In this document: piece after piece, positions 1-64,000 of the stretch
How the letters are laid out: every line of letters begins with the position of its first letter
Position numbering within the stretch: the first letter of the stretch is position 1
From: Pseudodesulfovibrio nedwellii
GTDB taxonomy: Bacteria; Desulfobacterota; Desulfovibrionia; Desulfovibrionales; Desulfovibrionaceae
Length of the DNA stretch: 64,000 nucleotides
Assembly: GCF_027923765.1 (NCBI RefSeq)
Contig: NZ_AP026709.1
Location: 1,793,501 to 1,857,500 of the forward strand
Reading direction: 5' to 3'
Made by a program: the position numbers and the translations under genes
The notes under the pieces: model-generated
Databases searched by the model: none
What the model was told of the DNA's origin: nothing
Seen by the model: the letters and a program-made list of their open reading frames with translations, nothing else

Positions 1-495
1 GTAATTGAACAACGAAAACTGGCAATTCGGGTAACCATTTCCGTCTTGGTTATTGTGCTGACACTCTACTTTGCCGGGAACCCTATCTTTTCGACGTTAG
101 GCATTACGTTGGATGGATTCCGCGTTGGCGCAGGAAGCCTGCTGTTCCTGTCTGCCGTATCATTAGTATCCGGCAAACGCACCCGACCGGAACCAGAAGA
201 CGATACGGATGTGGCGGTGGTTCCATTGGCTATCCCCATCACTGTGGGCCCAGCCACCATCGGTACGTTGCTCATTCTTGGTGCAGAACTTGGTGGTGCG
301 ACAGAACGACTCATTGGCGCAGCGTCTCTGATTGCAGCCTGCCTGACCGTAGGATTGATGCTTTTTGTCGCTCCAGCTCTGAAACGGGTCATCGGCTCCA
401 TGGGGCTCGCAGTTCTGACCAAAATAACCGGCCTGATCCTGTCAGCCATGGCCGCTCAAATCGTGTTTACAGGCGTGGCCAACTTCCTGTCATAA
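1..495 (+). CDS. MarC/NAAT-family integral membrane protein (5' end outside window)
   Basis: The frame is open from base 1 to the TAA at 493-495, giving 164 visible residues; the start lies upstream of the window. The protein is a string of hydrophobic segments, with a conserved-looking proline/glycine stretch (IPITVGPATIG, about residues 78-88) typical of MarC-family membrane proteins, which have six membrane segments in about 210 residues. The visible part would hold the last four or five. The family is annotated as multiple-antibiotic-resistance related, but its transport role is not settled. A start codon inside the visible part (TTG at 46) is possible but unlikely, because the family-like sequence continues upstream of it. 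Confidence 0.8.
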   Translation, partial: VIEQRKLAIRVTISVLVIVLTLYFAGNPIFSTLGITLDGFRVGAGSLLFLSAVSLVSGKRTRPEPEDDTDVAVVPLAIPITVGPATIGTLLILGAELGGATERLIGAASLIAACLTVGLMLFVAPALKRVIGSMGLAVLTKITGLILSAMAAQIVFTGVANFLS

Positions 496-590
496 TCAAT
501 ATCCATCCAAAAGACTCCACACGTCATACGATACAAAATTTCATCAAAGGGCTCTGTACGAGGTAACATTTTTCCGGTATTTTACCTTAT

Positions 591-1295
591 ATGAAATTTT
601 TCGTATCATTATTGCTCACCATATTCATAGCTTGTCCTGCATTTGCTGGACAAGCACTGGTCTTGGCGATGGGAGAGGATGATACAACTGCTGCCACGGG
701 CATATTGGCCATCCTCAAAACCGCCTATTCCAGAATTGGCATAGAAGTAAAAGGCAAGGTTCTTCCAGCAAACCGTGCCTTGGTCGACTCGAATACAGGC
801 TACATCGACGGAGAACTCTGCCGAATCGCCGACATTGAATCAGAGCACCCAAATCTCATTCGTATTCCCGTAACAATCATGACTGTTGATATCATGGCCT
901 ACACCATTAAAAACAGCTTCCCCATCAAAGGCTGGAAAAGCCTCGAAGAACGACGAATCGGCATCAAGGCAGGCCTCAGATACGCGGAAATACGGACGCA
1001 GGGGATGCCAAACGTTCTCCGTACAACAAACCATGACACACTGTTCAAACTTCTCGCCGCAAACCGTCTTGATGTCGTTATTGCCACGCGAAGCATCCAC
1101 CCTGCCCAAAGTGAAAAAGCATACGTCAAAAAATTCTATGCCCATGAGCCTCCACTTGCAAAATTGGAACTCTACCACTATCTCCATATAAAACATGCAG
1201 AATTGGTCCCGCTCATTACAGAGGTCCTTTCCCGCATGCACGAAAGCGGAGAAATGGACAAAATAAGAAACAGTGCCATGCAGACAAAAGAATAG
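591..1295 (+). CDS. Periplasmic solute-binding protein, family 3-like
   Basis: A 234-residue exported protein. Residues 1-19 form a signal peptide (short basic start, hydrophobic core, cleavage after PAFAG). The rest resembles the bacterial extracellular solute-binding family 3 fold, with the two-lobe pattern ending in a helical tail, but it is short and has no permease or ATPase nearby. It is the first gene of a four-gene run (591-4607) and is followed 5 bp later by the thioesterase. No strong ribosome-binding site is seen before the ATG. Because no transporter subunits accompany it, a sensory or scavenging role is as likely as transport. The ligand cannot be read from the sequence. Confidence 0.7.
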   Translation: MKFFVSLLLTIFIACPAFAGQALVLAMGEDDTTAATGILAILKTAYSRIGIEVKGKVLPANRALVDSNTGYIDGELCRIADIESEHPNLIRIPVTIMTVDIMAYTIKNSFPIKGWKSLEERRIGIKAGLRYAEIRTQGMPNVLRTTNHDTLFKLLAANRLDVVIATRSIHPAQSEKAYVKKFYAHEPPLAKLELYHYLHIKHAELVPLITEVLSRMHESGEMDKIRNSAMQTKE

Positions 1296-1300
1296 AGCCC

Positions 1301-2062
1301 ATGACATCACCCAATGACCTCACTCTTGAGCACCTGTACAACATACGCTCTTACGAACCCCGCACGGATGGTCATATATCAATCTCGTCCGTGTGTAATT
1401 ATCTACAGGACATAGCCTCTCGCCATGCCGACTCACTCGGATTCGGGTTGCGCGATCTCCGCCAAAATGGTCATTTCTGGGTATTGGCTCGACTCCATGT
1501 CATGATGGATCGGATGCCTGAATTTGGAGAACAGGTCAGCGTAAGAACATGGCCCTCAGAAAACGAACGACTGGTAGCCCTTCGAGACTTCCTCATTCAC
1601 GATACAGACACTCTCATAGGACGAGCCACCTCTTCCTGGGCCACCATTAATGTCGAGACACACCGCCCGGACAAACCTGACTCCGTGCTCAACAAACGAT
1701 TCATCCCGAAACGTGACCACTCCATTGTCTTTCCATCCAAAGCCGTCACCCGCCTCAAACAAGGTGAGCATACCGTGGAAATCATGGCCCGCAAGGCCGA
1801 TACAGACATCAATGGTCATGTGAACAACGTAAAATATATTGAATATTGTATGGAAGCCGTGCCACTAGAATGGGACAATGCGCACAGGTGCATGGGGCTG
1901 GACATTCAATTCAGAACCGAGTCCTTTGCTGGTGAAACGTATCAGGCGAGCTGCACTCTGGGTAAACCCGACAACAATATGGACACCTTCACGCATTCCC
2001 TGACACGCCTTTCAGACAACCGAGAAACAGTCCGCATGAAAACATGGTGGAAACCGGCATGA
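1301..2062 (+). CDS. Acyl-ACP thioesterase (FatA/FatB-type, tandem hot-dog)
   Basis: A 253-residue cytoplasmic enzyme expected to hydrolyse acyl-ACP to free fatty acid. The N-terminal hot-dog half (about 8-130) carries the conserved pattern of a substrate-length helix (LQDIASRHADSLG) and W-V-L-A-R strand. The C-terminal half (about 150-253) contains the motif DINGHVNNVKYIEY, where the Asp, Asn and His match the catalytic residues of the family. Length fits bacterial members (about 240-260). It starts 5 bp after the preceding solute-binding protein and overlaps the GNAT gene by 4 bp (ATGA at 2059), so translation of the two is probably coupled. Confidence 0.85.
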   Translation: MTSPNDLTLEHLYNIRSYEPRTDGHISISSVCNYLQDIASRHADSLGFGLRDLRQNGHFWVLARLHVMMDRMPEFGEQVSVRTWPSENERLVALRDFLIHDTDTLIGRATSSWATINVETHRPDKPDSVLNKRFIPKRDHSIVFPSKAVTRLKQGEHTVEIMARKADTDINGHVNNVKYIEYCMEAVPLEWDNAHRCMGLDIQFRTESFAGETYQASCTLGKPDNNMDTFTHSLTRLSDNRETVRMKTWWKPA

Positions 2063-2550
2063 GCGATGATATAAAACTACGATTTGACACGACCGGCGTG
2101 GACTGGGCTGTGGCCGCCAATGTTTTGAAACGAGCACCTCTTAGCATTCGTGAACCGGACAAAATACAAGCAACTTTTGAAAACAGCAACCTCGTGTGCT
2201 TCGCATGGTTCAACAACGAACTCGTGGGGATGGCCCGTGCCCTGTCAGACGGAGTATACCAATCAGTTATCTATGACCTATGCATTTTACCGGAGCATCA
2301 GGGCAAACATTTGGGAAGTCGCATAATGAAAGCACTGACCAAACGTCTAAACACCCCCAGCGTGGTTTTATGGAGCGTCCCGGGCAAGGAAAAATTCTAC
2401 GCACGGCTTGGCTTCAACCCCATGCTTACCGCCATGGCTCTTGTTAAAGATCCTGATTATGAGGGTCTCCCCGTTTTAGGGCTGGGCATTATGCGATTTT
2501 TTGGCTTTTTTCAGGTTCAGCCATGCCGGGCAATTGCCCGGCATGGCTAG
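2059..2550 (+). CDS. GNAT N-acetyltransferase, C-terminus replaced by insertion sequence
   Basis: The start is the ATG at 2059, overlapping the thioesterase stop as ATGA; an in-frame upstream ATG at 2044 is less likely. The GNAT core is visible: the acetyl-CoA loop region (ILPEHQGKHLGSRIMKAL, about residues 76-93) and the late FYARLGF motif (about 113-119). After residue 144 the reading frame enters the IS at 2492 and ends at 2548-2550 after about 19 foreign residues. The original 3' end is at 3670-3734. Removing the IS gives a 165-residue protein, so the present product loses the last 21 residues. The core fold may still form. The substrate is unknown. Confidence 0.8.
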   Translation: MSDDIKLRFDTTGVDWAVAANVLKRAPLSIREPDKIQATFENSNLVCFAWFNNELVGMARALSDGVYQSVIYDLCILPEHQGKHLGSRIMKALTKRLNTPSVVLWSVPGKEKFYARLGFNPMLTAMALVKDPDYEGLPVLGLGIMRFFGFFQVQPCRAIARHG

Positions 2551-3277
2551 CAAATTCGAACGGCGTCAAGTTGCCCAGAGATGTGTGAGGACGACTCACA
2601 TTATAGTCTTCACGCCACGCCCCGATCTTACGCTGTGCATCGTCCAGAGACAAGAACCAGTTTACATTCAGGCATTCGTCTCTCAAACGTCCATTAAAAG
2701 ACTCAATATATCCGTTGTCTGTAGGTTTTCCAGGTCTTGAAAAATCCAAAACAACGTTGTGTTCATAGGCCCATTTGTCCAAGGCCTTTGATGTAAACTC
2801 CGGTCCATTGTCGCATTTGATCCGGCTAGGAAATGATCGACCGACTGCAATGTATCCCAGAGTATCAGCGACTTGATCCCCAGTGATGCCTTGCCCCGTT
2901 TTGATGGCAAGGCATTCACGGGTGTAATTGTCTACCACAGTCAGCAATTTTAGCCGCCGACCATCAAACAGGGCGTCACTCATGAAATCAATTGACCAAA
3001 CTTCATTAGGATTTTCAGCATTCTCAACATGCTGCCTATGAGCCGCGCTTACAATTCTTTTAGGACGTTTGCTGCGAAGGGTAAGCCCTTCCTCCCGATA
3101 GAGTCGGTAAACGCGTTTGTGATTGATTTGCCATCCTTCACGAAGCAATAAGATATGAATACGCTTGTAGCCATAACGAACTCGCGCAGCGGCTATTTCA
3201 TGAATGCGCATGCGTAATTCTGCCTGATCATCGGTTTTGGGCTGGTAACCGTACAAAGATCGTGAAATCAATGCCAC
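2489..3277 (-). CDS. IS3-family transposase OrfB (integrase core)
   Basis: 262 residues from a GTG at 3277, but the frame is open further upstream to the slippage site at 3358-3364, so the usual product is probably an OrfAB fusion made by -1 frameshifting. An HTH_21-type segment comes first, then an rve integrase core with the DDE residues seen in VWSIDF, CDNGPEF and GYIESFNGRLRDE. The C-terminus is unusual: the frame has no stop of its own inside the element and ends on TAA formed by the target duplication (2489-2491). The enzyme looks complete and potentially active. Confidence 0.9.
   Translation of the reverse strand: MALISRSLYGYQPKTDDQAELRMRIHEIAAARVRYGYKRIHILLLREGWQINHKRVYRLYREEGLTLRSKRPKRIVSAAHRQHVENAENPNEVWSIDFMSDALFDGRRLKLLTVVDNYTRECLAIKTGQGITGDQVADTLGYIAVGRSFPSRIKCDNGPEFTSKALDKWAYEHNVVLDFSRPGKPTDNGYIESFNGRLRDECLNVNWFLSLDDAQRKIGAWREDYNVSRPHTSLGNLTPFEFASHAGQLPGMAEPEKSQKIA
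2492..2505 (+). repeat. IS terminal inverted repeat (3' end of the IS)
   Basis: TGCGATTTTTTGGC pairs with the repeat at 3653-3666 at 12 of 14 positions. It lies within the last codons of orfB, which reads through it on the minus strand. Confidence 0.85.
2519..2548. repeat. 30-bp perfect palindrome inside the IS end
   Basis: AGCCATGCCGGGCAA followed directly by its reverse complement, with no spacer. It lies within the last codons of orfB, just inside the IS terminal repeat, and could form a strong hairpin or cruciform. It also supplies the TAG that ends the truncated GNAT frame. Confidence 0.9.
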
Positions 3278-3351
3278 TCTGCAAGCATGACGGATGCTTA
3301 CATCGTAATTGATTCTGAATTCATCGACCAGTTTGCGCCGACGAGCAGGCT

Positions 3352-3618
3352 TTAAAGCTTTTTTGACAGCACATCCTGCAACATGACTTTATCGAGGCTT
3401 AGATCTGCGACAAGCCTCTTTAATTTGCGGTTCTCTTCTTCAAGCATTTTCATCTTGCGGAGTTCACTGGTGCCCATTCCGCCATATAGCTTTTTCCAAC
3501 GATAGAAGGTCTGTTCGCAAATGCCCATTTTACGAATGACTTCTTTGATGGGAGTGCCGTGTTCGGCCTGGCGTAGGGCAAAGGCAATTTGTTCTTCAGT
3601 GTACCTAGATTTTCTCAT
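3352..3618 (-). CDS. IS3-family transposase OrfA (helix-turn-helix)
   Basis: 88 residues from the ATG at 3618, chosen because a perfect AGGAGG precedes it; an in-frame TTG further upstream is not needed. It contains the Tnp-IS3 helix-turn-helix (RYTEEQIAFALRQ, then a CEQTFYRWKKLYGG recognition region) and a leucine-rich coiled segment (LEEENRKLKRLVADL) used for multimerisation. It ends at 3352 just after the A-AAA-AAG heptamer, where ribosomes can shift -1 into orfB. Confidence 0.9.
   Translation of the reverse strand: MRKSRYTEEQIAFALRQAEHGTPIKEVIRKMGICEQTFYRWKKLYGGMGTSELRKMKMLEEENRKLKRLVADLSLDKVMLQDVLSKKL
3358..3364 (-). promoter_or_regulatory. Programmed -1 frameshift site A-AAA-AAG
   Basis: On the minus strand the heptamer AAAAAAG lies in the OrfA frame as A AAA AAG, immediately before the OrfA stop (codons AAG CTT TAA). 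Slipping back one base joins OrfA to the OrfB frame, giving ...SKKALKPARRRK... This is the classic IS3/IS150 signal. Confidence 0.8.
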
Positions 3619-3652
3619 GGCGAAATCCTCCTGATTTGTAATAATCGATTTC

Positions 3653-3666
3653 GCCAAAAACTCACA
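3653..3666 (-). repeat. IS terminal inverted repeat (5' end of the IS)
   Basis: On the minus strand the end reads TGTGAGTTTTTGGC, upstream of the orfA ribosome-binding site. It is followed outside the element by TTA (3667-3669), the second copy of the target duplication at 2489-2491. Confidence 0.85.
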
Positions 3667-3669
3667 TTA

Positions 3670-3734
3670 TCTTTGGGCCTATTTCACGGGAGAACGTCAA
3701 GCAGTTTGCAAAAAACGGATATATTCAACTTTAG
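3670..3734 (+). pseudogene. Detached 3' end of the interrupted GNAT acetyltransferase gene
   Basis: Joining base 2491 to base 3670 (removing the IS plus one TTA copy) continues the GNAT frame as GIIFGPISRENVKQFAKN and so on to TAG at 3732-3734. The fragment has no start of its own. Its in-frame fit proves that the IS split a previously whole gene. The next gene starts 12 bp later, so the insertion probably also lowers expression of the downstream solute-binding protein. Confidence 0.88.
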
Positions 3735-3746
3735 GACCAGCATCCC

Positions 3747-4607
3747 GTGATTCGCCGCCCACACTTTCATTCACCCAGTATGCTTAATTTATCGATAGGC
3801 GTGCTCTTCCTGCTTCTGGCCGTGCCGACTCCTTCTGCTGCAAAACAAAAATTGATCGTAACACACGACTCAAACTACGAACCTTTGGTCTACATAAACG
3901 CACAGGGCCTTCCACAAGGATATTTAATCGATTTCTGGAAACACTTCGGCGAAGTCAACAACATTGATATCCGCTTCAAATTAGGTGACTGGCAAGAAAC
4001 TCTGGACTGGGTGCGTACAGGTCAAGCAGATGTCCACGGAGGACTCTTCTATACCAAAAAAAGAAATGAATATCTTGACTTCGGAGAGCCGATCACCAAT
4101 CTCTCGGCAGCCATCTATATTGCCAAAGGGTTGAATTGGGATGATATCAAACTATTCCCAGTGGGTATCGTGGCAGGTGGATACACTGAACATTTCATGC
4201 AGCATTCATGGCCAAACCACCCCATACGCCCGTTCCCGCAAGCCAGAGACATGATCAAGGCCGCCGTCGATGGAGACATCAAGGCCTTTGTCGCCGACCA
4301 ACCCATCGCAGTCTTCTACTTACGAAAATTCAAAGCCCAAGGCCGATTCCTGAAAGAGAAAGACGCATATAGAAACACCCTAAGGGTAGCCGTAGCCGAT
4401 GGGCGGAATGACCTGCGCACCTTAGTGCAAAATGGATGGAAACGGCTGGATGCGAAAAGACTCAACTACATTCGCAGCAAATGGTTTCTGGACGTGACAC
4501 ACGACAGGGGATGGGCTTTGACCGGCATACTCATGGTTGCAGTGGTTATGTTCATAGGCTTACTTTGTCGCATTCTTGGCCGACGATATACTCCACCCGA
4601 AGAATAA
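3747..4607 (+). CDS. Membrane-anchored family 3 solute-binding protein
   Basis: 286 residues from a GTG at 3747, preceded by AGGACC; an ATG at 3780 is the alternative start. An N-terminal signal segment ends near PTPSAA, followed by a typical SBP_bac_3 domain (YEPLVYINAQGLPQGYLIDFW at the start of lobe one, about residues 45-65). Unusually, residues about 255-275 form a C-terminal membrane helix followed by a short basic tail, so the binding domain is tethered to the inner membrane at its C-terminus. Before the IS insertion it was the last gene of the operon. With no permease, a sensor-like role is plausible; the ligand is unknown. Confidence 0.7.
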   Translation: MIRRPHFHSPSMLNLSIGVLFLLLAVPTPSAAKQKLIVTHDSNYEPLVYINAQGLPQGYLIDFWKHFGEVNNIDIRFKLGDWQETLDWVRTGQADVHGGLFYTKKRNEYLDFGEPITNLSAAIYIAKGLNWDDIKLFPVGIVAGGYTEHFMQHSWPNHPIRPFPQARDMIKAAVDGDIKAFVADQPIAVFYLRKFKAQGRFLKEKDAYRNTLRVAVADGRNDLRTLVQNGWKRLDAKRLNYIRSKWFLDVTHDRGWALTGILMVAVVMFIGLLCRILGRRYTPPEE

Positions 4608-4617
4608 TCTTTTTCGC

Positions 4618-5619
4618 CTATACCGACGCCTTAGCACCATTCATCCAGCCTCCTTCAGCCAAAGCTTCACCGAGAAGCTTAATCAAGGTCGGTTCGTACT
4701 TTCTCTTGTCCTTGATCAGGGCAATGGCTGCTTCGGCCACATCTTTGGACGATCGATAAGGACGAACGCCTATCATGGCGGAAAAGGAATCCGCCACAGC
4801 ACAAAGTTTTCCGGCCATAGAAATATCCTTGCCAAAACGCCGGTCGGGATAGCCGGAGCCGTCATTGCGTTCATGATGTTGGCGCATACACTCCAACACA
4901 ACGGGATCGGCAATCTTGAGGCGCTGCAACATCTTCAGCCCCGCGTCGATATGATTTTCAATGGATTCACGATCTCGCCGCACCAAGAAATGCTGTTTAT
5001 CCCTGATGAAACGGGGCACCTGAGTCATGCCAAGATCATGCAGAAGTAATCCGAGAGCGACACGAGCCAAACCGTCCTTCTCTACAGCCCGTCCTGCGGC
5101 ATGGACATGCAAGGTCAACCCGATAAACATCGAGTTGGTTGAGTGAACAGCCAGACTGTATTCCTTATCCAGAGTCTGAGTTAAAAACTCAACCCGGCTA
5201 GGATCTATCCAAAGGTATTCAGCCAATACGGAAATATCCTTAACCAACAATTCAAGCATACCTTTTTGCGGTTGCTCAAAAAACTGTTCCATACGATCTC
5301 GAAAGGCGAGAAAAAAGATTTCTGCCACTTCCACGGGACTAAAACCTTCCTCTACCAACAACATGCCAAGCCGCTTGCTCAAATGGCTGGCATAGATTCT
5401 GTAATCATCCCTGAGCAAAAACAGCCGACCTTCGGTGGCGATCATTGCGACTTCGGCCTGTCCGTCCGTGTCCAGACGAGCTTCGGCCTTATGAAATTTC
5501 TTTACCTGCCCCACAGCGGAATCAAATACATACAGATCCACAGGTGGACGAAATTTAGGAAAACTTTCCAAAATAGTTGCGCTGATTTGCAGATAGATCT
5601 CTTCAAAAAAATCCGTCAT
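4618..5619 (-). CDS. HD-GYP-like cyclic-di-GMP phosphodiesterase domain protein
   Basis: 333 residues from the ATG at 5619; a GTG at 5628 is possible. The C-terminal half has the HD-GYP order: HDLG (about residue 190), a conserved His near ENHIDAG, then HHERNDGSGYP (about 249-259) and VADSFSAMI. The usual HDIGK is HDLGM here, so one conserved Lys is missing while the metal-binding His/Asp pairs and the GYP loop remain. The N-terminal part (about 1-150) resembles no domain I can name. The gene stands alone, convergent with the preceding operon. Confidence 0.72.
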   Translation of the reverse strand: MTDFFEEIYLQISATILESFPKFRPPVDLYVFDSAVGQVKKFHKAEARLDTDGQAEVAMIATEGRLFLLRDDYRIYASHLSKRLGMLLVEEGFSPVEVAEIFFLAFRDRMEQFFEQPQKGMLELLVKDISVLAEYLWIDPSRVEFLTQTLDKEYSLAVHSTNSMFIGLTLHVHAAGRAVEKDGLARVALGLLLHDLGMTQVPRFIRDKQHFLVRRDRESIENHIDAGLKMLQRLKIADPVVLECMRQHHERNDGSGYPDRRFGKDISMAGKLCAVADSFSAMIGVRPYRSSKDVAEAAIALIKDKRKYEPTLIKLLGEALAEGGWMNGAKASV

Positions 5620-5703
5620 AAAAAACACGCACCTTCATTAATTCATCGATACCTGCAAAATAACCTGATTCAACAACAATTTTCAAGGCCAAGGTCCCCA
5701 TAC

Positions 5704-5738
5704 AAAAAATGGGACTCGTCACACAGACAAGTCCCATT
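5704..5738 (-). terminator. Rho-independent terminator of the ECF operon
   Basis: AATGGGACT (5708-5716) pairs with AGTCCCATT (5730-5738), extended by an inner GTC/GAC pair. On the minus strand the stem is followed by a run of six Ts. Confidence 0.8.
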
Positions 5739-5769
5739 CGGAATTTAGATATATTGAGTATAACAACAG

Positions 5770-6693
5770 CTACTTTTTGCCACCGCCATTACCGCCGCCA
5801 TTACCACCACCGTTGCCGCCTCCGTTGCCGTTGTTACCGGAGTTACCCTTTCCGTTACTTCCAGAATTACCATTCCCGTTACTCCCGGAATTACCTCGCC
5901 CTCCCGAGGATGAAGAACTCTTGGAGGACTTGGAATCCTTGGCACCGGACTTGGCCTTGCTGGATGCCCGACTCAGACCGACAGCCTTGGACCCTTTGCC
6001 ACCGGAAACACCAGGCGTCTTGGCAACGCCGGACTTAACGTTACGATTGGTCTTGTTGACCGTCTTGCCATACGCAGCGGCCACATGGACATTTGACGCA
6101 ACCCCAACATTCTTTGTCTTTTGCTGATGCTGCTTTTTGTGCCCCAGTCCCAACGTGCTGGGATGTACACCCAGTTCATGGGCAATCTCACCCCATCCCA
6201 TACCGGCAGTCCGCATGGACGCGATACTATCAACATCAATGGAGGCAGCACTGGCAATAGCCTTATCTGCAGCAACCTGCTTTTCAGTCAAAGCAGCCGT
6301 TGCAGCCTCTAACGCAGCCATGGCCTCTGCTTCTTCCGAAGAATCTTCTTCCGCAGCATCGACGGCTGCCTGAGCTTGAGCCACAGCAGCTTCAGCTTCG
6401 CTGACAGACTGCTCGGCATCGGCTACAGCCTGTGCTCCAACTTCAGCAACAGCTTCGGCCAAAGATTCGGCCTTGGCAGCTTGAGCCGGATTAGCAAAGG
6501 TTGATGTTTCATCGGCTGATTCATCGGCATCACCAGTATCACCGGTCTCTCCGGTATCTCCGGTATCCGTAGCGACATCCGTATCGCCGGTGCCTCCATC
6601 ATCCGTTTGAGCAAATGCAACAGGGGCAGCCAACAACGCCATCAAAATAAAAACGACACACAACATATATATTTTATTCATCATTTTAAACAT
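5770..6693 (-). CDS. Exported low-complexity Gly/Asn-rich protein
   Basis: 307 residues with GGAGGA before the start. Visible blocks: signal peptide ending in PVAFA (1-28); acidic Gly-Asp-Thr repeats (GDTGETGDTGD, about 33-62); an Ala/Glu-rich coiled-coil region (about 70-150); a compact conserved-looking segment (GMGWGEIAHELGVHPSTLGLGH, about 163-184); a Lys/Ser-rich basic stretch; and a tail of Gly-Asn/Gly-Ser repeats ending GGGKK. It is the last gene of the ECF sigma operon and sits directly before a strong terminator. It is likely periplasmic or surface-located. The function is unknown; the domain order suggests a structural or matrix-like protein, which is inference. Confidence 0.75.
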   Translation of the reverse strand: MFKMMNKIYMLCVVFILMALLAAPVAFAQTDDGGTGDTDVATDTGDTGETGDTGDADESADETSTFANPAQAAKAESLAEAVAEVGAQAVADAEQSVSEAEAAVAQAQAAVDAAEEDSSEEAEAMAALEAATAALTEKQVAADKAIASAASIDVDSIASMRTAGMGWGEIAHELGVHPSTLGLGHKKQHQQKTKNVGVASNVHVAAAYGKTVNKTNRNVKSGVAKTPGVSGGKGSKAVGLSRASSKAKSGAKDSKSSKSSSSSGGRGNSGSNGNGNSGSNGKGNSGNNGNGGGNGGGNGGGNGGGKK

Positions 6694-6710
6694 GATGTAT
6701 CCTCCAACAG

Positions 6711-7667
6711 TTATTGAACTTCAGTAACAAATTTCACCGAGCGTTCAAGCGTAAAGGTTTTTTTACCGTAATCAATCGACTCGATGGTCCCAAACCAACT
6801 CAAAAGCAGCCTTGAAGGATCAATATCTGAATGTCCTCGTAAAATGGCATCTCGAACGGCCTTGGCATTAACCTTGGCCCGTTCCGCATCACCTTGTTGA
6901 AAGGAGACGATGTGCAATGACAGCTGTTCATTGGCAAGCATCATCGCGCTCAACACGTTCAGCGAAGCCCGACTATCGACATCCAAAGAAGTTGTTCCCG
7001 GTTTGAACGTCATGCTCTTAAGCGTAACATTACGTTTTCCAATGATAAAATTACGATAGAGAAAGTTTCCTTGCAGATTGAGTTGCACCGTAGCCTCCAT
7101 GGCCAGGCTCCCATCAGGGTAATACTCAAGAAACTTCTTCCAAGCCGCAATTTCCTCCGAGGTCCGTCCCAATCCGCCCAGAGCAACAGCCCGATTATAC
7201 AGGGCCTCGGGATTATATTTATCCAGTGCAACAACCTTGTCGTACTGGGCCAGAGCCTTAGTCCACTCTCCCCGATCAACATATCCGTGACCAAGGTAGA
7301 GATTCGCCGAAATATGTTCCGGGTTAAGGCGCAGAGTCTGTTTGTACGCGGCCTCTTCCCGTTCAAAATCAAGTGTTGCCCAGTAGCCTACACCGGTCCA
7401 AAAAACGTAGTCAGCGTTGTCCGGCTCCAAAGACACGGCCTTTTCTAAATAAGGAAGACCTTGCTCAGGCTTATCTAATGCCAAATAATATCGCCCGACA
7501 TAGTAGGCTGAAGATGCGTCATCTGGATTTTCTTGAAGATGCTCTCCAAGAATTTCAATCCCATCTGCATATTTTTCCTGTTCAAGATAATACGGGCCGA
7601 CGACTTTGGCACACCCCGCCATGCCCAACACAATCAAAACCAATATTAAAGCTATAGAACCTTTCAC
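6711..7667 (-). CDS. TPR lipoprotein with OmpA-like C-terminal domain
   Basis: 318 residues. The lipobox LGMAGC places the acylated Cys at about residue 19. Residues about 30-200 hold at least four TPR-like helical repeats (for example ASAYYVGRYYLALDKPEQGLPYLEKA). Residues about 215-318 look like a divergent OmpA/MotB domain: FKPGTTSLDVDSRASL, then AKVNAKAVRDAIL and PSRLLLSWFG match the family's strand, helix and final R-L-x-x-x-G pattern, but the usual peptidoglycan-binding Asp and Arg are not clear. It belongs to the ECF operon, 17 bp before the Gly-rich gene. It is probably an outer-membrane lipoprotein that organises the envelope. Confidence 0.75.
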   Translation of the reverse strand: MKGSIALILVLIVLGMAGCAKVVGPYYLEQEKYADGIEILGEHLQENPDDASSAYYVGRYYLALDKPEQGLPYLEKAVSLEPDNADYVFWTGVGYWATLDFEREEAAYKQTLRLNPEHISANLYLGHGYVDRGEWTKALAQYDKVVALDKYNPEALYNRAVALGGLGRTSEEIAAWKKFLEYYPDGSLAMEATVQLNLQGNFLYRNFIIGKRNVTLKSMTFKPGTTSLDVDSRASLNVLSAMMLANEQLSLHIVSFQQGDAERAKVNAKAVRDAILRGHSDIDPSRLLLSWFGTIESIDYGKKTFTLERSVKFVTEVQ

Positions 7668-7768
7668 TCAAAAAACTCCCATGGAATTATCGCGATTAAA
7701 ACCATTCCTACTAACAATATACCCAGACCCACTGGCTCAGGTCACAAAATACCGCAAAACTTCTGAAA

Positions 7769-8527
7769 TTATTTCTTCCCAGTCATGCTGCGACTGGTAA
7801 AACCAAGACGAGCCGACACATCATTCACTGTCCCCATCTCGGATAGCACGCCAGACGAAACCTCACCGATGACGTTATCCGAAATACCGCGCTGCCTAGC
7901 TATAAGAACGACTCGCACAAGATACCGCCACTGCGGAGTCAAACCGCCAGAGGCAAAACCGGCTTTAAGCATGGAACGAGTCTGTTCTGGATCAAAGTCA
8001 ATCTGACCAAGCAAAGAAATCATCTCTGCTCCGGTCAAAAAAATTTCTGGAGGTTGTCCATAGAATTTAGCCAGATACGCTTCGAAGTCATGTTCAGAAA
8101 CACCTCTGGAAAGCCCCTCCCCCACAATAATCAGAACATCAGAAGCAACAGGTTCCAAATGTCGATTCAAGAGGCGACGAGCATTCTCATACGCGTTTAA
8201 TTTCACCTGCAAAGCTAGACCGATACGTAAAGGCGCAACTTGCTTCGCCAAGCCTTCAGCCAATTTATCCTGTAATGGCGCAATTGGCAGTTTTTTTTCA
8301 CATGCCGCAAACAATGGGGTAACAAGAGCTGTCCCTTCATCATCGGAAAAAGTCCCGGCTTTCACCAGTTCTCCGACCTCATTGAGGACTTCTGACGAAA
8401 CTCCACACTCCACGGCGCGCTCTTTCATGCCAGCAAATGAATCGCTTTCGGCTCGGCTTGGTTGCACACCGAAAACAACCAATACGAAAAGCACACTCGC
8501 TAAAATTACTTTACAAAGCTTGTTCAT
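7769..8527 (-). CDS. Exported protein of unknown function, ECF operon
   Basis: 252 residues starting at the ATG at 8527, chosen because a signal peptide (hydrophobic core VILASVLFVLVVFG, cleavage near SRA-ES) begins there; the upstream extension to 8578 lies inside the previous gene. The mature part is helical, with pairs of hydrophobic helices and a conserved-looking C-terminal segment (WRYLVRVVLIARQRGISDNVIGEV). I recognise no family. It overlaps the gene before it by 17 bp, so it is translated from the same operon message. It is likely a periplasmic component of the ECF-controlled set. Confidence 0.7.
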   Translation of the reverse strand: MNKLCKVILASVLFVLVVFGVQPSRAESDSFAGMKERAVECGVSSEVLNEVGELVKAGTFSDDEGTALVTPLFAACEKKLPIAPLQDKLAEGLAKQVAPLRIGLALQVKLNAYENARRLLNRHLEPVASDVLIIVGEGLSRGVSEHDFEAYLAKFYGQPPEIFLTGAEMISLLGQIDFDPEQTRSMLKAGFASGGLTPQWRYLVRVVLIARQRGISDNVIGEVSSGVLSEMGTVNDVSARLGFTSRSMTGKK

Positions 8528-9083
8528 TATTCTGCACCACAAACATAATGGAATTTCTGTTTCCAAAGCCATCATCACGCGTCAACGGCGCCAACGGATC
8601 TGGCACAAGATTCTTTCCATTCACCAAAAAAAGATATTCATGATCGCCAGGCGGCAACTCCGCCTCCAGCACCCATGCTCCAGCTTCAACGCTATACCAC
8701 ATAACAGAACGGTCTGATTTCCATCCATTGAAGGACCCTACTACCGAAACATTCTGAGCGGACATTCCCCCGTCATACATGACAAATTTAACTGTCGACA
8801 GTTGAAGACCGTCCGTACCCGGTGCCGGATTCATCTGAATAAAAGAAAAGGCCAACAGTGCAACGGCCAATGTGACCACAGGAATCACCTGAAACGGACG
8901 AATCGTCATGACCTGCGGTCGGACCAGCCATAAATATATTCGAGTCCAAACAGAAGGGGTCTTCGGGGAAAGCCCTTCCATGACACGCTCTGAAAATCCT
9001 TCAGGCACAGCCGTTTCCGGTGCACGCCGAATACTTTCAATGATAGCATCTTCCATCAGTATTTTCTTTTGTTCATCAGTCAT
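8511..9083 (-). CDS. Membrane protein with anti-sigma-like N-terminus and CBM48/AMPK-type glycogen-binding domain
   Basis: 190 residues from the ATG at 9083, which overlaps the sigma-factor stop by 8 bp. Residues 1-60 are a cytoplasmic, charged region as in anti-sigma factors; residues about 65-86 form one membrane helix (VIPVVTLAVALLAFSFI). Residues about 98-185 match an early-set/CBM48 domain: VSVVGSFNGWK, then W-x-L-E-A-E-L-P-P-G-x-H-E-Y-L-F and a late VPDPLAP. The layout places the sugar-binding-type domain in the periplasm. Direct pairing with an ECF sigma gene suggests it holds or senses for that sigma factor; this is inference. Confidence 0.75.
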   Translation of the reverse strand: MTDEQKKILMEDAIIESIRRAPETAVPEGFSERVMEGLSPKTPSVWTRIYLWLVRPQVMTIRPFQVIPVVTLAVALLAFSFIQMNPAPGTDGLQLSTVKFVMYDGGMSAQNVSVVGSFNGWKSDRSVMWYSVEAGAWVLEAELPPGDHEYLFLVNGKNLVPDPLAPLTRDDGFGNRNSIMFVVQNNEQAL

Positions 9084-9633
9084 TTGAACCCTCGTTGAAT
9101 TGGTGTCGGACCATGTCCAACCCTCTGCTGAGACGCATTTTCGCCCCACTGACCGAAATCTCCAACGTTTCTGCTATTTCACGTACGGAAAAATCATATT
9201 TATATCTGAGAATCAAAGCTTCACGATATTTCACATCGAGCTTCTGCACGAGAATGAAGGCTTTGGCCCCATCCAATCGGGCGTGTATAGCCTGTTGTTC
9301 GTCAATCAAATCTTCATTTCTGACCATAACGGCGGCATCATCGACAAAGACATGCATGTCACGACCTCTTTTCCGAAGCCAATCCCGAGCCACGTTCAAA
9401 GAAACTGAATACAACCAAGGGAAAAAACGTTTCCTCACATTAAAGGTTCCGAGTTTTTCATAGGCACGAGTGAAGGCTTCCTGGGCAAGATCAGCTGCCA
9501 TATCGGTATCGCCCAACATGCGCAGCATGAGATTATACACAGGCCCTTGGTACTCTCGCACCAGAAGTCCAAATGCCTGGGTATCCCCCAAAAGCACTTC
9601 ACGTACTATTTCCGCTTCGCGTATATCTTTCAT
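9076..9633 (-). CDS. ECF (RpoE-type) RNA polymerase sigma factor
   Basis: 185 residues. Sigma region 2 spans about 10-95 (core-binding and -10 reading: YNLMLRMLGDTDMAADLAQEAFTRAYEKL, then FFPWLYSVSLNVARDWLRKRG). Region 4 spans about 125-178 (EALILRYKYDFSVREIAETL and SGAKMRLSRGL, the helix-turn-helix reading -35). It is the first gene of a five-gene operon running down to 5770. ECF factors usually regulate their own operon and are held by an adjacent membrane anti-sigma protein, which fits the CBM48-type gene next door. Confidence 0.92.
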   Translation of the reverse strand: MKDIREAEIVREVLLGDTQAFGLLVREYQGPVYNLMLRMLGDTDMAADLAQEAFTRAYEKLGTFNVRKRFFPWLYSVSLNVARDWLRKRGRDMHVFVDDAAVMVRNEDLIDEQQAIHARLDGAKAFILVQKLDVKYREALILRYKYDFSVREIAETLEISVSGAKMRLSRGLDMVRHQFNEGSND

Positions 9634-9773
9634 TCAAATCCTGATGGACCAAACATGAACTTCAACTCATCTGCACTTAATTATACGCCGCCCAAACCTC
9701 ATTGGTCACAAAACTTGCCCGTCTCTCCGTCCTAAGCTAAATACATACACTCACCATGAAGGAGAACACAATT

Positions 9774-10295
9774 ATGAACATACATGAGAATCCGATCCTT
9801 GATGCCATATTTTCTCGCCGGTCCATCCGTAAATACACGGAAGAGCCTGTTTCACGGCAAGACATCACGACTATCCTCGAAGCCGGTCAGTGGGCTCCCA
9901 GCGGACTGAATAATCAGCCTTGGCGTTTCTTGATCATCACCCGCGATGATCCACGTCATTCCAAACTGGCCAAATGCACCAAATACGCGCATATAGTCCG
10001 CGCTTCTGCAGCATGTATCTGCGTCGTGCTTGAAAAAGAAGCCATGTATAGTGAAATGAAAGATCATCAAGCGGTCGGAGCGTGCATTCAGAACATGATG
10101 TTGGCCGCTCATGCGCTCGGTATAGGCTCGGTCTGGCTCGGTCAAATCGTGAACGATCAGGCAACCTCTCTCGGTGCTCTTGAAATCAATCCCGAAACAT
10201 ACGAACTTCAGGCGGTCATCGCCCTCGGGCATCCCGATCAAAAGGGAAGCTCTAAGCGCAAAGACTTGTCTGAACTCATGCTGGAGGCATTTTAA
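9774..10295 (+). CDS. Nitroreductase family FMN-dependent oxidoreductase
   Basis: 173 residues from the ATG at 9774, preceded by AAGGAG; the upstream ATG at 9756 has no such site. It shows the family's FMN-phosphate motif SRRSIRKYTEEPV (about 13-25), the APSGLNNQPWRFLI segment (about 43-56) and the late GIGSVWLGQ. These enzymes reduce nitro or other electron-poor substrates with NAD(P)H in the cytoplasm. It is the first gene of a five-gene redox operon; its stop overlaps the next start (TAATG). The physiological substrate is unknown. Confidence 0.88.
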   Translation: MNIHENPILDAIFSRRSIRKYTEEPVSRQDITTILEAGQWAPSGLNNQPWRFLIITRDDPRHSKLAKCTKYAHIVRASAACICVVLEKEAMYSEMKDHQAVGACIQNMMLAAHALGIGSVWLGQIVNDQATSLGALEINPETYELQAVIALGHPDQKGSSKRKDLSELMLEAF

Positions 10296-10915
10296 TGACC
10301 ATAAAGACATTCAATCTTGGCCCACTTCAGACCAATTGCTACGTCCTGTCAGGCGAAAAAGAAGCTGTGGTCATCGATCCAGGCGGCAACCCCGCCGAGG
10401 TCGTGGAATATCTCAAGGCCAACAACCTCACCGTGACCCACATCCTAAACACCCATCTGCATTTTGACCACACCGCAGGCAACAGGGAACTTTCAGAAAT
10501 TACGGGCGCCCCGATACTGTGCAGTGAAAAAGATGCCGACCTATTGGACACCTGGCTTGGGCGAGGCGGAGAAAACGGATTGCCACTTCTGGACTCTTAC
10601 GAGTGGCAAAACATCGAGCCGGGAAAAACTCAATTTGCCGGCTTCGACTGCACCATCTTCCACACACCAGGTCACTCCACAGGCAGCCTGACCTTCTATT
10701 TCCCCGAAGCAGGAGCCGCCTTTGTAGGCGATTTGATTTTCTACCGCTCCATCGGACGCACTGACTTCCCCGGCGGAGATCTGGATGTGCTCAAACGGTC
10801 CGTGACCGAGCATATATTCACCCTGCCGCCTGCCACGAAATTGCTGTCCGGCCACGGCCCGGAAACCACTGTTTCCGACGAACAAAGCCATAACTCGTTC
10901 TTTTCGGAGTTTTAA
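10295..10915 (+). CDS. Metallo-beta-lactamase-fold hydrolase (glyoxalase II-like)
   Basis: 206 residues with a full set of metal ligands: the THLHFDHTAG motif (HxHxDH, about 49-58), the HTPGHSTGSL His (about 127-136), the GDLIFYRSIGRTDFPGGD Asp (about 146-163) and the terminal SGHGPETT His (about 186-193). This is the standard two-metal arrangement of glyoxalase II-like thiolester hydrolases and related persulfide enzymes. It overlaps the nitroreductase by one base and is followed without a gap by the selenoprotein (TAAATG), so the genes are translationally coupled. A role in thiol or persulfide chemistry would fit the neighbours, but this is inferred. Confidence 0.88.
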   Translation: MTIKTFNLGPLQTNCYVLSGEKEAVVIDPGGNPAEVVEYLKANNLTVTHILNTHLHFDHTAGNRELSEITGAPILCSEKDADLLDTWLGRGGENGLPLLDSYEWQNIEPGKTQFAGFDCTIFHTPGHSTGSLTFYFPEAGAAFVGDLIFYRSIGRTDFPGGDLDVLKRSVTEHIFTLPPATKLLSGHGPETTVSDEQSHNSFFSEF

Positions 10916-11161
10916 ATGAGTGAACCAATTCTCATAGATATCCGCGACAAATGTTGAGGCGTGGGCATGGAGATAGGTTGGTATCTCCGTTTCGCCAAGG
11001 CCGATGCCATCGAAGCCAAGGTTTCCCTCAAGGGAGCGGCTCAAGTGCGTCATGACGAAAACATCTTTCCGGACTGGAGCTTTGCATTTGAGGAGCATGA
11101 AGACCATGTGGTCGCACGATTAACCCGCAAAAACCCCCTTTTCAACAAAGAGGACACATGA
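10916..11161 (+). CDS. Small selenoprotein with vicinal Cys-Sec motif (in-frame UGA = Sec14)
   Basis: An 81-residue frame from the ATG at 10916, set directly after the previous stop and preceded by GGAG, reading to TGA at 11159-11161. Codon 14 (10955-10957) is an in-frame TGA giving ...IRDKC-U-GVGME... A SECIS hairpin follows the TGA, so this is read as selenocysteine. The Cys13-Sec14-Gly resembles the Cys-Sec pair of animal thioredoxin reductase. Order of strand, Cys, helix, strand, helix, strand loosely recalls TusA/SirA sulfur carriers, whose Cys-Pro would be Cys-Sec here; that link is weak. ATGA overlap with the next reductase gene. A GTG at 10961 would otherwise give a shortened 66-residue protein without the active site. 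Confidence 0.85.
10955..10996 (+). promoter_or_regulatory. Bacterial SECIS element
   Basis: Directly after the TGA: lower stem GGCG (10958-10961) with CGCC (10993-10996), an internal loop, then a perfect 7-bp stem GGAGATA (10969-10975) with TATCTCC (10982-10988) closing the six-base loop GGTTGG. Counting the U of UGA as 1, the loop places G23 and U24 exactly where the E. coli fdhF SECIS has its essential G-U. This is the SelB-binding signal expected for Sec insertion. Confidence 0.85.
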
Positions 11162-11763
11162 CCAAAAGCGTGATCTATGCATGCAGCCACCGACGGGGCG
11201 GCAACTCGGACCGGACGGCCACCCTGCTCGCTCAGGGCGTGGCCGAAGCCGGAGGAGAAGCAAACGTTCTCTACATTCGCAACCACTCTGTCATGGCCTG
11301 CCTTGCCTGTGACTATTGTGCAAAAGCAAAATTCAAACAGGGAATGGCGCGCTGTGTCCTCGGACAGCAGGATGACGCATATGAACTATTCGAACCAATG
11401 CTCACGGCCCGGACCGTATTCTTCACCTCACCTATCTATTTTTACCATCTCCCGTCCCTGTTCAAAACGTGGATCGATCGAAGTCAACAATTCTGGGCAG
11501 CCAAACAACTTGGAGAACCATGGGTTGCAGACCTTCCAAAACGTACGGCTCATGTGGTGCTTCATGCTGGTCGCCCTGCCGGTGACAAACTTTTTGAAGG
11601 AGCACAAGTCACTCTCAAATACTTCTTAAACAACTTCAATTTCACATTGGCTGAACCGCTGATATTCAGAGGTATCGACGAGCAAAATGATATGGAGGCG
11701 CACCCGGATTTCGAACAGCAGATTATCGAACTCGGTCGCACGGCGTGGGCTTCTGCCCAATGA
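11158..11763 (+). CDS. Flavodoxin-fold NAD(P)H-dependent FMN reductase
   Basis: 201 residues starting at ATGA, overlapping the selenoprotein stop. The N-terminal strand-loop YACSHRRGGNSDRT (about 7-20) is the FMN-phosphate loop of the NADPH-dependent FMN reductase/WrbA-like group. A Cys cluster follows (MACLACDYCAKAKFKQGMARC, Cys at about 43, 46, 49 and 61), as in iron-sulfur flavoproteins, and then SPIYFYHLPSLFKTWIDR (about 91-108). The cluster could bind metal or take part in thiol exchange. Its coupling to the Cys-Sec protein suggests the flavoprotein reduces it; this is inference. Overlaps the next gene by 4 bp. Confidence 0.85.
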   Translation: MTKSVIYACSHRRGGNSDRTATLLAQGVAEAGGEANVLYIRNHSVMACLACDYCAKAKFKQGMARCVLGQQDDAYELFEPMLTARTVFFTSPIYFYHLPSLFKTWIDRSQQFWAAKQLGEPWVADLPKRTAHVVLHAGRPAGDKLFEGAQVTLKYFLNNFNFTLAEPLIFRGIDEQNDMEAHPDFEQQIIELGRTAWASAQ

Positions 11764-12515
11764 TACCTATGCCCGAATGGTTTCGCTGGTTCGCTCGCAA
11801 AACCCAATTGACAAGCAAACGCTGCCCGGTCTGCGGAGTGGTCATGCACGGTACAGATCTGATGTGTACATCTTGTAAAGAAGCAATTCCGATTCGTGTT
11901 GGCGGCTACTGCCCCACATGCGGTGCCATGTCCGGGCGTCCAGATGCACCGCCAAGCCAATGCCCTGAATGTCGACGCAACCCACCGCCATGGGACACCC
12001 TGTACTTTCATGGCCGATATGCCGACTTGCTGCGAGAGCTCATTATTTCGTATAAATTTTCTAACAACTTCGGAAGAAGCCATGTCCTCTCTGCGCTCGC
12101 TTGCACCACATTCAGAGCCAGAAAAATACGAATGCCAGACATCATTATTCCAGTGCCTCTACACAGCCGCAGACTGCTCTGGCGCGGCTTCAATCAAAGC
12201 TTGGAATTAGCAAAAGCATTGGGCAAAACATTTGAAAGACCAATTTTAAAGGAGGGGCTTGTTCGCACTCGCAACACTCCACCCCAGACGCAATTCGGAC
12301 ACAAAGAACGACAAAAAAATATCAAGAATGCATTCGCAGCAGATAAAAAAGGTATCGCAGGACAAACCGTACTGCTCGTCGATGATGTGTATACTACAGG
12401 CGCAACTTTGCGTGAATGTGCCCAAACAGTGAAGCGAGCCGGAGCCTTAGGCGTTGACATATTGGTTCTGGCCCGCACACAGCAGGGACCATGCAGACGC
12501 AGCTATATTGTATGA
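11760..12515 (+). CDS. ComF-family phosphoribosyltransferase-like protein
   Basis: 251 residues from the ATG at 11760 (ATGA overlap with the reductase stop). Two zinc-ribbon-like Cys pairs lie in the N-terminal part (CPVCG and CTSC, then CPTCG and CPEC, about residues 22-70). The C-terminal part holds the PRPP-binding loop VLLVDDVYTTGAT (about 205-217) of type I phosphoribosyltransferases. ComF homologues act in DNA uptake and recombination in other bacteria. Here it ends the redox operon. No terminator is evident before the ribosomal protein genes. Confidence 0.85.
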   Translation: MIPMPEWFRWFARKTQLTSKRCPVCGVVMHGTDLMCTSCKEAIPIRVGGYCPTCGAMSGRPDAPPSQCPECRRNPPPWDTLYFHGRYADLLRELIISYKFSNNFGRSHVLSALACTTFRARKIRMPDIIIPVPLHSRRLLWRGFNQSLELAKALGKTFERPILKEGLVRTRNTPPQTQFGHKERQKNIKNAFAADKKGIAGQTVLLVDDVYTTGATLRECAQTVKRAGALGVDILVLARTQQGPCRRSYIV

Positions 12516-12570
12516 ATTGGCCCAATCGATAAAAATCGACAAAAAAAACGCAAAAAAAACACATGAGGGC

Positions 12571-12628
12571 TTGACTTCCACCAAGGGTTGCGGATAGGTT
12601 GCCTCCTCTTACGAACTGGAGGTTTTTA
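12571..12628 (+). promoter_or_regulatory. Candidate rplU promoter and leader hairpin
   Basis: TTGACT at 12571-12576 with a weak -10-like TAGGTT at 12595-12600 could form a promoter. Just before rplU, CCTCC and GGAGG (the ribosome-binding site) are complementary across an 11-base loop, so the site could be masked in a hairpin. This would suit feedback control of ribosomal protein synthesis. Both calls are tentative. Confidence 0.4.
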
Positions 12629-12630
12629 TT

Positions 12631-12942
12631 ATGTTTGCTATCATCGAGACCGGCGGAAAACAGTACCGCGTTGAAGAAGGTCTTGAATTTAATGTAGATT
12701 TACTCAAGGCTGATGCCGGCAATAGCCTGAGCATCGATTCCGTTCTCCTGTTTGACAAGGACGGCGACACAAAGATTGGCGAACCCTACGTGAAGGGCGC
12801 GAAAGTCGAGTGCGAAGTCTTGGGCCATATCCGCGGTGAAAAAATCGTAGTCTTTCATAAGCTGTCCAAAAAGGACGCTCGCAAGACTCAGGGACACCGT
12901 CAGGATTACACTCAACTGAAAGTCAAATCCATCAACGCCTAG
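12631..12942 (+). CDS. rplU: 50S ribosomal protein L21
   Basis: 103 residues, the normal L21 length. It begins MFAIIETGGKQYRV and ends with the KKDARKTQGHRQDYTQLKV signature of bacterial L21. The ribosome-binding site GGAGG lies 8 bases upstream. It is followed 20 bp later by rpmA, then obg: the common rplU-rpmA-obg arrangement. Confidence 0.98.
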   Translation: MFAIIETGGKQYRVEEGLEFNVDLLKADAGNSLSIDSVLLFDKDGDTKIGEPYVKGAKVECEVLGHIRGEKIVVFHKLSKKDARKTQGHRQDYTQLKVKSINA

Positions 12943-12962
12943 CGGCTTGAGGGGAGGATACA

Positions 12963-13232
12963 ATGGCTCATAAAAAAGCTGGTGGTAGTTCCAGAAACGG
13001 TCGCGACAGCGCCGGACAAAGACGTGGCGTAAAGCGTTTCGGTGGTCAGGAAGTTCTGGCTGGCAACATTCTTGTTCGTCAGCTCGGCACCAAATTTCAC
13101 CCTGGCGAAGGCGTTGGCATGGGCAGGGATTACACCCTGTTCGCTCTGGTCGACGGTCTCGTCAAGTTTGAGAAGTACACACGCAAAAAGGTCGTCAAGA
13201 CCCGCGTGCACGTACTGCCCGCCGAGGCCTAG
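12963..13232 (+). CDS. rpmA: 50S ribosomal protein L27
   Basis: 89 residues beginning [20 protein letters not shown], with [10 protein letters not shown] next, the family signature near the peptidyl-transferase centre. No N-terminal prepeptide like that processed in Firmicutes is present. GGGAGGA precedes the start. Followed about 100 bp later by obg. Confidence 0.98.
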
Positions 13233-13335
13233 TTCTCGTTTAAAAAATGCATTTCTCGGGCAGGTGGCGTTGCAGAACGCTTCCTGCCCGTTTTGCTGTT
13301 TTCCCGCCGTCCATATGCGGCAGAGGTAATGTCTC

Positions 13336-14361
13336 ATGCGATTTGTAGATGAAGCGACCATCAAGGTCACGTCCGGCAATGGCGGCAACGGTTGTGCCAG
13401 TTTACGGCGCGAAGCCAACATGCCCAAGGGCGGCCCTGACGGCGGAGACGGCGGCAAGGGCGGAGATCTTATTTTCCGTGGGTCTTCCCGCCTCATGACT
13501 CTGTACGATTTCCGTTTGAAACGCATGTATGGCGCAAAAAACGGTCAACAGGGCATGGGTCGAGACCGCTATGGTCGCGCTGCCGAGGACCTGATCGTTG
13601 ATCTGCCTGTGGGCACTCTCATCTACGAACTCATTGAAAACGAGGACGGAACGATTGAAGAAAAGCTCATAGCCGATCTAGTAGAGGATCAAACTGAAGT
13701 GATCATCTGCAAAGGCGGTAAAGGGGGGCGGGGCAACCTGCATTTCAAAACGTCCACGAACCGCACACCTCGTTATGCCGAACCCGGCTTTTCAGGTGAG
13801 GAAAAGAAGATCCGCCTGGAACTGAAAATCCTGGCCGACGTCGGTTTGCTTGGTCTTCCCAGCGCAGGCAAGTCCACATTCATTTCCAAAATTTCCGCTG
13901 CCCGTCCAAAAATCGCGGCATACCCGTTCACCACGCTGGTCCCCAATCTCGGAGTCATCGAAGACGACGACTTCAACCGCATGGTCATCGCCGACATTCC
14001 AGGCCTCATTGAAGGGGCTTCCGAAGGACGAGGTCTTGGCATTACCTTCCTCAAACATGTTGAACGAAACCGCTTCCTCGTGCACATCCTCGCTGCCGAA
14101 GATGTCAACCGGGAAAACCCGATTGACGGTTACGACATGCTCAATCAGGAATTGTGTGAGTACAATGCCGAACTGGGCGACAAACCACAGATCAAAGTCA
14201 TCAACAAAATCGACACGCTCACTGATGAAGAATTGGTCGACATAAAGACCAAGATCGAAGCCACTAGTGAAGAAGTCTTTTTCATCTCTGCACTCACTGG
14301 TGATGGTGTCGACAAACTTCTCGACAGAATGTGGAAACAACTCGCAGAACTCAGCGAATAA
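13336..14361 (+). CDS. obgE: GTPase Obg/CgtA, ribosome assembly factor
   Basis: 341 residues. The Gly-rich Obg fold (1-158; GNGGNGCASLRRE, KGGPDGGDGGKGGD) is followed by the G domain: G1 GLPSAGKST (about 168-176), the switch region TTLVPNLG, G3 DIPGLIEGA (about 212-220), G4 NKID and G5 ISAL. It lacks the extra C-terminal OCT domain of some family members. Obg acts in 50S maturation and stress signalling. A strong terminator follows, so it ends this ribosomal transcript. Confidence 0.96.
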   Translation: MRFVDEATIKVTSGNGGNGCASLRREANMPKGGPDGGDGGKGGDLIFRGSSRLMTLYDFRLKRMYGAKNGQQGMGRDRYGRAAEDLIVDLPVGTLIYELIENEDGTIEEKLIADLVEDQTEVIICKGGKGGRGNLHFKTSTNRTPRYAEPGFSGEEKKIRLELKILADVGLLGLPSAGKSTFISKISAARPKIAAYPFTTLVPNLGVIEDDDFNRMVIADIPGLIEGASEGRGLGITFLKHVERNRFLVHILAAEDVNRENPIDGYDMLNQELCEYNAELGDKPQIKVINKIDTLTDEELVDIKTKIEATSEEVFFISALTGDGVDKLLDRMWKQLAELSE

Positions 14362-14405
14362 TTTTTTCCAGTCCTTTTTTTTACTCCCGTATCCGAGGAG
14401 TCTTC

Positions 14406-14432
14406 AAGTCCGCCTTTGGCGGACTTTTTTTT
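14406..14432 (+). terminator. Rho-independent terminator after obg
   Basis: AAGTCCGCC-TTT-GGCGGACTT followed by a run of Ts; a perfect 9-bp stem. Confidence 0.92.
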
Positions 14433-14578
14433 AGACCGGACACAAAAACACATTTCACAATAAATAATTATTCCGTAGTCACTTCAACATGTGAGCACAT
14501 ATCATTCTCTTGTGTTTTTCTCCCGGCCAGGTAGTATTCAGATTCATACATCCAACAATTGACCCACGGAGGGACCAC

Positions 14579-15427
14579 ATGGGTAAGCTTATCAAAGAAA
14601 AAGGCGAAAAAGGCAGACTGCACATTGACACTCCCCTACTGGGTGAATCTCTGGTTGGCAAAGCTCTGCTCAGAAGCACTGAATCTGAAGAATACTTCCG
14701 TATGCAGCCGGAGGTAAATGTACTCAAGATCGGCGGCCAGTCCATCATGGATCGTGGTGCCAAAGCACTGTTCCCCATTCTTGAAGAATTGGTAAAAGCC
14801 AAAGAAAAACACAAAATTCTGCTCATGTGCGGCGGCGGTACCCGCGCAAGACATGTTTATAATATTGGCATTGACCTGGGAATGCCCACGGGTGTGCTGT
14901 CCAAACTAGGCGACAAGGTCTCTGCCCAGAATGCTGAAATGCTTTCTGTTCTCTTGGCAAAACATGGCGGGGCCATGATCGGTCATGGAGCCCACCTTGA
15001 ACAGTTGCACATGTATTGCCAGCAAGGATACCTGCCCATCACCACTGGTATTCCGCCTTATGGATTCTTTGAACATCCAGCAGAAATCGGCTCAATCCCG
15101 CCCCACCGCACCGACTCGGGAGCCTGCCTGCTCGCCGAGAACATTGGCGCCAAGTCCCTCATCTACCTGAAGGACGAGAAAGGTATGTACGAGAACGATC
15201 CCAAAAAGGGCAATCGTGATACCATGAAGTTCTTCGACAAAATCCACGTGGATGAACTCATTGAAATGGACCTTGAAGATCTTATCGTGGAACGCCCGGT
15301 TCTGACCTTCCTCAAAAATGCCAAAACATTGAAGTCCTTTCAGATCATCGACGTCCTGCGCCATCCCGAGCACCTACACGCCGCATTGGAAGGCGAACAC
15401 GTCGGCACTATTATTTACAAGGATTAA
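14579..15427 (+). CDS. Molybdenum-storage-protein-like amino acid kinase family protein
   Basis: 282 residues from the ATG at 14579, chosen for the GGAGGG just upstream. The amino-acid/UMP kinase fold is clear: VLKIGGQSIMDRGAKAL (about 43-59), MCGGGTRARHVYNIGIDLG (about 83-101), IPPHRTDSGACLLAENIGA (about 176-194) and the C-terminal EHVGTII. These match the MosA/MosB subunits of the Azotobacter molybdenum storage protein better than UMP kinase (PyrH), including the long N-terminal arm. Only one such gene is present, so a homomeric cage is expected. In sulfate reducers Mo/W serves formate dehydrogenases. Flanked by terminators, it is a single-gene unit. Confidence 0.75.
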   Translation: MGKLIKEKGEKGRLHIDTPLLGESLVGKALLRSTESEEYFRMQPEVNVLKIGGQSIMDRGAKALFPILEELVKAKEKHKILLMCGGGTRARHVYNIGIDLGMPTGVLSKLGDKVSAQNAEMLSVLLAKHGGAMIGHGAHLEQLHMYCQQGYLPITTGIPPYGFFEHPAEIGSIPPHRTDSGACLLAENIGAKSLIYLKDEKGMYENDPKKGNRDTMKFFDKIHVDELIEMDLEDLIVERPVLTFLKNAKTLKSFQIIDVLRHPEHLHAALEGEHVGTIIYKD

Positions 15428-15445
15428 AAGCCCCTTTCTCCAACA

Positions 15446-15480
15446 AAAAAAGGCCGAAAGCTTATGCTTCCGGCCTTTTT
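15446..15480. terminator. Bidirectional terminator between convergent genes
   Basis: AGGCCG-AAAGC-TTAT-GCTTC-CGGCCT flanked by A and T runs, so it can serve both the kinase-fold gene and the convergent small gene. Confidence 0.88.
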
Positions 15481-15493
15481 CACGTCAGACGAA

Positions 15494-15700
15494 CTATTTT
15501 TTTTCGCCTTCCGCCCCTTTGCCGTCACGGGTGAGATACACAACCTCAGCTCCAACGTGTTCAGCAATCTCGGTCAGTTCCACCTTGCGAATACGCTTGG
15601 CGTAAATTTTCAAATCCCCACCCTGAACTCCGACAACGCGGAAACGAGGCTTCTTTTCACCTTTGTCTGACCTGCGACGCTCTCTGACAAATATTTTCAT
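15494..15700 (-). CDS. Small conserved-looking protein, unknown function
   Basis: 68 residues with an ideal ribosome-binding site (AAGGAG, 6 bases before the ATG at 15700). It is rich in basic residues at the N-terminus (MKIFVRERRRSDKGEKKPRF), with a hydrophobic centre (VVGVQGGDLKIYAKRIRKVEL) and an acidic/charged end. No signal peptide, membrane helix or Cys. A compact beta-type nucleic-acid-binding protein is possible, but I do not recognise a family. The gene is single, between the bidirectional terminator and a divergently transcribed PadR regulator. Confidence 0.75.
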   Translation of the reverse strand: MKIFVRERRRSDKGEKKPRFRVVGVQGGDLKIYAKRIRKVELTEIAEHVGAEVVYLTRDGKGAEGEKK

Positions 15701-15792
15701 AGCTTACTCCTTGGCATTGTGCCTTTGTGGATAATTGACTATACTAGATATATATCCTTAAAGCACATAGAGTCAAGAAGGACCTTGCAAAA

Positions 15793-16137
15793 ATGTCAAA
15801 AAAAGTTGGTGGCGCCAAGCCACAAAGATACGTTCAGCCCTCCCTGCTCATGGCTTTGAGCAGCGGCCAGTCATACGGATATCAATTAATCCAATCTATT
15901 GGAGAATATGGTTTTCTACGCGGAGACGCCCCTCCGGGCATGATATACCGTCATTTGCGTCAGATGGATGAAGAAGGACTCGTCACTTCAGAATGGGACG
16001 CAGAAGGAGATGGCCCTGCCAAGCGGGTCTACGCCATCACGCCTGAAGGATTGGAAATCCTGGACGCATGGATTCATCACATGGAAAAACAGAGAGATCG
16101 ACTCGACAGCTTTATTGCGCGGTACCGGCAAAAGTAG
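15793..16137 (+). CDS. PadR-family transcriptional regulator
   Basis: 114 residues. Winged helix-turn-helix of the PadR type: QPSLLMALSSGQSYGYQLIQ (about 15-34), PGMIYRHLRQMDEEGLVTSEWD (about 52-73) and the wing RVYAITPEGLEIL (about 81-93). The short C-terminal helix fits the small PadR subgroup. It is transcribed divergently from the 68-residue gene and overlaps the 3' end of the convergent TiaS-like gene by 26 bp. Targets and inducer cannot be told. Confidence 0.88.
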   Translation: MSKKVGGAKPQRYVQPSLLMALSSGQSYGYQLIQSIGEYGFLRGDAPPGMIYRHLRQMDEEGLVTSEWDAEGDGPAKRVYAITPEGLEILDAWIHHMEKQRDRLDSFIARYRQK

Positions 16138-16882
16138 CAGGTATTTCCTTTTTCATGCCCGGCCCATGCTTTTTCTTACGTTTGCCATGAGCAGTTTCCC
16201 AAACACCGTGCTGCACGTTGCGTAATTGAAGCATGGGTTGTCCTGCCCAAAGCGAAGGACGAATCCAGTTGGCATCGATCACTACGTCTTCAGGTTGCGG
16301 GACCAATGGGTCTCGGTCGACCGACACGACACTGATTCCGGCGTCTGTCAGGTCGTGAACACGAAGGCGTGCAGGCAGATCGCGAAGCACTCCGTATTCG
16401 ATGAATCGCCCACACCAGCCGTATTTGGTCAGCCCTACGGCAGCCAATGCGCCAATGATGCCATCGTTCGTGCCGCCCAATCCGTAGAGTTCAATATCTC
16501 CAGCCGTCCGCATGGCGTCCTTCTGGGTCACTTTCCGACTCGTGACCAGTTGGCTGTATGCAACAACGTCCGAAGTGACATCTGATTCTTGGACGAGGCA
16601 CAGCCCCGGATCACTACCGGGTGCACAATGGATTTCAAGGTGTTCTATCGCCAAACGACGCAAAGTATCGAGCAAACCAGCATCAGCCATATCAACGATA
16701 GCGCAGGCTGAACTGTTATTAGATGTAAACGGGATATTCTCGAGACGTGGAAGTTGATGCCGAACGATGCCTCGCAAAGAGAAACCATCGGGAAGCTTAT
16801 AGCCGAATTCCCGCACCAGACGCCCTGTTCCCATAGGCGCATCGTGATCATCCGTATCGTCGAAACCAAGATATATCCGCAC
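16112..16882 (-). CDS. TiaS-like (DUF1743-type) ATP/nucleic-acid enzyme, unknown role
   Basis: 256 residues from a GTG at 16882 with GGAGG 7 bases upstream; the frame extends to 16921 without a better start. The N-terminus RIYLGFDDTDDHDAPMGTGRL matches the DDTD signature of the archaeal tRNA-Ile2 agmatinylcytidine synthetase family. A Gly-rich GGTNDGIIGALAAVGL loop lies at about residues 138-153. It is much shorter than TiaS (about 420 residues) and lacks its OB and zinc-ribbon parts, and bacteria use TilS instead, so a different reaction is likely. Related short proteins occur in anaerobes; their function is not known to me. Confidence 0.6.
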   Translation of the reverse strand: MRIYLGFDDTDDHDAPMGTGRLVREFGYKLPDGFSLRGIVRHQLPRLENIPFTSNNSSACAIVDMADAGLLDTLRRLAIEHLEIHCAPGSDPGLCLVQESDVTSDVVAYSQLVTSRKVTQKDAMRTAGDIELYGLGGTNDGIIGALAAVGLTKYGWCGRFIEYGVLRDLPARLRVHDLTDAGISVVSVDRDPLVPQPEDVVIDANWIRPSLWAGQPMLQLRNVQHGVWETAHGKRKKKHGPGMKKEIPATFAGTAQ

Positions 16883-17175
16883 AATCAGCCTCCATTTATG
16901 CTGTTGCGGGCACAATTCCACAACTCATAAGGGGAGGCAAGCGGTGTTTTCCTGCGTCGGAAATGACACTGATAAAAGATGTATCAGGCGAGAACTAAAC
17001 GGTACAGAGCGCGTTCGTAACATCGCGTCACTCTTGATGCAGCACCATGTGCCACACCCAGTGTGCGCAATCTGCAATAGACATGCAGTGGATTGAAGGC
17101 ATGTTGTAGCCGGGAACGTAATCCTGTCATGCTTTTCTTATCGACATATGCACAAAAATGATTAGGGGGAGGCTG

Positions 17176-18342
17176 TTATGCCTTAATATTTTTCACACCC
17201 AACAAAGCCAGCAGCAGAATAGCAAATGCGCACACCACTCCTCCGTAAAAAACAGCATCCATACCGAACAAGGCATAGATCATACCCATGAAAATCGGAG
17301 CGATAGTTTGTGCCAGCCGCAAAAGTAATCCATTGGCCGCCATGAACGCACCCCGCTGTTCCATGGGAGCGATGGAAGTCAACATTGTCATGATGGTCGG
17401 AATGTTCAGCCCTTGCGCCAAACCAAAAAAAATCACAGGCACAATGACATGCCACATACCGGGCGCATGAGGCATAAGCACCATGGACAGACCGTAAAAG
17501 ACAGAAGCGGCAGCCAAAAGAGCGCGTTGTCCAAAACGTTCCGCAAGCTTTCCAAGCTGAAAGGAAGCTATGCCACTAAAGCCGGAAGCAACCAAAAAGA
17601 TCATACCGATGGAGGCGGGAGAAGCCCCGTACCGAGTATCCAGCAACAAGGGAAGGTATGTCACAATAGGGCCGTAAAGAATGATGAACGTCAACAAGGT
17701 TGTCGCAAACAGCGAGAGGACCTGCCGCGTCTTCATCTGACGCAGTGCGTCAGCCATATAATCCTTGAGGCTGCCTGTACTTTTCGGTTCAGGAGCATCC
17801 ATATTAAAAATAATAGCGACACCTAGGGGAATAGCCAACAAAGGAAGCAGAAATGGATAATTCCAGCCGAGCAAAGCCAAAACTCCACCCAAAGCAGGAA
17901 AGCCCGCCGTTCCCATGGCAAGAACGGACGCGTTGTACCCCATGGCCTGACCGCGCTCGCGTCCCTGATACATATCTCCGATCATGGTCCCGTAAATAAC
18001 GCCTAGCGGCGCGGCTCCCATGCCCTGCAAAAACCGCAGAACGAGCAGTTGCTCAATATTCTGCGCAAAAAAACAGGCGCAGCCAAAACCGCCGAAGACA
18101 AAAAGAGAAGGGATCAAGATGGCCTTCCGCCCCACTCGATCCGCCATGATGCCGACCACTGGCGCAAAAAGTACGCCGGGTAAAGTAAAAACCGAAATAA
18201 CCAGCCCGATCTTGGCCGGAGTGAACTGCAAACCAGTGATGAGATCCGGCAAAGCAGGGATAATACTTGAGACACCGAGTACCGCCATCAGCGTGACGCC
18301 GAAAACGAACTGCAAATTCTTGTCGAGATATATTTTTCGCAT
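17176..18342 (-). CDS. Major facilitator superfamily transporter
   Basis: 388 residues with 12 predicted membrane segments. The MFS signature between helices 2 and 3 is present (GIMADRVGRKAILIPS, about 63-78). The sequence is of the multidrug/DHA1 kind (FLQGMGAAPLGVIYGTMIGD in helix 4). The substrate is unknown. It follows proB on the same strand with 9 bp between, so they are probably co-transcribed. The 293 bp downstream of it (16883-17175, before the TiaS-like gene) contain no gene or clear terminator that I can see. Confidence 0.88.
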   Translation of the reverse strand: MRKIYLDKNLQFVFGVTLMAVLGVSSIIPALPDLITGLQFTPAKIGLVISVFTLPGVLFAPVVGIMADRVGRKAILIPSLFVFGGFGCACFFAQNIEQLLVLRFLQGMGAAPLGVIYGTMIGDMYQGRERGQAMGYNASVLAMGTAGFPALGGVLALLGWNYPFLLPLLAIPLGVAIIFNMDAPEPKSTGSLKDYMADALRQMKTRQVLSLFATTLLTFIILYGPIVTYLPLLLDTRYGASPASIGMIFLVASGFSGIASFQLGKLAERFGQRALLAAASVFYGLSMVLMPHAPGMWHVIVPVIFFGLAQGLNIPTIMTMLTSIAPMEQRGAFMAANGLLLRLAQTIAPIFMGMIYALFGMDAVFYGGVVCAFAILLLALLGVKNIKA

Positions 18343-18351
18343 GAAATCCGG

Positions 18352-19512
18352 CTAAATAGCTGCGTCGAGCAACATGTTGTCCCGATGGACTGCCTCGTCA
18401 AAGGCAAGAGGACCGAGGATGGAGGCGAGTTCGTCCGTATGTTTTCCCTTGATGCGAATGAGTTCGTCAGCCGAGAAATTGGACTGTCCTACGCCAAGTT
18501 CCTCGCCTTCAAGCGTCTTGATGAAGACCAATGCTCCACGTTCAAAACACCCGTCCACCGCACTTATGCCGATGGGCAGCAGGGATTTCCCCTTGGTCAA
18601 AAGCGCGTTGGCAGCACCTCTATCAACCAGTATGGAACCAGCCGGATCATCATGATAGGCGAGCCAAAATTTCTTGCTGGAAACAACATGTTCACGAGGT
18701 AGAACAAGCGTTCCCTTGTTCTCGCTTTCAAGAGCTGCCACAATATCAAACTCGCCTTTGCCAGAGACAATGAAGGTAGGCACACCCAATTGGGCGGCAC
18801 GGCGTGCGGCACGGAGCTTGGAGTACATGCCACCGGTTCCAACCAAAGTCTTGCCGTCACACATGGATTCCAAATCAAGAGCACAAATATTTTCGATGGT
18901 CGGCATGGACTGTGCGTCCGGATTATTTTCGGGGTTTTTGTCAAACACCCCGTCAGCCGATGTCAAATTGATAAACAGATCGGCACCGACCAATCCCAGA
19001 CACATAGCGCCCAGGGTATCATTATCTCCAAACTCCAACTCACGGATGGACACAGTGTCATTTTCATTAACGATGGGAATCACGCCCCACTCAAGCAATC
19101 GCTCCATGGTGTTCCGTGCATTGAGAAACCGACGACGAAATTTGAGACCACTTCGTGTCAGCAGCATCTGCGCTGTAACTTTTCCATGAGCGGCAAAGGC
19201 TTCGTCATAGTCGTGCATCAGTCGCCCTTGACCAATGGCCGAAGCGGCCTGACGCGTTGCCATATCCTTATAATCCTTGCCATGTTTGCAAGCATTATCC
19301 GCGATACGCTGTCGACCGGCTGCGACTGCGCCGGACGTGACAAGCACCACGTCCATACCGCTGTCGCTCAATTCGGAAAGCTGCCTTGCAAGTCGTTCAA
19401 TAGCATCAGGATTCAAGCCGTGTCCTGTCGTGACCACGGCAGAACCGACCTTGACCACCACACGCCGGGCTTTGCCAAGCAGGGAATGTCTGTTTACATC
19501 ATTCTTCGTCAT
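18352..19512 (-). CDS. proB: Glutamate 5-kinase with PUA domain
   Basis: 386 residues from the ATG at 19512; an in-frame ATG lies 9 bp upstream. First step of proline synthesis (glutamate to gamma-glutamyl phosphate). The amino acid kinase domain (about 15-255) shows RVVVKVGSAVVTT, the PIVNENDTVS substrate loop and the GTGGMYSKLRAA loop. A C-terminal PUA domain (about 280-365) begins near AGSILVDRGAANAL. proB often follows obg in related genomes; here it lies 4 kb away on the opposite strand, after an inserted block. Confidence 0.95.
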   Translation of the reverse strand: MTKNDVNRHSLLGKARRVVVKVGSAVVTTGHGLNPDAIERLARQLSELSDSGMDVVLVTSGAVAAGRQRIADNACKHGKDYKDMATRQAASAIGQGRLMHDYDEAFAAHGKVTAQMLLTRSGLKFRRRFLNARNTMERLLEWGVIPIVNENDTVSIRELEFGDNDTLGAMCLGLVGADLFINLTSADGVFDKNPENNPDAQSMPTIENICALDLESMCDGKTLVGTGGMYSKLRAARRAAQLGVPTFIVSGKGEFDIVAALESENKGTLVLPREHVVSSKKFWLAYHDDPAGSILVDRGAANALLTKGKSLLPIGISAVDGCFERGALVFIKTLEGEELGVGQSNFSADELIRIKGKHTDELASILGPLAFDEAVHRDNMLLDAAI

Positions 19513-19604
19513 GGGGGGCACGGTACAGCAACATCATGGGTTTGAAAAGTGTTCGCTTTGAGTAGTAGCGGGCTTGAAGGATGAGGAAGAAAGTCTATTT
19601 TGGT

Positions 19605-20447
19605 GGGCGTTGCGTGCTTCGCAGTGAAAATGCAAACGGCATTGTTTCAAAGGTTTCGCCTTTACGGCGACCTGCTTTTTTTGAGGCGAAAAAAAGGAGG
19701 CAAAAAACGCCTTCTTCGGTGTGAGCCTGATAGCGGACCTAAGAGCCTGTACGCGGCTTTACTGCCCGACAGGATTGTCTGTGGTACAGACACTCGGTCG
19801 GGCCACGCTTCGCCGCGCGGGACAGGCTCTAAGGCCCGCTATCAATTGTTCGTCGATGTAAGGGGCTTCTCGTTGTAGGTGCTCATCTTTGATTCTAGGT
19901 TCTTCGATAACCATACTTAATTTTTGAATCTTACTTCATCCCCTTTTTTGACTCAGACTCTTCGACAACCATGAACAATTAACATTTCAATGCTATCTTT
20001 CCCTCAAAGGTTCTTTTTCCCAATCAAACACAAACTTAATCAGCTCTTCGCTCACCATAGAGGGCCTTGGGGTGCTCCAGCACCCCAACACCGCTCTCCC
20101 TCCGAAGACAATTTCTTCCTCCCAACCAGACGAAGACCGATCCCAGCCCTTGATCGACGGCTTAGAAGCTGACCAATCGAAGAAGGCGGCTCTTGTTAGG
20201 AGATCTGTTAATTTGTCTTAAACTGAAGGATAATGGGAGAGGCAGAGCTTATACTTTTAATAGGGTGGAGCCGACTCGATTGGATCAGATTCTTACCGCC
20301 GATCATGGGGGCGGCCAAGCTAGCGAGCCGAGTTTTTTGGTTCTTTTTGGGGCGGCTCAGCCAAAAAGATCCGCCGCCCGCGCAGGGCATGGAAAGCCTT
20401 GGGTGCTTCAGCACCCAACAATGACTCTCGCCAAAGGCGCATCTTTC
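19605..20447 (+). repeat. Dispersed repeat, copy A (about 0.84 kb)
   Basis: This gene-free stretch between proB and ychJ is repeated in inverted orientation at 43292-43965. Shared blocks include AAAGGTTTCGCCTTTACGGC, GGCTTAGAAGCTGACCAATC, GGTGGAGCCGACTCGATTGG and ATGGGGGCGGCCAAGCTAGC. It contains hairpins TTGGGGTGCTCCAGCACCCC (20067 on) and TTGGGTGCTTCAGCACCCAA (20399-20418). Copy A carries about 135 extra bases near 19910-20050 that copy B lacks, flanked by short CTTCG-n-TA-n-CCAT direct repeats. Short frames occur, but none is convincing. No terminal inverted repeats or transposase were found. Confidence 0.85.
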
Positions 20448-20451
20448 AAAT

Positions 20452-20484
20452 AAAAAGGCCGCTTCCAAAGCGGCCTTTTTATTT
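20452..20484 (+). terminator. Strong terminator at the end of repeat copy A
   Basis: AAAAAGGCCGCTT-CCA-AAGCGGCCTTTTT, a perfect 13-bp stem with a three-base loop; symmetrical, so it may act in both directions. Confidence 0.85.
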
Positions 20485-20608
20485 CCCATCGGGGTTTAAA
20501 CCCCGACAACTTCAGACTCGCTGCTCGAAGCGACTCAATCATTACTCATTGACACTCACCAACAAATCTCTACAATCCGCGAACCAAACTCAAACCGAGG
20601 GAAGCAAT

Positions 20609-21097
20609 ATGTCTCAAAAATGCCCATGCGGCTCCGGCAAAGAAACCGCCCAATGCTGCACCCCCTATATTTCCGGTAAGGCCGACGCGCCCACAGCCGA
20701 AGCGCTCATGCGCGCAAGGTATTCCGCATACGTGCTCAACGAACTGGACTACCTGAAGGTAAGTCTCGCACCCGAGACCCTGAAAGGTCACGACGAAGAA
20801 TCCGTTCGCGAATGGTCTGAAAAGGCTGAATGGCTTGGCCTGACCGTCCATGACACTTGGGCTGGCCTTGAAGATGATACCGACGGTATCGTGGAATTCT
20901 CTGCCAACTACGCCATCGATGGAGAGGAACTTTCTCACCGCGAACGCAGTCACTTCCGCAAGGATGACGGCAAATGGTATTATGTAGATGGCGATATGGT
21001 TTCCGGTCCGCCTGTCCGCAAAGAACCCAAGGTAGGCCGCAATGAGCCATGCCCATGCGGTTCCGGAAAAAAATTCAAGAAGTGCTGCGGCCGTTAA
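20609..21097 (+). CDS. YchJ-family protein with two SEC-C zinc motifs
   Basis: 162 residues from the ATG at 20609 (GAGGGA upstream; the longer frame from 20399 runs through the repeat). A SEC-C type motif is at each end: [13 protein letters not shown] at residues 5-17 and [13 protein letters not shown] near the end. Between lies the YchJ/UPF0225 NTF2-like domain ([19 protein letters not shown], then [20 protein letters not shown]). The motif binds zinc and, in SecA, ribosome and SecB partners. The family function is unknown. A single-gene unit. Confidence 0.88.
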
Positions 21098-21250
21098 CCT
21101 AAACGACCAAAGTCATTAGGCTGAACTAAAGGCCTTTTCCGACACCGGAACGGGCCAATCAGCTACTCTTGTCTATGATACCAACGCACATTTGCGCTGG
21201 CGAAATGGACGTTGAAACAATCCTCTGCCAACGAATTGCACCAGTCAGGA

Positions 21251-23149
21251 TTATTCACATAAAGAACGCATAGCCCGCTTTATACCAGCTTTGTCGATGC
21301 CCAACATGGATCGCAATTCTTTTTGCGTACCGTGTTCAACAAACTCATCCGGTATACCAAGTTGACGGACCATCTTGTCTCGCAAAGCATCATGTCCGGC
21401 TAACAATTCAAGAACGGCAGAACCAAAACCTCCGGCCTCAGCATTTTCTTCCACCAATAAGATACGCTCAAACCGTTCCACCAACTCCAGCAGTTGTTTT
21501 TCAGGCAAAGGCTTGACGAACCGACTGTTGAAAACCGCCACATCCAATCCATCTTTTGCCAGCTCCATGGCCGCTTCCACGGCAGGATAAACCCGCGAAC
21601 CGATGGTAATGATAATTGCATCCTTTCCATCGTGCATGAGCTCCCCTTTACCTATGGCAATTTTTCTGGGAGTCTTTGACACCTTGGCTCCGACACCGGT
21701 ACCACGCGGGTATCGCATGGCGCACGGGCCGTCATACGCAAAAGCCGTAGCCATCATCTGGGCAAGCTCCGCTTCATCCTTGGGAGCCATAACCACAAGA
21801 TTCGGGACCTGTCGCAAAAAGCTCATGTCGAACGCACCATGATGTGTGGCACCGTCTTCGCCAACAAGACCGCCACGATCAAGAAAGAAATTCACATTCA
21901 AATTCTGCAAACAAACATCGTGAATGATTTGATCATAGGCCCGTTGCAGGAAAGTGGAATAGATAGCTACTGCGGGCTTGAAGCCCTGTGTAGCCAATCC
22001 GGCTGCAAACGTGACCGCATGCTGTTCACAGATTCCAACGTCCACGAAACGCTCCGGGAACTGCTCATAAAAACATTCGGTACCAGTGCCTTCGGGCATG
22101 GCGGCGGTGATGGCCATGATGGACTCATCCTTCTCTGCCAAAGCGCACAGTGTGGACCCGAAAATGGACGTATAGGATGGCAGCCCGGAACCTGAAAATT
22201 TACGAGCCAAACCGGTTTCGGGAATAAATTTACCGACCCCGTGATAGTGGGAGGGATCAGACTCCGCCGGTTCATACCCCTTACCCTTCTTGGTCATGAC
22301 GTGCACGAGCACAGGCTTGTCGAGCTTCTTGATCTCTTCAAAAACCTTAACCATCTTGGCCGTATCGTGCCCGTCAATAGGACCGACATAGGTAAAATGG
22401 AATGCCTCGAATAAAATACCGGGGGTAAAAAAAGATTTCACAGAATCGCCATAGCGCTTGGCGTATCCAGCCAGATCATCACCAATCTTGGGAATAGTTG
22501 CGAGCAGTCCTTCCACATCGCTCTTCAACCGCTGCAAAAATGGCGTGGTCATCTTGCGACTCAAAAACTGAGATAATGCACCCACGTTTTTGGAAATGGA
22601 CATCTCGTTATCATTGAGAACCACAACCATCTTGCGACCAAGATCACCCGCCTGATTCAACCCCTCAAAAGCCAATCCGGCTGTGAGAGAACCATCCCCG
22701 ATAACCGCGATAACTTCGTTATCATCACCCTTGAGGTCGCGCGCCATAGCCATGCCAAGCGCAGCGGAAATGGATGTGGAGGAATGGCCCACGCCAAAAT
22801 GATCATACTTGGACTCGGCCATACGAGGAAACCCGCTGAGCCCACCCTTTTGACGCAGCGTCGAAAATTCCTTGAGCCGTCCAGTGAGTAATTTATGGGC
22901 GTATGCCTGATGCCCAACGTCCCAGACCAGTTTGTCCTTATCAAGGTCGTATGACTTGAACAAAGCAAGAGTCAGTTCAACAACACCAAGACAAGGCGCA
23001 AGGTGCCCACCGTGGTCGGACACCTGACTGATGATAATGTCACGCAATTCCTGGGCGAGAACATCAAGTTCGTCACCTTCCAGACCGTGAACATCATTAG
23101 GCTTATTTATTTTAGACAGGATTTCTGTCTTCATGGGGTCTTTTATCAT
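21251..23149 (-). CDS. dxs: 1-deoxy-D-xylulose-5-phosphate synthase
   Basis: 632 residues, usual length. Makes DXP from pyruvate and glyceraldehyde 3-phosphate, the entry step of the MEP isoprenoid pathway. The N-terminal TPP domain has the GDGSLTAGLAFEGLN...NDN metal/TPP motif (about 150-178). The transketolase central domain has GLVGEDGATHHGAFD (about 428-442), and the C-terminal domain is complete. It is the last gene of the operon xseA-M23-M23-membrane protein-xseB-ispA-dxs, together with the prenyl synthase it feeds. An alternative start is 15 bases downstream (MKTEILSK); no strong ribosome-binding site marks either. Confidence 0.97.
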   Translation of the reverse strand: MIKDPMKTEILSKINKPNDVHGLEGDELDVLAQELRDIIISQVSDHGGHLAPCLGVVELTLALFKSYDLDKDKLVWDVGHQAYAHKLLTGRLKEFSTLRQKGGLSGFPRMAESKYDHFGVGHSSTSISAALGMAMARDLKGDDNEVIAVIGDGSLTAGLAFEGLNQAGDLGRKMVVVLNDNEMSISKNVGALSQFLSRKMTTPFLQRLKSDVEGLLATIPKIGDDLAGYAKRYGDSVKSFFTPGILFEAFHFTYVGPIDGHDTAKMVKVFEEIKKLDKPVLVHVMTKKGKGYEPAESDPSHYHGVGKFIPETGLARKFSGSGLPSYTSIFGSTLCALAEKDESIMAITAAMPEGTGTECFYEQFPERFVDVGICEQHAVTFAAGLATQGFKPAVAIYSTFLQRAYDQIIHDVCLQNLNVNFFLDRGGLVGEDGATHHGAFDMSFLRQVPNLVVMAPKDEAELAQMMATAFAYDGPCAMRYPRGTGVGAKVSKTPRKIAIGKGELMHDGKDAIIITIGSRVYPAVEAAMELAKDGLDVAVFNSRFVKPLPEKQLLELVERFERILLVEENAEAGGFGSAVLELLAGHDALRDKMVRQLGIPDEFVEHGTQKELRSMLGIDKAGIKRAMRSLCE

Positions 23150-23170
23150 AAGGGATAAACTTTATTCCAA

Positions 23171-24076
23171 TCAGTAAACCCTGTCCACTATGTAGCGGGC
23201 GAGGTGTTCAAGAAATTCTTTTTCAGGTCCAGTACAATTCGAAAGGTGTTTCAAGGCAGCACCGATATGCTGTGATGCCAACTGCTTACTCTTCTCAAGG
23301 CCTATGAGTGACGGGTACGTCGACTTACCCATTTCCTCATCACTGCCGGCAGGTTTACCCAGTGTTTCCGTGTCGCTGACAACATCGAGTACGTCATCCA
23401 CAATTTGGAACGCAACCCCAATGGACTTGCCGAATTCGCGGGCATTGTCGATATCCGATTCATCGGCACCGGACAGGATAGCCCCACACTCACAGGCCGC
23501 AGTGATAAGCGCACCGGTCTTCATGGCATGCATCTCGCGCAATTCTTCAAGCGGCACGTCATCCCGGCCCGTAAATTCCATATCGACAACCTGGCCACCG
23601 ACCATACCGCCGGAACCAGCCGCAATGGCCAGCACATAAATGGCACGCAAAACCCGGTCGGCAGGCAATCCCTTGACGATAGAGGCCGCGCTCATCAACC
23701 CGAAGGCTTCGGTAAGCAGGCCGTCACCAGCCAAAATAGCTGTAGCTTCATCAAACTGTTTGTGATTGGAAGGCTTACCTCGACGCAGGTCATCATCATC
23801 CATGGCAGGTAAATCGTCGTGAATAAGCGAATAGGTATGGATACACTCAAGGGAAGCCGCAAACGGCATAACCTTGTCACCCATGTCCGCCTCATCTGGG
23901 GCCAACATTGTAGCCCATGACAGGACCAACACTGGCCGCAATCGCTTGCCACCAGCCAGCAGAGAGTATTCCATGGACTTGAGCAGACGAGGCGGAATGC
24001 CACGGTCCTTCATGCACCCGGAAAGAAACGACTCAACGGTTTCAGCACGCTGTGCCAACTGTTCCTTGACGGTCAC
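23171..24076 (-). CDS. ispA: Polyprenyl (farnesyl/geranylgeranyl) diphosphate synthase
   Basis: 301 residues from a GTG overlapping the xseB stop by 4 bp. Both Asp-rich motifs are present: the first, HDDLPAMDDDDLRRGKPSNH (about 83-102), has the long DDx4D bacterial form; the second is QIVDDVLDV (about 223-231). GGKRLRPVLVL and the KTGALI motif are also seen. It condenses isopentenyl diphosphate units in the cytoplasm. Chain length is most likely C15, judged from family usage, not measured. Confidence 0.93.
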   Translation of the reverse strand: MTVKEQLAQRAETVESFLSGCMKDRGIPPRLLKSMEYSLLAGGKRLRPVLVLSWATMLAPDEADMGDKVMPFAASLECIHTYSLIHDDLPAMDDDDLRRGKPSNHKQFDEATAILAGDGLLTEAFGLMSAASIVKGLPADRVLRAIYVLAIAAGSGGMVGGQVVDMEFTGRDDVPLEELREMHAMKTGALITAACECGAILSGADESDIDNAREFGKSIGVAFQIVDDVLDVVSDTETLGKPAGSDEEMGKSTYPSLIGLEKSKQLASQHIGAALKHLSNCTGPEKEFLEHLARYIVDRVY

Positions 24077-24315
24077 GACGCTTCCTCCGCATCATCACCG
24101 AGTTCACTCAATGCGTCGAATTCCTTGATCAGCCCTTCGGACACGATCCTGACTTCGTTGCGAGCGTTCTCCAACTGGGAACCGCATCCTTTGACCAGTT
24201 CAAGACCTTCCTTGTACAAGGCCACACCTTCTTCCAAAGGCTGATCGCCACGTTCCAGCTTCTCGACGACAGTTTTGAGCCGTTCCAATTTCTTTTCAAA
24301 CGTATCTTTTGCCAT
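24073..24315 (-). CDS. xseB: Exodeoxyribonuclease VII small subunit
   Basis: 80 residues from the ATG at 24315, chosen for the GGAG site just upstream. The family core FEKKLERLKTVVEKLERGDQ (about 5-24) and LEEGVALYKEGLELVKGC are clear. It partners XseA, encoded at the head of the same operon but separated from it by two M23 genes and a membrane protein gene. Confidence 0.93.
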   Translation of the reverse strand: MAKDTFEKKLERLKTVVEKLERGDQPLEEGVALYKEGLELVKGCGSQLENARNEVRIVSEGLIKEFDALSELGDDAEEAS

Positions 24316-24332
24316 ATTCAACTCCGTTCAGG

Positions 24333-24920
24333 TCACATGACACGCTGCCAATATCGCCGGGGATACCAGTAGCTCAAAGCGATCAAACCGGCCACGACCG
24401 GCCAGCCAAGGACAAGCCTTGCCGCCAAATAAATTTCTACGGACATGGAATTCATGATACCCCACGCCACCACGCCCTTAAGCACATACGCGCCGCCCCA
24501 AAAAAAACTCAGACGGAGCCAAAGCGAACGATAATATTTGCTCGTCCTGATCTCCTCGGGAAAAGCATCGATGCCAGCCATTTGTTCAGCCAATATCTGA
24601 ATAAGCGGTTTACGCGCGCCCATGGACGCGAGAAAAACCCCACCCAACACCCAATCCGACACGATGGGAGACATCAAATACCAGTCCGGGTCACGCATGA
24701 CCAGCACTCCGGCCAATTCCGAAAGCGCATAGGCTGCACCAATCCCGGAAAACCCGTCGGCCTCACCTGTCTTGACCCAAAACCAACCCAATACGCCTAA
24801 ACCCCAAAGAGACGCAGCCACGGCTCCAACCAACGCCATATCGAATTTACGCCCGACATAATAAATGGCTATCGGGGCGACTGCGCCGAGCAGTATTCTA
24901 TTGAGCGGTGTGTATGCCAT
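24333..24920 (-). CDS. Integral membrane protein, unknown function
   Basis: 195 residues from the ATG at 24920, which overlaps the upstream M23 gene by 23 bp. About five or six membrane segments (for example ILLGAVAPIAIYYVG, ALVGAVAASLWGLGVLGWF, VAGLIALSYWYP). The pattern resembles the VC0807-type membrane proteins, but the match is by eye and weak. Tight packing inside the xseA-dxs operon suggests co-expression only. No catalytic motif is seen. Confidence 0.7.
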   Translation of the reverse strand: MAYTPLNRILLGAVAPIAIYYVGRKFDMALVGAVAASLWGLGVLGWFWVKTGEADGFSGIGAAYALSELAGVLVMRDPDWYLMSPIVSDWVLGGVFLASMGARKPLIQILAEQMAGIDAFPEEIRTSKYYRSLWLRLSFFWGGAYVLKGVVAWGIMNSMSVEIYLAARLVLGWPVVAGLIALSYWYPRRYWQRVM

Positions 24921-25833
24921 CAATCCATCCCATCTGCGGCATTGTATCAACATTTATAGAAAACAATGGTTCAGGATCAACAACCTGCCCTTGAACAAAA
25001 GTTCCCAAATGGAGATGTGCCCCATTCACTCTGCCGGTGGCACCGGACAGGCCTATTTTCTGACCGGATGTCAACATGTCACCTTCATTGACCAACACTT
25101 TGGACATATGAGCGTACATGGAAACAAAACCATTTCCATGGTCTACATAAATACAATTACCAGCATAGTAAAAGTTCCCTTTCAAGACAACTCTTCCAGC
25201 AGCCATGGCATACAGTGGAGTGCCTTCCCAAGCACGAAAATCCAACCCTGTGTGACGACTCGCCGTGTCACCGTTGAAAATTCTGTATAGCCCGAAACGG
25301 CTGAGCATCTTGCCCTTGGCTGGTCTGGAAAATGGCAACTTCCAATACCGCTCGGGGGAAACCGTATTGAGCACGGCCTTAATACGTTCTCGTTCCTTCG
25401 CAATCCGTACCAACGCTTCCTTGGGTGGTTTGACCATCTTCGGCGGAACAGACAAAGTCTCCTTGCCCCACGCTGACTCGACCACGGTGATGTCTTTGGC
25501 AAACGTATATGTGTGGCCCCAAAAAGATGCCGTTACATTGATAGGATACACGCCAAGCTCTCCACGCAGACGAATTCCAAGATACACCAGCGCGTGATAT
25601 TTCCCACCGCCTTGAGTGATGGTCGGTCGAACGTCACGCCCAGCCCAATGAACCACTACGTCATCAAGTGGATACCAGGAGGTCACGTTGACCAACAAAG
25701 GTTTACCTACACCTATCGTGTCCGGGGAATCGATCTCGACCATTCCGGCAGCACCTGCAAGGACAGGCAACAACAAGCACACAACAACAATCGGCAGGCA
25801 AAGCCCGCGCAACAAGACGGATATATTTTTCAT
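24898..25833 (-). CDS. Exported M23-family (LytM) metallopeptidase, copy 2
   Basis: 311 residues. Signal peptide 1-28 (VVVCLLLPVLAGAAG); an Ig-like N-terminal region about 35-115; a linker helix; then a LytM domain about 185-300. Zinc ligands are in the HTGLDF (HxxxD) and GAHLHLG (HxH) motifs, with the glycine-loop GNGFVSMYAHMS. It should cut peptidoglycan cross-bridges in the periplasm. It is a tandem paralogue of the gene just upstream (12 bp apart), with the same domain order. The last residues overlap the membrane protein gene. Confidence 0.9.
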   Translation of the reverse strand: MKNISVLLRGLCLPIVVVCLLLPVLAGAAGMVEIDSPDTIGVGKPLLVNVTSWYPLDDVVVHWAGRDVRPTITQGGGKYHALVYLGIRLRGELGVYPINVTASFWGHTYTFAKDITVVESAWGKETLSVPPKMVKPPKEALVRIAKERERIKAVLNTVSPERYWKLPFSRPAKGKMLSRFGLYRIFNGDTASRHTGLDFRAWEGTPLYAMAAGRVVLKGNFYYAGNCIYVDHGNGFVSMYAHMSKVLVNEGDMLTSGQKIGLSGATGRVNGAHLHLGTFVQGQVVDPEPLFSINVDTMPQMGWIDGIHTAQ

Positions 25834-25845
25834 GGAGTCTGGGAC

Positions 25846-26829
25846 CTAATTCAACAATTTATCAGCGCTGTTATCAAAAAGCGGTTGGGGATCAACCAAT
25901 TCACCAAGAACCGACAAAGAAAAATGCAGATGTGGGCCTGTGGCGCGCCCGGACATACCAGACAATCCGATTGCCTGACCTCGCTGAACCTTGTCGCCCT
26001 CTTTAACAATGGGCTTGGACAAATGGAAATACATGCTTACAACGCCGTTGCCGTGGTCGATATACACAGAATTGCCTGCGTAATAATGGTCTCCCACCAA
26101 TACAATCACACCGTCAGCCACGGACTTCACAGGGTTACCCATAGGCGAACGCATGTCCTGACCCCGATGCGGATTTTTCGATTTGCCATTAAGGATACGA
26201 CGCAAGCCATAGGTGCTGGAAATCTCTCCATCCACCGGACGCAGCAAAGGCAAACGCCAGAGCCGTTTCGGAGTAAGTGTATTTTTGGCTGCTGTTGTCT
26301 GTTTGCGCTCCTCGGAAATACGATCATAGACATCCTGAGGTGGCGTGACCATGGCCGGCGGCAGGGTCAATTCCTGCTTGGGGTATTCCTTGCTCGTGAC
26401 CTGAACAGTACGGCGCAGAGTGTTCTCCTTGCCGTCCACCGATGCGATAACAGACAAGTCCTGCTTGCCTGCTTTTGTGTCCAACACATCGGAGCCAAGC
26501 ATAACCAACGCCACATGTCGGTTGTTCCAGACAGAAATGGACGGCTCGACCTCCTTGCCCAACCAATACACGGACACGGAGTCCAACGGTTGATCAGAAG
26601 TCAGACGCACCAAAAAAGGTTGCCCAACGCCCACACGGGCAGGGGCGGCCAGCACCAAAGCAGACCCGTTATTCACCGGTGCCACTTGCTCGGCAGCGCC
26701 AGCATCTTTCGGCAGGACAAACACACCGTCGCCTTCTTCAAGCCCAAAATCCTGAGCTGTCACGGAAACAGGGGAAAAAGGAAGTGTCATGGCAATAACC
26801 AGGAACAGGAGAAGGAAAATCCGTTTCAT
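25846..26829 (-). CDS. Exported M23-family (LytM) metallopeptidase, copy 1
   Basis: 327 residues. Signal peptide (LLLFLVIAMTLPFSPVSVTA), an Ig-like N-terminal region (about 45-135), then a LytM domain (about 205-320) with HRGQDM (HxxxD) and GPHLHF (HxH) zinc-ligand motifs. The domain order is as in copy 2: the strand patterns (VRLTSDQPLDSVSVYWLGKEV versus VNVTSWYPLDDVVVHWAGRDV) show that the two arose by tandem duplication. It is placed between xseA and xseB. Confidence 0.9.
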   Translation of the reverse strand: MKRIFLLLFLVIAMTLPFSPVSVTAQDFGLEEGDGVFVLPKDAGAAEQVAPVNNGSALVLAAPARVGVGQPFLVRLTSDQPLDSVSVYWLGKEVEPSISVWNNRHVALVMLGSDVLDTKAGKQDLSVIASVDGKENTLRRTVQVTSKEYPKQELTLPPAMVTPPQDVYDRISEERKQTTAAKNTLTPKRLWRLPLLRPVDGEISSTYGLRRILNGKSKNPHRGQDMRSPMGNPVKSVADGVIVLVGDHYYAGNSVYIDHGNGVVSMYFHLSKPIVKEGDKVQRGQAIGLSGMSGRATGPHLHFSLSVLGELVDPQPLFDNSADKLLN

Positions 26830-26840
26830 AAATATACCTA

Positions 26841-28259
26841 TTAGTCTGATGAAGTCTCGTCGGTTACAACGGCGGCCACTGAGCCGCCTTTCACTCTGAT
26901 ATCAAGCCCGTCGCCCTTCGTCACCCCTTTCGGGTCACGTAAAAACTCTCCAGTCCGATTAATGCGCACCAATGCGTATCCCCGCTCAAGCGGTCCTTCG
27001 GGATCAAAGCCATGCAAAGCAGTCTGTAACAGCTCAAAGTCCTGTGCCTTGCCTTCACTGAACCGTTGCGCCCCTTGAGTCAAACGATGCGCCAATCCTG
27101 CCACTTCAGAGGCCAGCCCATCAACCTGCACCGTGCCAAAGGCCCGGTTTAACCGGTCTGTTGTCCGCACAGCGTCATCAACATGATCATAAAAAGTATC
27201 CAATCCCGCGCCCTGAAGCCGAGCTGATAACGACGTAAACTGATCTTCCATGCGCTCCAGCCGCCGTTCGGGCGACAGCCACACAAGAGCCTTGCGCAAA
27301 TGTTCAAAATCCTTGCCCTTCCCAAGCAGCCAATTCGCATACGCTCGACCCAGCCCCATATCGAGCACGTCCAATTTCTGCACCAATGTTTCACGTTGGG
27401 GCCACAATTCCTGCACCGCATGGCTCGGGGTGGCCACCCGTTTATCCGCTACAAAATCGGCTATGGACACATCTGGTTCATGCCCCACACCGGACACCAC
27501 CGGCAGCCTGGCGCGATAGATGGCATCCGCCACCGGCTCGGTATTAAAAGCCCACAAATCTTCCAACGATCCACCGCCGCGAATAAGCACAACGACCTCG
27601 GCCCAATCATCCGCATCCGCTGCATCCAGTGCCGCCGCGATTTGTTCCGGGGCCTGATCGCCCTGCACCAGTGAAGGATAAATTCGTATTTCCGCACCCG
27701 TTCCACGCGTATCGGCAATGCGTAGGAAATCCCGAATAGCCGCGCCTGATGGCGACGTAATAACCGCCACCCGCCGGGGATTCTTCGGCACTGCGATTTT
27801 GCGATCCTCATCAAAGTATCCCTTATCGGCAAGTTTCCGTTTCAACGCCTCAAAGGCCACGGCCAGATCACCCACACCCTGATCCTGCACCAATTCAGCC
27901 ACCAATTGATACTGACCACGCGGTTCATATACATTGAGTCGACCTGCACACAGCACTTCCATGCCGTCCTCCAGTCCACTCCCGGTCAAAGCTGTCGCGC
28001 CCTGCTCTTCTTCGATCTCACCCGTGAGCGGATTGACCCGTTCCTCACCACGATTCACCGGCTCGGCAGACCGTTGCGAGGATTTGAACCAGACCACAGA
28101 CAAGGCCGCGTCGCCATCGGTCAACGTAAAATACACATGCCCACTGGCCGGACGCGCCAAGTTCGTCACCTGACCACGCACCCAGACAAACGGAAATTCC
28201 GCCTCAAGAAGCGCCTTGACGGATTTTGTAAGTTCACTGACTGAAAGAATATTGGACAA
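26841..28259 (-). CDS. xseA: Exodeoxyribonuclease VII large subunit
   Basis: 472 residues. The OB-fold N-terminus (VRGQVTNLARPASGHVYFTLTD, about 24-45) is followed by the catalytic domain (VAVITSPSGAAIRDFL; RGGGSLEDLWAFN; PVVSGVGHEPDVSIADFVADKRVATPSHA). It degrades single-stranded DNA with XseB. It is the first gene of a seven-gene operon down to dxs. A short insert after the OB fold (EEEQGATALTGSGLEDG) is longer than in E. coli. Confidence 0.95.
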   Translation of the reverse strand: MSNILSVSELTKSVKALLEAEFPFVWVRGQVTNLARPASGHVYFTLTDGDAALSVVWFKSSQRSAEPVNRGEERVNPLTGEIEEEQGATALTGSGLEDGMEVLCAGRLNVYEPRGQYQLVAELVQDQGVGDLAVAFEALKRKLADKGYFDEDRKIAVPKNPRRVAVITSPSGAAIRDFLRIADTRGTGAEIRIYPSLVQGDQAPEQIAAALDAADADDWAEVVVLIRGGGSLEDLWAFNTEPVADAIYRARLPVVSGVGHEPDVSIADFVADKRVATPSHAVQELWPQRETLVQKLDVLDMGLGRAYANWLLGKGKDFEHLRKALVWLSPERRLERMEDQFTSLSARLQGAGLDTFYDHVDDAVRTTDRLNRAFGTVQVDGLASEVAGLAHRLTQGAQRFSEGKAQDFELLQTALHGFDPEGPLERGYALVRINRTGEFLRDPKGVTKGDGLDIRVKGGSVAAVVTDETSSD

Positions 28260-28370
28260 TGGATGCCTCCGGCGGCCCCTTCGGGGGGACCAGAGAACCC
28301 TTTGAAAAAAGGTTCTCTGGACTCTCCTAAACTTTTTATGTGCGCTTCGCGCAGGGTGTTACGATGCGTT
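28260..28370 (-). repeat. Hairpin repeat family, copy 1
   Basis: Module order: GATGCCTCCGGCGGCC, then a hairpin with arms CCAGAGAACC / GGTTCTCTGG around a TTTGAAAAAA loop, then CTAAACTTTTTATGTGCGC and TTCGCGC. The same order is seen at 29098-29200 and, inverted, at 29230-29347, with different but still self-complementary arms. Confidence 0.8.
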
Positions 28371-28390
28371 GTGTGCATCAGCTATTTTTT

Positions 28391-29002
28391 TTATTCAGCA
28401 GCAATAACCGCGCCTGCGCCTATCATGATGAAGCCAGCGGTGCGGTTGGCTATTTTCCAAACACGGGTTGAGCGTATTGCGGTACGACCTCGACCGGCCA
28501 GCCATGCGTAGGTGGCAAGGACCGTAAATACTGTGGGGATAATAATAGAAACGACCATGATGATATCCACGGTGGTCAATTCAGACATGTGGACAAATCC
28601 GGGCAGAAAGCCGCAATAAAAAGCGATAACCTTAGGGTTACCAAGAGAAACGCACAGGCCTGCCAAGAAGCTGCGTCTACCGCGAACCGAGACACAGGCC
28701 GAGTCCTGTTCTGTTGGCGGTTTGGCCATCCATGCCCTAACGCCCATATAAACAAGATAGGCCGCGCCTATCCATTTAAGGACTGCAAACCATGGCCCTA
28801 TCTGTGACGAAATCCATCCAAGGCCGAACAAAGCCGTCAACAAATACGTCAGATCACCGCACGCCAAACCAGCGGCGTATCCGACTCCGGTCTTGAAACC
28901 ACGAGACAAGGATTGGGCCACAAGAGCAGAAACTCCCGGTCCCGGGATACTCGCAAAAACAAAGGTGGCGAATGCCAAGGCAATTCCACTTTCAATCGTC
29001 AT
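28391..29002 (-). CDS. LysE/RhtB-family exporter
   Basis: 203 residues from the ATG at 29002 (GGAGAGAG upstream); the longer frame to 29347 only reads through repeats. Six membrane segments, with the family's SIPGPGVSALVAQSL motif at about residues 16-30 and SLGNPKVIAFYCGFLPGF (about 118-135). Exports amino acids or related small molecules; the substrate is unknown. The gene is bracketed by three hairpin repeats (28260-28370, 29098-29347), which suggests that it may have been moved as a cassette. Confidence 0.9.
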   Translation of the reverse strand: MTIESGIALAFATFVFASIPGPGVSALVAQSLSRGFKTGVGYAAGLACGDLTYLLTALFGLGWISSQIGPWFAVLKWIGAAYLVYMGVRAWMAKPPTEQDSACVSVRGRRSFLAGLCVSLGNPKVIAFYCGFLPGFVHMSELTTVDIIMVVSIIIPTVFTVLATYAWLAGRGRTAIRSTRVWKIANRTAGFIMIGAGAVIAAE

Positions 29003-29097
29003 TTTCTCTCTCCATTTCCATATATCCGGCCATACAGTGCATATCACCCCACGGACCAGACAGCCAATAAAAAAGGAACACGTCACCCGAAGGGAAC

Positions 29098-29200
29098 AAG
29101 ATGCCTTCGGGTGACCAGAGGGGGAACCTCTTGAAAGAGGTTCCCCCTCTGGACTCCCCCTCCAGAACTTTTTATCGCGCCTTCGGCGAGGCTCTCCAAA
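29098..29200 (+). repeat. Hairpin repeat family, copy 2
   Basis: GATGCCTTCGGGTG, then arms CCAGAGGGGGAACCTCTT / AAGAGGTTCCCCCTCTGG, then AGAACTTTTTATCGCGC CTTCGGCG. Same layout as copy 1, with longer, changed arms that still pair fully. Confidence 0.8.
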
Positions 29201-29229
29201 ACCAATAAATTTTTTCCCCTCCCTTGCGC

Positions 29230-29347
29230 GAAGCGCACACAAAAAGTTTAGGAAGGGAGATAGGGATGGGGGTCTGGGGGAAGGGGAAGAGGGACAACCC
29301 TTTCCAAAGGGTTTCCTTCTTCCCCTTCCCCCAGCCGCCGGAGGCAC
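29230..29347 (-). repeat. Hairpin repeat family, copy 3 (inverted)
   Basis: On the minus strand: GGTGCCTCCGGCGGC, arms GGGGGAAGGGGAAGAAGG...CCTCTTCCCCTTCCCCC, then CCTAAACTTTTTGTGTGCGC TTCGCGC. With copy 2 it fills the 409-bp space between the exporter and proS. No gene is seen there. Confidence 0.78.
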
Positions 29348-29350
29348 CCC

Positions 29351-29388
29351 AAAAAGAAAGCCCAGCGCAGAAATTCCGCGCCGGGCTT
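29351..29388 (-). terminator. Terminator after proS
   Basis: AAGCCC-A-GCGC (29358-29368) pairs with GCGC-C-GGGCTT (29378-29388). On the minus strand a T-rich run follows (CTTTCTTTTT). Confidence 0.7.
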
Positions 29389-29411
29389 GTAGCCATATAT
29401 ACGATCAGAAC

Positions 29412-31154
29412 CTATTTCACTTCAAGGCCCCAATTATTCCAAATTTCCTTACGCCATGCGGTAAAAGCTTCGACAAAACCGTCGAGCGGCAATTCGATCT
29501 TCTCGCCGGTTTTGCGATCCTTGGCTTCCACGATACCGTTCTTGAGGCCTTTGCCACCGAGAACAAGTTGCATGGGATAACCAATGAGATCGGCCTCGGC
29601 AAACTTGACACCCGGACGTTCTTTGCGGTCGTCGTAGGCAGCGTCCACGCCAAGTCCCTTAATCGAGGAATACAGTTCCTCGGCCTTATCAGTCACAGCT
29701 TGGTCCTTGCCGCCGAGAGCAATCAAGCAGACCTCAAACGGTGCAATGGACGGCGGAAAACAACAGCCGTTTTCGTCATTGTTCTGCTCAATGGCGGAGG
29801 CCATAATACGAGATACGCCGATGCCATAACACCCCATAATCAAGGGCTTGGGCTTACCATTCTCGTCGAGGAAAGTGGCTTCCATCTTCTCGGAGTATTT
29901 CACACCGAGTTTAAAGACATGGCCCACTTCGATACCCTTGGTGAACTCGATCTTGCCACCGCACTCGGGGCATGGATCAGTCGGCTCAATCACACGCAAA
30001 TCAGCGAACTTCTCGATAGTACAGTCACGACCAAGAGACAGATGCTTCACGTGCGTATCACCCTTGTTGGCTCCGGCCACCCAATCTGTGGCCGCACACA
30101 ATTCATGGTCAGCGTAAATAGGCACGTCCTTATCCAAACCGGAAGGACCGGCAAAACCGACAGGTGCGTTGGTCAGTTTCTTAACCAATTCCTCATCTGC
30201 CAACTCAATCTCGTTACCGCCAACAAGGTTGCGCAACTTGATATCGTTAAGTTCACGATCACCACGCACCAATGCGGCGACAGGCTCGTCGTCCACAACG
30301 AACAGCAGCGTCTTGACCAACTTGCTCGGGTCCACACCGAGATATTTGCAAACTTCTTCCACGGTATGCTGACCGGGAGTATCCACTTCTTCGATGGCCG
30401 GACAATCGGCGTTGGTCATGTCCTCGCCAGCAGGCGCGGCAACCTTGGCTTTTTCCAGATTTGCACCGAATTCACACGACAAACAAGATGCAATGGTGTC
30501 CTCACCGGTATCGGCAAGAACCATAAATTCATGTGAGAAGTCACCGCCAATAGCCCCGGAATCGGCCTGAACCGGTTTGAACCGCAGACCGATGCGAGAA
30601 AAGGCTTTTTTGTAAGCTTCGAACATCTCAAAATAGGATTTCTCTGCGCCTTCCTCATCTTTATCGAAGGAATAAGCGTCCTTCATGATGAACTCACGAC
30701 CTCGCATGAGACCAAAACGAGGACGAATTTCATCGCGGAACTTGGTTTGAATCTGATACAGATTGACCGGCAACTGCTTGTAGGAATTAATTTCACCGCG
30801 CACCAAATCGGTAATGACTTCTTCGTGCGTGGGTCCAAGACAGTAGTCACGGCCGTTGCGGTCATTCAAACGCAACAGCTCCTTGCCGTAGTAATCCCAA
30901 CGACCGGTCTCGACCCACAGGTCGGCAGGCTGAACCATGGGCATGAGCACTTCCATTGCTCCGGCGCGGTCCATTTCCTCGCGCACGATAGTGGCGACCT
31001 TGTTGATGGAGCGCAGGCCAAGCGGAAGGTAGTTATAAATACCGCTGGTGAGTTTGCGGATCATGCCCGCACGCATCAAAAGCTTGTGGGAGACAACCTC
31101 AGCGTCTGCCGGGTCCTCCTTGAGAGTCGGGATGTAGTAACGGGAAAGACGCAT
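29412..31154 (-). CDS. proS: Prolyl-tRNA synthetase (bacterial type with editing domain)
   Basis: 580 residues. Class II motifs: motif 2 region [25 protein letters not shown] (about 137-161) and motif 3 [18 protein letters not shown] (about 443-460). The YbaK-like INS editing domain lies between (about 230-390). The anticodon-binding domain is C-terminal. This is the long bacterial ProRS architecture. It follows ispG by 4 bp on the same strand, so the two are co-transcribed. Confidence 0.97.
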
Positions 31155-31158
31155 ATTT

Positions 31159-32229
31159 CTATTTTCTCCTTTCTTCCAGGAACATATTAATTTCTTTCAT
31201 GAATTCCGGTAGTAAATTTTCATTGCCCTTGACCTTGCGCACCACTTCTCCCTTACGGAAAATGATGCCCAAATCACGGCCTCCGGCTATGCCAATGTCA
31301 GCTTCCCGGGCCTCGCCGGGACCATTGACCACGCACCCCATGACCGCCACGGTAAAGACTTCCTCCACTCCACGCAGGGCCTCTTCCACCTTTTCGGCCA
31401 ACTCGATCAGTTTAATCTCGGTACGCCCACAGGTCGGACAGGATATAATCTCCGGGCCGCGTTCACGCAAGCCCAAGCTACGCAGGATTTCGTAGGCCAC
31501 GCCAATCTCGGCGACAGGGTCATGGGTGAGCGACACACGCATGGTGTCGCCGATCCCCTCGGATAACAAAAGTCCCAGTCCGACAGCGGACTTGACCGCC
31601 CCTCGGACCAATGTTCCGGCCTCAGTGATACCGATATGTAACGGATAGTCCACCTTCTCGCTCATAAGTCGGTAAGCGGCAACGGTATTCAAAACCGATG
31701 AGGTCTTGAGTGAAATTTTGGTATCGTAAAAGCCACGCTTTTCCAGCATGGCAACATGACGCAGGCCAGATTCAACCATGGCTTCGGGGGTAGGGCCACC
31801 AAACTGCCGAAGCAAATCTTTTTCCAGCGACCCGCCATTGACACCGATACGAATGGGAACGTTGTTGGCCATAGCCGCACGAACCACGATGTCCACTTTT
31901 TGCTCGTCACCGATATTGCCTGGGTTGATACGCAACCCTTCAAACCCGGCTTCCACGGCATCCAGAGCCAATCGATAATCGAAATGTATGTCCGCTATAA
32001 GGGGTACCGGAGATTGCTCGCGGATATCCTTGAGTACAGCGGCGGCCTTGTCATCGGGTACGGCCAGACGCACAATCTCGCACCCTGCCTCGGCCAGTTG
32101 ATTGATCTGTGTCACCGTGGCGATAACATCGCGGGTATCGGTGTTGCACATGGATTGGACGCGGACAGGGTTATCCCCGCCAATGCCCACCGCACCTATA
32201 TTCAGGACTCGTGTCTGCTTTCGTTGCAT
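31159..32229 (-). CDS. ispG: 4-hydroxy-3-methylbut-2-enyl-diphosphate synthase (flavodoxin/ferredoxin)
   Basis: 356 residues from the ATG at 32229 ([12 protein letters not shown]); upstream codons lack family similarity. [4Fe-4S] MEP-pathway enzyme. The TIM-barrel N-terminal part has [13 protein letters not shown]. The C-terminal cluster Cys are in SCPTCGRTE and [21 protein letters not shown]. It acts in the same pathway as dxs and ispA of this window. Typical bacterial length without the extra plant domain. Confidence 0.96.
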
Positions 32230-32358
32230 AAGGATTGGCACGTTACGCAATTTCCCCCGGCAAGCCAAGTGCGGTACGGTGTGAATTAAAATCAAAAACT
32301 GTAGCTATATTTTAAAAAGTCGCATCCACCGGCAACATTACTTCAACGCATCCTTTTC

Positions 32359-33225
32359 TTACGTCGCAAGATATGTCAGACACGCCCCGACTATAATAAG
32401 CAAAACACCGAGAACCCGTGGTAAGGATAAGGATTCACGCAATACCAGCCAGCCCAGCCCGACTCCGACCACAAGGCTAAGTTGCCGCAATGCCCCGACA
32501 TAGGTGACCTTACCCATGTTCAAAGCCATCAGCATGAGAACAAATGAAAGTGTATTCAGTACAGAAACAGTAAGGATGCTCCATTTATTCCGGCTCCATT
32601 CCTCCTTAACAACAAGACGATCAAGCCGTCGCAAGGAAGGCAAAAAATACGCACACGAAGCCAGCGTGTAGCAATACATGTAAATGAATGGGTGCATATG
32701 CCGAACAGCCTCTTTGCCCCACAAGGTATACAATGCCACGGTAAAAGCCGCAAAAAGGGCAAACAACAAACCTGAATTGCTGCCCTGACGATTCCATGAG
32801 ATGGAAGAAAATCGTAAATCCTTCAATTGAACGACAAGGACACCAACTGTGACAAAAAAGACTGAACACCAGCCTATGGCGTCAATGCTTTCCTGAAAAA
32901 TAAGGTATGCCAGAAACGGAAGAAACAGAGTGCTGGAACGCGACACGGGATATGCAATGGAAAGATCAAGTCGTTTGTAACTGTTGGCGAGACAGAAATA
33001 GTTCACCACAGAAAGCAACGTTCCCACCCCCGCATACCAAAGAGATGCCGGATCAAGCCCCCAGACACTTACCGCTATGGCAAATGGTATTGCATATATG
33101 ACTGGTTCAGCCATTTTGCTCAAGCCGAGAAAGGCATCTTTATTCTGTGCGCGTTTCAGAAGAAAATTCCAATATCCATGTGCGATGGAGGAAAGGATAA
33201 CGAGGAGAAATGGGAGTTCCTGCAT
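32359..33225 (-). CDS. EamA/DMT-family transporter
   Basis: 288 residues with ten predicted membrane helices in two EamA repeats (about 1-135 and 150-285). Second-repeat features include VTYVGALRQLSLVVGVGLGWLVL. Such proteins export amino acids or other metabolites; the substrate is unknown. It lies alone between ispG and the ech operon, read in the same direction as both. No clear promoter is seen. Confidence 0.85.
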   Translation of the reverse strand: MQELPFLLVILSSIAHGYWNFLLKRAQNKDAFLGLSKMAEPVIYAIPFAIAVSVWGLDPASLWYAGVGTLLSVVNYFCLANSYKRLDLSIAYPVSRSSTLFLPFLAYLIFQESIDAIGWCSVFFVTVGVLVVQLKDLRFSSISWNRQGSNSGLLFALFAAFTVALYTLWGKEAVRHMHPFIYMYCYTLASCAYFLPSLRRLDRLVVKEEWSRNKWSILTVSVLNTLSFVLMLMALNMGKVTYVGALRQLSLVVGVGLGWLVLRESLSLPRVLGVLLIIVGACLTYLAT

Positions 33226-33362
33226 GATTCTTGAGCGATAAGTCCTGTTTCAATTAAATGGACGACTAATTTCATCCACTTCTTCAAAGAAGATAAAGAG
33301 ACTCCACCCATTAAGCAATACCATAACCCATTGTACCCCTTTTTGAAGACCTCAGCCTTCAC

Positions 33363-33398
33363 AAAAAAAGCCCCGGCTCAAGAACCGGGGCTTTTTTT
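33363..33398. terminator. Terminator after echF (bidirectional)
   Basis: AGCCCCGG-CTCAAGAA-CCGGGGCT with A and T runs on both sides. Confidence 0.9.
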
Positions 33399-33416
33399 AA
33401 TTGTCGCTGACGAAGA

Positions 33417-33866
33417 CTATTTCTTGTCGGCCTTGTTGGCGTCAGGCTTCGTCTCAGCCTTTTCGGCCTTGGGAGCAGCTTCCTTCTCAGGAGCAGTTTC
33501 CGCAGCAGGAGCGGCTTTCTTTTTTTTCGGTTTGGGCGGTGTGCCCTGTTCGACCCAGGTGGTCTTCTCGGTCATGGGCTTGCGGTGCGTGTCCTTCATG
33601 GTCAGGCATTTGGTAGGGCATGCATCGACGCAATAACCGCAAGTAATGCATTCATGAGGATCGCAGGACCAAGTACCCGTAGTTTTATCAACCGTAATGC
33701 ACTGACAGGGGCATTTGCGTGAGCACATGCCGCAGAAAATGCACTTATCGATGTCAATAACAAGCTCACCGCGATATTTAGGAAACGGATCGCGCACCAC
33801 GAACGGATAGTTACGGGTGGCGGGTTTCTTCAACAGGTTCTTGACGACTGTAGGTGTAAACAGCAT
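33417..33866 (-). CDS. echF: Ech hydrogenase subunit F (polyferredoxin, NuoI-like)
   Basis: 149 residues from the ATG at 33866 (AGGAGAG upstream). It carries two [4Fe-4S] motifs, CIFCGMCSRKCP and CITCGYCVDACP (about 42-53 and 74-85), that pass electrons between ferredoxin and the catalytic subunits. After about residue 105 comes a Lys/Ala/Glu/Pro-rich tail (KPKKKKAAPAAE...), absent from the short Methanosarcina type; it is probably disordered. Last gene of the operon, before a strong terminator. Confidence 0.92.
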   Translation of the reverse strand: MLFTPTVVKNLLKKPATRNYPFVVRDPFPKYRGELVIDIDKCIFCGMCSRKCPCQCITVDKTTGTWSCDPHECITCGYCVDACPTKCLTMKDTHRKPMTEKTTWVEQGTPPKPKKKKAAPAAETAPEKEAAPKAEKAETKPDANKADKK

Positions 33867-33876
33867 GTCAACTCTC

Positions 33877-34956
33877 CTAGCGTTCGGTGCAGCTGATGCA
33901 CGGGTCAATAGCCAAGACGATGACTGGCACGTCGGCCAGTTCACAACCCGGCAACATGTGCAGGAGCGGCGGAATATTGGCAAATGTAGGGGTGCGGATA
34001 CGCAACCGATCCAGATGCTTGGTGCCATTGCCCTTAATATAGTAGACGCACTCACCGCGCGGCTGTTCCACGCGCATGTAGACTTCGCCTTCCGGCGGGT
34101 TGCCCTTGACCTTGGCGGCAATATCGCCCTCAGGCAACTTGCTGACGGCCTGACGAACCAAATCAATGGACTGAATTACTTCATGGAAACGGACCGTGGA
34201 ACGAGCCCAACAGTCACCGGAAGTCTCAACAACCGGTTCAAAATCCAGCTCGGAGTATGCGCCGTAACCGATCATGCGCATGTCGGATGCGACACCGGAA
34301 CCACGCAAGGTCGGACCAGCAGCGCCGAGAACGTAAGCGTCCTCTTTGGACATGTAGCCAATACCAACGGTACGGGACTTGACCGAGTAGTCGTTCATGA
34401 TGGTGTCCTGCATGGCCTTGACCTCTTTCTCCACGATTTCCAGCTCGGAGAGAATCCAGCGAATCTGGTCGGGGGAAAGGTCGGCACGGACGCCGCCGAT
34501 GATGTTGACGGACACGATAACGCGGCTACCAGCAGTGGCCTCGTTGATGTCCATAATGCGCTCGCGCACTTTCCAGAACTGCATGAACAGGGATTCAAAG
34601 CCGAAAGCATCGGCGAACAAGCCCAGCCAAAGCAGGTGAGAATGCATACGGTGAAGTTCACTCCAGATAACACGCAGCATTTCTGCACGAGCCGGAACTT
34701 CAATGTCCATAAGTTCTTCGATGCACTGCGAATAGCAGGTGCCGTGAATCATGGAGCAGATGCCACACACGCGTTCGCACACGGTGATCATCTGATGGAA
34801 GTCGCGAATATCTGCCAGCTTTTCCAAACCACGATGAACGTAGCCCAGTGCCGGGATAGCTTCTTTAACGATTTCGTCCTCAACCTTGAGCGTCAAATGA
34901 ATCGGCTCGGGGAGAACGGGATGCTGCGGGCCGAAGGGAATTACGGTAGTAGCCAT
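33877..34956 (-). CDS. echE: Ech hydrogenase large (catalytic NiFe) subunit
   Basis: 359 residues. The four Ni-Fe ligand Cys are in RVCGICSMIHG (about 64-74) and DPCISC at the C-terminus. Only three residues follow the last Cys, so no removable C-terminal peptide is needed for maturation, unlike many NiFe hydrogenases. Related to NuoD of complex I. It catalyses reversible H2 oxidation/proton reduction with ferredoxin at the membrane complex. Confidence 0.96.
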   Translation of the reverse strand: MATTVIPFGPQHPVLPEPIHLTLKVEDEIVKEAIPALGYVHRGLEKLADIRDFHQMITVCERVCGICSMIHGTCYSQCIEELMDIEVPARAEMLRVIWSELHRMHSHLLWLGLFADAFGFESLFMQFWKVRERIMDINEATAGSRVIVSVNIIGGVRADLSPDQIRWILSELEIVEKEVKAMQDTIMNDYSVKSRTVGIGYMSKEDAYVLGAAGPTLRGSGVASDMRMIGYGAYSELDFEPVVETSGDCWARSTVRFHEVIQSIDLVRQAVSKLPEGDIAAKVKGNPPEGEVYMRVEQPRGECVYYIKGNGTKHLDRLRIRTPTFANIPPLLHMLPGCELADVPVIVLAIDPCISCTER

Positions 34957-34965
34957 TTCAGCCCC

Positions 34966-35334
34966 CTATTTTTTCGGCTCAATCTTGACGTTGGACACCA
35001 GGGGAACCTGGGTGACCTCGGGATCAAGAAAGAGTGTGCGGTTAAAGTCAAGAACCATGCCGTCGAACTTGACGTCCCACTGGTCACGGATTTCATTTTC
35101 TACCAGCATGGCGCCAAAGAAGACACCGGAAACGCTGGGAATAGGCTTCTTCATGTCGACAGTCATCCGCAGATGAGTATCCTCATATTCCTTATCGAAA
35201 TGATAAAGAATACCAAGCTTGCCCTCGCCTTCCTGATATGTGGAAAGCGTGACGAACCGTTGTCCGTCGTTCTTCATATTCATGACCTCTCCGACAACAT
35301 TGTCGATGGTCACGTCAATAATAGTACCTTTCAT
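34966..35334 (-). CDS. echD: Ech hydrogenase subunit D (NuoC-like)
   Basis: 122 residues. No cofactor motif; the strand pattern and position between the small and large subunits match EchD/NuoC (RFVTLSTYQEGEGKLGILYHFDKEYEDTHLRM, about 26-57, corresponds to the NuoC core). A hydrophilic peripheral-arm subunit. Its start is 21 bp from the echC stop. Confidence 0.9.
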   Translation of the reverse strand: MKGTIIDVTIDNVVGEVMNMKNDGQRFVTLSTYQEGEGKLGILYHFDKEYEDTHLRMTVDMKKPIPSVSGVFFGAMLVENEIRDQWDVKFDGMVLDFNRTLFLDPEVTQVPLVSNVKIEPKK

Positions 35335-35355
35335 ATTATACCTCTGTGGACACGC

Positions 35356-35799
35356 CTATTCGGCTTCTTCCACTTTTTGCGCAAACTTGGCCAACCCTGC
35401 GACAACACCGTCGATGATAGCTTCGGGTTTTGCAGGACAACCGGGAACATACACGTCCACCGGGATGATTTTATCCACGCCGCCAACAACGTTGTAGGCT
35501 TCGCGGAACACACCGCCGGTATTGCCGCATGCGCCGATGGCGATGACAGCCTTGGGCTCAGGCATCTGATCATACAGATTCTTGAGCACCTTTTTATTCC
35601 GATGGTTGACAGTACCAGTAACCAGCAACACGTCAGCGTGCTTAGGATTACCGACGTTGATGATGCCGAACCGCTCCACATCGTACAGCGGTGTCAGGCA
35701 AGCCAGAACCTCGATGTCGCAGCCGTTACAGCTACCGCAATCAAAATGCATGATCCACGGAGACTTGGCGCGAGATTTCTTGATGAATGATCCAAACAT
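35356..35799 (-). CDS. echC: Ech hydrogenase small subunit (NuoB-like)
   Basis: 147 residues. The proximal [4Fe-4S] ligands are visible in DCGSCNGCDIEVLACL (about 20-35), in ACGNTGG near 96 and in PGCPAKPE near 124. It receives electrons from EchF and passes them to the NiFe site in EchE. 3 bp from the echB stop. Confidence 0.94.
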   Translation of the reverse strand: MFGSFIKKSRAKSPWIMHFDCGSCNGCDIEVLACLTPLYDVERFGIINVGNPKHADVLLVTGTVNHRNKKVLKNLYDQMPEPKAVIAIGACGNTGGVFREAYNVVGGVDKIIPVDVYVPGCPAKPEAIIDGVVAGLAKFAQKVEEAE

Positions 35800-35802
35800 G
35801 AT

Positions 35803-36651
35803 TTACCTCGCGTACAGCCAGATGAGATTGACAATGGACAGGCCCATACCGAGCAGCCAGACACGCTTGAGCATCCAGCGCCAAGTCATGCGAGCCATAG
35901 TGTTGTCCACCAGGATTTCAAGCATGTAAGTGATCACCAGCAGCACGGCCATCCAAACAACATTGGTGTGCCAGAAGATGGCGCACAAACCGAGAACCAA
36001 AATGGTCTCGTACCAGTGGGCAATTTCAATCAGAGCCAGATAGGGACCGGAATATTCGGTGAGTACACCTTTAACCAGTTCCTGATGACCGTGATGGGAC
36101 GTGGAGAAGTCAAACGGGGACTTTCTCAATTTAATGGTTAAGGCATAACCCAGAGCCAGATAAAGCAGCGGCATCTTAGTGATGAGCGGCATATCCTGGG
36201 ACCAGACAGCGTCCAGAGAGAAGGAGCCTGTAACCATATAGAAGCCAACAAAAACCAGAATCAAAACTGGCTCGTAAGCAAGAATCTGTATCAATTCGCG
36301 CTGTGCGCCCACCTGAGAGTACGGGGACTTGGTGGCCATGGCACCCATGACCAAAAAGACCGCACCAACAGCCTGCACAAAGAAAATGAGCAGAAGGTCG
36401 CTCTGAGCGAAGAACAGTGCCAAAGAGGTAGCAGCAGCGATCATATATACCCAGGCGCAGAGGATCTGCCACTGGTTGACCACCATTTTTTCCTTTCCGA
36501 ACAGTTTGGCCACATCATAGAAAGCCTGCATGATCGGGGGACCCTGACGAGACTGGAACCACGCGGTGACGCGCCTGTCCAGACCAGCGATGAGACCACC
36601 CAAAAGTGGTCCGGCAATGAGTCCGATGATAACGAGAATAAGAGTATCCAT
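35803..36651 (-). CDS. echB: Ech hydrogenase membrane subunit B (NuoH-like)
   Basis: 282 residues with about eight membrane helices. Family segments: WFQSRQGPPIMQAFYDVAKLFGKE (about 32-55) and SPFDFSTSHHGHQELVKGVLTEYSG (about 177-201), the cytoplasmic loop with conserved acids that links electron transfer to ion pumping. It overlaps echA by one base. Confidence 0.95.
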   Translation of the reverse strand: MDTLILVIIGLIAGPLLGGLIAGLDRRVTAWFQSRQGPPIMQAFYDVAKLFGKEKMVVNQWQILCAWVYMIAAATSLALFFAQSDLLLIFFVQAVGAVFLVMGAMATKSPYSQVGAQRELIQILAYEPVLILVFVGFYMVTGSFSLDAVWSQDMPLITKMPLLYLALGYALTIKLRKSPFDFSTSHHGHQELVKGVLTEYSGPYLALIEIAHWYETILVLGLCAIFWHTNVVWMAVLLVITYMLEILVDNTMARMTWRWMLKRVWLLGMGLSIVNLIWLYAR

Positions 36652-38549
36652 TAGATCGCCCCTCCCAACATAAGCACAATCAAAGCGATCGCGAGTGCGT
36701 TGAAGATAGGCGTCAGCTTACCTTCAGCGAACAGCTCGCCCAGGTACATGTTACCAGCTGCAAACGGTACATCACCATTCATGGGACCGATGTAAGTACC
36801 GTCTGTTGATGAATTCGCGCCACCTAAATATGGCGGCATAATCTTGACCCTGCGGAAACCGGCAGCGGCTTTGGCGGCGAAAAGCACGCCCAGACCCAAA
36901 ACCACGAACAGCGGGACCACGGCAAAGGAGCCGGTGGCGGAGTTCAGTGAACCAAAGCTCAGAGTAAACGGAGCCGTACCGAGCCAGGGAGCAAGCATTG
37001 AATTATAAATCCAGGGAGAAGCCAACGACAGAACAATGGCGCCCCCGCACAGCAACATCAGCGGCAGGCTGGTGAGCATGGGCTGGGATTCAGTCCGAGT
37101 GTCCTGTTCGCGAGAACACATCAAGGAACCACCCCAACGTGCCCAGTATACAACCGTCAACGCGGAACCCAATGCGAGCATGGTAATCACGAAGATGTTG
37201 GTATCAGCACCGGCTTCGATAGCCATCCACTTGCACATAAGCACACCGAACGGCGGCAGGAGCATAGTCAGGATACCGATCACGGTGATCAGGGCAGTAC
37301 GGGGAAGCTTGGCATACAAGCCGCGCATGTCTTCGATGTCACGAGAACCGATGGCCTGCTCAATCGTGCCGACACAGAGGAACAGCAAAGACTTGGAAAC
37401 GGCATGGAACACGATCAGCATAACAGCAGCGGTCAAAGCCAACGGAGTGTTGATACCCGCGCAGCAAATGATCAAGCCGAGATTGGAGATAGTGGAATAC
37501 GCCAGAATTTTCTTACCATTGGACTGACCGATGGCCAGAGCTGCGCAGGTCACAAAAGTGAATGCGCCACAAATGGCAACACCGGTGGACAGGAAAGTGT
37601 CAACATACGCGGGAGCGAAACGCAGAACCACGAAAACACCGGCCTTGACCATGGTGGAAGAATGCAGGAGCGCGGAAACCGGAGTCGGAGCGACCATGGC
37701 ACCAAGCAACCAGCTCTGGAATGGAACCTGAGCGGCCTTAGTGAAACCAGCGAGGCACAAAAAGCCAACGCCAGTAATCATGAGCGCGCCCTGAGGTCCG
37801 GCAGCCAGGATTGCAGAGATGTCCAGAGTGCCGGCCTTCATGTAGACCAGCATCATGCCGATAACGAAAGCCAGACCGCCGAGAGCGTTCATCCACAATG
37901 CGCGGACAGCGTTCTTGGTAGCGATCTCGGTGACATCGTGACCGATCAGCATGAAGGAACACAGAGTGGTGACTTCAAAGAAGAAGTACATCCACAGAAT
38001 ATTATTGGACAGCACCAAGCCGTTCATGGCGCCAAGGAACAACACCAAGTAAAAGAAGAATCGCGGCTGGCGAGACTTCTTCAGGTGCAGATGCTCCTCA
38101 TGTTCCTTCATATAAGGAATGGCAAACACGCAGATCAAAGAGCCGATGATGGAAATCACCAGGACCATGATCAAAGCGAGCTGGTCACCCACAAGAGCGG
38201 GAACAGCGTCATGCTCAAGCATAACAATTTCAAACCAAACGAGCAGTGCAGCCTGAGCTAGGGTAAAACCCTGAATCAGTAAGCTCTTGTGTTTGAGACC
38301 GAGATAAAAAATGACACCCAACAATGCGAAATCCAGAACCGTAATCAGGAAATCGCTGCTGATGCCGAGGAATGAACCGACTGCAATCGGCTCAAAAGTC
38401 CCCTGCATGAGCAGTCCCACAGACGCAAGCGTCAGGACCACAGCAGTACCGAGCACGGTCAGCTTTCGAACGGCGGAAGACCGAACGAAATAGCAGACCA
38501 ATGCTGAGGCCACTGGCAGGAGAATGAGAAGCAGTAGCAAATTCGACAT
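36651..38549 (-). CDS. echA: Ech hydrogenase membrane subunit A (NuoL-like antiporter subunit)
   Basis: 632 residues with about 16 membrane helices. The Mrp/NuoL core is clear (LHSSTMVKAGVFVVLRF, about 297-313; ILAYSTISNLGLI, about 359-371), with the conserved Lys and His of the ion path. First gene of the six-gene echABCDEF operon; the 0.33 kb upstream region should hold its promoter. The complex couples ferredoxin/H2 electron exchange to proton or sodium translocation. Confidence 0.95.
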   Translation of the reverse strand: MSNLLLLLILLPVASALVCYFVRSSAVRKLTVLGTAVVLTLASVGLLMQGTFEPIAVGSFLGISSDFLITVLDFALLGVIFYLGLKHKSLLIQGFTLAQAALLVWFEIVMLEHDAVPALVGDQLALIMVLVISIIGSLICVFAIPYMKEHEEHLHLKKSRQPRFFFYLVLFLGAMNGLVLSNNILWMYFFFEVTTLCSFMLIGHDVTEIATKNAVRALWMNALGGLAFVIGMMLVYMKAGTLDISAILAAGPQGALMITGVGFLCLAGFTKAAQVPFQSWLLGAMVAPTPVSALLHSSTMVKAGVFVVLRFAPAYVDTFLSTGVAICGAFTFVTCAALAIGQSNGKKILAYSTISNLGLIICCAGINTPLALTAAVMLIVFHAVSKSLLFLCVGTIEQAIGSRDIEDMRGLYAKLPRTALITVIGILTMLLPPFGVLMCKWMAIEAGADTNIFVITMLALGSALTVVYWARWGGSLMCSREQDTRTESQPMLTSLPLMLLCGGAIVLSLASPWIYNSMLAPWLGTAPFTLSFGSLNSATGSFAVVPLFVVLGLGVLFAAKAAAGFRRVKIMPPYLGGANSSTDGTYIGPMNGDVPFAAGNMYLGELFAEGKLTPIFNALAIALIVLMLGGAI

Positions 38550-38881
38550 GAAGACCTCGTTTCAAAAGAATGGAGAACGAGTACAACAGACACGTGAAAA
38601 TCCGGTTCACCTCCAACCGAATTTCAGTGCGAATGCACTTTACCCTTAGCCTAATAACCATGTGGTCTTATGGGAAGAACACTGTTTGGTCAAGACCCAA
38701 ACATCAAAAAAAGACACACAAAAACACACTAATAATCGTCTGATATATTGGAATAAAAGGCTCACGGTACAGAGGCCCATATAAATAGATATAAAAAAGA
38801 GAAGAATCTTGTGAAAAAAATCTCAAATAAAAACGGCTAATACCAGCCAAAGGAACAAATCAGGACTTTTTCATGTGAAAA
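38550..38881. other. Gene-free region upstream of ech
   Basis: 332 bp between the ech start and the end of the CysH-like gene. On the minus strand TTGACC (38693-38688) with ATAAGA about 16 bp on is a weak promoter candidate for ech; a small AGTGC-n-GCACT hairpin lies at 38626-38639 in the presumed leader. The rest is A-rich, with no gene I can support. Confidence 0.4.
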
Positions 38882-39559
38882 TTAGAAGTAACCAAGACTC
38901 GTCAAAGTCGGCAAGACAGCTTCTTTGGAAGCAGCACGCCCAGACCGTTCGCATCCACCGTTATCAGGCCGTTGCGTACAAGGTTTGCACCCCAAAGATC
39001 TATACCCTTGATCATACAGTTCACAATGCGGAAGATTGAAACGGGCATGAAACGCCCAGATATCTGTTTCGGTCCAATCAAGAATAGGGTTGATCATGTA
39101 ATGCGGGGGATCATTTCGCTGTTCTTCTGTTCGCCGCCCTACCCGATCGGGATGTTCGTCAAAACGAATACCACTTAAAACATGTGTGGCACCGGTCTCA
39201 ACAACAGCCCGCTTGAGCGGTTCAACCTTTAATTCTCGACAACAAGAAAGCGGATCTTGAGCCAACGGGTAGCCATCCAGTGAAACTTCCGGGCGAGCGA
39301 TATGCAAATCAATACCCCACTCTACCGTCAGGGCGTCACGAAATGCCATGACTTCTGTAAATTTGCAGCCAGTATCAAGATTGATTGCATGGACAGGCCC
39401 TTTCCCTACATTATCGAGCACAGCCTTCCATATAAAGAGAACAACGGTGGAGTCCTTACCGCCGGTCCACGCCACGCGCACTCCGTCAGGATCAACATTT
39501 TCAACCAATGTCTGCATGAGGGACTCAGTCCCGGCTATCTTTTCATCAAGAGTAAGCAT
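38882..39559 (-). CDS. CysH-like PAPS/APS reductase-family protein lacking the catalytic C-terminus
   Basis: 225 residues from the ATG at 39559; the longer frame has no family match upstream. The nucleotide (PP-loop) motif WTGGKDSTVVLF (about 31-42) and cluster-type Cys pairs SCC (about 102-104) and GCKPC (about 195-199) match [4Fe-4S] APS reductases. The final ECGLH motif with the catalytic Cys is missing: the protein ends TLTSLGYF. It may be a non-reductase member that uses the same fold. Divergent from the next gene. Confidence 0.7.
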   Translation of the reverse strand: MLTLDEKIAGTESLMQTLVENVDPDGVRVAWTGGKDSTVVLFIWKAVLDNVGKGPVHAINLDTGCKFTEVMAFRDALTVEWGIDLHIARPEVSLDGYPLAQDPLSCCRELKVEPLKRAVVETGATHVLSGIRFDEHPDRVGRRTEEQRNDPPHYMINPILDWTETDIWAFHARFNLPHCELYDQGYRSLGCKPCTQRPDNGGCERSGRAASKEAVLPTLTSLGYF

Positions 39560-39622
39560 GCTTCCGTATCCCTTTTCATTATATAATGGCCCCGCATTGA
39601 AGAGTGCTGTAGTGTCTCGCTT

Positions 39623-40054
39623 ATGAGCAAGCAAAAAATAAGATTCATCGAAGACATGGTCAAGGCCAAGGATATCTGTGTGCTGGCAACTTCCGATGGC
39701 AACACGCCTCACACGTCTCTGATGAACTATTTCGCGGACCATGCGGTCATGAAGTTTTATTTTCTGTCACCTAAAACATCAAAAAAAAACAAAAACCTCA
39801 AAAAAAATCCACATGTGAGTATACTCATCGATCGACGGGATGAAAATATCGCCCTATCCATCAACGGGGTGTACTCTCCCATCAAAAAGCAACAAACAGT
39901 GGACGCCATCATCAAGCTCTTCCTTCTGAAAAGCCCGCATATGAAGGAATTCGCAGAACACCCGGACACGGAACTGATACGCATAGAAGGGAAATCAGCC
40001 GAACTCGTGCAGGGTTTTACTGACGTTTTTTCAACTAAATTAATAAATTTCTAA
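39623..40054 (+). CDS. Pyridoxamine 5'-phosphate oxidase-like flavin-binding protein
   Basis: 143 residues. Split-barrel PNPOx-like fold: KDICVLATSDGNTPHTSLMNY (about 16-36), FYFLSPKTSKKNKNLKKNPHVSILI (about 45-69) and a C-terminal strand pattern. Small proteins of this group bind FMN, F420 or haem. The Lys-rich middle stretch is notable. The enzyme role is unknown. It lies just upstream of the tRNA gene, with 51 bp between them. Confidence 0.8.
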   Translation: MSKQKIRFIEDMVKAKDICVLATSDGNTPHTSLMNYFADHAVMKFYFLSPKTSKKNKNLKKNPHVSILIDRRDENIALSINGVYSPIKKQQTVDAIIKLFLLKSPHMKEFAEHPDTELIRIEGKSAELVQGFTDVFSTKLINF

Positions 40055-40105
40055 AAAAGTGCTTGACGTATAACGCCCCCTAAGCATAAACAGTCTTTCC
40101 ACGAC

Positions 40106-40182
40106 GCGCCCGTGGCTCAGCTGGATAGAGCATTCGGCTACGAACCGAAAGGTCGCACGTTCGAATCGTGCCGGGCGCACCA
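40106..40182 (+). tRNA. tRNA-Arg (anticodon ACG)
   Basis: Acceptor stem GCGCCCG (40106-40112) pairs with CGGGCGC (40172-40178), followed by A and an encoded CCA end. D-arm GCTCAGCTGGATAGAGC, anticodon stem TTCGG/CCGAA around CTACGAA (anticodon ACG at 40140-40142) and T-arm with GTTCGAATC are all present. Confidence 0.97.
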
Positions 40183-40190
40183 GAGAATAT

Positions 40191-40228
40191 AGCCTCTGAC
40201 AACATATGTTGTCAGAGGCTTTTTCCGT
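40191..40228 (+). terminator. Terminator after tRNA-Arg
   Basis: AGCCTCTGACAACA-TA-TGTTGTCAGAGGCT, a perfect stem, followed by TTTTT. The remaining 200 bp to the next gene show nothing else I can name. Confidence 0.9.
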
Positions 40229-40432
40229 TTCCCCAACCTCCTGATAATCCTCACTCTCACGCCGAGAAAACCGCGACACGCTCTTGCAAAAGCCAAGTAC
40301 ATCCAGTAGCGTTCCCGATGGCCGAACTTGCAACCGCAGGAACGGCTAAACCCGACCCTACTATGGCACTGACCGCAATTCGCTTATATTCGGATTAGAT
40401 CAGACTTTTTATTGAACATTATAGGAGGAATA

Positions 40433-41227
40433 ATGAAACGTCTTTCCATTTGCCTGGCACTCATGCTGTCCATGATGTTGGCCGTGGCTTCTACCGCATC
40501 TGCAGATGCACTGGCTGAGATCGTCAAGCGCGGAGAACTTCGCGTTGCCGTTCAGACCCAATGTCCCCCATTCAGTTTTCTGGACAAAAACGGCGACCGC
40601 ACCGGTTCTTCCGTTGAATTCTGTCGCCTGATGGCCAAAGAAATGGGCGTCAAAATCAAATTTCTGGATTACGATTGGGACGGTCTGATTCCTGCCCTGT
40701 TGTCCGGTAAAGCTGACATGCTGGCCGCAGACATGACCGCCAACCTTCAGCGTGCACTCAAGGTGTCCTTCACCGATGCATTCTATTACACTGGTTCCGT
40801 GGCCGTGGCCAAAGCCGATTCCAAAATCACAAGCTGGGACCAAATCAACAAGGAAGGCATGAAAGTAGCCGTCCTGCTCGGCGGTACTGGCGAAGCTGAT
40901 GCCAAACGTCTCTTCCCCAAGGCTGAAATCAAGTCCTACAAAGGCGGCGGCCCCATGCTCCTGAATGCCATTATGGCAGGCAAGGCTGACGTGGCCGTCA
41001 ACGACAAGACTTCCATCTCCGGCAGTCTGGCTTCCTTCCCCCCGAACTCTACGCATTTCGTGGGCGAAATCATGTCCAAGCAGCCTCTGGCTTTCGCCGT
41101 CCGTCATGAAGACGAAACACTGCGCCAGTGGGTCAACCTATTCTTCGGTTGGGTCAAGTCCGATGGCCGCTACGACGAAAACATCAAGTACTGGGTCGAT
41201 TCCAAGGCCTGGGAAAAAGATCACTAG
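40433..41227 (+). CDS. Amino-acid-type ABC transporter, periplasmic binding protein
   Basis: 264 residues from the ATG at 40433 with AGGAGG upstream. Signal peptide 1-24 (LALMLSMMLAVASTASA). The SBP_bac_3 domain is complete: KRGELRVAVQTQCPPFSFLDKNGDRTGSSVEFCRLMAKEMG near the start, and the hinge GTGEADAKRLFPKAE. It is followed by two permease genes, so it delivers a polar amino acid or similar compound to that channel. The ligand is unknown. Confidence 0.9.
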   Translation: MKRLSICLALMLSMMLAVASTASADALAEIVKRGELRVAVQTQCPPFSFLDKNGDRTGSSVEFCRLMAKEMGVKIKFLDYDWDGLIPALLSGKADMLAADMTANLQRALKVSFTDAFYYTGSVAVAKADSKITSWDQINKEGMKVAVLLGGTGEADAKRLFPKAEIKSYKGGGPMLLNAIMAGKADVAVNDKTSISGSLASFPPNSTHFVGEIMSKQPLAFAVRHEDETLRQWVNLFFGWVKSDGRYDENIKYWVDSKAWEKDH

Positions 41228-41291
41228 ACCGTAATTGCTGCGCCATGTCTCTTCACGAGGCATGGCGCATCTTCATACGGATTCGTCGCAC

Positions 41292-41960
41292 ATGCTCGAA
41301 TATTTCAACTTCCGCATCATCTGGGAGTACATGCCCCTGTTCATGGAAGGGCTGTACCATACTGCCTGGATTTCGCTGGTCGGCATCATAGGCTCACTCA
41401 TTGTGGGCATGGTCGCCTGTGCCTGTAGAATTTCAGGAATCAAACTGCTTGCAGCCCCGGCCGTGGTCTTCATTGAGGTCATCCGGTCCACACCCCTGCT
41501 GGCTCAACTCTATTTTCTTTACTTCGGACTTCCTTCCCTCGGCATTCAGGTCAATGAGCTGACAACCGGCATCGTGGCTCTTTCCTTCAACTCCGGGGCG
41601 TATGTGGCTGAGATCCTGCGTGCCGGCATTAAAGGTATTCCCGCCGGCCAAGTCGAAGCCGCTATGGGACAAGGGTTCAACGTCTATCAGCGGTTTTTCT
41701 ATGTCATTCTGCCCCAAGCTCTTGCCAACACATTGCCGCCGATGCTCGGGCAGGCCATCGTGTTGGTCAAAGACTCCGCAGTGCTGTCCCTCATCTCAGT
41801 GATGGAACTGACTCGCGCCGGACAGATGCTCAACTCCGAACGATTCATGCCGTCCGAAGCCTTCCTGACTGTGGCCGTCCTCTACCTGCTCGTCTACTAC
41901 GTGCTCAAGGGGCTGACCAAATTCTATCAAATGCGCATGACGCGCTTCAGGAGCGCATAA
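41292..41960 (+). CDS. Amino-acid-type ABC transporter permease, first subunit
   Basis: 222 residues from the ATG at 41292; ATGs at 41262 and 41235 are possible but code no family sequence. HisM/HisQ-type permease with about five membrane helices: FIEVIRSTPLLAQLYFLYFGLP (about 69-90) and the EAA loop EAAMGQGFNVYQRFFYVILPQA (about 135-156) that contacts the ATPase. It pairs with the next permease gene, 3 bp away. Confidence 0.9.
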   Translation: MLEYFNFRIIWEYMPLFMEGLYHTAWISLVGIIGSLIVGMVACACRISGIKLLAAPAVVFIEVIRSTPLLAQLYFLYFGLPSLGIQVNELTTGIVALSFNSGAYVAEILRAGIKGIPAGQVEAAMGQGFNVYQRFFYVILPQALANTLPPMLGQAIVLVKDSAVLSLISVMELTRAGQMLNSERFMPSEAFLTVAVLYLLVYYVLKGLTKFYQMRMTRFRSA

Positions 41961-41963
41961 GCC

Positions 41964-42632
41964 ATGTGGGGATTTTACTTCGACCAACTCATGAATAGCA
42001 TGCCCATGTTCTACAAAGGCATGGGCGTGACAGTGGCGATTTCCGCGCTTAGTCTTGTCGGCGGCACCATCATCGGTGTCATTACCGGCATTCTGCGCTC
42101 CAACAAAGGCACATTCATGTCGCGCATCCTTTCAATCTATGTTGACTTCATGCGCGGCACACCATTCCTCATCCAACTGTTCATTATCTTCTTCATCCTG
42201 CCGGAATTTGGTTTACAGATGGAAGCACTCACTGCAGCGGTGGTCAGCCTGACCCTCTACGCAGGGTCCTACATTTGTGAAATCGTTTCTGCGTCCATTC
42301 AGGCTGTCCCCTCAGGTCAGGAAGAGGCTTGCCGCTCTTTAGGGCACACACGTAACCAGGCGATGATTCTGGTGGTGTTACCGCAGGCATTGCGCATGGC
42401 TTTGCCAGCTCTTGTCGGGCAATATGTACTGCTCATCAAGGATTCATCCATTGTCTCGGTTATCGGATTGACAGATATCACTCGTGCCGGATGGCTCACT
42501 GTCCAACGCGTGCCGGAAGGAATTATGGTATTTGGGCTTGTTGGGATATTATACTTTGTAGTGTGTTATCCGTTGATTCAGCTCTCCAACATATTGGAAA
42601 AGAAATTCTCCACCGGAGAAATGAAGCTGTAG
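41964..42632 (+). CDS. Amino-acid-type ABC transporter permease, second subunit
   Basis: 222 residues, paralogous to the previous gene: VDFMRGTPFLIQLFIIFFILP (about 53-73) and the EAA loop EEACRSLGHTRNQAMILVVLPQA (about 117-139). Together they form the heterodimeric channel. No ATP-binding subunit is encoded before the terminator or elsewhere in the window, so the ATPase must be shared or encoded elsewhere. Confidence 0.9.
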   Translation: MWGFYFDQLMNSMPMFYKGMGVTVAISALSLVGGTIIGVITGILRSNKGTFMSRILSIYVDFMRGTPFLIQLFIIFFILPEFGLQMEALTAAVVSLTLYAGSYICEIVSASIQAVPSGQEEACRSLGHTRNQAMILVVLPQALRMALPALVGQYVLLIKDSSIVSVIGLTDITRAGWLTVQRVPEGIMVFGLVGILYFVVCYPLIQLSNILEKKFSTGEMKL

Positions 42633-42651
42633 AATTTGTACCTGAAAAATT

Positions 42652-42688
42652 AAAAAAGCCTCCTGCCTCTGCAGGGGGCTTTTTTTTG
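42652..42688 (+). terminator. Terminator after the ABC permeases
   Basis: GCCTCCTGC-CTCT-GCAGGGGGC with one G-U pair, flanked by an A run and eight Ts. Confidence 0.9.
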
Positions 42689-42916
42689 AGAAACTACCCG
42701 CCCAAAAAAACGGTGGTTCATAACGCTCAAAATCCTGAACATAGAACCCTCTTCCCCCATAATTTGTGTTCTATCATTTCAGAAATTTATCTTGCTTTTA
42801 GTTCCTTCAAACGAGCACAATCAAATTAAATATCAAAACACATATGGGATAAATCCACTTGTTTGCGGTATGATTATATTCAAAAAACGACATTCTCAAA
42901 ATTAAAGGAACGAGTA

Positions 42917-43144
42917 ATGATATTGTATTTAGCCATCGCAGTAGCTGTTTTTATCTACTATATAAACAGCCGTAACATCTCGGTTGGTAGTAGTGTTGGA
43001 TTGGCACTTTTTTGGCCTGTAATTTTTCTCATGTACTTATTTAAAATGTTGACTGGTCGGTCTGTCCGTTCTCCGTTTACAGGCATAAATATGAGACAAA
43101 GTGGTCAGGGAAGGGGAAAGGGTCGAAGGAGACGAAACAAATAA
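42917..43144 (+). CDS. Small membrane protein with basic tail
   Basis: 75 residues from the ATG at 42917 (AAGGAACGAG upstream). Two hydrophobic segments (about 2-17, LYLAIAVAVFIYYI; about 27-45, GLALFWPVIFLMYLF) and a strongly basic Gly/Arg tail (GQGRGKGRRRRNK), which would face the cytoplasm. No family recognised. It stands alone in an A/T-rich stretch just before the second large repeat, so acquisition with foreign DNA is possible. Confidence 0.55.
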   Translation: MILYLAIAVAVFIYYINSRNISVGSSVGLALFWPVIFLMYLFKMLTGRSVRSPFTGINMRQSGQGRGKGRRRRNK

Positions 43145-43291
43145 CGACATAGAACAGCCAAACACTCGGTAATTAAGTTGGTTAAAATGAGCTTTGCTTC
43201 ATGAATACCAATGAGTTATTATTCTAAAGGATTTTGTATTCTGACAGGCATAAGCTTCCGTTTTGACGGGTTAGTTTGTACCTTCCATTTT

Positions 43292-43965
43292 GTAAAAAGA
43301 TGCGCCTTCGGCGAGAGTCATTGTTGGGTGCTGAAGCACCCAACGTTTTCCATGCCCTGCCGGGCGGGCCTTCTTTTTTGGCAGCGCCCAAAAAAGAAGC
43401 AAAAAAGGTCGCTTGCGCTAGCTTGGCCGCCCCCATAATTGGCGACAAGAATCTGATCCAATCGAGTCGGCTCCACCCGATTAAAAGCATAAGCCACTCC
43501 TCTCCCGCCACCCCTCAGTTTAAGAAAAACAACCTGACTCCCTTAGAAGAGCCGCTTCCTTCGATTGGTCAGCTTCTAAGCCGCCGACCAAGGGCTGGGT
43601 CCCGTCTTCGTCTGTTTGGACGGAGGAAAAATCGTCTTCGAAAGGAGAGCGGTGTTGGGGTGCTGAAGCACCCCAAGGCCCTTTATGGATAACGAAGAGC
43701 CTAAATCAAAGATAATCACCTACACCGAGCTCCCCCCCTTACAACGACGAACAATTGATAGCGGACCTTAGAGCCTGTCCCGCGCGGCGAAACGTAGCCC
43801 GACCGAGTTTGTATCACAGACAATCCTGTCAGGCAGTGAAGCCGCGTACAGGCTCTTGGGTCCGTTATCAGGCTCACAACGAAGAAGGCGTTTTTTGCCT
43901 GCCGTAAAGGCGAAACCTTTGTAATAATTCCGTTTACACCCTCACTGCGGATGCACGCAATGCCT
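43292..43965 (-). repeat. Dispersed repeat, copy B (about 0.67 kb, inverted)
   Basis: The reverse complement of most of 19605-20447. The same blocks are in the same order, including the hairpins TTGGGTGCTGAAGCACCCAA (43324-43343) and TTGGGGTGCTGAAGCACCCC (43655 on). It lacks the 135-bp extra segment of copy A. It fills the 877-bp gap before the M99 gene; I see no supported gene in that gap. Confidence 0.85.
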
Positions 43966-43970
43966 ACAAC

Positions 43971-43996
43971 AAAAAAATCCGCCAAAAGGCGGATTT
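43971..43996 (-). terminator. Terminator of the cell-shape gene cluster
   Basis: AAATCCGCC-AAAA-GGCGGATTT; on the minus strand a run of Ts follows. Confidence 0.85.
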
Positions 43997-44021
43997 CAAA
44001 AAAACATTATAAATAATAAAA

Positions 44022-45782
44022 TTAATTCGTTGCAGAAGAAAGCCCGACAAAACTCCCTGCAGTAAAGGTCATAGTCCCAAGATCACCAAAAGTTGTCGCC
44101 TGTCGCACCGTCAACGGCAACGGCTTGCCAATCTTCACGGAAAAAGCTTCACCCCTATCAAGCGGCATATTCTTGGTGGTCGTAATTAACTTGTCATTTG
44201 CACCATTACTCCATGCAGCTTCCAGCACATATCGGCCCTCGGGCAACCGATAATTCAAACCGGCCATCCACGGTACAAGCAATGTCTGTCCACGCTCATC
44301 AGACAATTTAAGCGCATGCACAGTACGCGGTGCAATATCCACATAAAATCCCGCTTTGGGAGCACCGGGAGTTTCTCGAATAACCCTGAACCGGGTCACA
44401 TCGGAATTACCAGATTTCACAGCATACCGACCAATAAAATTATCGGGATCAAGAATAATTTCCCACCCAAGATCCTGCCCATTGTTGGCCCATGGGATAG
44501 CAACAAACCCCTTAAGATTGATGATCTCCTTCAGGTCACTGCCCCACATGCCTTCCATGATAAGCTGATCACCCAGCACGGCATGCAAGACTTCACCGTC
44601 ACGAACAAACACTGGATTGCCATTGAGCCAACAGACAAACATAGGCTTATCTTCGCCCGGAGACTGCGGCATCTTACCGGTCCATTTAATATGAGCCTTG
44701 GCAATACGCTTTCCATCAGAACGTAATTCCAACTCGGAAAATGGTTCCAAAACCATCCGTCGAGCATTAATCAAATTCACGCCGGGACGATCTGATGCAA
44801 ACAGCGCCAGTTCGGGTGCAAATTCACTCGGCCCACTATCAAGCGGCTCCACTGCCAGCGTTGAACCAGGAACGAGATTAATCACCCCTCCAGAACGAAG
44901 TGGACGACCATTAACACTGATACTGACACCCTTGCGGGCATAGGCTCGCACATCCTGATCAGTGAACTCGGGAGGAATGACGCTGATACCGAAACGTCGC
45001 AGCAACATAATAGTTGCAGACAACTGTTGCCGCACCTTCCAACCTATCTGACGAATGGATTTACTGACCTCCACAGCCATAGCCGGAATACCATGCTCAG
45101 CCAGAGCATAACAAGTCAGAGATTTACGCATCTCGGGATACGCCGTCCCTTTGTCGAACGTCTTGGTATTGAAAAGTTTGAATTGATAATCGCGGGTACG
45201 AATACTTCCATTCAACTCGTCCAGCACAGAATTCACAGTATGCGCCAAGTCTATCTTGTCGAAAACAAGCGTATCCACAATGATGGACTGACCATACCGT
45301 TTGGGATTGCGCAGATTATCCACATAGGTCGGATTATAGAACCCGCTCCCTTCATGCAGATGAATAAAGGCATCACTTTGGGCGAGAAGGAATCGGATGA
45401 CACGGGCCACCCTGTCTTCATAAAATCGATTGTAATTTTGATCAAAGCGCCGGTTCATGTCCACGTTGATCTGCCGTTTATGCAGATTGATGGACGGCAC
45501 ATTGGCACGTGGCAAGATAATGACATTACCCCGTGTGACTTTGGCCTGAGTTAATAATTGAGCGGTGACGAACCCAGAAGTCTCATCCCCCTGAATACCA
45601 CCCTGCACCATGATTGTCGGCCCTTCCTCCTCACCTTGGAGAAAAACCACCTTCAACGGATATTGTGTACCCGCAAAAAAGGAGTGCTCCCACGACCCTG
45701 CATGGGCGTGGGACACAAAAAGCATCACAATCAGGCTAAGCGAGAATGTGGTAGAGAGGATACGTCTCAGCAAAAATGACAT
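44022..45782 (-). CDS. M99-family (Csd4/Pgp1-like) peptidoglycan DL-carboxypeptidase
   Basis: 586 residues from the ATG at 45782, where a signal peptide begins (SLSLIVMLFVSHAHA); it overlaps the previous gene by 47 bp. The zinc site is GGIQGDE: Gln64 takes the place of the usual His of M14 enzymes and Glu67 follows, with HLHE (141-144) giving the third ligand. A Gln ligand is the hallmark of Helicobacter Csd4, which trims muramyl tripeptides to dipeptides and is needed for helical shape. Further marks are PRANVPSINLHKRQINVDMNRR (91-112) and AVEVSK. Long C-terminal beta-rich domains follow. Last gene of the cluster. Confidence 0.82.
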   Translation of the reverse strand: MSFLLRRILSTTFSLSLIVMLFVSHAHAGSWEHSFFAGTQYPLKVVFLQGEEEGPTIMVQGGIQGDETSGFVTAQLLTQAKVTRGNVIILPRANVPSINLHKRQINVDMNRRFDQNYNRFYEDRVARVIRFLLAQSDAFIHLHEGSGFYNPTYVDNLRNPKRYGQSIIVDTLVFDKIDLAHTVNSVLDELNGSIRTRDYQFKLFNTKTFDKGTAYPEMRKSLTCYALAEHGIPAMAVEVSKSIRQIGWKVRQQLSATIMLLRRFGISVIPPEFTDQDVRAYARKGVSISVNGRPLRSGGVINLVPGSTLAVEPLDSGPSEFAPELALFASDRPGVNLINARRMVLEPFSELELRSDGKRIAKAHIKWTGKMPQSPGEDKPMFVCWLNGNPVFVRDGEVLHAVLGDQLIMEGMWGSDLKEIINLKGFVAIPWANNGQDLGWEIILDPDNFIGRYAVKSGNSDVTRFRVIRETPGAPKAGFYVDIAPRTVHALKLSDERGQTLLVPWMAGLNYRLPEGRYVLEAAWSNGANDKLITTTKNMPLDRGEAFSVKIGKPLPLTVRQATTFGDLGTMTFTAGSFVGLSSATN

Positions 45783-46443
45783 CTCCACCCTTCCCTTTAA
45801 TTTCCAAACGCAGACCAAAAAGATCATCCTTATCCACTCCATCGGGGAGCAGGAAGGTTGTCTGGATACGCTTGAATCGTTGAATCTGGAATCCAAGGTC
45901 ATTCTTGTTGGTCTTGGCTGCTACGGATGTTCCGTCTCGTTTAATGAAAACGAAATCAGCCTGTCCCGCCATGGGTTTGGATGCCTGAAGATTGTTGAGT
46001 TCGAAAGTAATGGAAAGTTTCCGTTTGGAAAGCTTTGCCTGAAGATTTTCCACACCAACCTGTTGTGTATCAGCGCGAACAAAAATATCATTGAGATTGA
46101 TCTCTACCTGTTGCACAGGTTCTTCGACCTCAGGAGACGTCGCTGCGGAAAGCAGGGACTGCAACTCGGTGGGGTCATAAGATTCAAGAATCTTTTCCAT
46201 GTTTCCGAGTCGTTCCAAACGAACTTCGGCATCTACCAGACGTTGCTCAAGGTCTTTCTTTTCGGAATGAAGGTCAGCGTTGATCTTGAACCCACGCACG
46301 CCCATATAAATTCCGCCCGCTGCGAAAAGAAACAAAAATATTTGACTGAAGATAAACATCCTGAGCCAAAACGGGCTGACACGATACCGAGTCACATCCC
46401 GGTCGTCGCGCATGAATAGGACGCTGTATTTCGAATCGATCAT
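45736..46443 (-). CDS. Bitopic membrane protein with coiled coil, cell-shape cluster
   Basis: 235 residues from the ATG at 46443, overlapping the YkuD stop as ATGA. A short cytoplasmic region with basic residues (about 1-26), one membrane helix (WLRMFIFSQIFLFLFAAGGIYMG), a periplasmic coiled coil (KKDLEQRLVDAEVRLERLGNM, about 62-82), then a beta-rich domain to the end. No enzyme motif. Set between two peptidoglycan peptidases and coupled to both, it may be a scaffold that positions them, comparable in role to the Csd5/Csd7 partners; this is inference. Confidence 0.72.
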   Translation of the reverse strand: MIDSKYSVLFMRDDRDVTRYRVSPFWLRMFIFSQIFLFLFAAGGIYMGVRGFKINADLHSEKKDLEQRLVDAEVRLERLGNMEKILESYDPTELQSLLSAATSPEVEEPVQQVEINLNDIFVRADTQQVGVENLQAKLSKRKLSITFELNNLQASKPMAGQADFVFIKRDGTSVAAKTNKNDLGFQIQRFKRIQTTFLLPDGVDKDDLFGLRLEIKGKGGDVIFAETYPLYHILA

Positions 46444-47699
46444 CTCCCCCGTCTCCATTGCTCGCTGTCAATTTTCCATGTGTTCCCGTTCGGGGTCAGA
46501 ACCATGGTCTTCCGTCCGACGTCGCTATACCCGTCCGCGCTCTCAAACATTTGATTGAACGTCACTGCAAGTCCTTTGGGATGTTGAATAACGGTCAAAC
46601 CATCAATTTCAACCTTAACAGGAGCTTTGGTAGCCCACAACGTCTTTTTGTAGTCGGCAATGGACATGAGCCCCTTTCGACTGCCCTGTACGGCTCGAGA
46701 GGTATAAAATCCCACGTAAGCATCCAGATCTGTAGCCAACCAGGCAGTACGCCAAGCCTTCACCAGATCCTGCACTTCGCCGTTTTTCGAAGCAAGATAC
46801 TTGGCTTCAAGATTTTCTGAAGCTGGGACATACTCACGACCAACGATACGCCACTGTCCGATATCGTCTTTCTGCCAATAAAATCGCTTGCCGGTGGTCG
46901 AAGCCATACCGGGTGCACGATAATATTGATCGAACCATGTTACCCAATAATCAGGACCGGGGATGGCACGAACATTATCGACCATAACCTGAATCCACGG
47001 CTGGCGAGAAAAAATACTCTGCTTGTGCGTAACGAACCGGGAAAAATCAATCCCGTCACTCACGGTCATAAGCTCGGCGTTATAGTGATCGAAGAACCCC
47101 TCATCCCGACGCTGCCAATCATTGGCCCAAGCATCAAGCTCACGGCCCAAAGTCAATGCTGTAACGTCATTTTCACCCGATTCCGCCGTCCACTCAAGAT
47201 CACTCGCGATGACCACAGGAGTCCCATAATCTGACTCCAGAGCCACATTCTTCATGTCAGGAACCTTGAGAGCCACGCAACCGAGGGTGTCACGAGGGAC
47301 AAAAGTCTTGCCCCGGCCATGCAACCAGATGCCGCCGCCGGTCTTACCGTTGATACGATCAATAGGATTGGGATAATTCAAGGAATAAGCGATGTCGCCA
47401 TAAAGGTCCCAATCGAGCTTGCGATTGATACGGTACCCGACAAAATACACGCCTTCCGGGGTACGCAGATCACCTTCCACCGACTTGTCACCCGTGGATT
47501 GCCCCGTTGTACAAGGAAACCGGAACACCTCATGCAACGGACTCTTGTGTTCCAGCATGATCAATTCCTGCGAAGCCTTGTCCACGGCAATAATACGCTC
47601 GGGACCGTACGAGTGCGATGAAAGGGTGGGGGTCCACCCTTCGGCAAACGCCATGCTTACAGACATGACCAATGTCAGAACAACAACAGCTACACGCAT
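46440..47699 (-). CDS. YkuD L,D-carboxypeptidase with NTF2-like domain (Csd6/Pgp2-like)
   Basis: 419 residues from the ATG at 47699, chosen for the signal peptide (VVVLTLVMSVSMAFA); GGGAGG lies a little far upstream. YkuD catalytic His127 (GIWLHGRG) and Cys141 (DTLGCVAL) are present. A helical middle follows, and residues about 305-419 form an NTF2-like domain (VKAWRTAWLATDLDAYVGFY; MVLTPNGNTWKIDSEQW). This exact pairing is that of Csd6 (H. pylori) and Pgp2 (Campylobacter), which cut the terminal D-Ala of tetrapeptides and provide the substrate for Csd4. Confidence 0.85.
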   Translation of the reverse strand: MRVAVVVLTLVMSVSMAFAEGWTPTLSSHSYGPERIIAVDKASQELIMLEHKSPLHEVFRFPCTTGQSTGDKSVEGDLRTPEGVYFVGYRINRKLDWDLYGDIAYSLNYPNPIDRINGKTGGGIWLHGRGKTFVPRDTLGCVALKVPDMKNVALESDYGTPVVIASDLEWTAESGENDVTALTLGRELDAWANDWQRRDEGFFDHYNAELMTVSDGIDFSRFVTHKQSIFSRQPWIQVMVDNVRAIPGPDYWVTWFDQYYRAPGMASTTGKRFYWQKDDIGQWRIVGREYVPASENLEAKYLASKNGEVQDLVKAWRTAWLATDLDAYVGFYTSRAVQGSRKGLMSIADYKKTLWATKAPVKVEIDGLTVIQHPKGLAVTFNQMFESADGYSDVGRKTMVLTPNGNTWKIDSEQWRRGR

Positions 47700-47759
47700 A
47701 TAAGTATACCCAATCCTCCCACGGTTTCCCCAAACCATACACTTCCCCGACGGGTCAAA

Positions 47760-48317
47760 TTATTTGCCTGCGGCCAACAACTCCTGACGAGTGAAGATAG
47801 CGCTCAATTCAAGCCCTGCTTCCTTGAGCCTTTCCCGTCCGCCTTCTTCTCTGTCCAAAACTGCAAGTACACCGACAATTTCCAATCCGGCATCACGTAC
47901 ACGTTCGGCGGCTGTTGCCAGCGTACCACCCGTGGTGCAGACATCTTCCAGCAAGACGACTTTGTCGCCTTCGCTAAAATTAGCCAGACCTTCAAGGTAC
48001 TGATTGGTGCCATGCCCCTTGGACTTCTTGCGAATAATAAATCCCGGCAAAGGCCGTCCTTCTAGATGGGATACCACAGTTACGCTAGAAATCAGAGGGT
48101 CGGCACCGAGAGTCATACCACCTACGCCGTGGACATCAAAGTCCTTAAGCATCTCAAAGAACAGTCGTCCAATGAGATACCCGCCCTCAGCGTGGAGTGC
48201 TGTCTGCTTGCAGTCGAAATAATATTCACTTTTCTTGCCTGAAGTCAGCGTGAAGTCGCCCTCTTTGTAGGAGAGCTCCAACAACAACTTGGCAAGCTTG
48301 GATTTCAATTCATTCAT
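47760..48317 (-). CDS. pyrE: Orotate phosphoribosyltransferase
   Basis: 185 residues from the ATG at 48317, next to the purB stop. Pyrimidine synthesis: orotate plus PRPP to OMP. The PRPP loop is VVLLEDVCTTGGTLATA (about 115-131), and KKSEYYFDCKQTALH lies near residues 24-38. Operon-like with purB before it and the cell-shape genes 60 bp after it. Confidence 0.93.
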   Translation of the reverse strand: MNELKSKLAKLLLELSYKEGDFTLTSGKKSEYYFDCKQTALHAEGGYLIGRLFFEMLKDFDVHGVGGMTLGADPLISSVTVVSHLEGRPLPGFIIRKKSKGHGTNQYLEGLANFSEGDKVVLLEDVCTTGGTLATAAERVRDAGLEIVGVLAVLDREEGGRERLKEAGLELSAIFTRQELLAAGK

Positions 48318-48318
48318 A

Positions 48319-49617
48319 TTATTTTCCCCCAAAGACGCGGCTGAAGACCACATCCTCATATCGTTTGTAATACGAAGGGTCGAAGGCTTCGTCAAGGTCG
48401 TTAGCCGCAAGATGCTTATTTACTTCCGCATCCACACGGATCTCGTCTTCAAACTGGATACGATTCTCCCAGCAGCGCAGGGCTACCTTCTGAACCATCT
48501 CATAGGCTTCCTGCCGTTTCAGGCCGGTAGCAATAAGTTTGTTGAGAATACGCTGAGAGTAGAAAAGACCAAACGACCCCATAAGATTTCGTTGAATACT
48601 CTCTTCCTTGACCACCAATCGTTCCAACACGCCGGACATGCGATGCAGCATGTAATCCATGAGTGCGGTGGTGTCGGGCATGATCATGCGTTCCACCGAG
48701 GAATGAGAAATGTCACGTTCGTGCCAGAGAGCCTGATTTTCCATGGCTGCCATGGAATTGGAACGAATGAGCCGTGCCAGACCGCACAGATTTTCTGCAG
48801 AAATGGGATTCTTTTTATGCGGCATGGCCGAGGAACCCTTCTGGCCCTTGGAGAACCCTTCTTCCACTTCCGAGACTTCGGTACGCTGCAAATGTCTAAG
48901 TTCCAGACCAAGACGCTCGATACCGCCTGCCATCATGGCCAATGCGGTGAAAAACTGCGCATACCGATCACGCTGGACGATCTGTGTAGAATGTGGATCA
49001 ACCTCAAGACCGAGAATGGCACAAGCGCGTTCTTCCAATTCAGGACTGAGGTGAGCGAATGTTCCCACTGCGCCGGACAGCTTGCCGACACGAATATTTT
49101 CACGGGCCGCATCGAAACGTTCCTTGTGGCGCATGAATTCGGCATAGAAGCCGGTAAATTTTAGGCCGTAGGTAGTCGGCTCTGCGTGAATCCCGTGAGT
49201 CCGGCCCATGCAAAGCAAACCTTTGTGCTTGTGGGCAAGCTCATCAAGAACTTTCAGGACACGATCCACACCTTCCGCGAGGATATTTCCAGCCCGAAGC
49301 AACAACACGCCGTTAGCCGTGTCAACTATATCCGAGGAAGTGCAGCCCAAATGGATATACCGGGAACTGGGACCGACCTTCTCTTCCACGGCAGACAAAA
49401 AGGCAATGACGTCATGCTTGGTGGTTTCTTCGATCTCAAGGATACGCTTCAGATCAAAGTCTGCCTTTTCATGAATTTCGTCGCAGGCGTCCTGAGGGAC
49501 CTTACCGAGTTCGGTCCAGCCCTTGGTCACAGCCAGCTCTACTTCGAGCCAGACCTTGAACTTGTTTTCAAGGGTCCATAACTCTCTCATCCCGGGTCGG
49601 GAATACCGTTCAAGCAT
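48319..49617 (-). CDS. purB: Adenylosuccinate lyase
   Basis: 432 residues. The fumarase/aspartase-superfamily signature GSSAMPHKKNP (about 261-271) is present, with the catalytic His in GRTHGIHAEPT (about 139-149) and LGCTSSDIVDTA (about 88-99). It acts twice in purine synthesis (SAICAR and adenylosuccinate cleavage). First gene of the purB-pyrE run. Confidence 0.97.
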   Translation of the reverse strand: MLERYSRPGMRELWTLENKFKVWLEVELAVTKGWTELGKVPQDACDEIHEKADFDLKRILEIEETTKHDVIAFLSAVEEKVGPSSRYIHLGCTSSDIVDTANGVLLLRAGNILAEGVDRVLKVLDELAHKHKGLLCMGRTHGIHAEPTTYGLKFTGFYAEFMRHKERFDAARENIRVGKLSGAVGTFAHLSPELEERACAILGLEVDPHSTQIVQRDRYAQFFTALAMMAGGIERLGLELRHLQRTEVSEVEEGFSKGQKGSSAMPHKKNPISAENLCGLARLIRSNSMAAMENQALWHERDISHSSVERMIMPDTTALMDYMLHRMSGVLERLVVKEESIQRNLMGSFGLFYSQRILNKLIATGLKRQEAYEMVQKVALRCWENRIQFEDEIRVDAEVNKHLAANDLDEAFDPSYYKRYEDVVFSRVFGGK

Positions 49618-49704
49618 GATATTTCTCGCTTCGTTGAATGTGCGTAATTGTGCATCAGCATACTATGGCAATGCGGCACCAAATTTCAAGGCCGGAAAAA
49701 CCAT

Positions 49705-49729
49705 GAAAAAAGGCAGCCGTAGCTGCCTT
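49705..49729 (-). terminator. Terminator after the FmdB-type gene
   Basis: AAGGCAGC-CGTA-GCTGCCTT; on the minus strand the stem is followed by six Ts. Confidence 0.85.
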
Positions 49730-49738
49730 GTGCATACA

Positions 49739-50053
49739 TCAGGATGCGGAACCTGCAGAAGACGTGTCCGCGGCAGGACACTTCGAAGCCGGGGCCGATT
49801 CGGCCTTGGTCGAAGGCTCACTGTCGCCACCACTAGAGGGTTCTTGCGCTTCACCGGGCTTGCACCCGGACTTCGTGGCACCATATCCATCGGCATACCA
49901 GCCAGACCCTTTCAAGTGGAATGAACTGTGAGAGATAAGTCGTTTGGAGACTCCCCCACACTCGGGACATGGAAATTCCTTATCCTCGAAACCGGATTGC
50001 CATTCCTCAAAAACGGACTGACAAGACTGACATTGATATTCATAAATAGGCAT
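49739..50053 (-). CDS. FmdB-family zinc-ribbon protein
   Basis: 104 residues. The N-terminal zinc ribbon MPIYEYQCQSCQSVFEE with CPECGG (four Cys; about 8-35) is that of the FmdB putative regulatory family, named for a methanogen formylmethanofuran dehydrogenase region. The C-terminal 50 residues are low-complexity Ser/Glu/Ala with two further Cys. A role in regulation or as a small zinc protein is assumed, not known. Single-gene unit. Confidence 0.88.
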   Translation of the reverse strand: MPIYEYQCQSCQSVFEEWQSGFEDKEFPCPECGGVSKRLISHSSFHLKGSGWYADGYGATKSGCKPGEAQEPSSGGDSEPSTKAESAPASKCPAADTSSAGSAS

Positions 50054-50216
50054 GGTGCAAATTCTTGAAAAATTGTGAATGAAGTAAAAAGACTCTGCAG
50101 GTAGGTTGCCAGACGTGAGTCGACACCCGTAAAGGCACCATAAGCGAAGCGAGGCAACGCCGATGGAACTTCACGGTGTCAACACGACAGTTGGTACCGT
50201 CAAAAAAACAATCGAG

Positions 50217-50327
50217 CTAGGCTTTAGCGGCCTTGGCTTCCTTGACTGCTGCCTTGAGGGCTTTCTTGCGACGCTGACGTTTACGATCCAATTCTTTCAT
50301 ACGTTCGTGCTTCTTGTGGCGTGCCAT
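50217..50327 (-). CDS. Very small basic protein (36 aa)
   Basis: ATG at 50327 with an ideal AAGGAG 6 bases upstream, reading MARHKKHERMKELDRKRQRR and on to TAG at 50217-50219. More than half of its 36 residues are Lys, Arg or His; it is predicted to be one continuous helix with an Ala/Lys-rich end. It is too short for usual gene finding. Such proteins often bind RNA or the ribosome. I cannot assign it; the start signal and clean frame support it as real. Confidence 0.7.
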   Translation of the reverse strand: MARHKKHERMKELDRKRQRRKKALKAAVKEAKAAKA

Positions 50328-50502
50328 TGTGGTCTCCTTGATATTTCAGCCGATAAGGGCTTTTCTTTATTGCGAGCCGCACTTCATATACCAATCATCA
50401 ACACTTTGTCTACCCCCGCGAACCTCGATTTTCCCTTGACTCGGCTCACAAGGATGTCCATATTCCCCATCCAAGACATTAACCCAATGAAGGATTATAG
50501 TA

Positions 50503-51006
50503 ATGATTCGAAGCGTGAGTGTGAAAAATGCGGTCAAGGACGCCCTTGAGGTTTTCCAGTTCGACCAATGGCTCAGGTTCTACTTCGTGGTGGAGAAAGG
50601 CGAAGAACTCCGGATTGAGATGCCTGACGAAGAGTTGGACAAGATCAAAGAGAACCGCCCCGAACTGCATCGTTTCGCCGATATGGTAAACAATGCGGTC
50701 ACCGACTACAAGCGATCCCAGGAAAATGTCTGTTCCTACGTGGCTTCCCGTCTGGACGGCCAGAAGTACGAGGCCACAGTCCTTCCGCAGGTGTTCGATA
50801 ATGCCACATTCAAAGTGGAAATGTACATCTTCAACGTCTGGCTCAAAATGCATGAGCAACATCTGGACGAAGAATACATGGATTTCGACGGTTGGTTGGA
50901 AATGTACAGTGAATGGAATGCCCTGGACGAAGTCACGGAATACCGTACAAAGCTTCTGAAAAGCGGCACTGATCCACAATTCCCGGCTTGCGACACCACT
51001 CAGTAG
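50503..51006 (+). CDS. Soluble helical protein, unknown function
   Basis: 167 residues, acidic and mainly helical, without signal peptide or membrane segment (FDQWLRFYFVVEKGEELRIEMPDEELDKIKE near the start; EMYIFNVWLKMHEQHLDEEYMDFDGW near 105-130). I do not recognise it. It is followed by a very strong bidirectional terminator. The stretch upstream (50328-50502) shows no further gene. Confidence 0.75.
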   Translation: MIRSVSVKNAVKDALEVFQFDQWLRFYFVVEKGEELRIEMPDEELDKIKENRPELHRFADMVNNAVTDYKRSQENVCSYVASRLDGQKYEATVLPQVFDNATFKVEMYIFNVWLKMHEQHLDEEYMDFDGWLEMYSEWNALDEVTEYRTKLLKSGTDPQFPACDTTQ

Positions 51007-51020
51007 TCCCAACACATACG

Positions 51021-51064
51021 ACGACAAAGCCCCCGCAACCATATAGTTGCGGGGGCTTTGTCGT
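51021..51064. terminator. Strong bidirectional terminator
   Basis: ACGACAAAGCCCCCGCAAC (51021-51039) pairs perfectly with GTTGCGGGGGCTTTGTCGT (51046-51064) around a CATATA loop; 19 bp stem. Confidence 0.9.
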
Positions 51065-51077
51065 ATTCAATGATCCA

Positions 51078-51296
51078 TTATTTCTTTTCTTTGGGTTTCT
51101 TGCCGGTACCTTGTTCCACGCCGGTCACTTTACCGCCCTTCCCTTTGATAATGATCTTCCGGGGTGGCTGCGGGGCTGGTCGCTGTGGCTGATTGGAGGC
51201 CACGAGCCAAGAGTCCGTCTGAGAGTGGACATCCACTGCCAAAGCTGGGGAAAACATCAGTAGAGAGAGGACTGTTCCCAATATAATTTTCTTCAC
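51078..51296 (-). CDS. Small exported basic protein
   Basis: 72 residues from a GTG at 51296 (GGAGG 6 bases upstream), rather than the ATG at 51335, because a clean signal peptide starts there (KKIILGTVLSLLMFSPALA). The mature part is about 50 residues, Pro/Gln-rich then Gly/Lys-rich (PQPPRKIIIKGKGGKVTG...KKPKEKK). No Cys. No known family. Likely periplasmic or cell-wall associated. Confidence 0.7.
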   Translation of the reverse strand: MKKIILGTVLSLLMFSPALAVDVHSQTDSWLVASNQPQRPAPQPPRKIIIKGKGGKVTGVEQGTGKKPKEKK

Positions 51297-51463
51297 TCGG
51301 GCCTCCAGTAACTCTTGAGCAAGGAGTATGCCCAAGACAACTCCCCTTCTTTATTCAACTAAAAATAAAAACAATACGTCGACTCTGCAAATAATGCGCA
51401 GTACGAACCATGATTGCCCTTGATAAAAGAATATCCCCCCTGACGAAACACTGTCAACAATGC

Positions 51464-52054
51464 TCAATAACGAATGGCGTCATCCAGATAGAGAGACAGC
51501 ATAGCCGTATCAATGGCTTTCTGCGTTTGGTCGTCGGTCGGATCAATGTATACGACAAACGTCAACATGCCCTTACGGGTATAAATTATATACGTCAGAC
51601 CGCGCATTGCCTGATCGCCTTGCCCCATTTCCGTCACAAGCCGCAGGACTTTTTTGTCCTTGTAGTAGGTAGCGGTTTTCAGGGTCACACATCCGGGATT
51701 CTCCACTTCATGCAATGGAGATTTTTTCAATGACCGAACAATGAAATTGTTAAAATTAGAAATGTCTGCCGGACGCATTTTTCGACCAGGCTTGGCCTCC
51801 ACCAAAAGTTGGCATTCACGCCCGCTTTCAGAATTGATATAACCGGCCTCCCAGTTAGGCATCAATCCCTGCACAGGCAGCGGCTTGCACGCCCCTTCAG
51901 CAATCTCCAGATCACTGTTCGAGGCCACGGTCCAATGCTTCGGCAGCCATATGGTATAGCCGATGTCGGAATTATAATGAGGCAAAGAGGCCGCAGCTGG
52001 CAAGGCGCACAAAAAGAACGCACACAGAGCGGCAAAAATACATATTTTTCGCAT
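51464..52054 (-). CDS. Exported protein of unknown function
   Basis: 196 residues from the ATG at 52054 (AGAGGA upstream), where a signal peptide starts (KICIFAALCAFFLCALPAAA). The mature part is alpha/beta, with three Cys (EGACKPL, GRECQLL, NPGCVTL) and repeated strand patterns (YTIWLPKHWTVAS; MLTFVVYIDP). The fold resembles periplasmic PsbP/DUF1795-like proteins by pattern only. Probably periplasmic. Its role is unknown. Confidence 0.72.
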   Translation of the reverse strand: MRKICIFAALCAFFLCALPAAASLPHYNSDIGYTIWLPKHWTVASNSDLEIAEGACKPLPVQGLMPNWEAGYINSESGRECQLLVEAKPGRKMRPADISNFNNFIVRSLKKSPLHEVENPGCVTLKTATYYKDKKVLRLVTEMGQGDQAMRGLTYIIYTRKGMLTFVVYIDPTDDQTQKAIDTAMLSLYLDDAIRY

Positions 52055-52225
52055 GGAAATCCTCTGCTTCACGATTGAGAAGCGGTCAGAGCAGGGAGTG
52101 ACTCTATCGTTGTACTCAACAAATGACAACCCCAGACCTTGGCAAATTCTACGCCTCCCTCTTTTCATACTCTGTAAAATCACGTACGTTAGAAGTGTAA
52201 ATAAATCCCTATTCGGAGGTTCACC

Positions 52226-52498
52226 ATGAAAAGTTACAAATGTATCGTTGAAGGGGAAGTGGCTGGAGGGCCTTTCCAGTCCTGGGTTCGCAAGACTGCG
52301 GAACAGTTGGAATTAACAGGGTGGGTTCGCAACATCGCAGACAAAAAAGCGGAAATTCTGGTTCAGGGTGAAGCAGGAAAATACGCCCTATTCCGGGAGC
52401 GGCTCATGACCGAATCACCGGCCGTCGGCAAAAAGAACGTATCCTGTTCCGCTCTTGATTACGACAAAGAATACAAGACCTTTGAAACCCGTGGTTAA
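52226..52498 (+). CDS. Acylphosphatase-fold protein lacking the catalytic Arg
   Basis: 90 residues with CGGAGG upstream. The acylphosphatase order is clear: VEGEVAGGPFQSWVRKTAEQLELTGWVRN (about 8-36). In active enzymes the loop reads GxVQGVGFR, and the Arg binds phosphate; here it is GEVAGGPFQ, with Gln for Arg. The second key residue, Asn in GWVRN, is kept. The fold is likely intact but hydrolysis is doubtful. Single-gene unit with its own terminator. Confidence 0.8.
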   Translation: MKSYKCIVEGEVAGGPFQSWVRKTAEQLELTGWVRNIADKKAEILVQGEAGKYALFRERLMTESPAVGKKNVSCSALDYDKEYKTFETRG

Positions 52499-52539
52499 CT
52501 GGTTGAACATTTTGACGACTCATCGTCACACACAAAACC

Positions 52540-52572
52540 AGGCCATCGTAAACAATCGCGATGGCCTTTTTT
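52540..52572 (+). terminator. Terminator after the acylphosphatase-like gene
   Basis: AGGCCATCG-n10-CGATGGCCT followed by TTTTT. Confidence 0.88.
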
Positions 52573-52643
52573 CGCAAACAAAAAACAAATGATCAGTCGA
52601 AGCTTTATTGCTCTGCCTCCACGAATACTCTAAAGAGAAAGCT

Positions 52644-54056
52644 ATGCCTAAGGTTCGCCATCTTTCCATTGCCGCCAAGCTCCTCATCTGGGCGAGTGCG
52701 CTAATTATCATCTTTTTCACCACCACAGCCTTTCTGTTCTGGCAGGTCCGGCAAGACGCTGAAGTGTCAAGCCAAATCGTGACCGAGAATCATGATTTGG
52801 ACTCTGCAATTCAACGTATGTTGGAACGCCTGTATAGCGTGCAGGACAACATTCGACGCTACCGTCTGCTGGGTGGAGACGAAGCCGCTGTGGGATTCAT
52901 TGTGGAAGACCTGACCCGATTCGGTGAGATTTTAGATGAAACGCTGAAAAAGCACCCGAACCACACCGAAGAATGGGAAGAGTTGACCAAAGAGTATGAA
53001 ATCACGCTCGACCCAGGTGAAACCACGGATGACAACCTGACGCCTAATGTCACAGTCCGAGAGTGGACCGATATTCTGGAACAAAGCCTGTTCGACAATG
53101 TGGCCGACATGGAAACCCGGTTGAACATGCTTCATGATGCAGGACAAAGAGCTGCCGACATCGGCCTCTATGGATTACTGGCCTGTCTCGCTCTCGGCGT
53201 CGGGGGCGGATTAATACTGGCGTGGTTTCTGAATCGATCGTTGACCGAAGTACGACGAGGCATCCGCGATCTTGGCACCGGGGCTACCCCACGCGATGTC
53301 CGCATTCTTTCCGGTGATGAACTGGGAGAACTTGCACTGGCTTTCAATGCCATGGCCGCACGCCTTCGACGGGAGGAACAAATGCGTTCGGATTTCATCG
53401 CCATGCTTTCTCACGAAATCAGGACGCCCATGACATCGGTCCGCGAGGCTGTTGACCTTGTTGAATCCGGCGCGTTTGGCGAGGTGAACGAAAAACAACG
53501 GAAATTTCTGCGCATCGCCGAAAAGGAATCGGCACGTCTTTCCGACCTGCTGACTAAACTGCTCTCAGTTTCCCGCATGGAATCCGAGACACTCGATCTT
53601 CACAAGCAGGAAACCGATGGGGAATGGCTTGTGTCCTCCACCCTAGAAAGGTTAACCCTCGCTGCAGAGGCCAATGGCATCACGCTTATTTCAAAAGCTA
53701 CACCCATGACCTTTACAGCCGACCCCGAACACATCAGACAAGTCCTCATGAATCTGGTGGGCAACGGCATCAAGTTTACCCCGCAAGGAGGCACTGTGAC
53801 CATCACCGGCACAACCTCGCCCGACAAAGTAACCTTCTGCGTGCAGGACACTGGCCCAGGTATCTCGGAAGAGGAACAGGATCGGGTTTTCCAAAAATAT
53901 TATCGAGAACCGGAAGTCCGCGACAGCGTGGATGGGACGGGTCTCGGACTGGCTATATCCAAACGCATCATTTTGGCGCACGAAGGCCACATCTGGCTGA
54001 CCAGCAACCCCGGACACGGCTCGACATTCTGTTTCTCCCTACCCGCCAAGACATGA
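52644..54056 (+). CDS. Membrane sensor histidine kinase
   Basis: 470 residues from the ATG at 52644. Membrane helices at about 10-32 and 170-190 enclose a periplasmic helical sensor region (about 33-168); HAMP is at about 190-245. The phosphoacceptor H-box is AMLSHEIRTPMTSVREAV (about 253-270), the N-box NLVGNGIKF (about 371-379), with G1 DTGPGI and G2 GTGLGLA. It is followed 13 bp later by its likely partner, an NtrC-type regulator. Confidence 0.93.
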   Translation: MPKVRHLSIAAKLLIWASALIIIFFTTTAFLFWQVRQDAEVSSQIVTENHDLDSAIQRMLERLYSVQDNIRRYRLLGGDEAAVGFIVEDLTRFGEILDETLKKHPNHTEEWEELTKEYEITLDPGETTDDNLTPNVTVREWTDILEQSLFDNVADMETRLNMLHDAGQRAADIGLYGLLACLALGVGGGLILAWFLNRSLTEVRRGIRDLGTGATPRDVRILSGDELGELALAFNAMAARLRREEQMRSDFIAMLSHEIRTPMTSVREAVDLVESGAFGEVNEKQRKFLRIAEKESARLSDLLTKLLSVSRMESETLDLHKQETDGEWLVSSTLERLTLAAEANGITLISKATPMTFTADPEHIRQVLMNLVGNGIKFTPQGGTVTITGTTSPDKVTFCVQDTGPGISEEEQDRVFQKYYREPEVRDSVDGTGLGLAISKRIILAHEGHIWLTSNPGHGSTFCFSLPAKT

Positions 54057-54069
54057 ATAAGGACACATA

Positions 54070-55422
54070 ATGAATACGACCATCGACATACCGACCATCC
54101 TCGTGGTGGATGACGACGAAAATATCCTGCAAGTACTGGAAGCGCGTCTACTGTCTTCCGGCCTGACACCTTTACTCGCAGACCGGGCCGAAACGGCCCT
54201 TGAAATGCTGGCGAATGAACAGGTAGACCTAATCGTTTCCGATGTAAAAATGCCGGGAATGGGAGGACATGGCCTGCTCAAGGAAGTCCTTGAAAACTGG
54301 CCACATATCCCCATCATCATGCTCACGGCCCACGGGACAATTCCGGGAGCAGTGGATGCCATACAGACTGGAGCAGCAGACTACCTGACCAAACCGTTCG
54401 ACGGTAAAGAACTGGTACGACTTATCAGATCAAAATTGGAAACCGGCATCCCTCCCGTTCAGATACGGAAGCCTTCAACCACACACTTCTCTCATGAGGG
54501 ATTACTGGGCGGCACAGCCCCGACAATGGCCCGTTTTCTGGAGTTGCTCGAACGGGTCGCCCGATCCACTGCCACGGTCCTGCTGTTTGGCGAATCCGGC
54601 ACGGGTAAGGAAAAGGCGGCACGGATACTCCACGACACCAGTCCACGCGCCAAAGGCCCCTTCGTGGTGGTGGACTGCGGTTCCACCCAGCCCACACTGC
54701 TTGAAAGCGAACTCTTCGGGCACGTCAAAGGATCTTTCACTCATGCTATGAAAGATAAAAAAGGCCTCATCGAAGAAGCCAATGGCGGCACCCTCTTTTT
54801 GGATGAAATAGGGAACATTTCCCCTGACATGCAAACCCGCCTTCTCCGTTTTCTCCAGGAAGGCACAATCCGCAGGGTTGGCGACAACACCGAACGGAAC
54901 GTCTCCTGTCGAGTCATAGCCGCCACCAATTCCAACCTCCCCCGAATGGTGGCAGACGGAGATTTTCGCGAAGACCTGTACTATCGATTAAAAGTCGTCA
55001 CCCTGACCATCCCTCCACTACGTGAACGCAAGGAAGACATTCCGCTCCTCGTCACAGGATTTCTCGACGAGTTATGTGCTGCTCAAAGTCGCCCTCTATT
55101 GTCCATTAAAAAGGACGCCATGGACCGGATAAACGGCCACGTATGGCCGGGCAATGTGCGCGAACTGAAAAACACCATCGAAGCCGCACTCGTCTTCTGT
55201 GGCGAGGACACCATTACAAGTCAGGATTTACAAATTGAAGAACTGCCGACAGATTCTCCAATTCTTCAGGGATCGAGCCTGTCACTTGAAGACAATGAAC
55301 GGGAAACCATTGTCCGAGCCTTGAAAGCGACCCGCGGAGTCAAAAAAAATGCTGCCGACAGGCTGGGCATCAGCCGGCGGGCCATCCACTACAAAATCAA
55401 AAAATACGGCATCGAAGAATAG
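54070..55422 (+). CDS. NtrC-family response regulator with altered GAFTGA loop
   Basis: 450 residues. Receiver domain 1-125 with phospho-Asp in SDVKMPGMG and Lys in LTKPFDG. The AAA+ domain (about 140-370) has Walker A GESGTGKE, Walker B GGTLFLDEIG and the R-fingers. The Fis-type helix-turn-helix is at the end (KNAADRLGISRRAIHYKIKKYG). The sigma-54-contacting loop reads GSFTHA instead of GAFTGA, so activation of sigma-54 polymerase may be weakened or lost. Paired with the histidine kinase just upstream. Confidence 0.93.
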   Translation: MNTTIDIPTILVVDDDENILQVLEARLLSSGLTPLLADRAETALEMLANEQVDLIVSDVKMPGMGGHGLLKEVLENWPHIPIIMLTAHGTIPGAVDAIQTGAADYLTKPFDGKELVRLIRSKLETGIPPVQIRKPSTTHFSHEGLLGGTAPTMARFLELLERVARSTATVLLFGESGTGKEKAARILHDTSPRAKGPFVVVDCGSTQPTLLESELFGHVKGSFTHAMKDKKGLIEEANGGTLFLDEIGNISPDMQTRLLRFLQEGTIRRVGDNTERNVSCRVIAATNSNLPRMVADGDFREDLYYRLKVVTLTIPPLRERKEDIPLLVTGFLDELCAAQSRPLLSIKKDAMDRINGHVWPGNVRELKNTIEAALVFCGEDTITSQDLQIEELPTDSPILQGSSLSLEDNERETIVRALKATRGVKKNAADRLGISRRAIHYKIKKYGIEE

Positions 55423-55531
55423 CCTATTTTTTTTAGGATTGCCCCTTTGCCGAGCTTGCGTCCTGCGAACCCCTTAGTATATGTAAAGGGTTCGAATTTG
55501 CCAAACCTTGGAGACTCTGGAGAGACCTCGC

Positions 55532-56488
55532 ATGAGTGAGACCAATATCCTGCTCGAATCAGGCACCAATGAACTTGAAATTGTTGAGTTCTTTCTCGAC
55601 GACGAGCGACCGAACAGCACCTATCGCGGCTTCTACGGAATTAACGTTGCCAAGGTTCTGGAAATTATTCAAATGCCTGAATTAACGGAAATGCCCGATG
55701 TGGCCCATGAATCTGTGATGGGAGCCTTCAACCTGCGAAATGAAATCATTCCGCTCATCGACTTGGCAAACTGGCTCGGCAAAACTCGAGCCCCATCCGA
55801 GGCTCCCAAAGTCATCGTTACAGAATTCAACCGCACCAAAAGCGCTTTTCTCGTTTCCGGCGTGACCCGCATTCACAGAATCAACTGGAAAGAAGTCGAA
55901 GCTCCCACCAACTATGTGTCTTCGCTGACCGCACACTCCATAACAGGTGTCGTCAAATTTACTGATCGCATCATTTTCATTCTCGACATGGAAAAAATAT
56001 GCATGGAACTGAATCCCGGCGCCACCCCGGCTAATGAAGTCACCGAGGCCGTCAAAGAACAAATTTCCAATGAGGAACACCGCGTTCTGTTGGTCGACGA
56101 TTCCAGCATGGCCCGAAAAATGATCGCTAATATCCTTTCCGAATCAGGGTTCAAGGTACACGCCGAGGAAAACGGCGACCACGCATGGCAATACCTGCAA
56201 TCAATCAAAGCCAAAGCAGAAAATGAGAGACAACCGCTGACAAACTATGTAAACGCCGTGATCTCGGATATTGAAATGCCCGCTATGGACGGCCACAGCC
56301 TGACACGAGCCATCAAGGATGATACTCTTCTCAAAGACCTGCCCGTTATCCTGTGCTCTTCCATCATTACGGAGACCCTGCACCACAAAGGTATAGCTGT
56401 CGGTGCTGACGATCAGGTTTCCAAGGCTGAACTGGGAGAACTTGCTCCCAGAGTATACAAACTGCTCAAAACGGACATTGAAGGTTAA
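55532..56488 (+). CDS. CheV-type chemotaxis coupling protein (CheW-REC)
   Basis: 318 residues from the ATG at 55532; the GGAGAG lies just upstream. The CheW domain (about 18-165) contains FYGINVAKVLEII, NLRNEIIPLIDLANWLG and TGVVKFTDRIIFILDMEKI. The receiver domain (about 180-315) has LLVDDSSMARKM, SDIEMPAMDG and a C-terminal Lys (QVSKAEL). It links receptors to CheA and can be phosphorylated for adaptation. No other chemotaxis genes are adjacent. Confidence 0.92.
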   Translation: MSETNILLESGTNELEIVEFFLDDERPNSTYRGFYGINVAKVLEIIQMPELTEMPDVAHESVMGAFNLRNEIIPLIDLANWLGKTRAPSEAPKVIVTEFNRTKSAFLVSGVTRIHRINWKEVEAPTNYVSSLTAHSITGVVKFTDRIIFILDMEKICMELNPGATPANEVTEAVKEQISNEEHRVLLVDDSSMARKMIANILSESGFKVHAEENGDHAWQYLQSIKAKAENERQPLTNYVNAVISDIEMPAMDGHSLTRAIKDDTLLKDLPVILCSSIITETLHHKGIAVGADDQVSKAELGELAPRVYKLLKTDIEG

Positions 56489-56518
56489 TCCTACCAAACC
56501 GTGCATGAGCGCACATTC

Positions 56519-58111
56519 ATGAAAATCAAACTCGCAAAAAAATATTTCGCATACCTCGCTAAACACTTCCCTGTTATGTGTGCATCAGGAGCTTTTCCCT
56601 TGCTGCCGCCTGCAACAGAATCCTCAAAATGGCTCGACCAACTGGACGACCTGTCTCGCAAGGGCATCGCAAAACACAGCGTTGCACTTAAGCGATTCAG
56701 GGATGACTTTCTGGCCGCAGCATCCAAAGCGGACACACCCGATTCGGCAGCACAGGCACAAGCCTTTGCCTTGAGTGCCAGTGGAGTTATCACGGAACTG
56801 GACAGTATCCGTACCTGGGAAAAAGCCCCGGAACTGTACCTGCAAATCGCCTTCACAGGTCTAGAACAGACCGTGACAATGCCCGCAAAGAACGAACGAA
56901 CTCGGCAAAAAAGATTCATCAAAAGGCTCAGAGGCATCCCTAGTCTGCTGGCACACGCACCTATTAACGTCGAAGCGATCAGCGCATCCAGCCGTGGAGA
57001 CTCTCAGACGATGGTCAGAGACTGCGCACGGTATCTAACCGATTTGGGCAGTAGCGAACTCGGCCAGACAGGCAAAGCACCTAAATTTCTTGGAGAAGCC
57101 CTGTCCAGCCTCAAGGATTTCGACCGATTCGTTACATCCAGACCGGAAATCCCGGATGATCTCGGACCATCGTTTTCCATCATGACGGAAAACGTACTCG
57201 GCTCAAAACGGAACCCTGACGAAATATTTGCCATAGCAAAAGAAGAATACAACAAACGTTTGGAATCTCTGCACTGGTTTGAATCGGAGATTGGCAATGG
57301 CAAAAACTGGCGAGAACTTTACGACGAATACCAAGGACCTCCCACGGAGAACCTTGAAGCCGTGGACCTTGTTGTCCGGGAAATCCACCGTCTCCGTGCA
57401 TTTATGCAGGAATCTCCACTGGCAAAAGTTTTTGCCGATATGGGATTGCGCATTGCTCCCCAACCGTTGCATCTGGCTTCTTCTCTGCGCCCCATACATC
57501 TCGATCCGGCCCTCGGCGCATGGGAAAACGACCCCTCGCACTGCTATGTCAGTTCTCATCTTTTCACTGGCAGAGGATTCCGTGATGACCCGGTTCGTTT
57601 GGCCCGCGCCCGCAAAGAATTTCCTTTCATGACAGCCATGCAAACCTATCCAGGCCGCCATTTGCTCAATTCTCAAAGACGCTCCTTGGGAAAATCTCCG
57701 ATGGCACAAATAACCAACCCGCTCTTCATGGCGGGATGGCTTGCCTTTGCCGAAAATCTCATGGATGAACTGGGATATCTTGAAACACCACTCGACCGCC
57801 TGACGCACCATAAACGAGGTCTGTGTCGTGCAGCCTTGGCAATGATCGACGCCGGACTGGCTGTGGGATCAATGGATCAAAGCCACTGCTTGTCCATTCT
57901 GAAAGAAGCCGGATTTTCACACGAAGAAGGGTTGAACCACATCCGGGATATTCGCTTGACCCCATCTCGCAGAGCCATGCCCATTCTGGGACTCTATGAA
58001 ATAACCCGACTCAGAAAAAAATCACGGCTGAAACTCGGCCCATTCTGTACGGCCCTGTTCGCAGGAGGACAGCTTTCCTTCGCGCACATCGAACAACATA
58101 TGTGCAGCTGA
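56519..58111 (+). CDS. DUF885-like protein with lost active-site motif
   Basis: 530 residues from the ATG at 56519 (or the GTG at 56501). The C-terminal half follows the DUF885 peptidase-like pattern: NPDEIFAIAKEEYNKRLESL (about 222-241) and FMTAMQTYPGRHLLNSQRRSL (about 369-389). The family motif HE-x-x-P-G-HH is MQ-x-YPG-RH here: the Glu and one His of the metal site are absent. No signal peptide. It is probably catalytically dead, or has a new role. It follows CheV in the same direction. Confidence 0.65.
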   Translation: MKIKLAKKYFAYLAKHFPVMCASGAFPLLPPATESSKWLDQLDDLSRKGIAKHSVALKRFRDDFLAAASKADTPDSAAQAQAFALSASGVITELDSIRTWEKAPELYLQIAFTGLEQTVTMPAKNERTRQKRFIKRLRGIPSLLAHAPINVEAISASSRGDSQTMVRDCARYLTDLGSSELGQTGKAPKFLGEALSSLKDFDRFVTSRPEIPDDLGPSFSIMTENVLGSKRNPDEIFAIAKEEYNKRLESLHWFESEIGNGKNWRELYDEYQGPPTENLEAVDLVVREIHRLRAFMQESPLAKVFADMGLRIAPQPLHLASSLRPIHLDPALGAWENDPSHCYVSSHLFTGRGFRDDPVRLARARKEFPFMTAMQTYPGRHLLNSQRRSLGKSPMAQITNPLFMAGWLAFAENLMDELGYLETPLDRLTHHKRGLCRAALAMIDAGLAVGSMDQSHCLSILKEAGFSHEEGLNHIRDIRLTPSRRAMPILGLYEITRLRKKSRLKLGPFCTALFAGGQLSFAHIEQHMCS

Positions 58112-58148
58112 TCTTTAAAATCACTTTGGGAGAATGGCCGGGAATCGG

Positions 58149-59888
58149 CTAGAGCGTAGAAAAATTTCCAATTTCCGAAAGATGACTGACACGAGTAATT
58201 TTGACCCGTTCGGACAAAGCTTCGATCCGTTCAAGATTTTCAAGGAAGCATGCAGTCAATTCGTGATCCAATCGCCCCGCTTCCGCATCCTTTTTCAAAA
58301 TCTTCACGGCTTCACTCCGTGTATACGCAGGCTTGTAATGTCGCTCCTGAGTCACGGCATCATAGATATCCACAATAGCCATCATACGACTCTGGATGAT
58401 GATTTCATCCGCTTTCAAACCATCTGGATACCCGGAACCATCAAGACGTTCGTGATGCTGACGAATAATGGCCAACATGTTGTTATAATTGCCATGCATG
58501 GGGATATGCTGAAGGATTCGCTCACTTTCAGCCGGATGCCGCTGAATTTCTTTGCGCTCATCCATGGTCAAATTTCCGTACTTCAACAGGAGATGCTCCA
58601 ATTCATCGTCGTACAGATACGACAGACGCGCTCCGCCTTCATGCAGAACTTTCTCACCCAACTCCTTGACAAATTTCAGGTCACCCTCTTCTGGAGTCAT
58701 TGCCTTGTTCACAGAACTCACCGTCTCAAAAGCTGACGACCAATCAAAATCACTGAATTGTCCAAGAAGCTGAAAACGGGCTTTAACAACATCCATATGA
58801 CGTGAACTCAGTCGAGTACGTTTTGTAAGCACGTCTTCCTTGATACCGATCTTGCCTACATCATGCAAAATGCCTGCATAATATATTTCCTTGAGGTCTT
58901 CATCCGAGAAAGTCATCTCGGCGCAGTCCCCTTTTTCATTCAAGACATGAGCAAATGCGACCGCCAAATGCGCGACACGTTCAGAATGTCCAGCGGTAAA
59001 GGGGTCCCTGGAATCAATGGCTTCGGCCAACGCCTGCAAAATGGCGTTCATTAACTTCTGCACACCTTCGAAGTTGAAGGAGTTACTTACGGAAATTTCA
59101 GCCACAGAAGCCAGTGTCGACAGACTGCGTCTATGCGCGGCCTCAAACAGCCCTTTATTTTCCGAAGCCAGAATAAGCAGTCCCTCACACCTATTGGGCG
59201 AGGCGATTGGAATAATGATCATGGCTCCAAGGCCGGGCAATTCTCCTGCCCATCGAGTATCCTTATCCAGATCATTGATGATTTCACCATGGCCGGCTTC
59301 GGCAACCTCAATGAAGAGATCACTATCGGCCATAGGCTGCAGGTTGGACCCAAAGGGAAAACCATACTGCACTGCTAATCGATACTGCTTGGAGCCGGGT
59401 TCCAAAAGAAAGATCATCCCCAGTTCGCCGGGGTAATTCTCACGCCGACACTCATCAATAAGAGCACGGACGACATCACGCATGACCAAAGAAGTATTAA
59501 TATTCGGGACCGACCGGTGCAACAGAGCCAATTCCCGATATTTGGACAGGGCCTCCTCTGCTATGGACCGTCGAGCCTGCTCCATATCGATGAGTTCCTG
59601 AATGGAATATCCTATAAAATCAAGAAGGCGTTCCCCTTCTTCCGGCGAACAGCCATCGTTAAGCTGAATAACGACGCTTCCACCATGGATGATATCGAAC
59701 TGAATAGGCACGGAAAGAACATTGGGAAGAGCCTCACTGAAACCGTCGTAGGAGTCCGTCCCTTCCACAATAACCACTTCACCTTCATAAGTGATGGCCA
59801 AAGGACTTTTACCTCCGGCCAATTCATGAGCCCTACGGAGTATGTTCCGCAGCACTCCAGGGCGTATATATTTTTTAAGTGGTGTCAT
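58149..59888 (-). CDS. GAF-HD-GYP cyclic-di-GMP phosphodiesterase
   Basis: 579 residues. The N-terminal region is of unassigned fold (about 1-110), then a GAF domain (about 125-270; HRSVPNINTSLVMRDVVRALIDECRRE at the start). The HD-GYP domain (about 280-560) is complete: AGHSERVAHLAVAFA, HDVGKIGI, HPAESERIL, HHERLDGSGYPDGL and VDIYDAVTQERHYKPAY. All metal ligands and the GYP loop are present, so it should hydrolyse c-di-GMP. It is followed upstream by a response regulator gene on the same strand, 27 bp away. Confidence 0.93.
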   Translation of the reverse strand: MTPLKKYIRPGVLRNILRRAHELAGGKSPLAITYEGEVVIVEGTDSYDGFSEALPNVLSVPIQFDIIHGGSVVIQLNDGCSPEEGERLLDFIGYSIQELIDMEQARRSIAEEALSKYRELALLHRSVPNINTSLVMRDVVRALIDECRRENYPGELGMIFLLEPGSKQYRLAVQYGFPFGSNLQPMADSDLFIEVAEAGHGEIINDLDKDTRWAGELPGLGAMIIIPIASPNRCEGLLILASENKGLFEAAHRRSLSTLASVAEISVSNSFNFEGVQKLMNAILQALAEAIDSRDPFTAGHSERVAHLAVAFAHVLNEKGDCAEMTFSDEDLKEIYYAGILHDVGKIGIKEDVLTKRTRLSSRHMDVVKARFQLLGQFSDFDWSSAFETVSSVNKAMTPEEGDLKFVKELGEKVLHEGGARLSYLYDDELEHLLLKYGNLTMDERKEIQRHPAESERILQHIPMHGNYNNMLAIIRQHHERLDGSGYPDGLKADEIIIQSRMMAIVDIYDAVTQERHYKPAYTRSEAVKILKKDAEAGRLDHELTACFLENLERIEALSERVKITRVSHLSEIGNFSTL

Positions 59889-59915
59889 GAAACGATAAAA
59901 TACTGATTAAAAAGA

Positions 59916-60296
59916 CTATAATTCCAAAGCTTCTTTGGACACCCTTAGAATCTCATCAGGGTCAAAGGGCTTAGTCATATACATAAGGGCACCAAGCTCC
60001 ATACCTTGCTTACGGTCGACTTCCTGCCCCTTGGCCGTAAGCAGAATAATTTTGACGCCTTGGAGACTGCCGTCCTCCTTAACGATGCTACAGACTTCAT
60101 ATCCGTTCATCTTAGGCATCATAATATCCAAAAAGACCAAGTCTGGACGTTTTTTTTGAATGAATTCAAGCCCTTCCTCACCATCAGAAGCCGTAAACAG
60201 CTCAACTTCAAACTCATCTTCAAGCTCTTCGAGAGTCTGCTCAAGCAGCATTTTGATGTGGACCTCGTCATCGACAATGAGGATCTTCTTGGCCAT
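59916..60296 (-). CDS. Single-domain response regulator
   Basis: 126 residues, receiver domain only: LIVDDEVHIKMLLEQ (about 5-19), phospho-Asp in VFLDIMMPKMNGYEV (about 55-69), the LLTAKGQ Thr and the Lys in MTKPFDPDEIL. CheY/DivK-like, with output by protein contact. Placed between the HD-GYP gene and the hybrid kinase, both on the same strand, it could carry phosphate from the kinase to the phosphodiesterase system. This is inference. Confidence 0.92.
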   Translation of the reverse strand: MAKKILIVDDEVHIKMLLEQTLEELEDEFEVELFTASDGEEGLEFIQKKRPDLVFLDIMMPKMNGYEVCSIVKEDGSLQGVKIILLTAKGQEVDRKQGMELGALMYMTKPFDPDEILRVSKEALEL

Positions 60297-60411
60297 TATT
60301 CACTCCTTACGAATCCGTTGGAAAAAATCCCGCCCATAAAAGGCGCGTAACACTCTTTACATGCCATAAAAACTACTACTCTCGCAATTGTAATAATAGA
60401 CTTATGTAATT

Positions 60412-62931
60412 TTACTCACAACCATAATCTGGAAGGATGACGATGGATACGCCCAATAACTTCGTCAATCTTTCCAGATCAATATTCCGATATTCTTCAG
60501 CCGGGATAAAGACTGTGCCACGAAACTCGGTTCCCCTGCATTCCCAAAACTCCTTCTCGGTCATGAAAGCGATATCACCCGTGCACAAAAGCGACAGGCT
60601 CTCCAGATCGCACCCTTCTCTCTCGCCCAGAACCAAGCATGACTTACATGCGTCCCTCTTCCCAAGCAGCACCCTGGCCGCTTCCAGCAACCTCATTTCG
60701 TCAACAGGTTTGGTCAATGCCATATCTCCACCGTCACCCTGCTCTCCACTCAACGCGGTAATAACAAGTACAGGGATATTCCTCGTGGCAGGCAAACTCC
60801 GTAAACACCGTATGGCTTCTCGACCATCCATGAACGGCATCATGATATCCATAGTAATAAGATCGGGATTCAACTCCTGAGCCAACCGAAACGCATCTTC
60901 ACCATTGGTTGCGGAGCAAACTCTAAAGCCATTGTCTTCAAATACTTCCTCCAAAAAACGAATCAATGCAGAATCGTCATCCACAACCAAAATCAATGGT
61001 GCGACCTCAGGCTTTGGCGGGATCAAAACTTCGGGCGGCACCTTCGGAGCAAAGACTCTGCCAAGGCATTGTTTCGTCTCAGGAGGCAAGCAAACACCAG
61101 ACCGCCCGGAAAGGAGAACAAAGTGGAAAGTGCTCCCATGCTCGGGATCACTCTCTGCCCAAATTCGACCGTCATGTCGTTCCACAATTTGACGACAAAT
61201 CGACAGACCAAGCCCCGTGCCTTCCGGTTTGCTTGTGAGGGTATCCCCTACCTGTTTAAATTTGGCAAAAACCAATTCCAAATCATCAGGAGCGATACCT
61301 GCACCATTATCTTTGACAAAGACTTCCTGAAATTCTCCATCTTTTTTTACACCGCAAACAATAGGACTTTTTTCAGTGAATTTAATGGCATTTGAAATAA
61401 GGTTGACCACGACCTGCACAAGCCGCCCCGAATCTCCATGCACAAAGGGTAGTCCTTCTTCGATGTCCAACTCAACTTCCAGCCCCTTGGCCTTCCAAAA
61501 GCCCTTGGTGGAATTTCGGGATTGCCTGAGGACCTCGGCCAAGGATACCTCACTGTCACGCCACTTGATTTCCCCGGCTTCCATCCGTGCGATATCAAGC
61601 ACATCATTAATCAATTCGGTCAATCTTTCGGCTTCGGTAACAATTATATCCATGTTGCCGCGAACCTGCTCTATAGGCTTACTCACACTATCCTTGTGTG
61701 TCAGCAGAGGGAAAATAACCTGTTCCAACTTTTTCCGAATAATCTTTGAGAACCCGAGAACCGAAGTCATGGGCGTGCGTAATTCATGGGAAACGGTAGA
61801 AATAAAATCAGTCTTGAGCTGATCCAGTTCCTTCTCCTTGGTGATATCACGCACCAAAATGACACCACCCAGGCATTGCGAACACGGCTCGGATATACTG
61901 ACGGAAGAACTTATGGCTTTACCAATCCGCCCACTTGAAAGTGGCAACTCGGCAGACAATATTTCCGAAGAACAATTGCGAACGCCAGAAACCATATCCA
62001 ACACTTCACACGGGAAGATATCTTCAACCATTTCATCGCGATAATCCTTGTCAGACAAATTAAAAAGTTTTCGCATGGCCGGGTTGATAACCGTAATCTT
62101 GCCGGTCACATCCACCACCAACAGACCATCTGCCAAGTTATCAAGAATCGCCGAAAGGTACGCCATATGATCTCGGAGCTCACCGGTAGCCTTGTCCACT
62201 TCGCTATTCATTTCCATAAACAGCAACGCTAACTCCTGCCCCATGGACTGCATGGCCCGTCCAAGAAGATTCAGTTCATCCTTGGTCCGAATGTCAATCG
62301 TCGCAGAAAAATCATGGGCGGCCAGCCTTCGGGCGTATTCAGTCAGTTGATCGAGAGGACGGGAAATACGCCGAGTAACCAGATACAAAACACCAACACA
62401 AGCCCAAAAAGTGAAAAACAGTAAGACCTGCATGTCGAAAATCGCTTTCCAAAAATAACTCACGACCAACTCTTTATCCATCCCGACATGGACATAACCG
62501 GCCACACCCGCCAAAACCGGAGCACAGATATCAATCACTCTTCCGAGTGACTCAACCTTCAATTCGGTAACGATCTGCATGTGCTTGGACTTGGGCAAAG
62601 GCTTCAAGACATCAGGAACTTCAGGAACAAAGGTATGTGAAACGATAACACCATCAGAATCTACGACAAAAACATATGCCACGCCCTCGATCGCAAGATA
62701 TTGATCAATCATGGCCTGAGTCGTGGCTGCATTGCGTCCCAACAAGACTTCCTGGCTGGCGCTGGCAATAGCTGTGGCAATGGCCGCCCCCTTGCTGACG
62801 TATTCGCTGGTCAAACGATCGTGCAGGGTATAGGCCGCCAACGCAGAGGTCAGAATGGAAATACAGCCGAACAGACAAAAGGCGAGCAGCCCCGTCTTCA
62901 AGAAAATGGACATTCCCTTTATTTGCGCCAT
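60412..62931 (-). CDS. Hybrid sensor histidine kinase (Cache-HAMP-PAS-HK-REC)
   Basis: 839 residues from the ATG at 62931 (GAGGGA 11 bases upstream), overlapping the 3' end of the previous gene. Membrane helices at about 12-34 and 165-187 flank a periplasmic Cache-like domain (AYVFVVDSDGVIVSHTF). HAMP at about 190-240; PAS at about 262-370 with a Cys cluster (EPCSQCLGG); HisKA FISTVSHELRTPMTSVLGFSKI (about 386-407); HATPase with GAGIAPDDLE and GTGLGLSIC; receiver (about 645-760) with LVVDDDSALIR and DIMMPFMDG. The Cys-containing tail after the receiver is unassigned. Confidence 0.9.
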   Translation of the reverse strand: MAQIKGMSIFLKTGLLAFCLFGCISILTSALAAYTLHDRLTSEYVSKGAAIATAIASASQEVLLGRNAATTQAMIDQYLAIEGVAYVFVVDSDGVIVSHTFVPEVPDVLKPLPKSKHMQIVTELKVESLGRVIDICAPVLAGVAGYVHVGMDKELVVSYFWKAIFDMQVLLFFTFWACVGVLYLVTRRISRPLDQLTEYARRLAAHDFSATIDIRTKDELNLLGRAMQSMGQELALLFMEMNSEVDKATGELRDHMAYLSAILDNLADGLLVVDVTGKITVINPAMRKLFNLSDKDYRDEMVEDIFPCEVLDMVSGVRNCSSEILSAELPLSSGRIGKAISSSVSISEPCSQCLGGVILVRDITKEKELDQLKTDFISTVSHELRTPMTSVLGFSKIIRKKLEQVIFPLLTHKDSVSKPIEQVRGNMDIIVTEAERLTELINDVLDIARMEAGEIKWRDSEVSLAEVLRQSRNSTKGFWKAKGLEVELDIEEGLPFVHGDSGRLVQVVVNLISNAIKFTEKSPIVCGVKKDGEFQEVFVKDNGAGIAPDDLELVFAKFKQVGDTLTSKPEGTGLGLSICRQIVERHDGRIWAESDPEHGSTFHFVLLSGRSGVCLPPETKQCLGRVFAPKVPPEVLIPPKPEVAPLILVVDDDSALIRFLEEVFEDNGFRVCSATNGEDAFRLAQELNPDLITMDIMMPFMDGREAIRCLRSLPATRNIPVLVITALSGEQGDGGDMALTKPVDEMRLLEAARVLLGKRDACKSCLVLGEREGCDLESLSLLCTGDIAFMTEKEFWECRGTEFRGTVFIPAEEYRNIDLERLTKLLGVSIVILPDYGCE

Positions 62932-64000
62932 GACTGCCATAGTCCCTCATCAAGGGGCACAAACTTACCATCCCTGACCGTTGTAAAATACACTTTATCC
63001 AGCCCTTGGTGATTGCCGGGGCTAAAATTAACGGGAGCATTTATTCCGAGGTCGGCATTTCGGATAAACTCGGCGGCCCACCGGATCCCTGATGTCGGGA
63101 CTTCTTCATATGAAGCAAGGATACGGGCCATGGCCTTGGCATTGAGAAACCCTTCAAAACTCGTAAAACTGTACTTGAGCGGCAGGTATGATTCAACCGT
63201 CAAAGGTGGCGGAGAAGGAGCATAACGATCCATATATTCCCGGTATTCCCTGACAGCGGGCAGACTCAAATCTTCATAACTGGGAACAATCTGCGTATTC
63301 ACAAGATTTTTGGTGTAGTCACGCCCAGACTTGGCCCCTACTTTTTCCAACAAAACAAGAAGATTTTCGCTGCCCACAAATGAAACATTGGCTATCGGGA
63401 CATCAAGTCCCATGTCGCGGGCATCGCGAATAAAGGCTGCACACGCAGCATAGGAACCAATGGACAGCACGACATCCGGCTTGGATCGCAGGAGGATATC
63501 CACCTGCCGTTTCATGGAGTCCTCAAAACGCGCACCCCTTCTATACGTTGCCTCGCCAGCCAAAAACCGATTCCGGGCAGCCAAAGCCTTACGGGTTCCA
63601 TCCCAACCACTCCGACCATAAGCATCAGCTTGATAAAAAACAGCAATCCGAGTTCTTCCACTGTCCAAAAATCTGTTTACCAAACCGTCAAGCTCGTCCA
63701 CATAGGAAGCTCGAAGGTTGAAGACATAACTTCTGTATGGCTGTTGCCGCTGCGGTTCCGCACCCGTAAACGGAAAAAACAAGAGTTTCTGATGCCCCTT
63801 ATATCCCTTTAGCAGAGGTAAAATACGCGTCACCGTCGGCGTTCCCACGTAATTGAAAAGGCACAGGATATCATCATCCTCAAGAAATTTTATCGTGTTC
63901 TCAATGGCGGGATCAGGTTGATACCCATCATCGAGAGGGACGATATTCACATGATGGCCATTGATTCCGCCGGATTCATTGAGAAAAGCAAAATAAGCCA
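62919..64000 (-). CDS. Periplasmic ligand-binding protein, LivK/Peripla_BP_6 type (5' end outside window)
   Basis: At least 359 residues; the frame stays open to base 64000 (...FLNESGGINGHHV at the edge), so the true start is beyond the window. It matches the branched-chain amino-acid/urea binding family: NIVPLDDGYQPDPAIENTIKFLEDD, FPFTGAE, then QADAYGRSGWDGTRKAL, DVVLSIGSYAACAAFIRDARDMG and SFTSFEGFLNAKAMARIL. Its stop overlaps the hybrid kinase start by 13 bp, so the two are coupled. Without permease genes here, it probably senses a ligand for the kinase; this is inference. Confidence 0.85.
   Translation of the reverse strand, partial: AYFAFLNESGGINGHHVNIVPLDDGYQPDPAIENTIKFLEDDDILCLFNYVGTPTVTRILPLLKGYKGHQKLLFFPFTGAEPQRQQPYRSYVFNLRASYVDELDGLVNRFLDSGRTRIAVFYQADAYGRSGWDGTRKALAARNRFLAGEATYRRGARFEDSMKRQVDILLRSKPDVVLSIGSYAACAAFIRDARDMGLDVPIANVSFVGSENLLVLLEKVGAKSGRDYTKNLVNTQIVPSYEDLSLPAVREYREYMDRYAPSPPPLTVESYLPLKYSFTSFEGFLNAKAMARILASYEEVPTSGIRWAAEFIRNADLGINAPVNFSPGNHQGLDKVYFTTVRDGKFVPLDEGLWQSWRK

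Follow-up and report, generated by a model that had tools for sequence, protein, structure and literature searches.

The question raised by this locus is whether a TGA standing in frame directly after a cysteine codon, in a frame of 81 codons between redox genes of Pseudodesulfovibrio nedwellii, is read as selenocysteine (Sec), and what the resulting small protein would do. The window, i.e. the whole stretch of DNA that was analysed (64,000 nucleotides), corresponds to positions 1793501–1857500 of the source genome, a single contig of 3,762,062 bases. The best explanation of the whole, given a probability of roughly 0.7, is a Sec gene whose product has a TusA-like fold and works by a Cys-Sec redox mechanism with the flavoprotein. 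The features concerned are the following (window positions):

9774..10295, plus strand: nitroreductase-family flavoprotein, first gene of the module (PF00881, E 7e-28, frame taken from 9756)
10295..10915, plus strand: metallo-beta-lactamase-fold (MBL) hydrolase, glyoxalase II-like (PF00753, E 1.4e-32)
10906..10909, plus strand: GGAG, probable ribosome-binding site of the Sec gene (sequence)
10916..11161, plus strand: almost certain selenoprotein gene, 81 residues, Cys13-Sec14, predicted beta-alpha-beta-alpha-beta-beta, TusA/SirA-like (sequence, homologues, AlphaFold2 model)
10952..10954, plus strand: Cys13 codon TGT, directly 5' of the TGA (Cys-Sec in 154 of 155 TGA-bearing genomes)
10955..10957, plus strand: TGA, almost certainly read as selenocysteine 14 (TGA kept by 155 of the 297 genomes sampled within the order)
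10958..10996, plus strand: SECIS-type hairpin (folding, synonymous re-coding, covariation, loop conservation)
10961..10963, plus strand: GTG, the type of start chosen by gene callers, with loss of the Cys-Sec site (database homologues)
11158..11763, plus strand: FMN-reductase/flavodoxin-like protein with CxxCxxC-x11-C (PF03358, PF02525)

The frame begins with the ATG at 10916, extends over 81 codons to 11158, is closed by TGA at 11159–11161 and contains a single in-frame TGA (10955–10957); these elements, together with the GGAG and the Cys codon before the TGA, had been described in the earlier note and were found again on the sequence. Overlaps with the genes on both sides had also been claimed: the downstream one (ATGA, 11158–11161, shared with the start of the flavoprotein gene) is real, but upstream the TAA of the preceding gene (10913–10915) merely abuts the ATG. 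The expectation that gene callers would start at the GTG at 10961 was borne out by the databases: all 16 database homologues of the window protein have lengths of 62–66 aa and starts that lie 3' of the TGA. Within the named collection, the closest protein (98% identity) is that of Pseudodesulfovibrio sp. isolate OB3.

Conservation of the site: Six-frame search of 297 genomes of the order, stops being read through, gave the Sec protein in 150 of them; the DNA of the 150 matched places was fetched and all 150 were recovered by a profile. Homologues covering the region before the TGA are present in the genomes; a start after 10957 is a property of the 16 database entries and not of the genomic sequence. 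The in-frame TGA was found in 149 of the 150 matches (exception: G070); in these 149 loci the codon 5' of the TGA is Cys (149/149), Asp at −6 and Leu at +10 relative to Sec are invariant (149/149), 138 of them have Arg at −4 and 132 have Gly at +1. A profile of 54 members (alignment A1; 5 of the 59 representatives left out) matched 157 of the 297 genomes; six of the seven genomes thus added carry the TGA form and the seventh, G084, a Cys paralogue only, which brings the TGA form to 155 of 297. Sec is preceded by Cys in 154 of these 155 genomes and by Gly in one; the latter (G129, locus L191, G129:C13:34045-34263) is the sole member found with GU in place of CU and retains the same operon. Sequencing error or a lineage-specific frameshift is ruled out by the 155 genomes with TGA. 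General recoding of TGA was also rejected: the Sec gene and the flavoprotein gene both terminate in TGA, and the Cys counterparts (see below) fit Sec. A search of 395 genomes sampled from the phylum yielded 6 matches, none of them outside the family of the window's own host; two scans of viral contigs gave no relative of the Sec protein, and a phage or mobile origin was dismissed on this ground. One copy (L068, G196:C1:1705603-1705842) retains the CU site but seems to be interrupted, as a TAA falls within the conserved region.

Sec machinery: The search for selA, selB, selC and selD elsewhere in the source genome, proposed in the earlier note, gave selA, selB, selD and tRNA-Sec (best E for tRNA-Sec, 2.3e-16). 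Outside the window, selD (L043, G000:C1:2702383-2703312) carries one in-frame TGA, and the selenophosphate synthetase is thus probably itself a selenoprotein in this genome. Of the 254 genomes with a strong tRNA-Sec match, 152 have the TGA form, vs 3 of the 43 others (Fisher p 1.7e-11, phylogeny being ignored), the split having been set by hand (strong, E ≤ 7.4e-14; weak, E ≥ 2.7e-9); the three exceptions are genomes of 77–82% completeness. The curated tRNA-Sec cut-off counts 266 of the 297 genomes; in the control, ordinary tRNAs also score weakly.

Hairpin: The two-part hairpin following the TGA was reproduced by folding as previously described, with an outer helix 10958–10961/10993–10996, an inner helix 10967–10975/10982–10990 and the apical loop GGTTGG (10976–10981), G and U being at positions 23 and 24 from the U of UGA; MFE of the window sequence, −17.7 kcal/mol, z −2.74 (vs 200 dinucleotide shuffles). 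Codons +1 to +13 of the 149 loci were re-coded synonymously 100 times each, weighted by codon usage (weights derived from long ORFs in the same locus rather than curated genes): mean z of the folding energy, −2.19, with 60% of loci below −2; control stretches downstream in the same gene, −0.75 (149 loci) and −0.33 (148 loci); since the loci are related, the paired p-value of this test is not a true probability. At codon +6, where uncommon codons close the stem, ATA encodes 36 of 43 Ile (16% in long ORFs at these loci), and 59 of 89 Val are encoded by GTA (13%). Of the seven inner-stem pairs, at least six form in 131 of the 149 loci, and some of the remaining 18 show a shifted stem; loop G23 is present in 148 loci and U24 in 112. 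Among 57 distinct representatives, pairing was found in 91.5% of cells, and compensatory two-sided changes in 5 of the 7 stem pairs (28 cells vs a shuffled mean of 3.5); partners slid by 1 to 3 columns gave 38–70% pairing and covariation of 0 to 0.165 vs 0.215 in the true register; in 19 of the 57 the innermost pair does not form. Conservation of the hairpin, named beforehand as a check, is thus seen both in the stem and in the loop, and the statistics of codons and pairs indicate that it is under selection beyond protein coding.

Cys counterparts: Cys in place of U, the other check named beforehand, was found in three forms. The orthologue in G070, located between the MBL and flavoprotein genes, reads DLRQACPCTL, CPC replacing CU with one residue more at the site; in that genome (85% complete) no selA match and only a weak tRNA-Sec match were obtained, and in two searched relatives of its genus selA is present and CU is retained. 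P0018, of metagenome origin, is a full-length homologue with CC, which may be a database replacement of U by C. These two are the only close Cys forms found; the larger Cys family is remote. It carries the motif (C)CGLVP and came up as an additional match lacking a TGA in 16 genomes and as the only match of G084; the loci of which the sequence was taken here (7 of the 16, plus G084; L171, L194–L200) have Cys in the Sec column in 8 of 8 cases. Its profile aligned with the Sec family at a probability of 99.4% over 76 columns, with an invariant Cys in the Sec column. Among 108 proteins found with it, the motif is readable in 104, all with Cys at the Sec position and 57 (P0018 included) with CC; the four unreadable ones comprise one that breaks off immediately ahead of the motif and three apparently truncated members of the Sec family. 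This family had no credible Pfam or NCBIfam match, the entries listed are named 'hypothetical protein', and at the 8 loci no queried operon neighbour lay within about 1.5 kb.

That the TGA is an ordinary stop, ending a 13-codon leader peptide and followed by an independent small protein from the GTG at 10961, is hardly credible: gene callers do pick starts after the TGA, and a GTG lies two codons past it in 76 of 149 loci, but TGA occupies the site in 149 of the 150 six-frame matches and TAA or TAG in none, the Cys forms cross the site as one frame, and codons −6 to −1 vary like protein-coding ones (diversity at positions 1/2/3, 0.27/0.19/0.49; 59 representatives), with a weaker contrast further upstream. 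A Shine-Dalgarno match of at least 4 bases precedes the upstream start in 118 of 148 loci and the first start past the TGA in 38 of 149, a comparison biased by the choice of the upstream start, which favoured such matches. This reading was rejected on codon conservation, the Cys forms and the TGA-only site; the database starts are taken as truncations by gene callers because the sequence before the TGA is conserved and the Cys forms read through in one frame. None of the three outcomes that the earlier note had listed as refutations came about. The Sec gene almost certainly encodes a true selenoprotein of ~9 kDa, the UGA of which would be decoded via the SelB pathway with the aid of the adjacent hairpin, as the comparative sequence evidence supports.

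Operon: The nitroreductase gene has a further in-frame ATG at 9756; its product (from 9774) has a close solved relative, 3e39 (E 7e-62), and solved relatives of the MBL hydrolase are 7ev5, 7l0b and 2xf4. The flavoprotein motif comprises Cys48, 51, 54 and 66 (11299–11355). The redox operon suggested in the earlier note is real and conserved: on the same strand in 149 loci, the nitroreductase was found upstream in at least 91, the MBL protein upstream in at least 120 and the flavoprotein downstream in at least 128, lower bounds since some loci are short or lie at contig ends; 127 of the 128 downstream flavoproteins contain CxxCxxC. The median gap from the stop of the Sec gene to the flavoprotein start (the start nearest to that stop being used) is +1, with overlap in 54 of 128. 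All five queried neighbours are missing in 21 of the 149 loci, and 8 have the flavoprotein alone. The contention that readthrough of the TGA is needed to keep the coupled chain was overstated: G010 and G004, which have no Sec gene, keep the chain intact, with MBL-flavoprotein gaps of 5 and 23 bases and a nitroreductase-like gene before them (by eye), so the operon does not require the Sec gene. The Sec protein thus appears as an accessory, since the module exists without its gene and some lineages keep the gene without the module. In one such lineage (L091, L104) the Sec gene is preceded by a small gene whose product may be a membrane protein of the GDT1/UPF0016 type. Separately, a divergent gene upstream of the operon (window 9076–9633, minus strand) looks sigma-factor-like by eye; a homologue was found in 26 of the 149 loci, though many loci do not extend far enough to include one. 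In a flavoprotein search of 30 genomes all 30 were matched at E ≤ 0.001, many of the matches being general flavodoxins.

These neighbours bear on the proposal that the Sec protein is a carrier of thiol (selenol) esters or adducts for the MBL hydrolase, e.g., in the detoxification of aldehydes or glyoxal. In its favour, the MBL protein most resembles glyoxalase II-type hydrolases, and its gene lies ahead of the Sec gene in 120 of 149 loci, but no MBL match was obtained in the other 29, some of them at contig ends, and the nitroreductase-MBL-flavoprotein run occurs without the Sec gene; a carrier function of this kind is improbable.

Fold: The earlier note had considered a TusA-like fold possible; the predicted fold agrees, but no sequence-family match accompanies it. 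The confident AlphaFold2 model of the Sec protein gave its best fit with TusA/SirA-type structures, and a TusA/SirA-like fold is probably adopted, with Sec14 predicted at the start of helix 1, where TusA holds its persulfide-carrying Cys. In a search of 54 members against Pfam at E ≤ 1, PF01206 was not among the matched families; against NCBIfam at E ≤ 0.1 only two models of rRNA-modification enzymes were matched, by one member each (E 0.08–0.09); weak matches of individual members to Pfam and NCBIfam models of unrelated families (best E 0.02 to 0.28) were put down to chance. No match of the 54 members to the KCU-star, HgcA, SaoC, SaoL or MbdU models was obtained, the presence of these models in NCBIfam 20.0 being assumed. 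The CPxP motif is absent, U-G-V-G or variants standing in its place; the Asp-to-Sec spacing is 6, and global hhalign aligned Sec with the CPxP Cys at 13% probability. Membership of the TusA family by sequence was rejected on the missing PF01206 match, the missing CPxP and the 13% probability. The source genome holds two PF01206 genes with CPxP (G000:C1:572243-572431 and 1612618-1612821), one of them in a 207-residue frame.

Mechanism: The protein would probably be a Cys-Sec redox protein or a sulfur carrier reduced by the flavoprotein; the thiol/selenol redox function suggested in the earlier note is likewise an inference. A vicinal selenenylsulfide is likely given the near-invariant Cys in front of Sec; sulfane-sulfur or disulfide chemistry is suggested by the TusA-like site, and NAD(P)H as the source of reducing power by the flavoproteins nearby. 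In the scheme proposed, Sec14 would attack a substrate that is oxidised or loaded with sulfur (e.g., a persulfide, polysulfide, disulfide or electrophile); Cys13 would resolve the adduct with formation of the vicinal Cys-Sec selenenylsulfide; the downstream CxxCxxC flavoprotein would regenerate the Cys-Sec pair with electrons from NAD(P)H; the nitroreductase and the MBL hydrolase may serve the same detoxification or thiol-maintenance module. Slightly short of an even chance is given to the version in which Sec, within the TusA fold, carries or reduces sulfane sulfur (-Se-SH or a selenenylsulfide cycle) and the dedicated CxxCxxC flavoprotein drives the process; the Cys-Sec mechanism with reduction of the Sec protein by the flavoprotein, taken by itself, is put forward a little more tentatively.

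The alternative that survives best dispenses with the selenenylsulfide cycle: Sec14 would hold -Se-SH and pass the sulfur on as the TusA Cys does. Cys residues of the TusA family carry persulfide or thiosulfonate according to PMC11073785, which speaks for a carrier, as do the TusA-like fold and the weak alignment of Sec with the CPxP Cys. The named hosts are mostly Desulfovibrionaceae, i.e., sulfate reducers, which points the same way. Against simple transfer, the Cys before Sec (154 of 155) and two flavoprotein neighbours suggest reduction, the CPxP prolines are missing in the Sec protein, and the genome already has two CPxP genes of the TusA family; transfer without the cycle is rather unlikely, and the Cys-Sec redox reading is preferred.

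Known and new: As far as the literature searched goes, this selenoprotein family of sulfate-reducing bacteria was found described nowhere. The 2026 review (PMC13188914) names no SirA/TusA in its table of prokaryotic families, and neither word appears anywhere in its main text; in the passages searched of PMC13188914, PMC9312934, PMC12013277, PMC1914089, PMC5322559 and PMC2432076 the Sec family is not described. The text of the deep-Sep paper (PMC12013277) gives 0 new selenoprotein genes for Desulfomicrobium orale DSM 12838 and Salidesulfovibrio onnuriiensis IOR2, and cautions that filtering may remove selenoproteins that have no Cys homologues. G052 and G196 are candidate counterparts of these two strains; the copy of the Sec gene in G052:C1 is intact, that in G196:C1 is interrupted by TAA, and the gene may be among those counted as 'known' in that paper. 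The Sec family would be prone to such filtering since only two close Cys forms were found and the larger Cys family is remote, and it is hidden because gene callers start after the UGA. The present analysis adds a selenoprotein family carried by 155 of 297 sampled genomes of the sulfate-reducer order; as Sec is placed in the apparent reactive site of a sulfur-carrier fold, a selenium-based sulfur relay becomes directly testable and, if true, would constitute a sulfur/selenium relay module of sulfate reducers for which no earlier description was found.

Comparison with known systems: With TusA/SirA/YeeD (PF01206) the Sec protein shares a length of about 80 residues, the predicted order beta-alpha-beta-alpha-beta-beta and, by prediction, a reactive residue before helix 1, six residues past a conserved Asp; unlike the C-P-x-P of TusA it has U-G-x-G, Sec replacing Cys, with an extra Cys directly before Sec. 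Vicinal Cys and Sec, the UGA being decoded as Sec, are shared with the bacterial CU-motif selenoproteins, of which the text of the 2026 review gives KCU-star (NF033934), HgcA, SaoC, SaoL, MbdU and CopZ-like form 2 (PMC13188914). In the all-Cys (C)CGLVP family (A5) the predicted fold is similar and the Asp, the Cys/Sec column and the Leu are likewise invariant, and the Gly and Trp invariant in the Sec family are conserved to 90% or more; unlike the Sec family, it has no Sec, a variable residue before the Cys and a C-terminal tail. Mammalian thioredoxin reductase, a large flavoenzyme, ends in a Gly-Cys-Sec-Gly tail in which a selenenylsulfide is expected; the vicinal Cys-Sec followed by Gly is common to both, whereas in the present case Cys-Sec sits close to the N-terminus of a distinct protein of 81 residues and the flavoprotein is encoded alongside.
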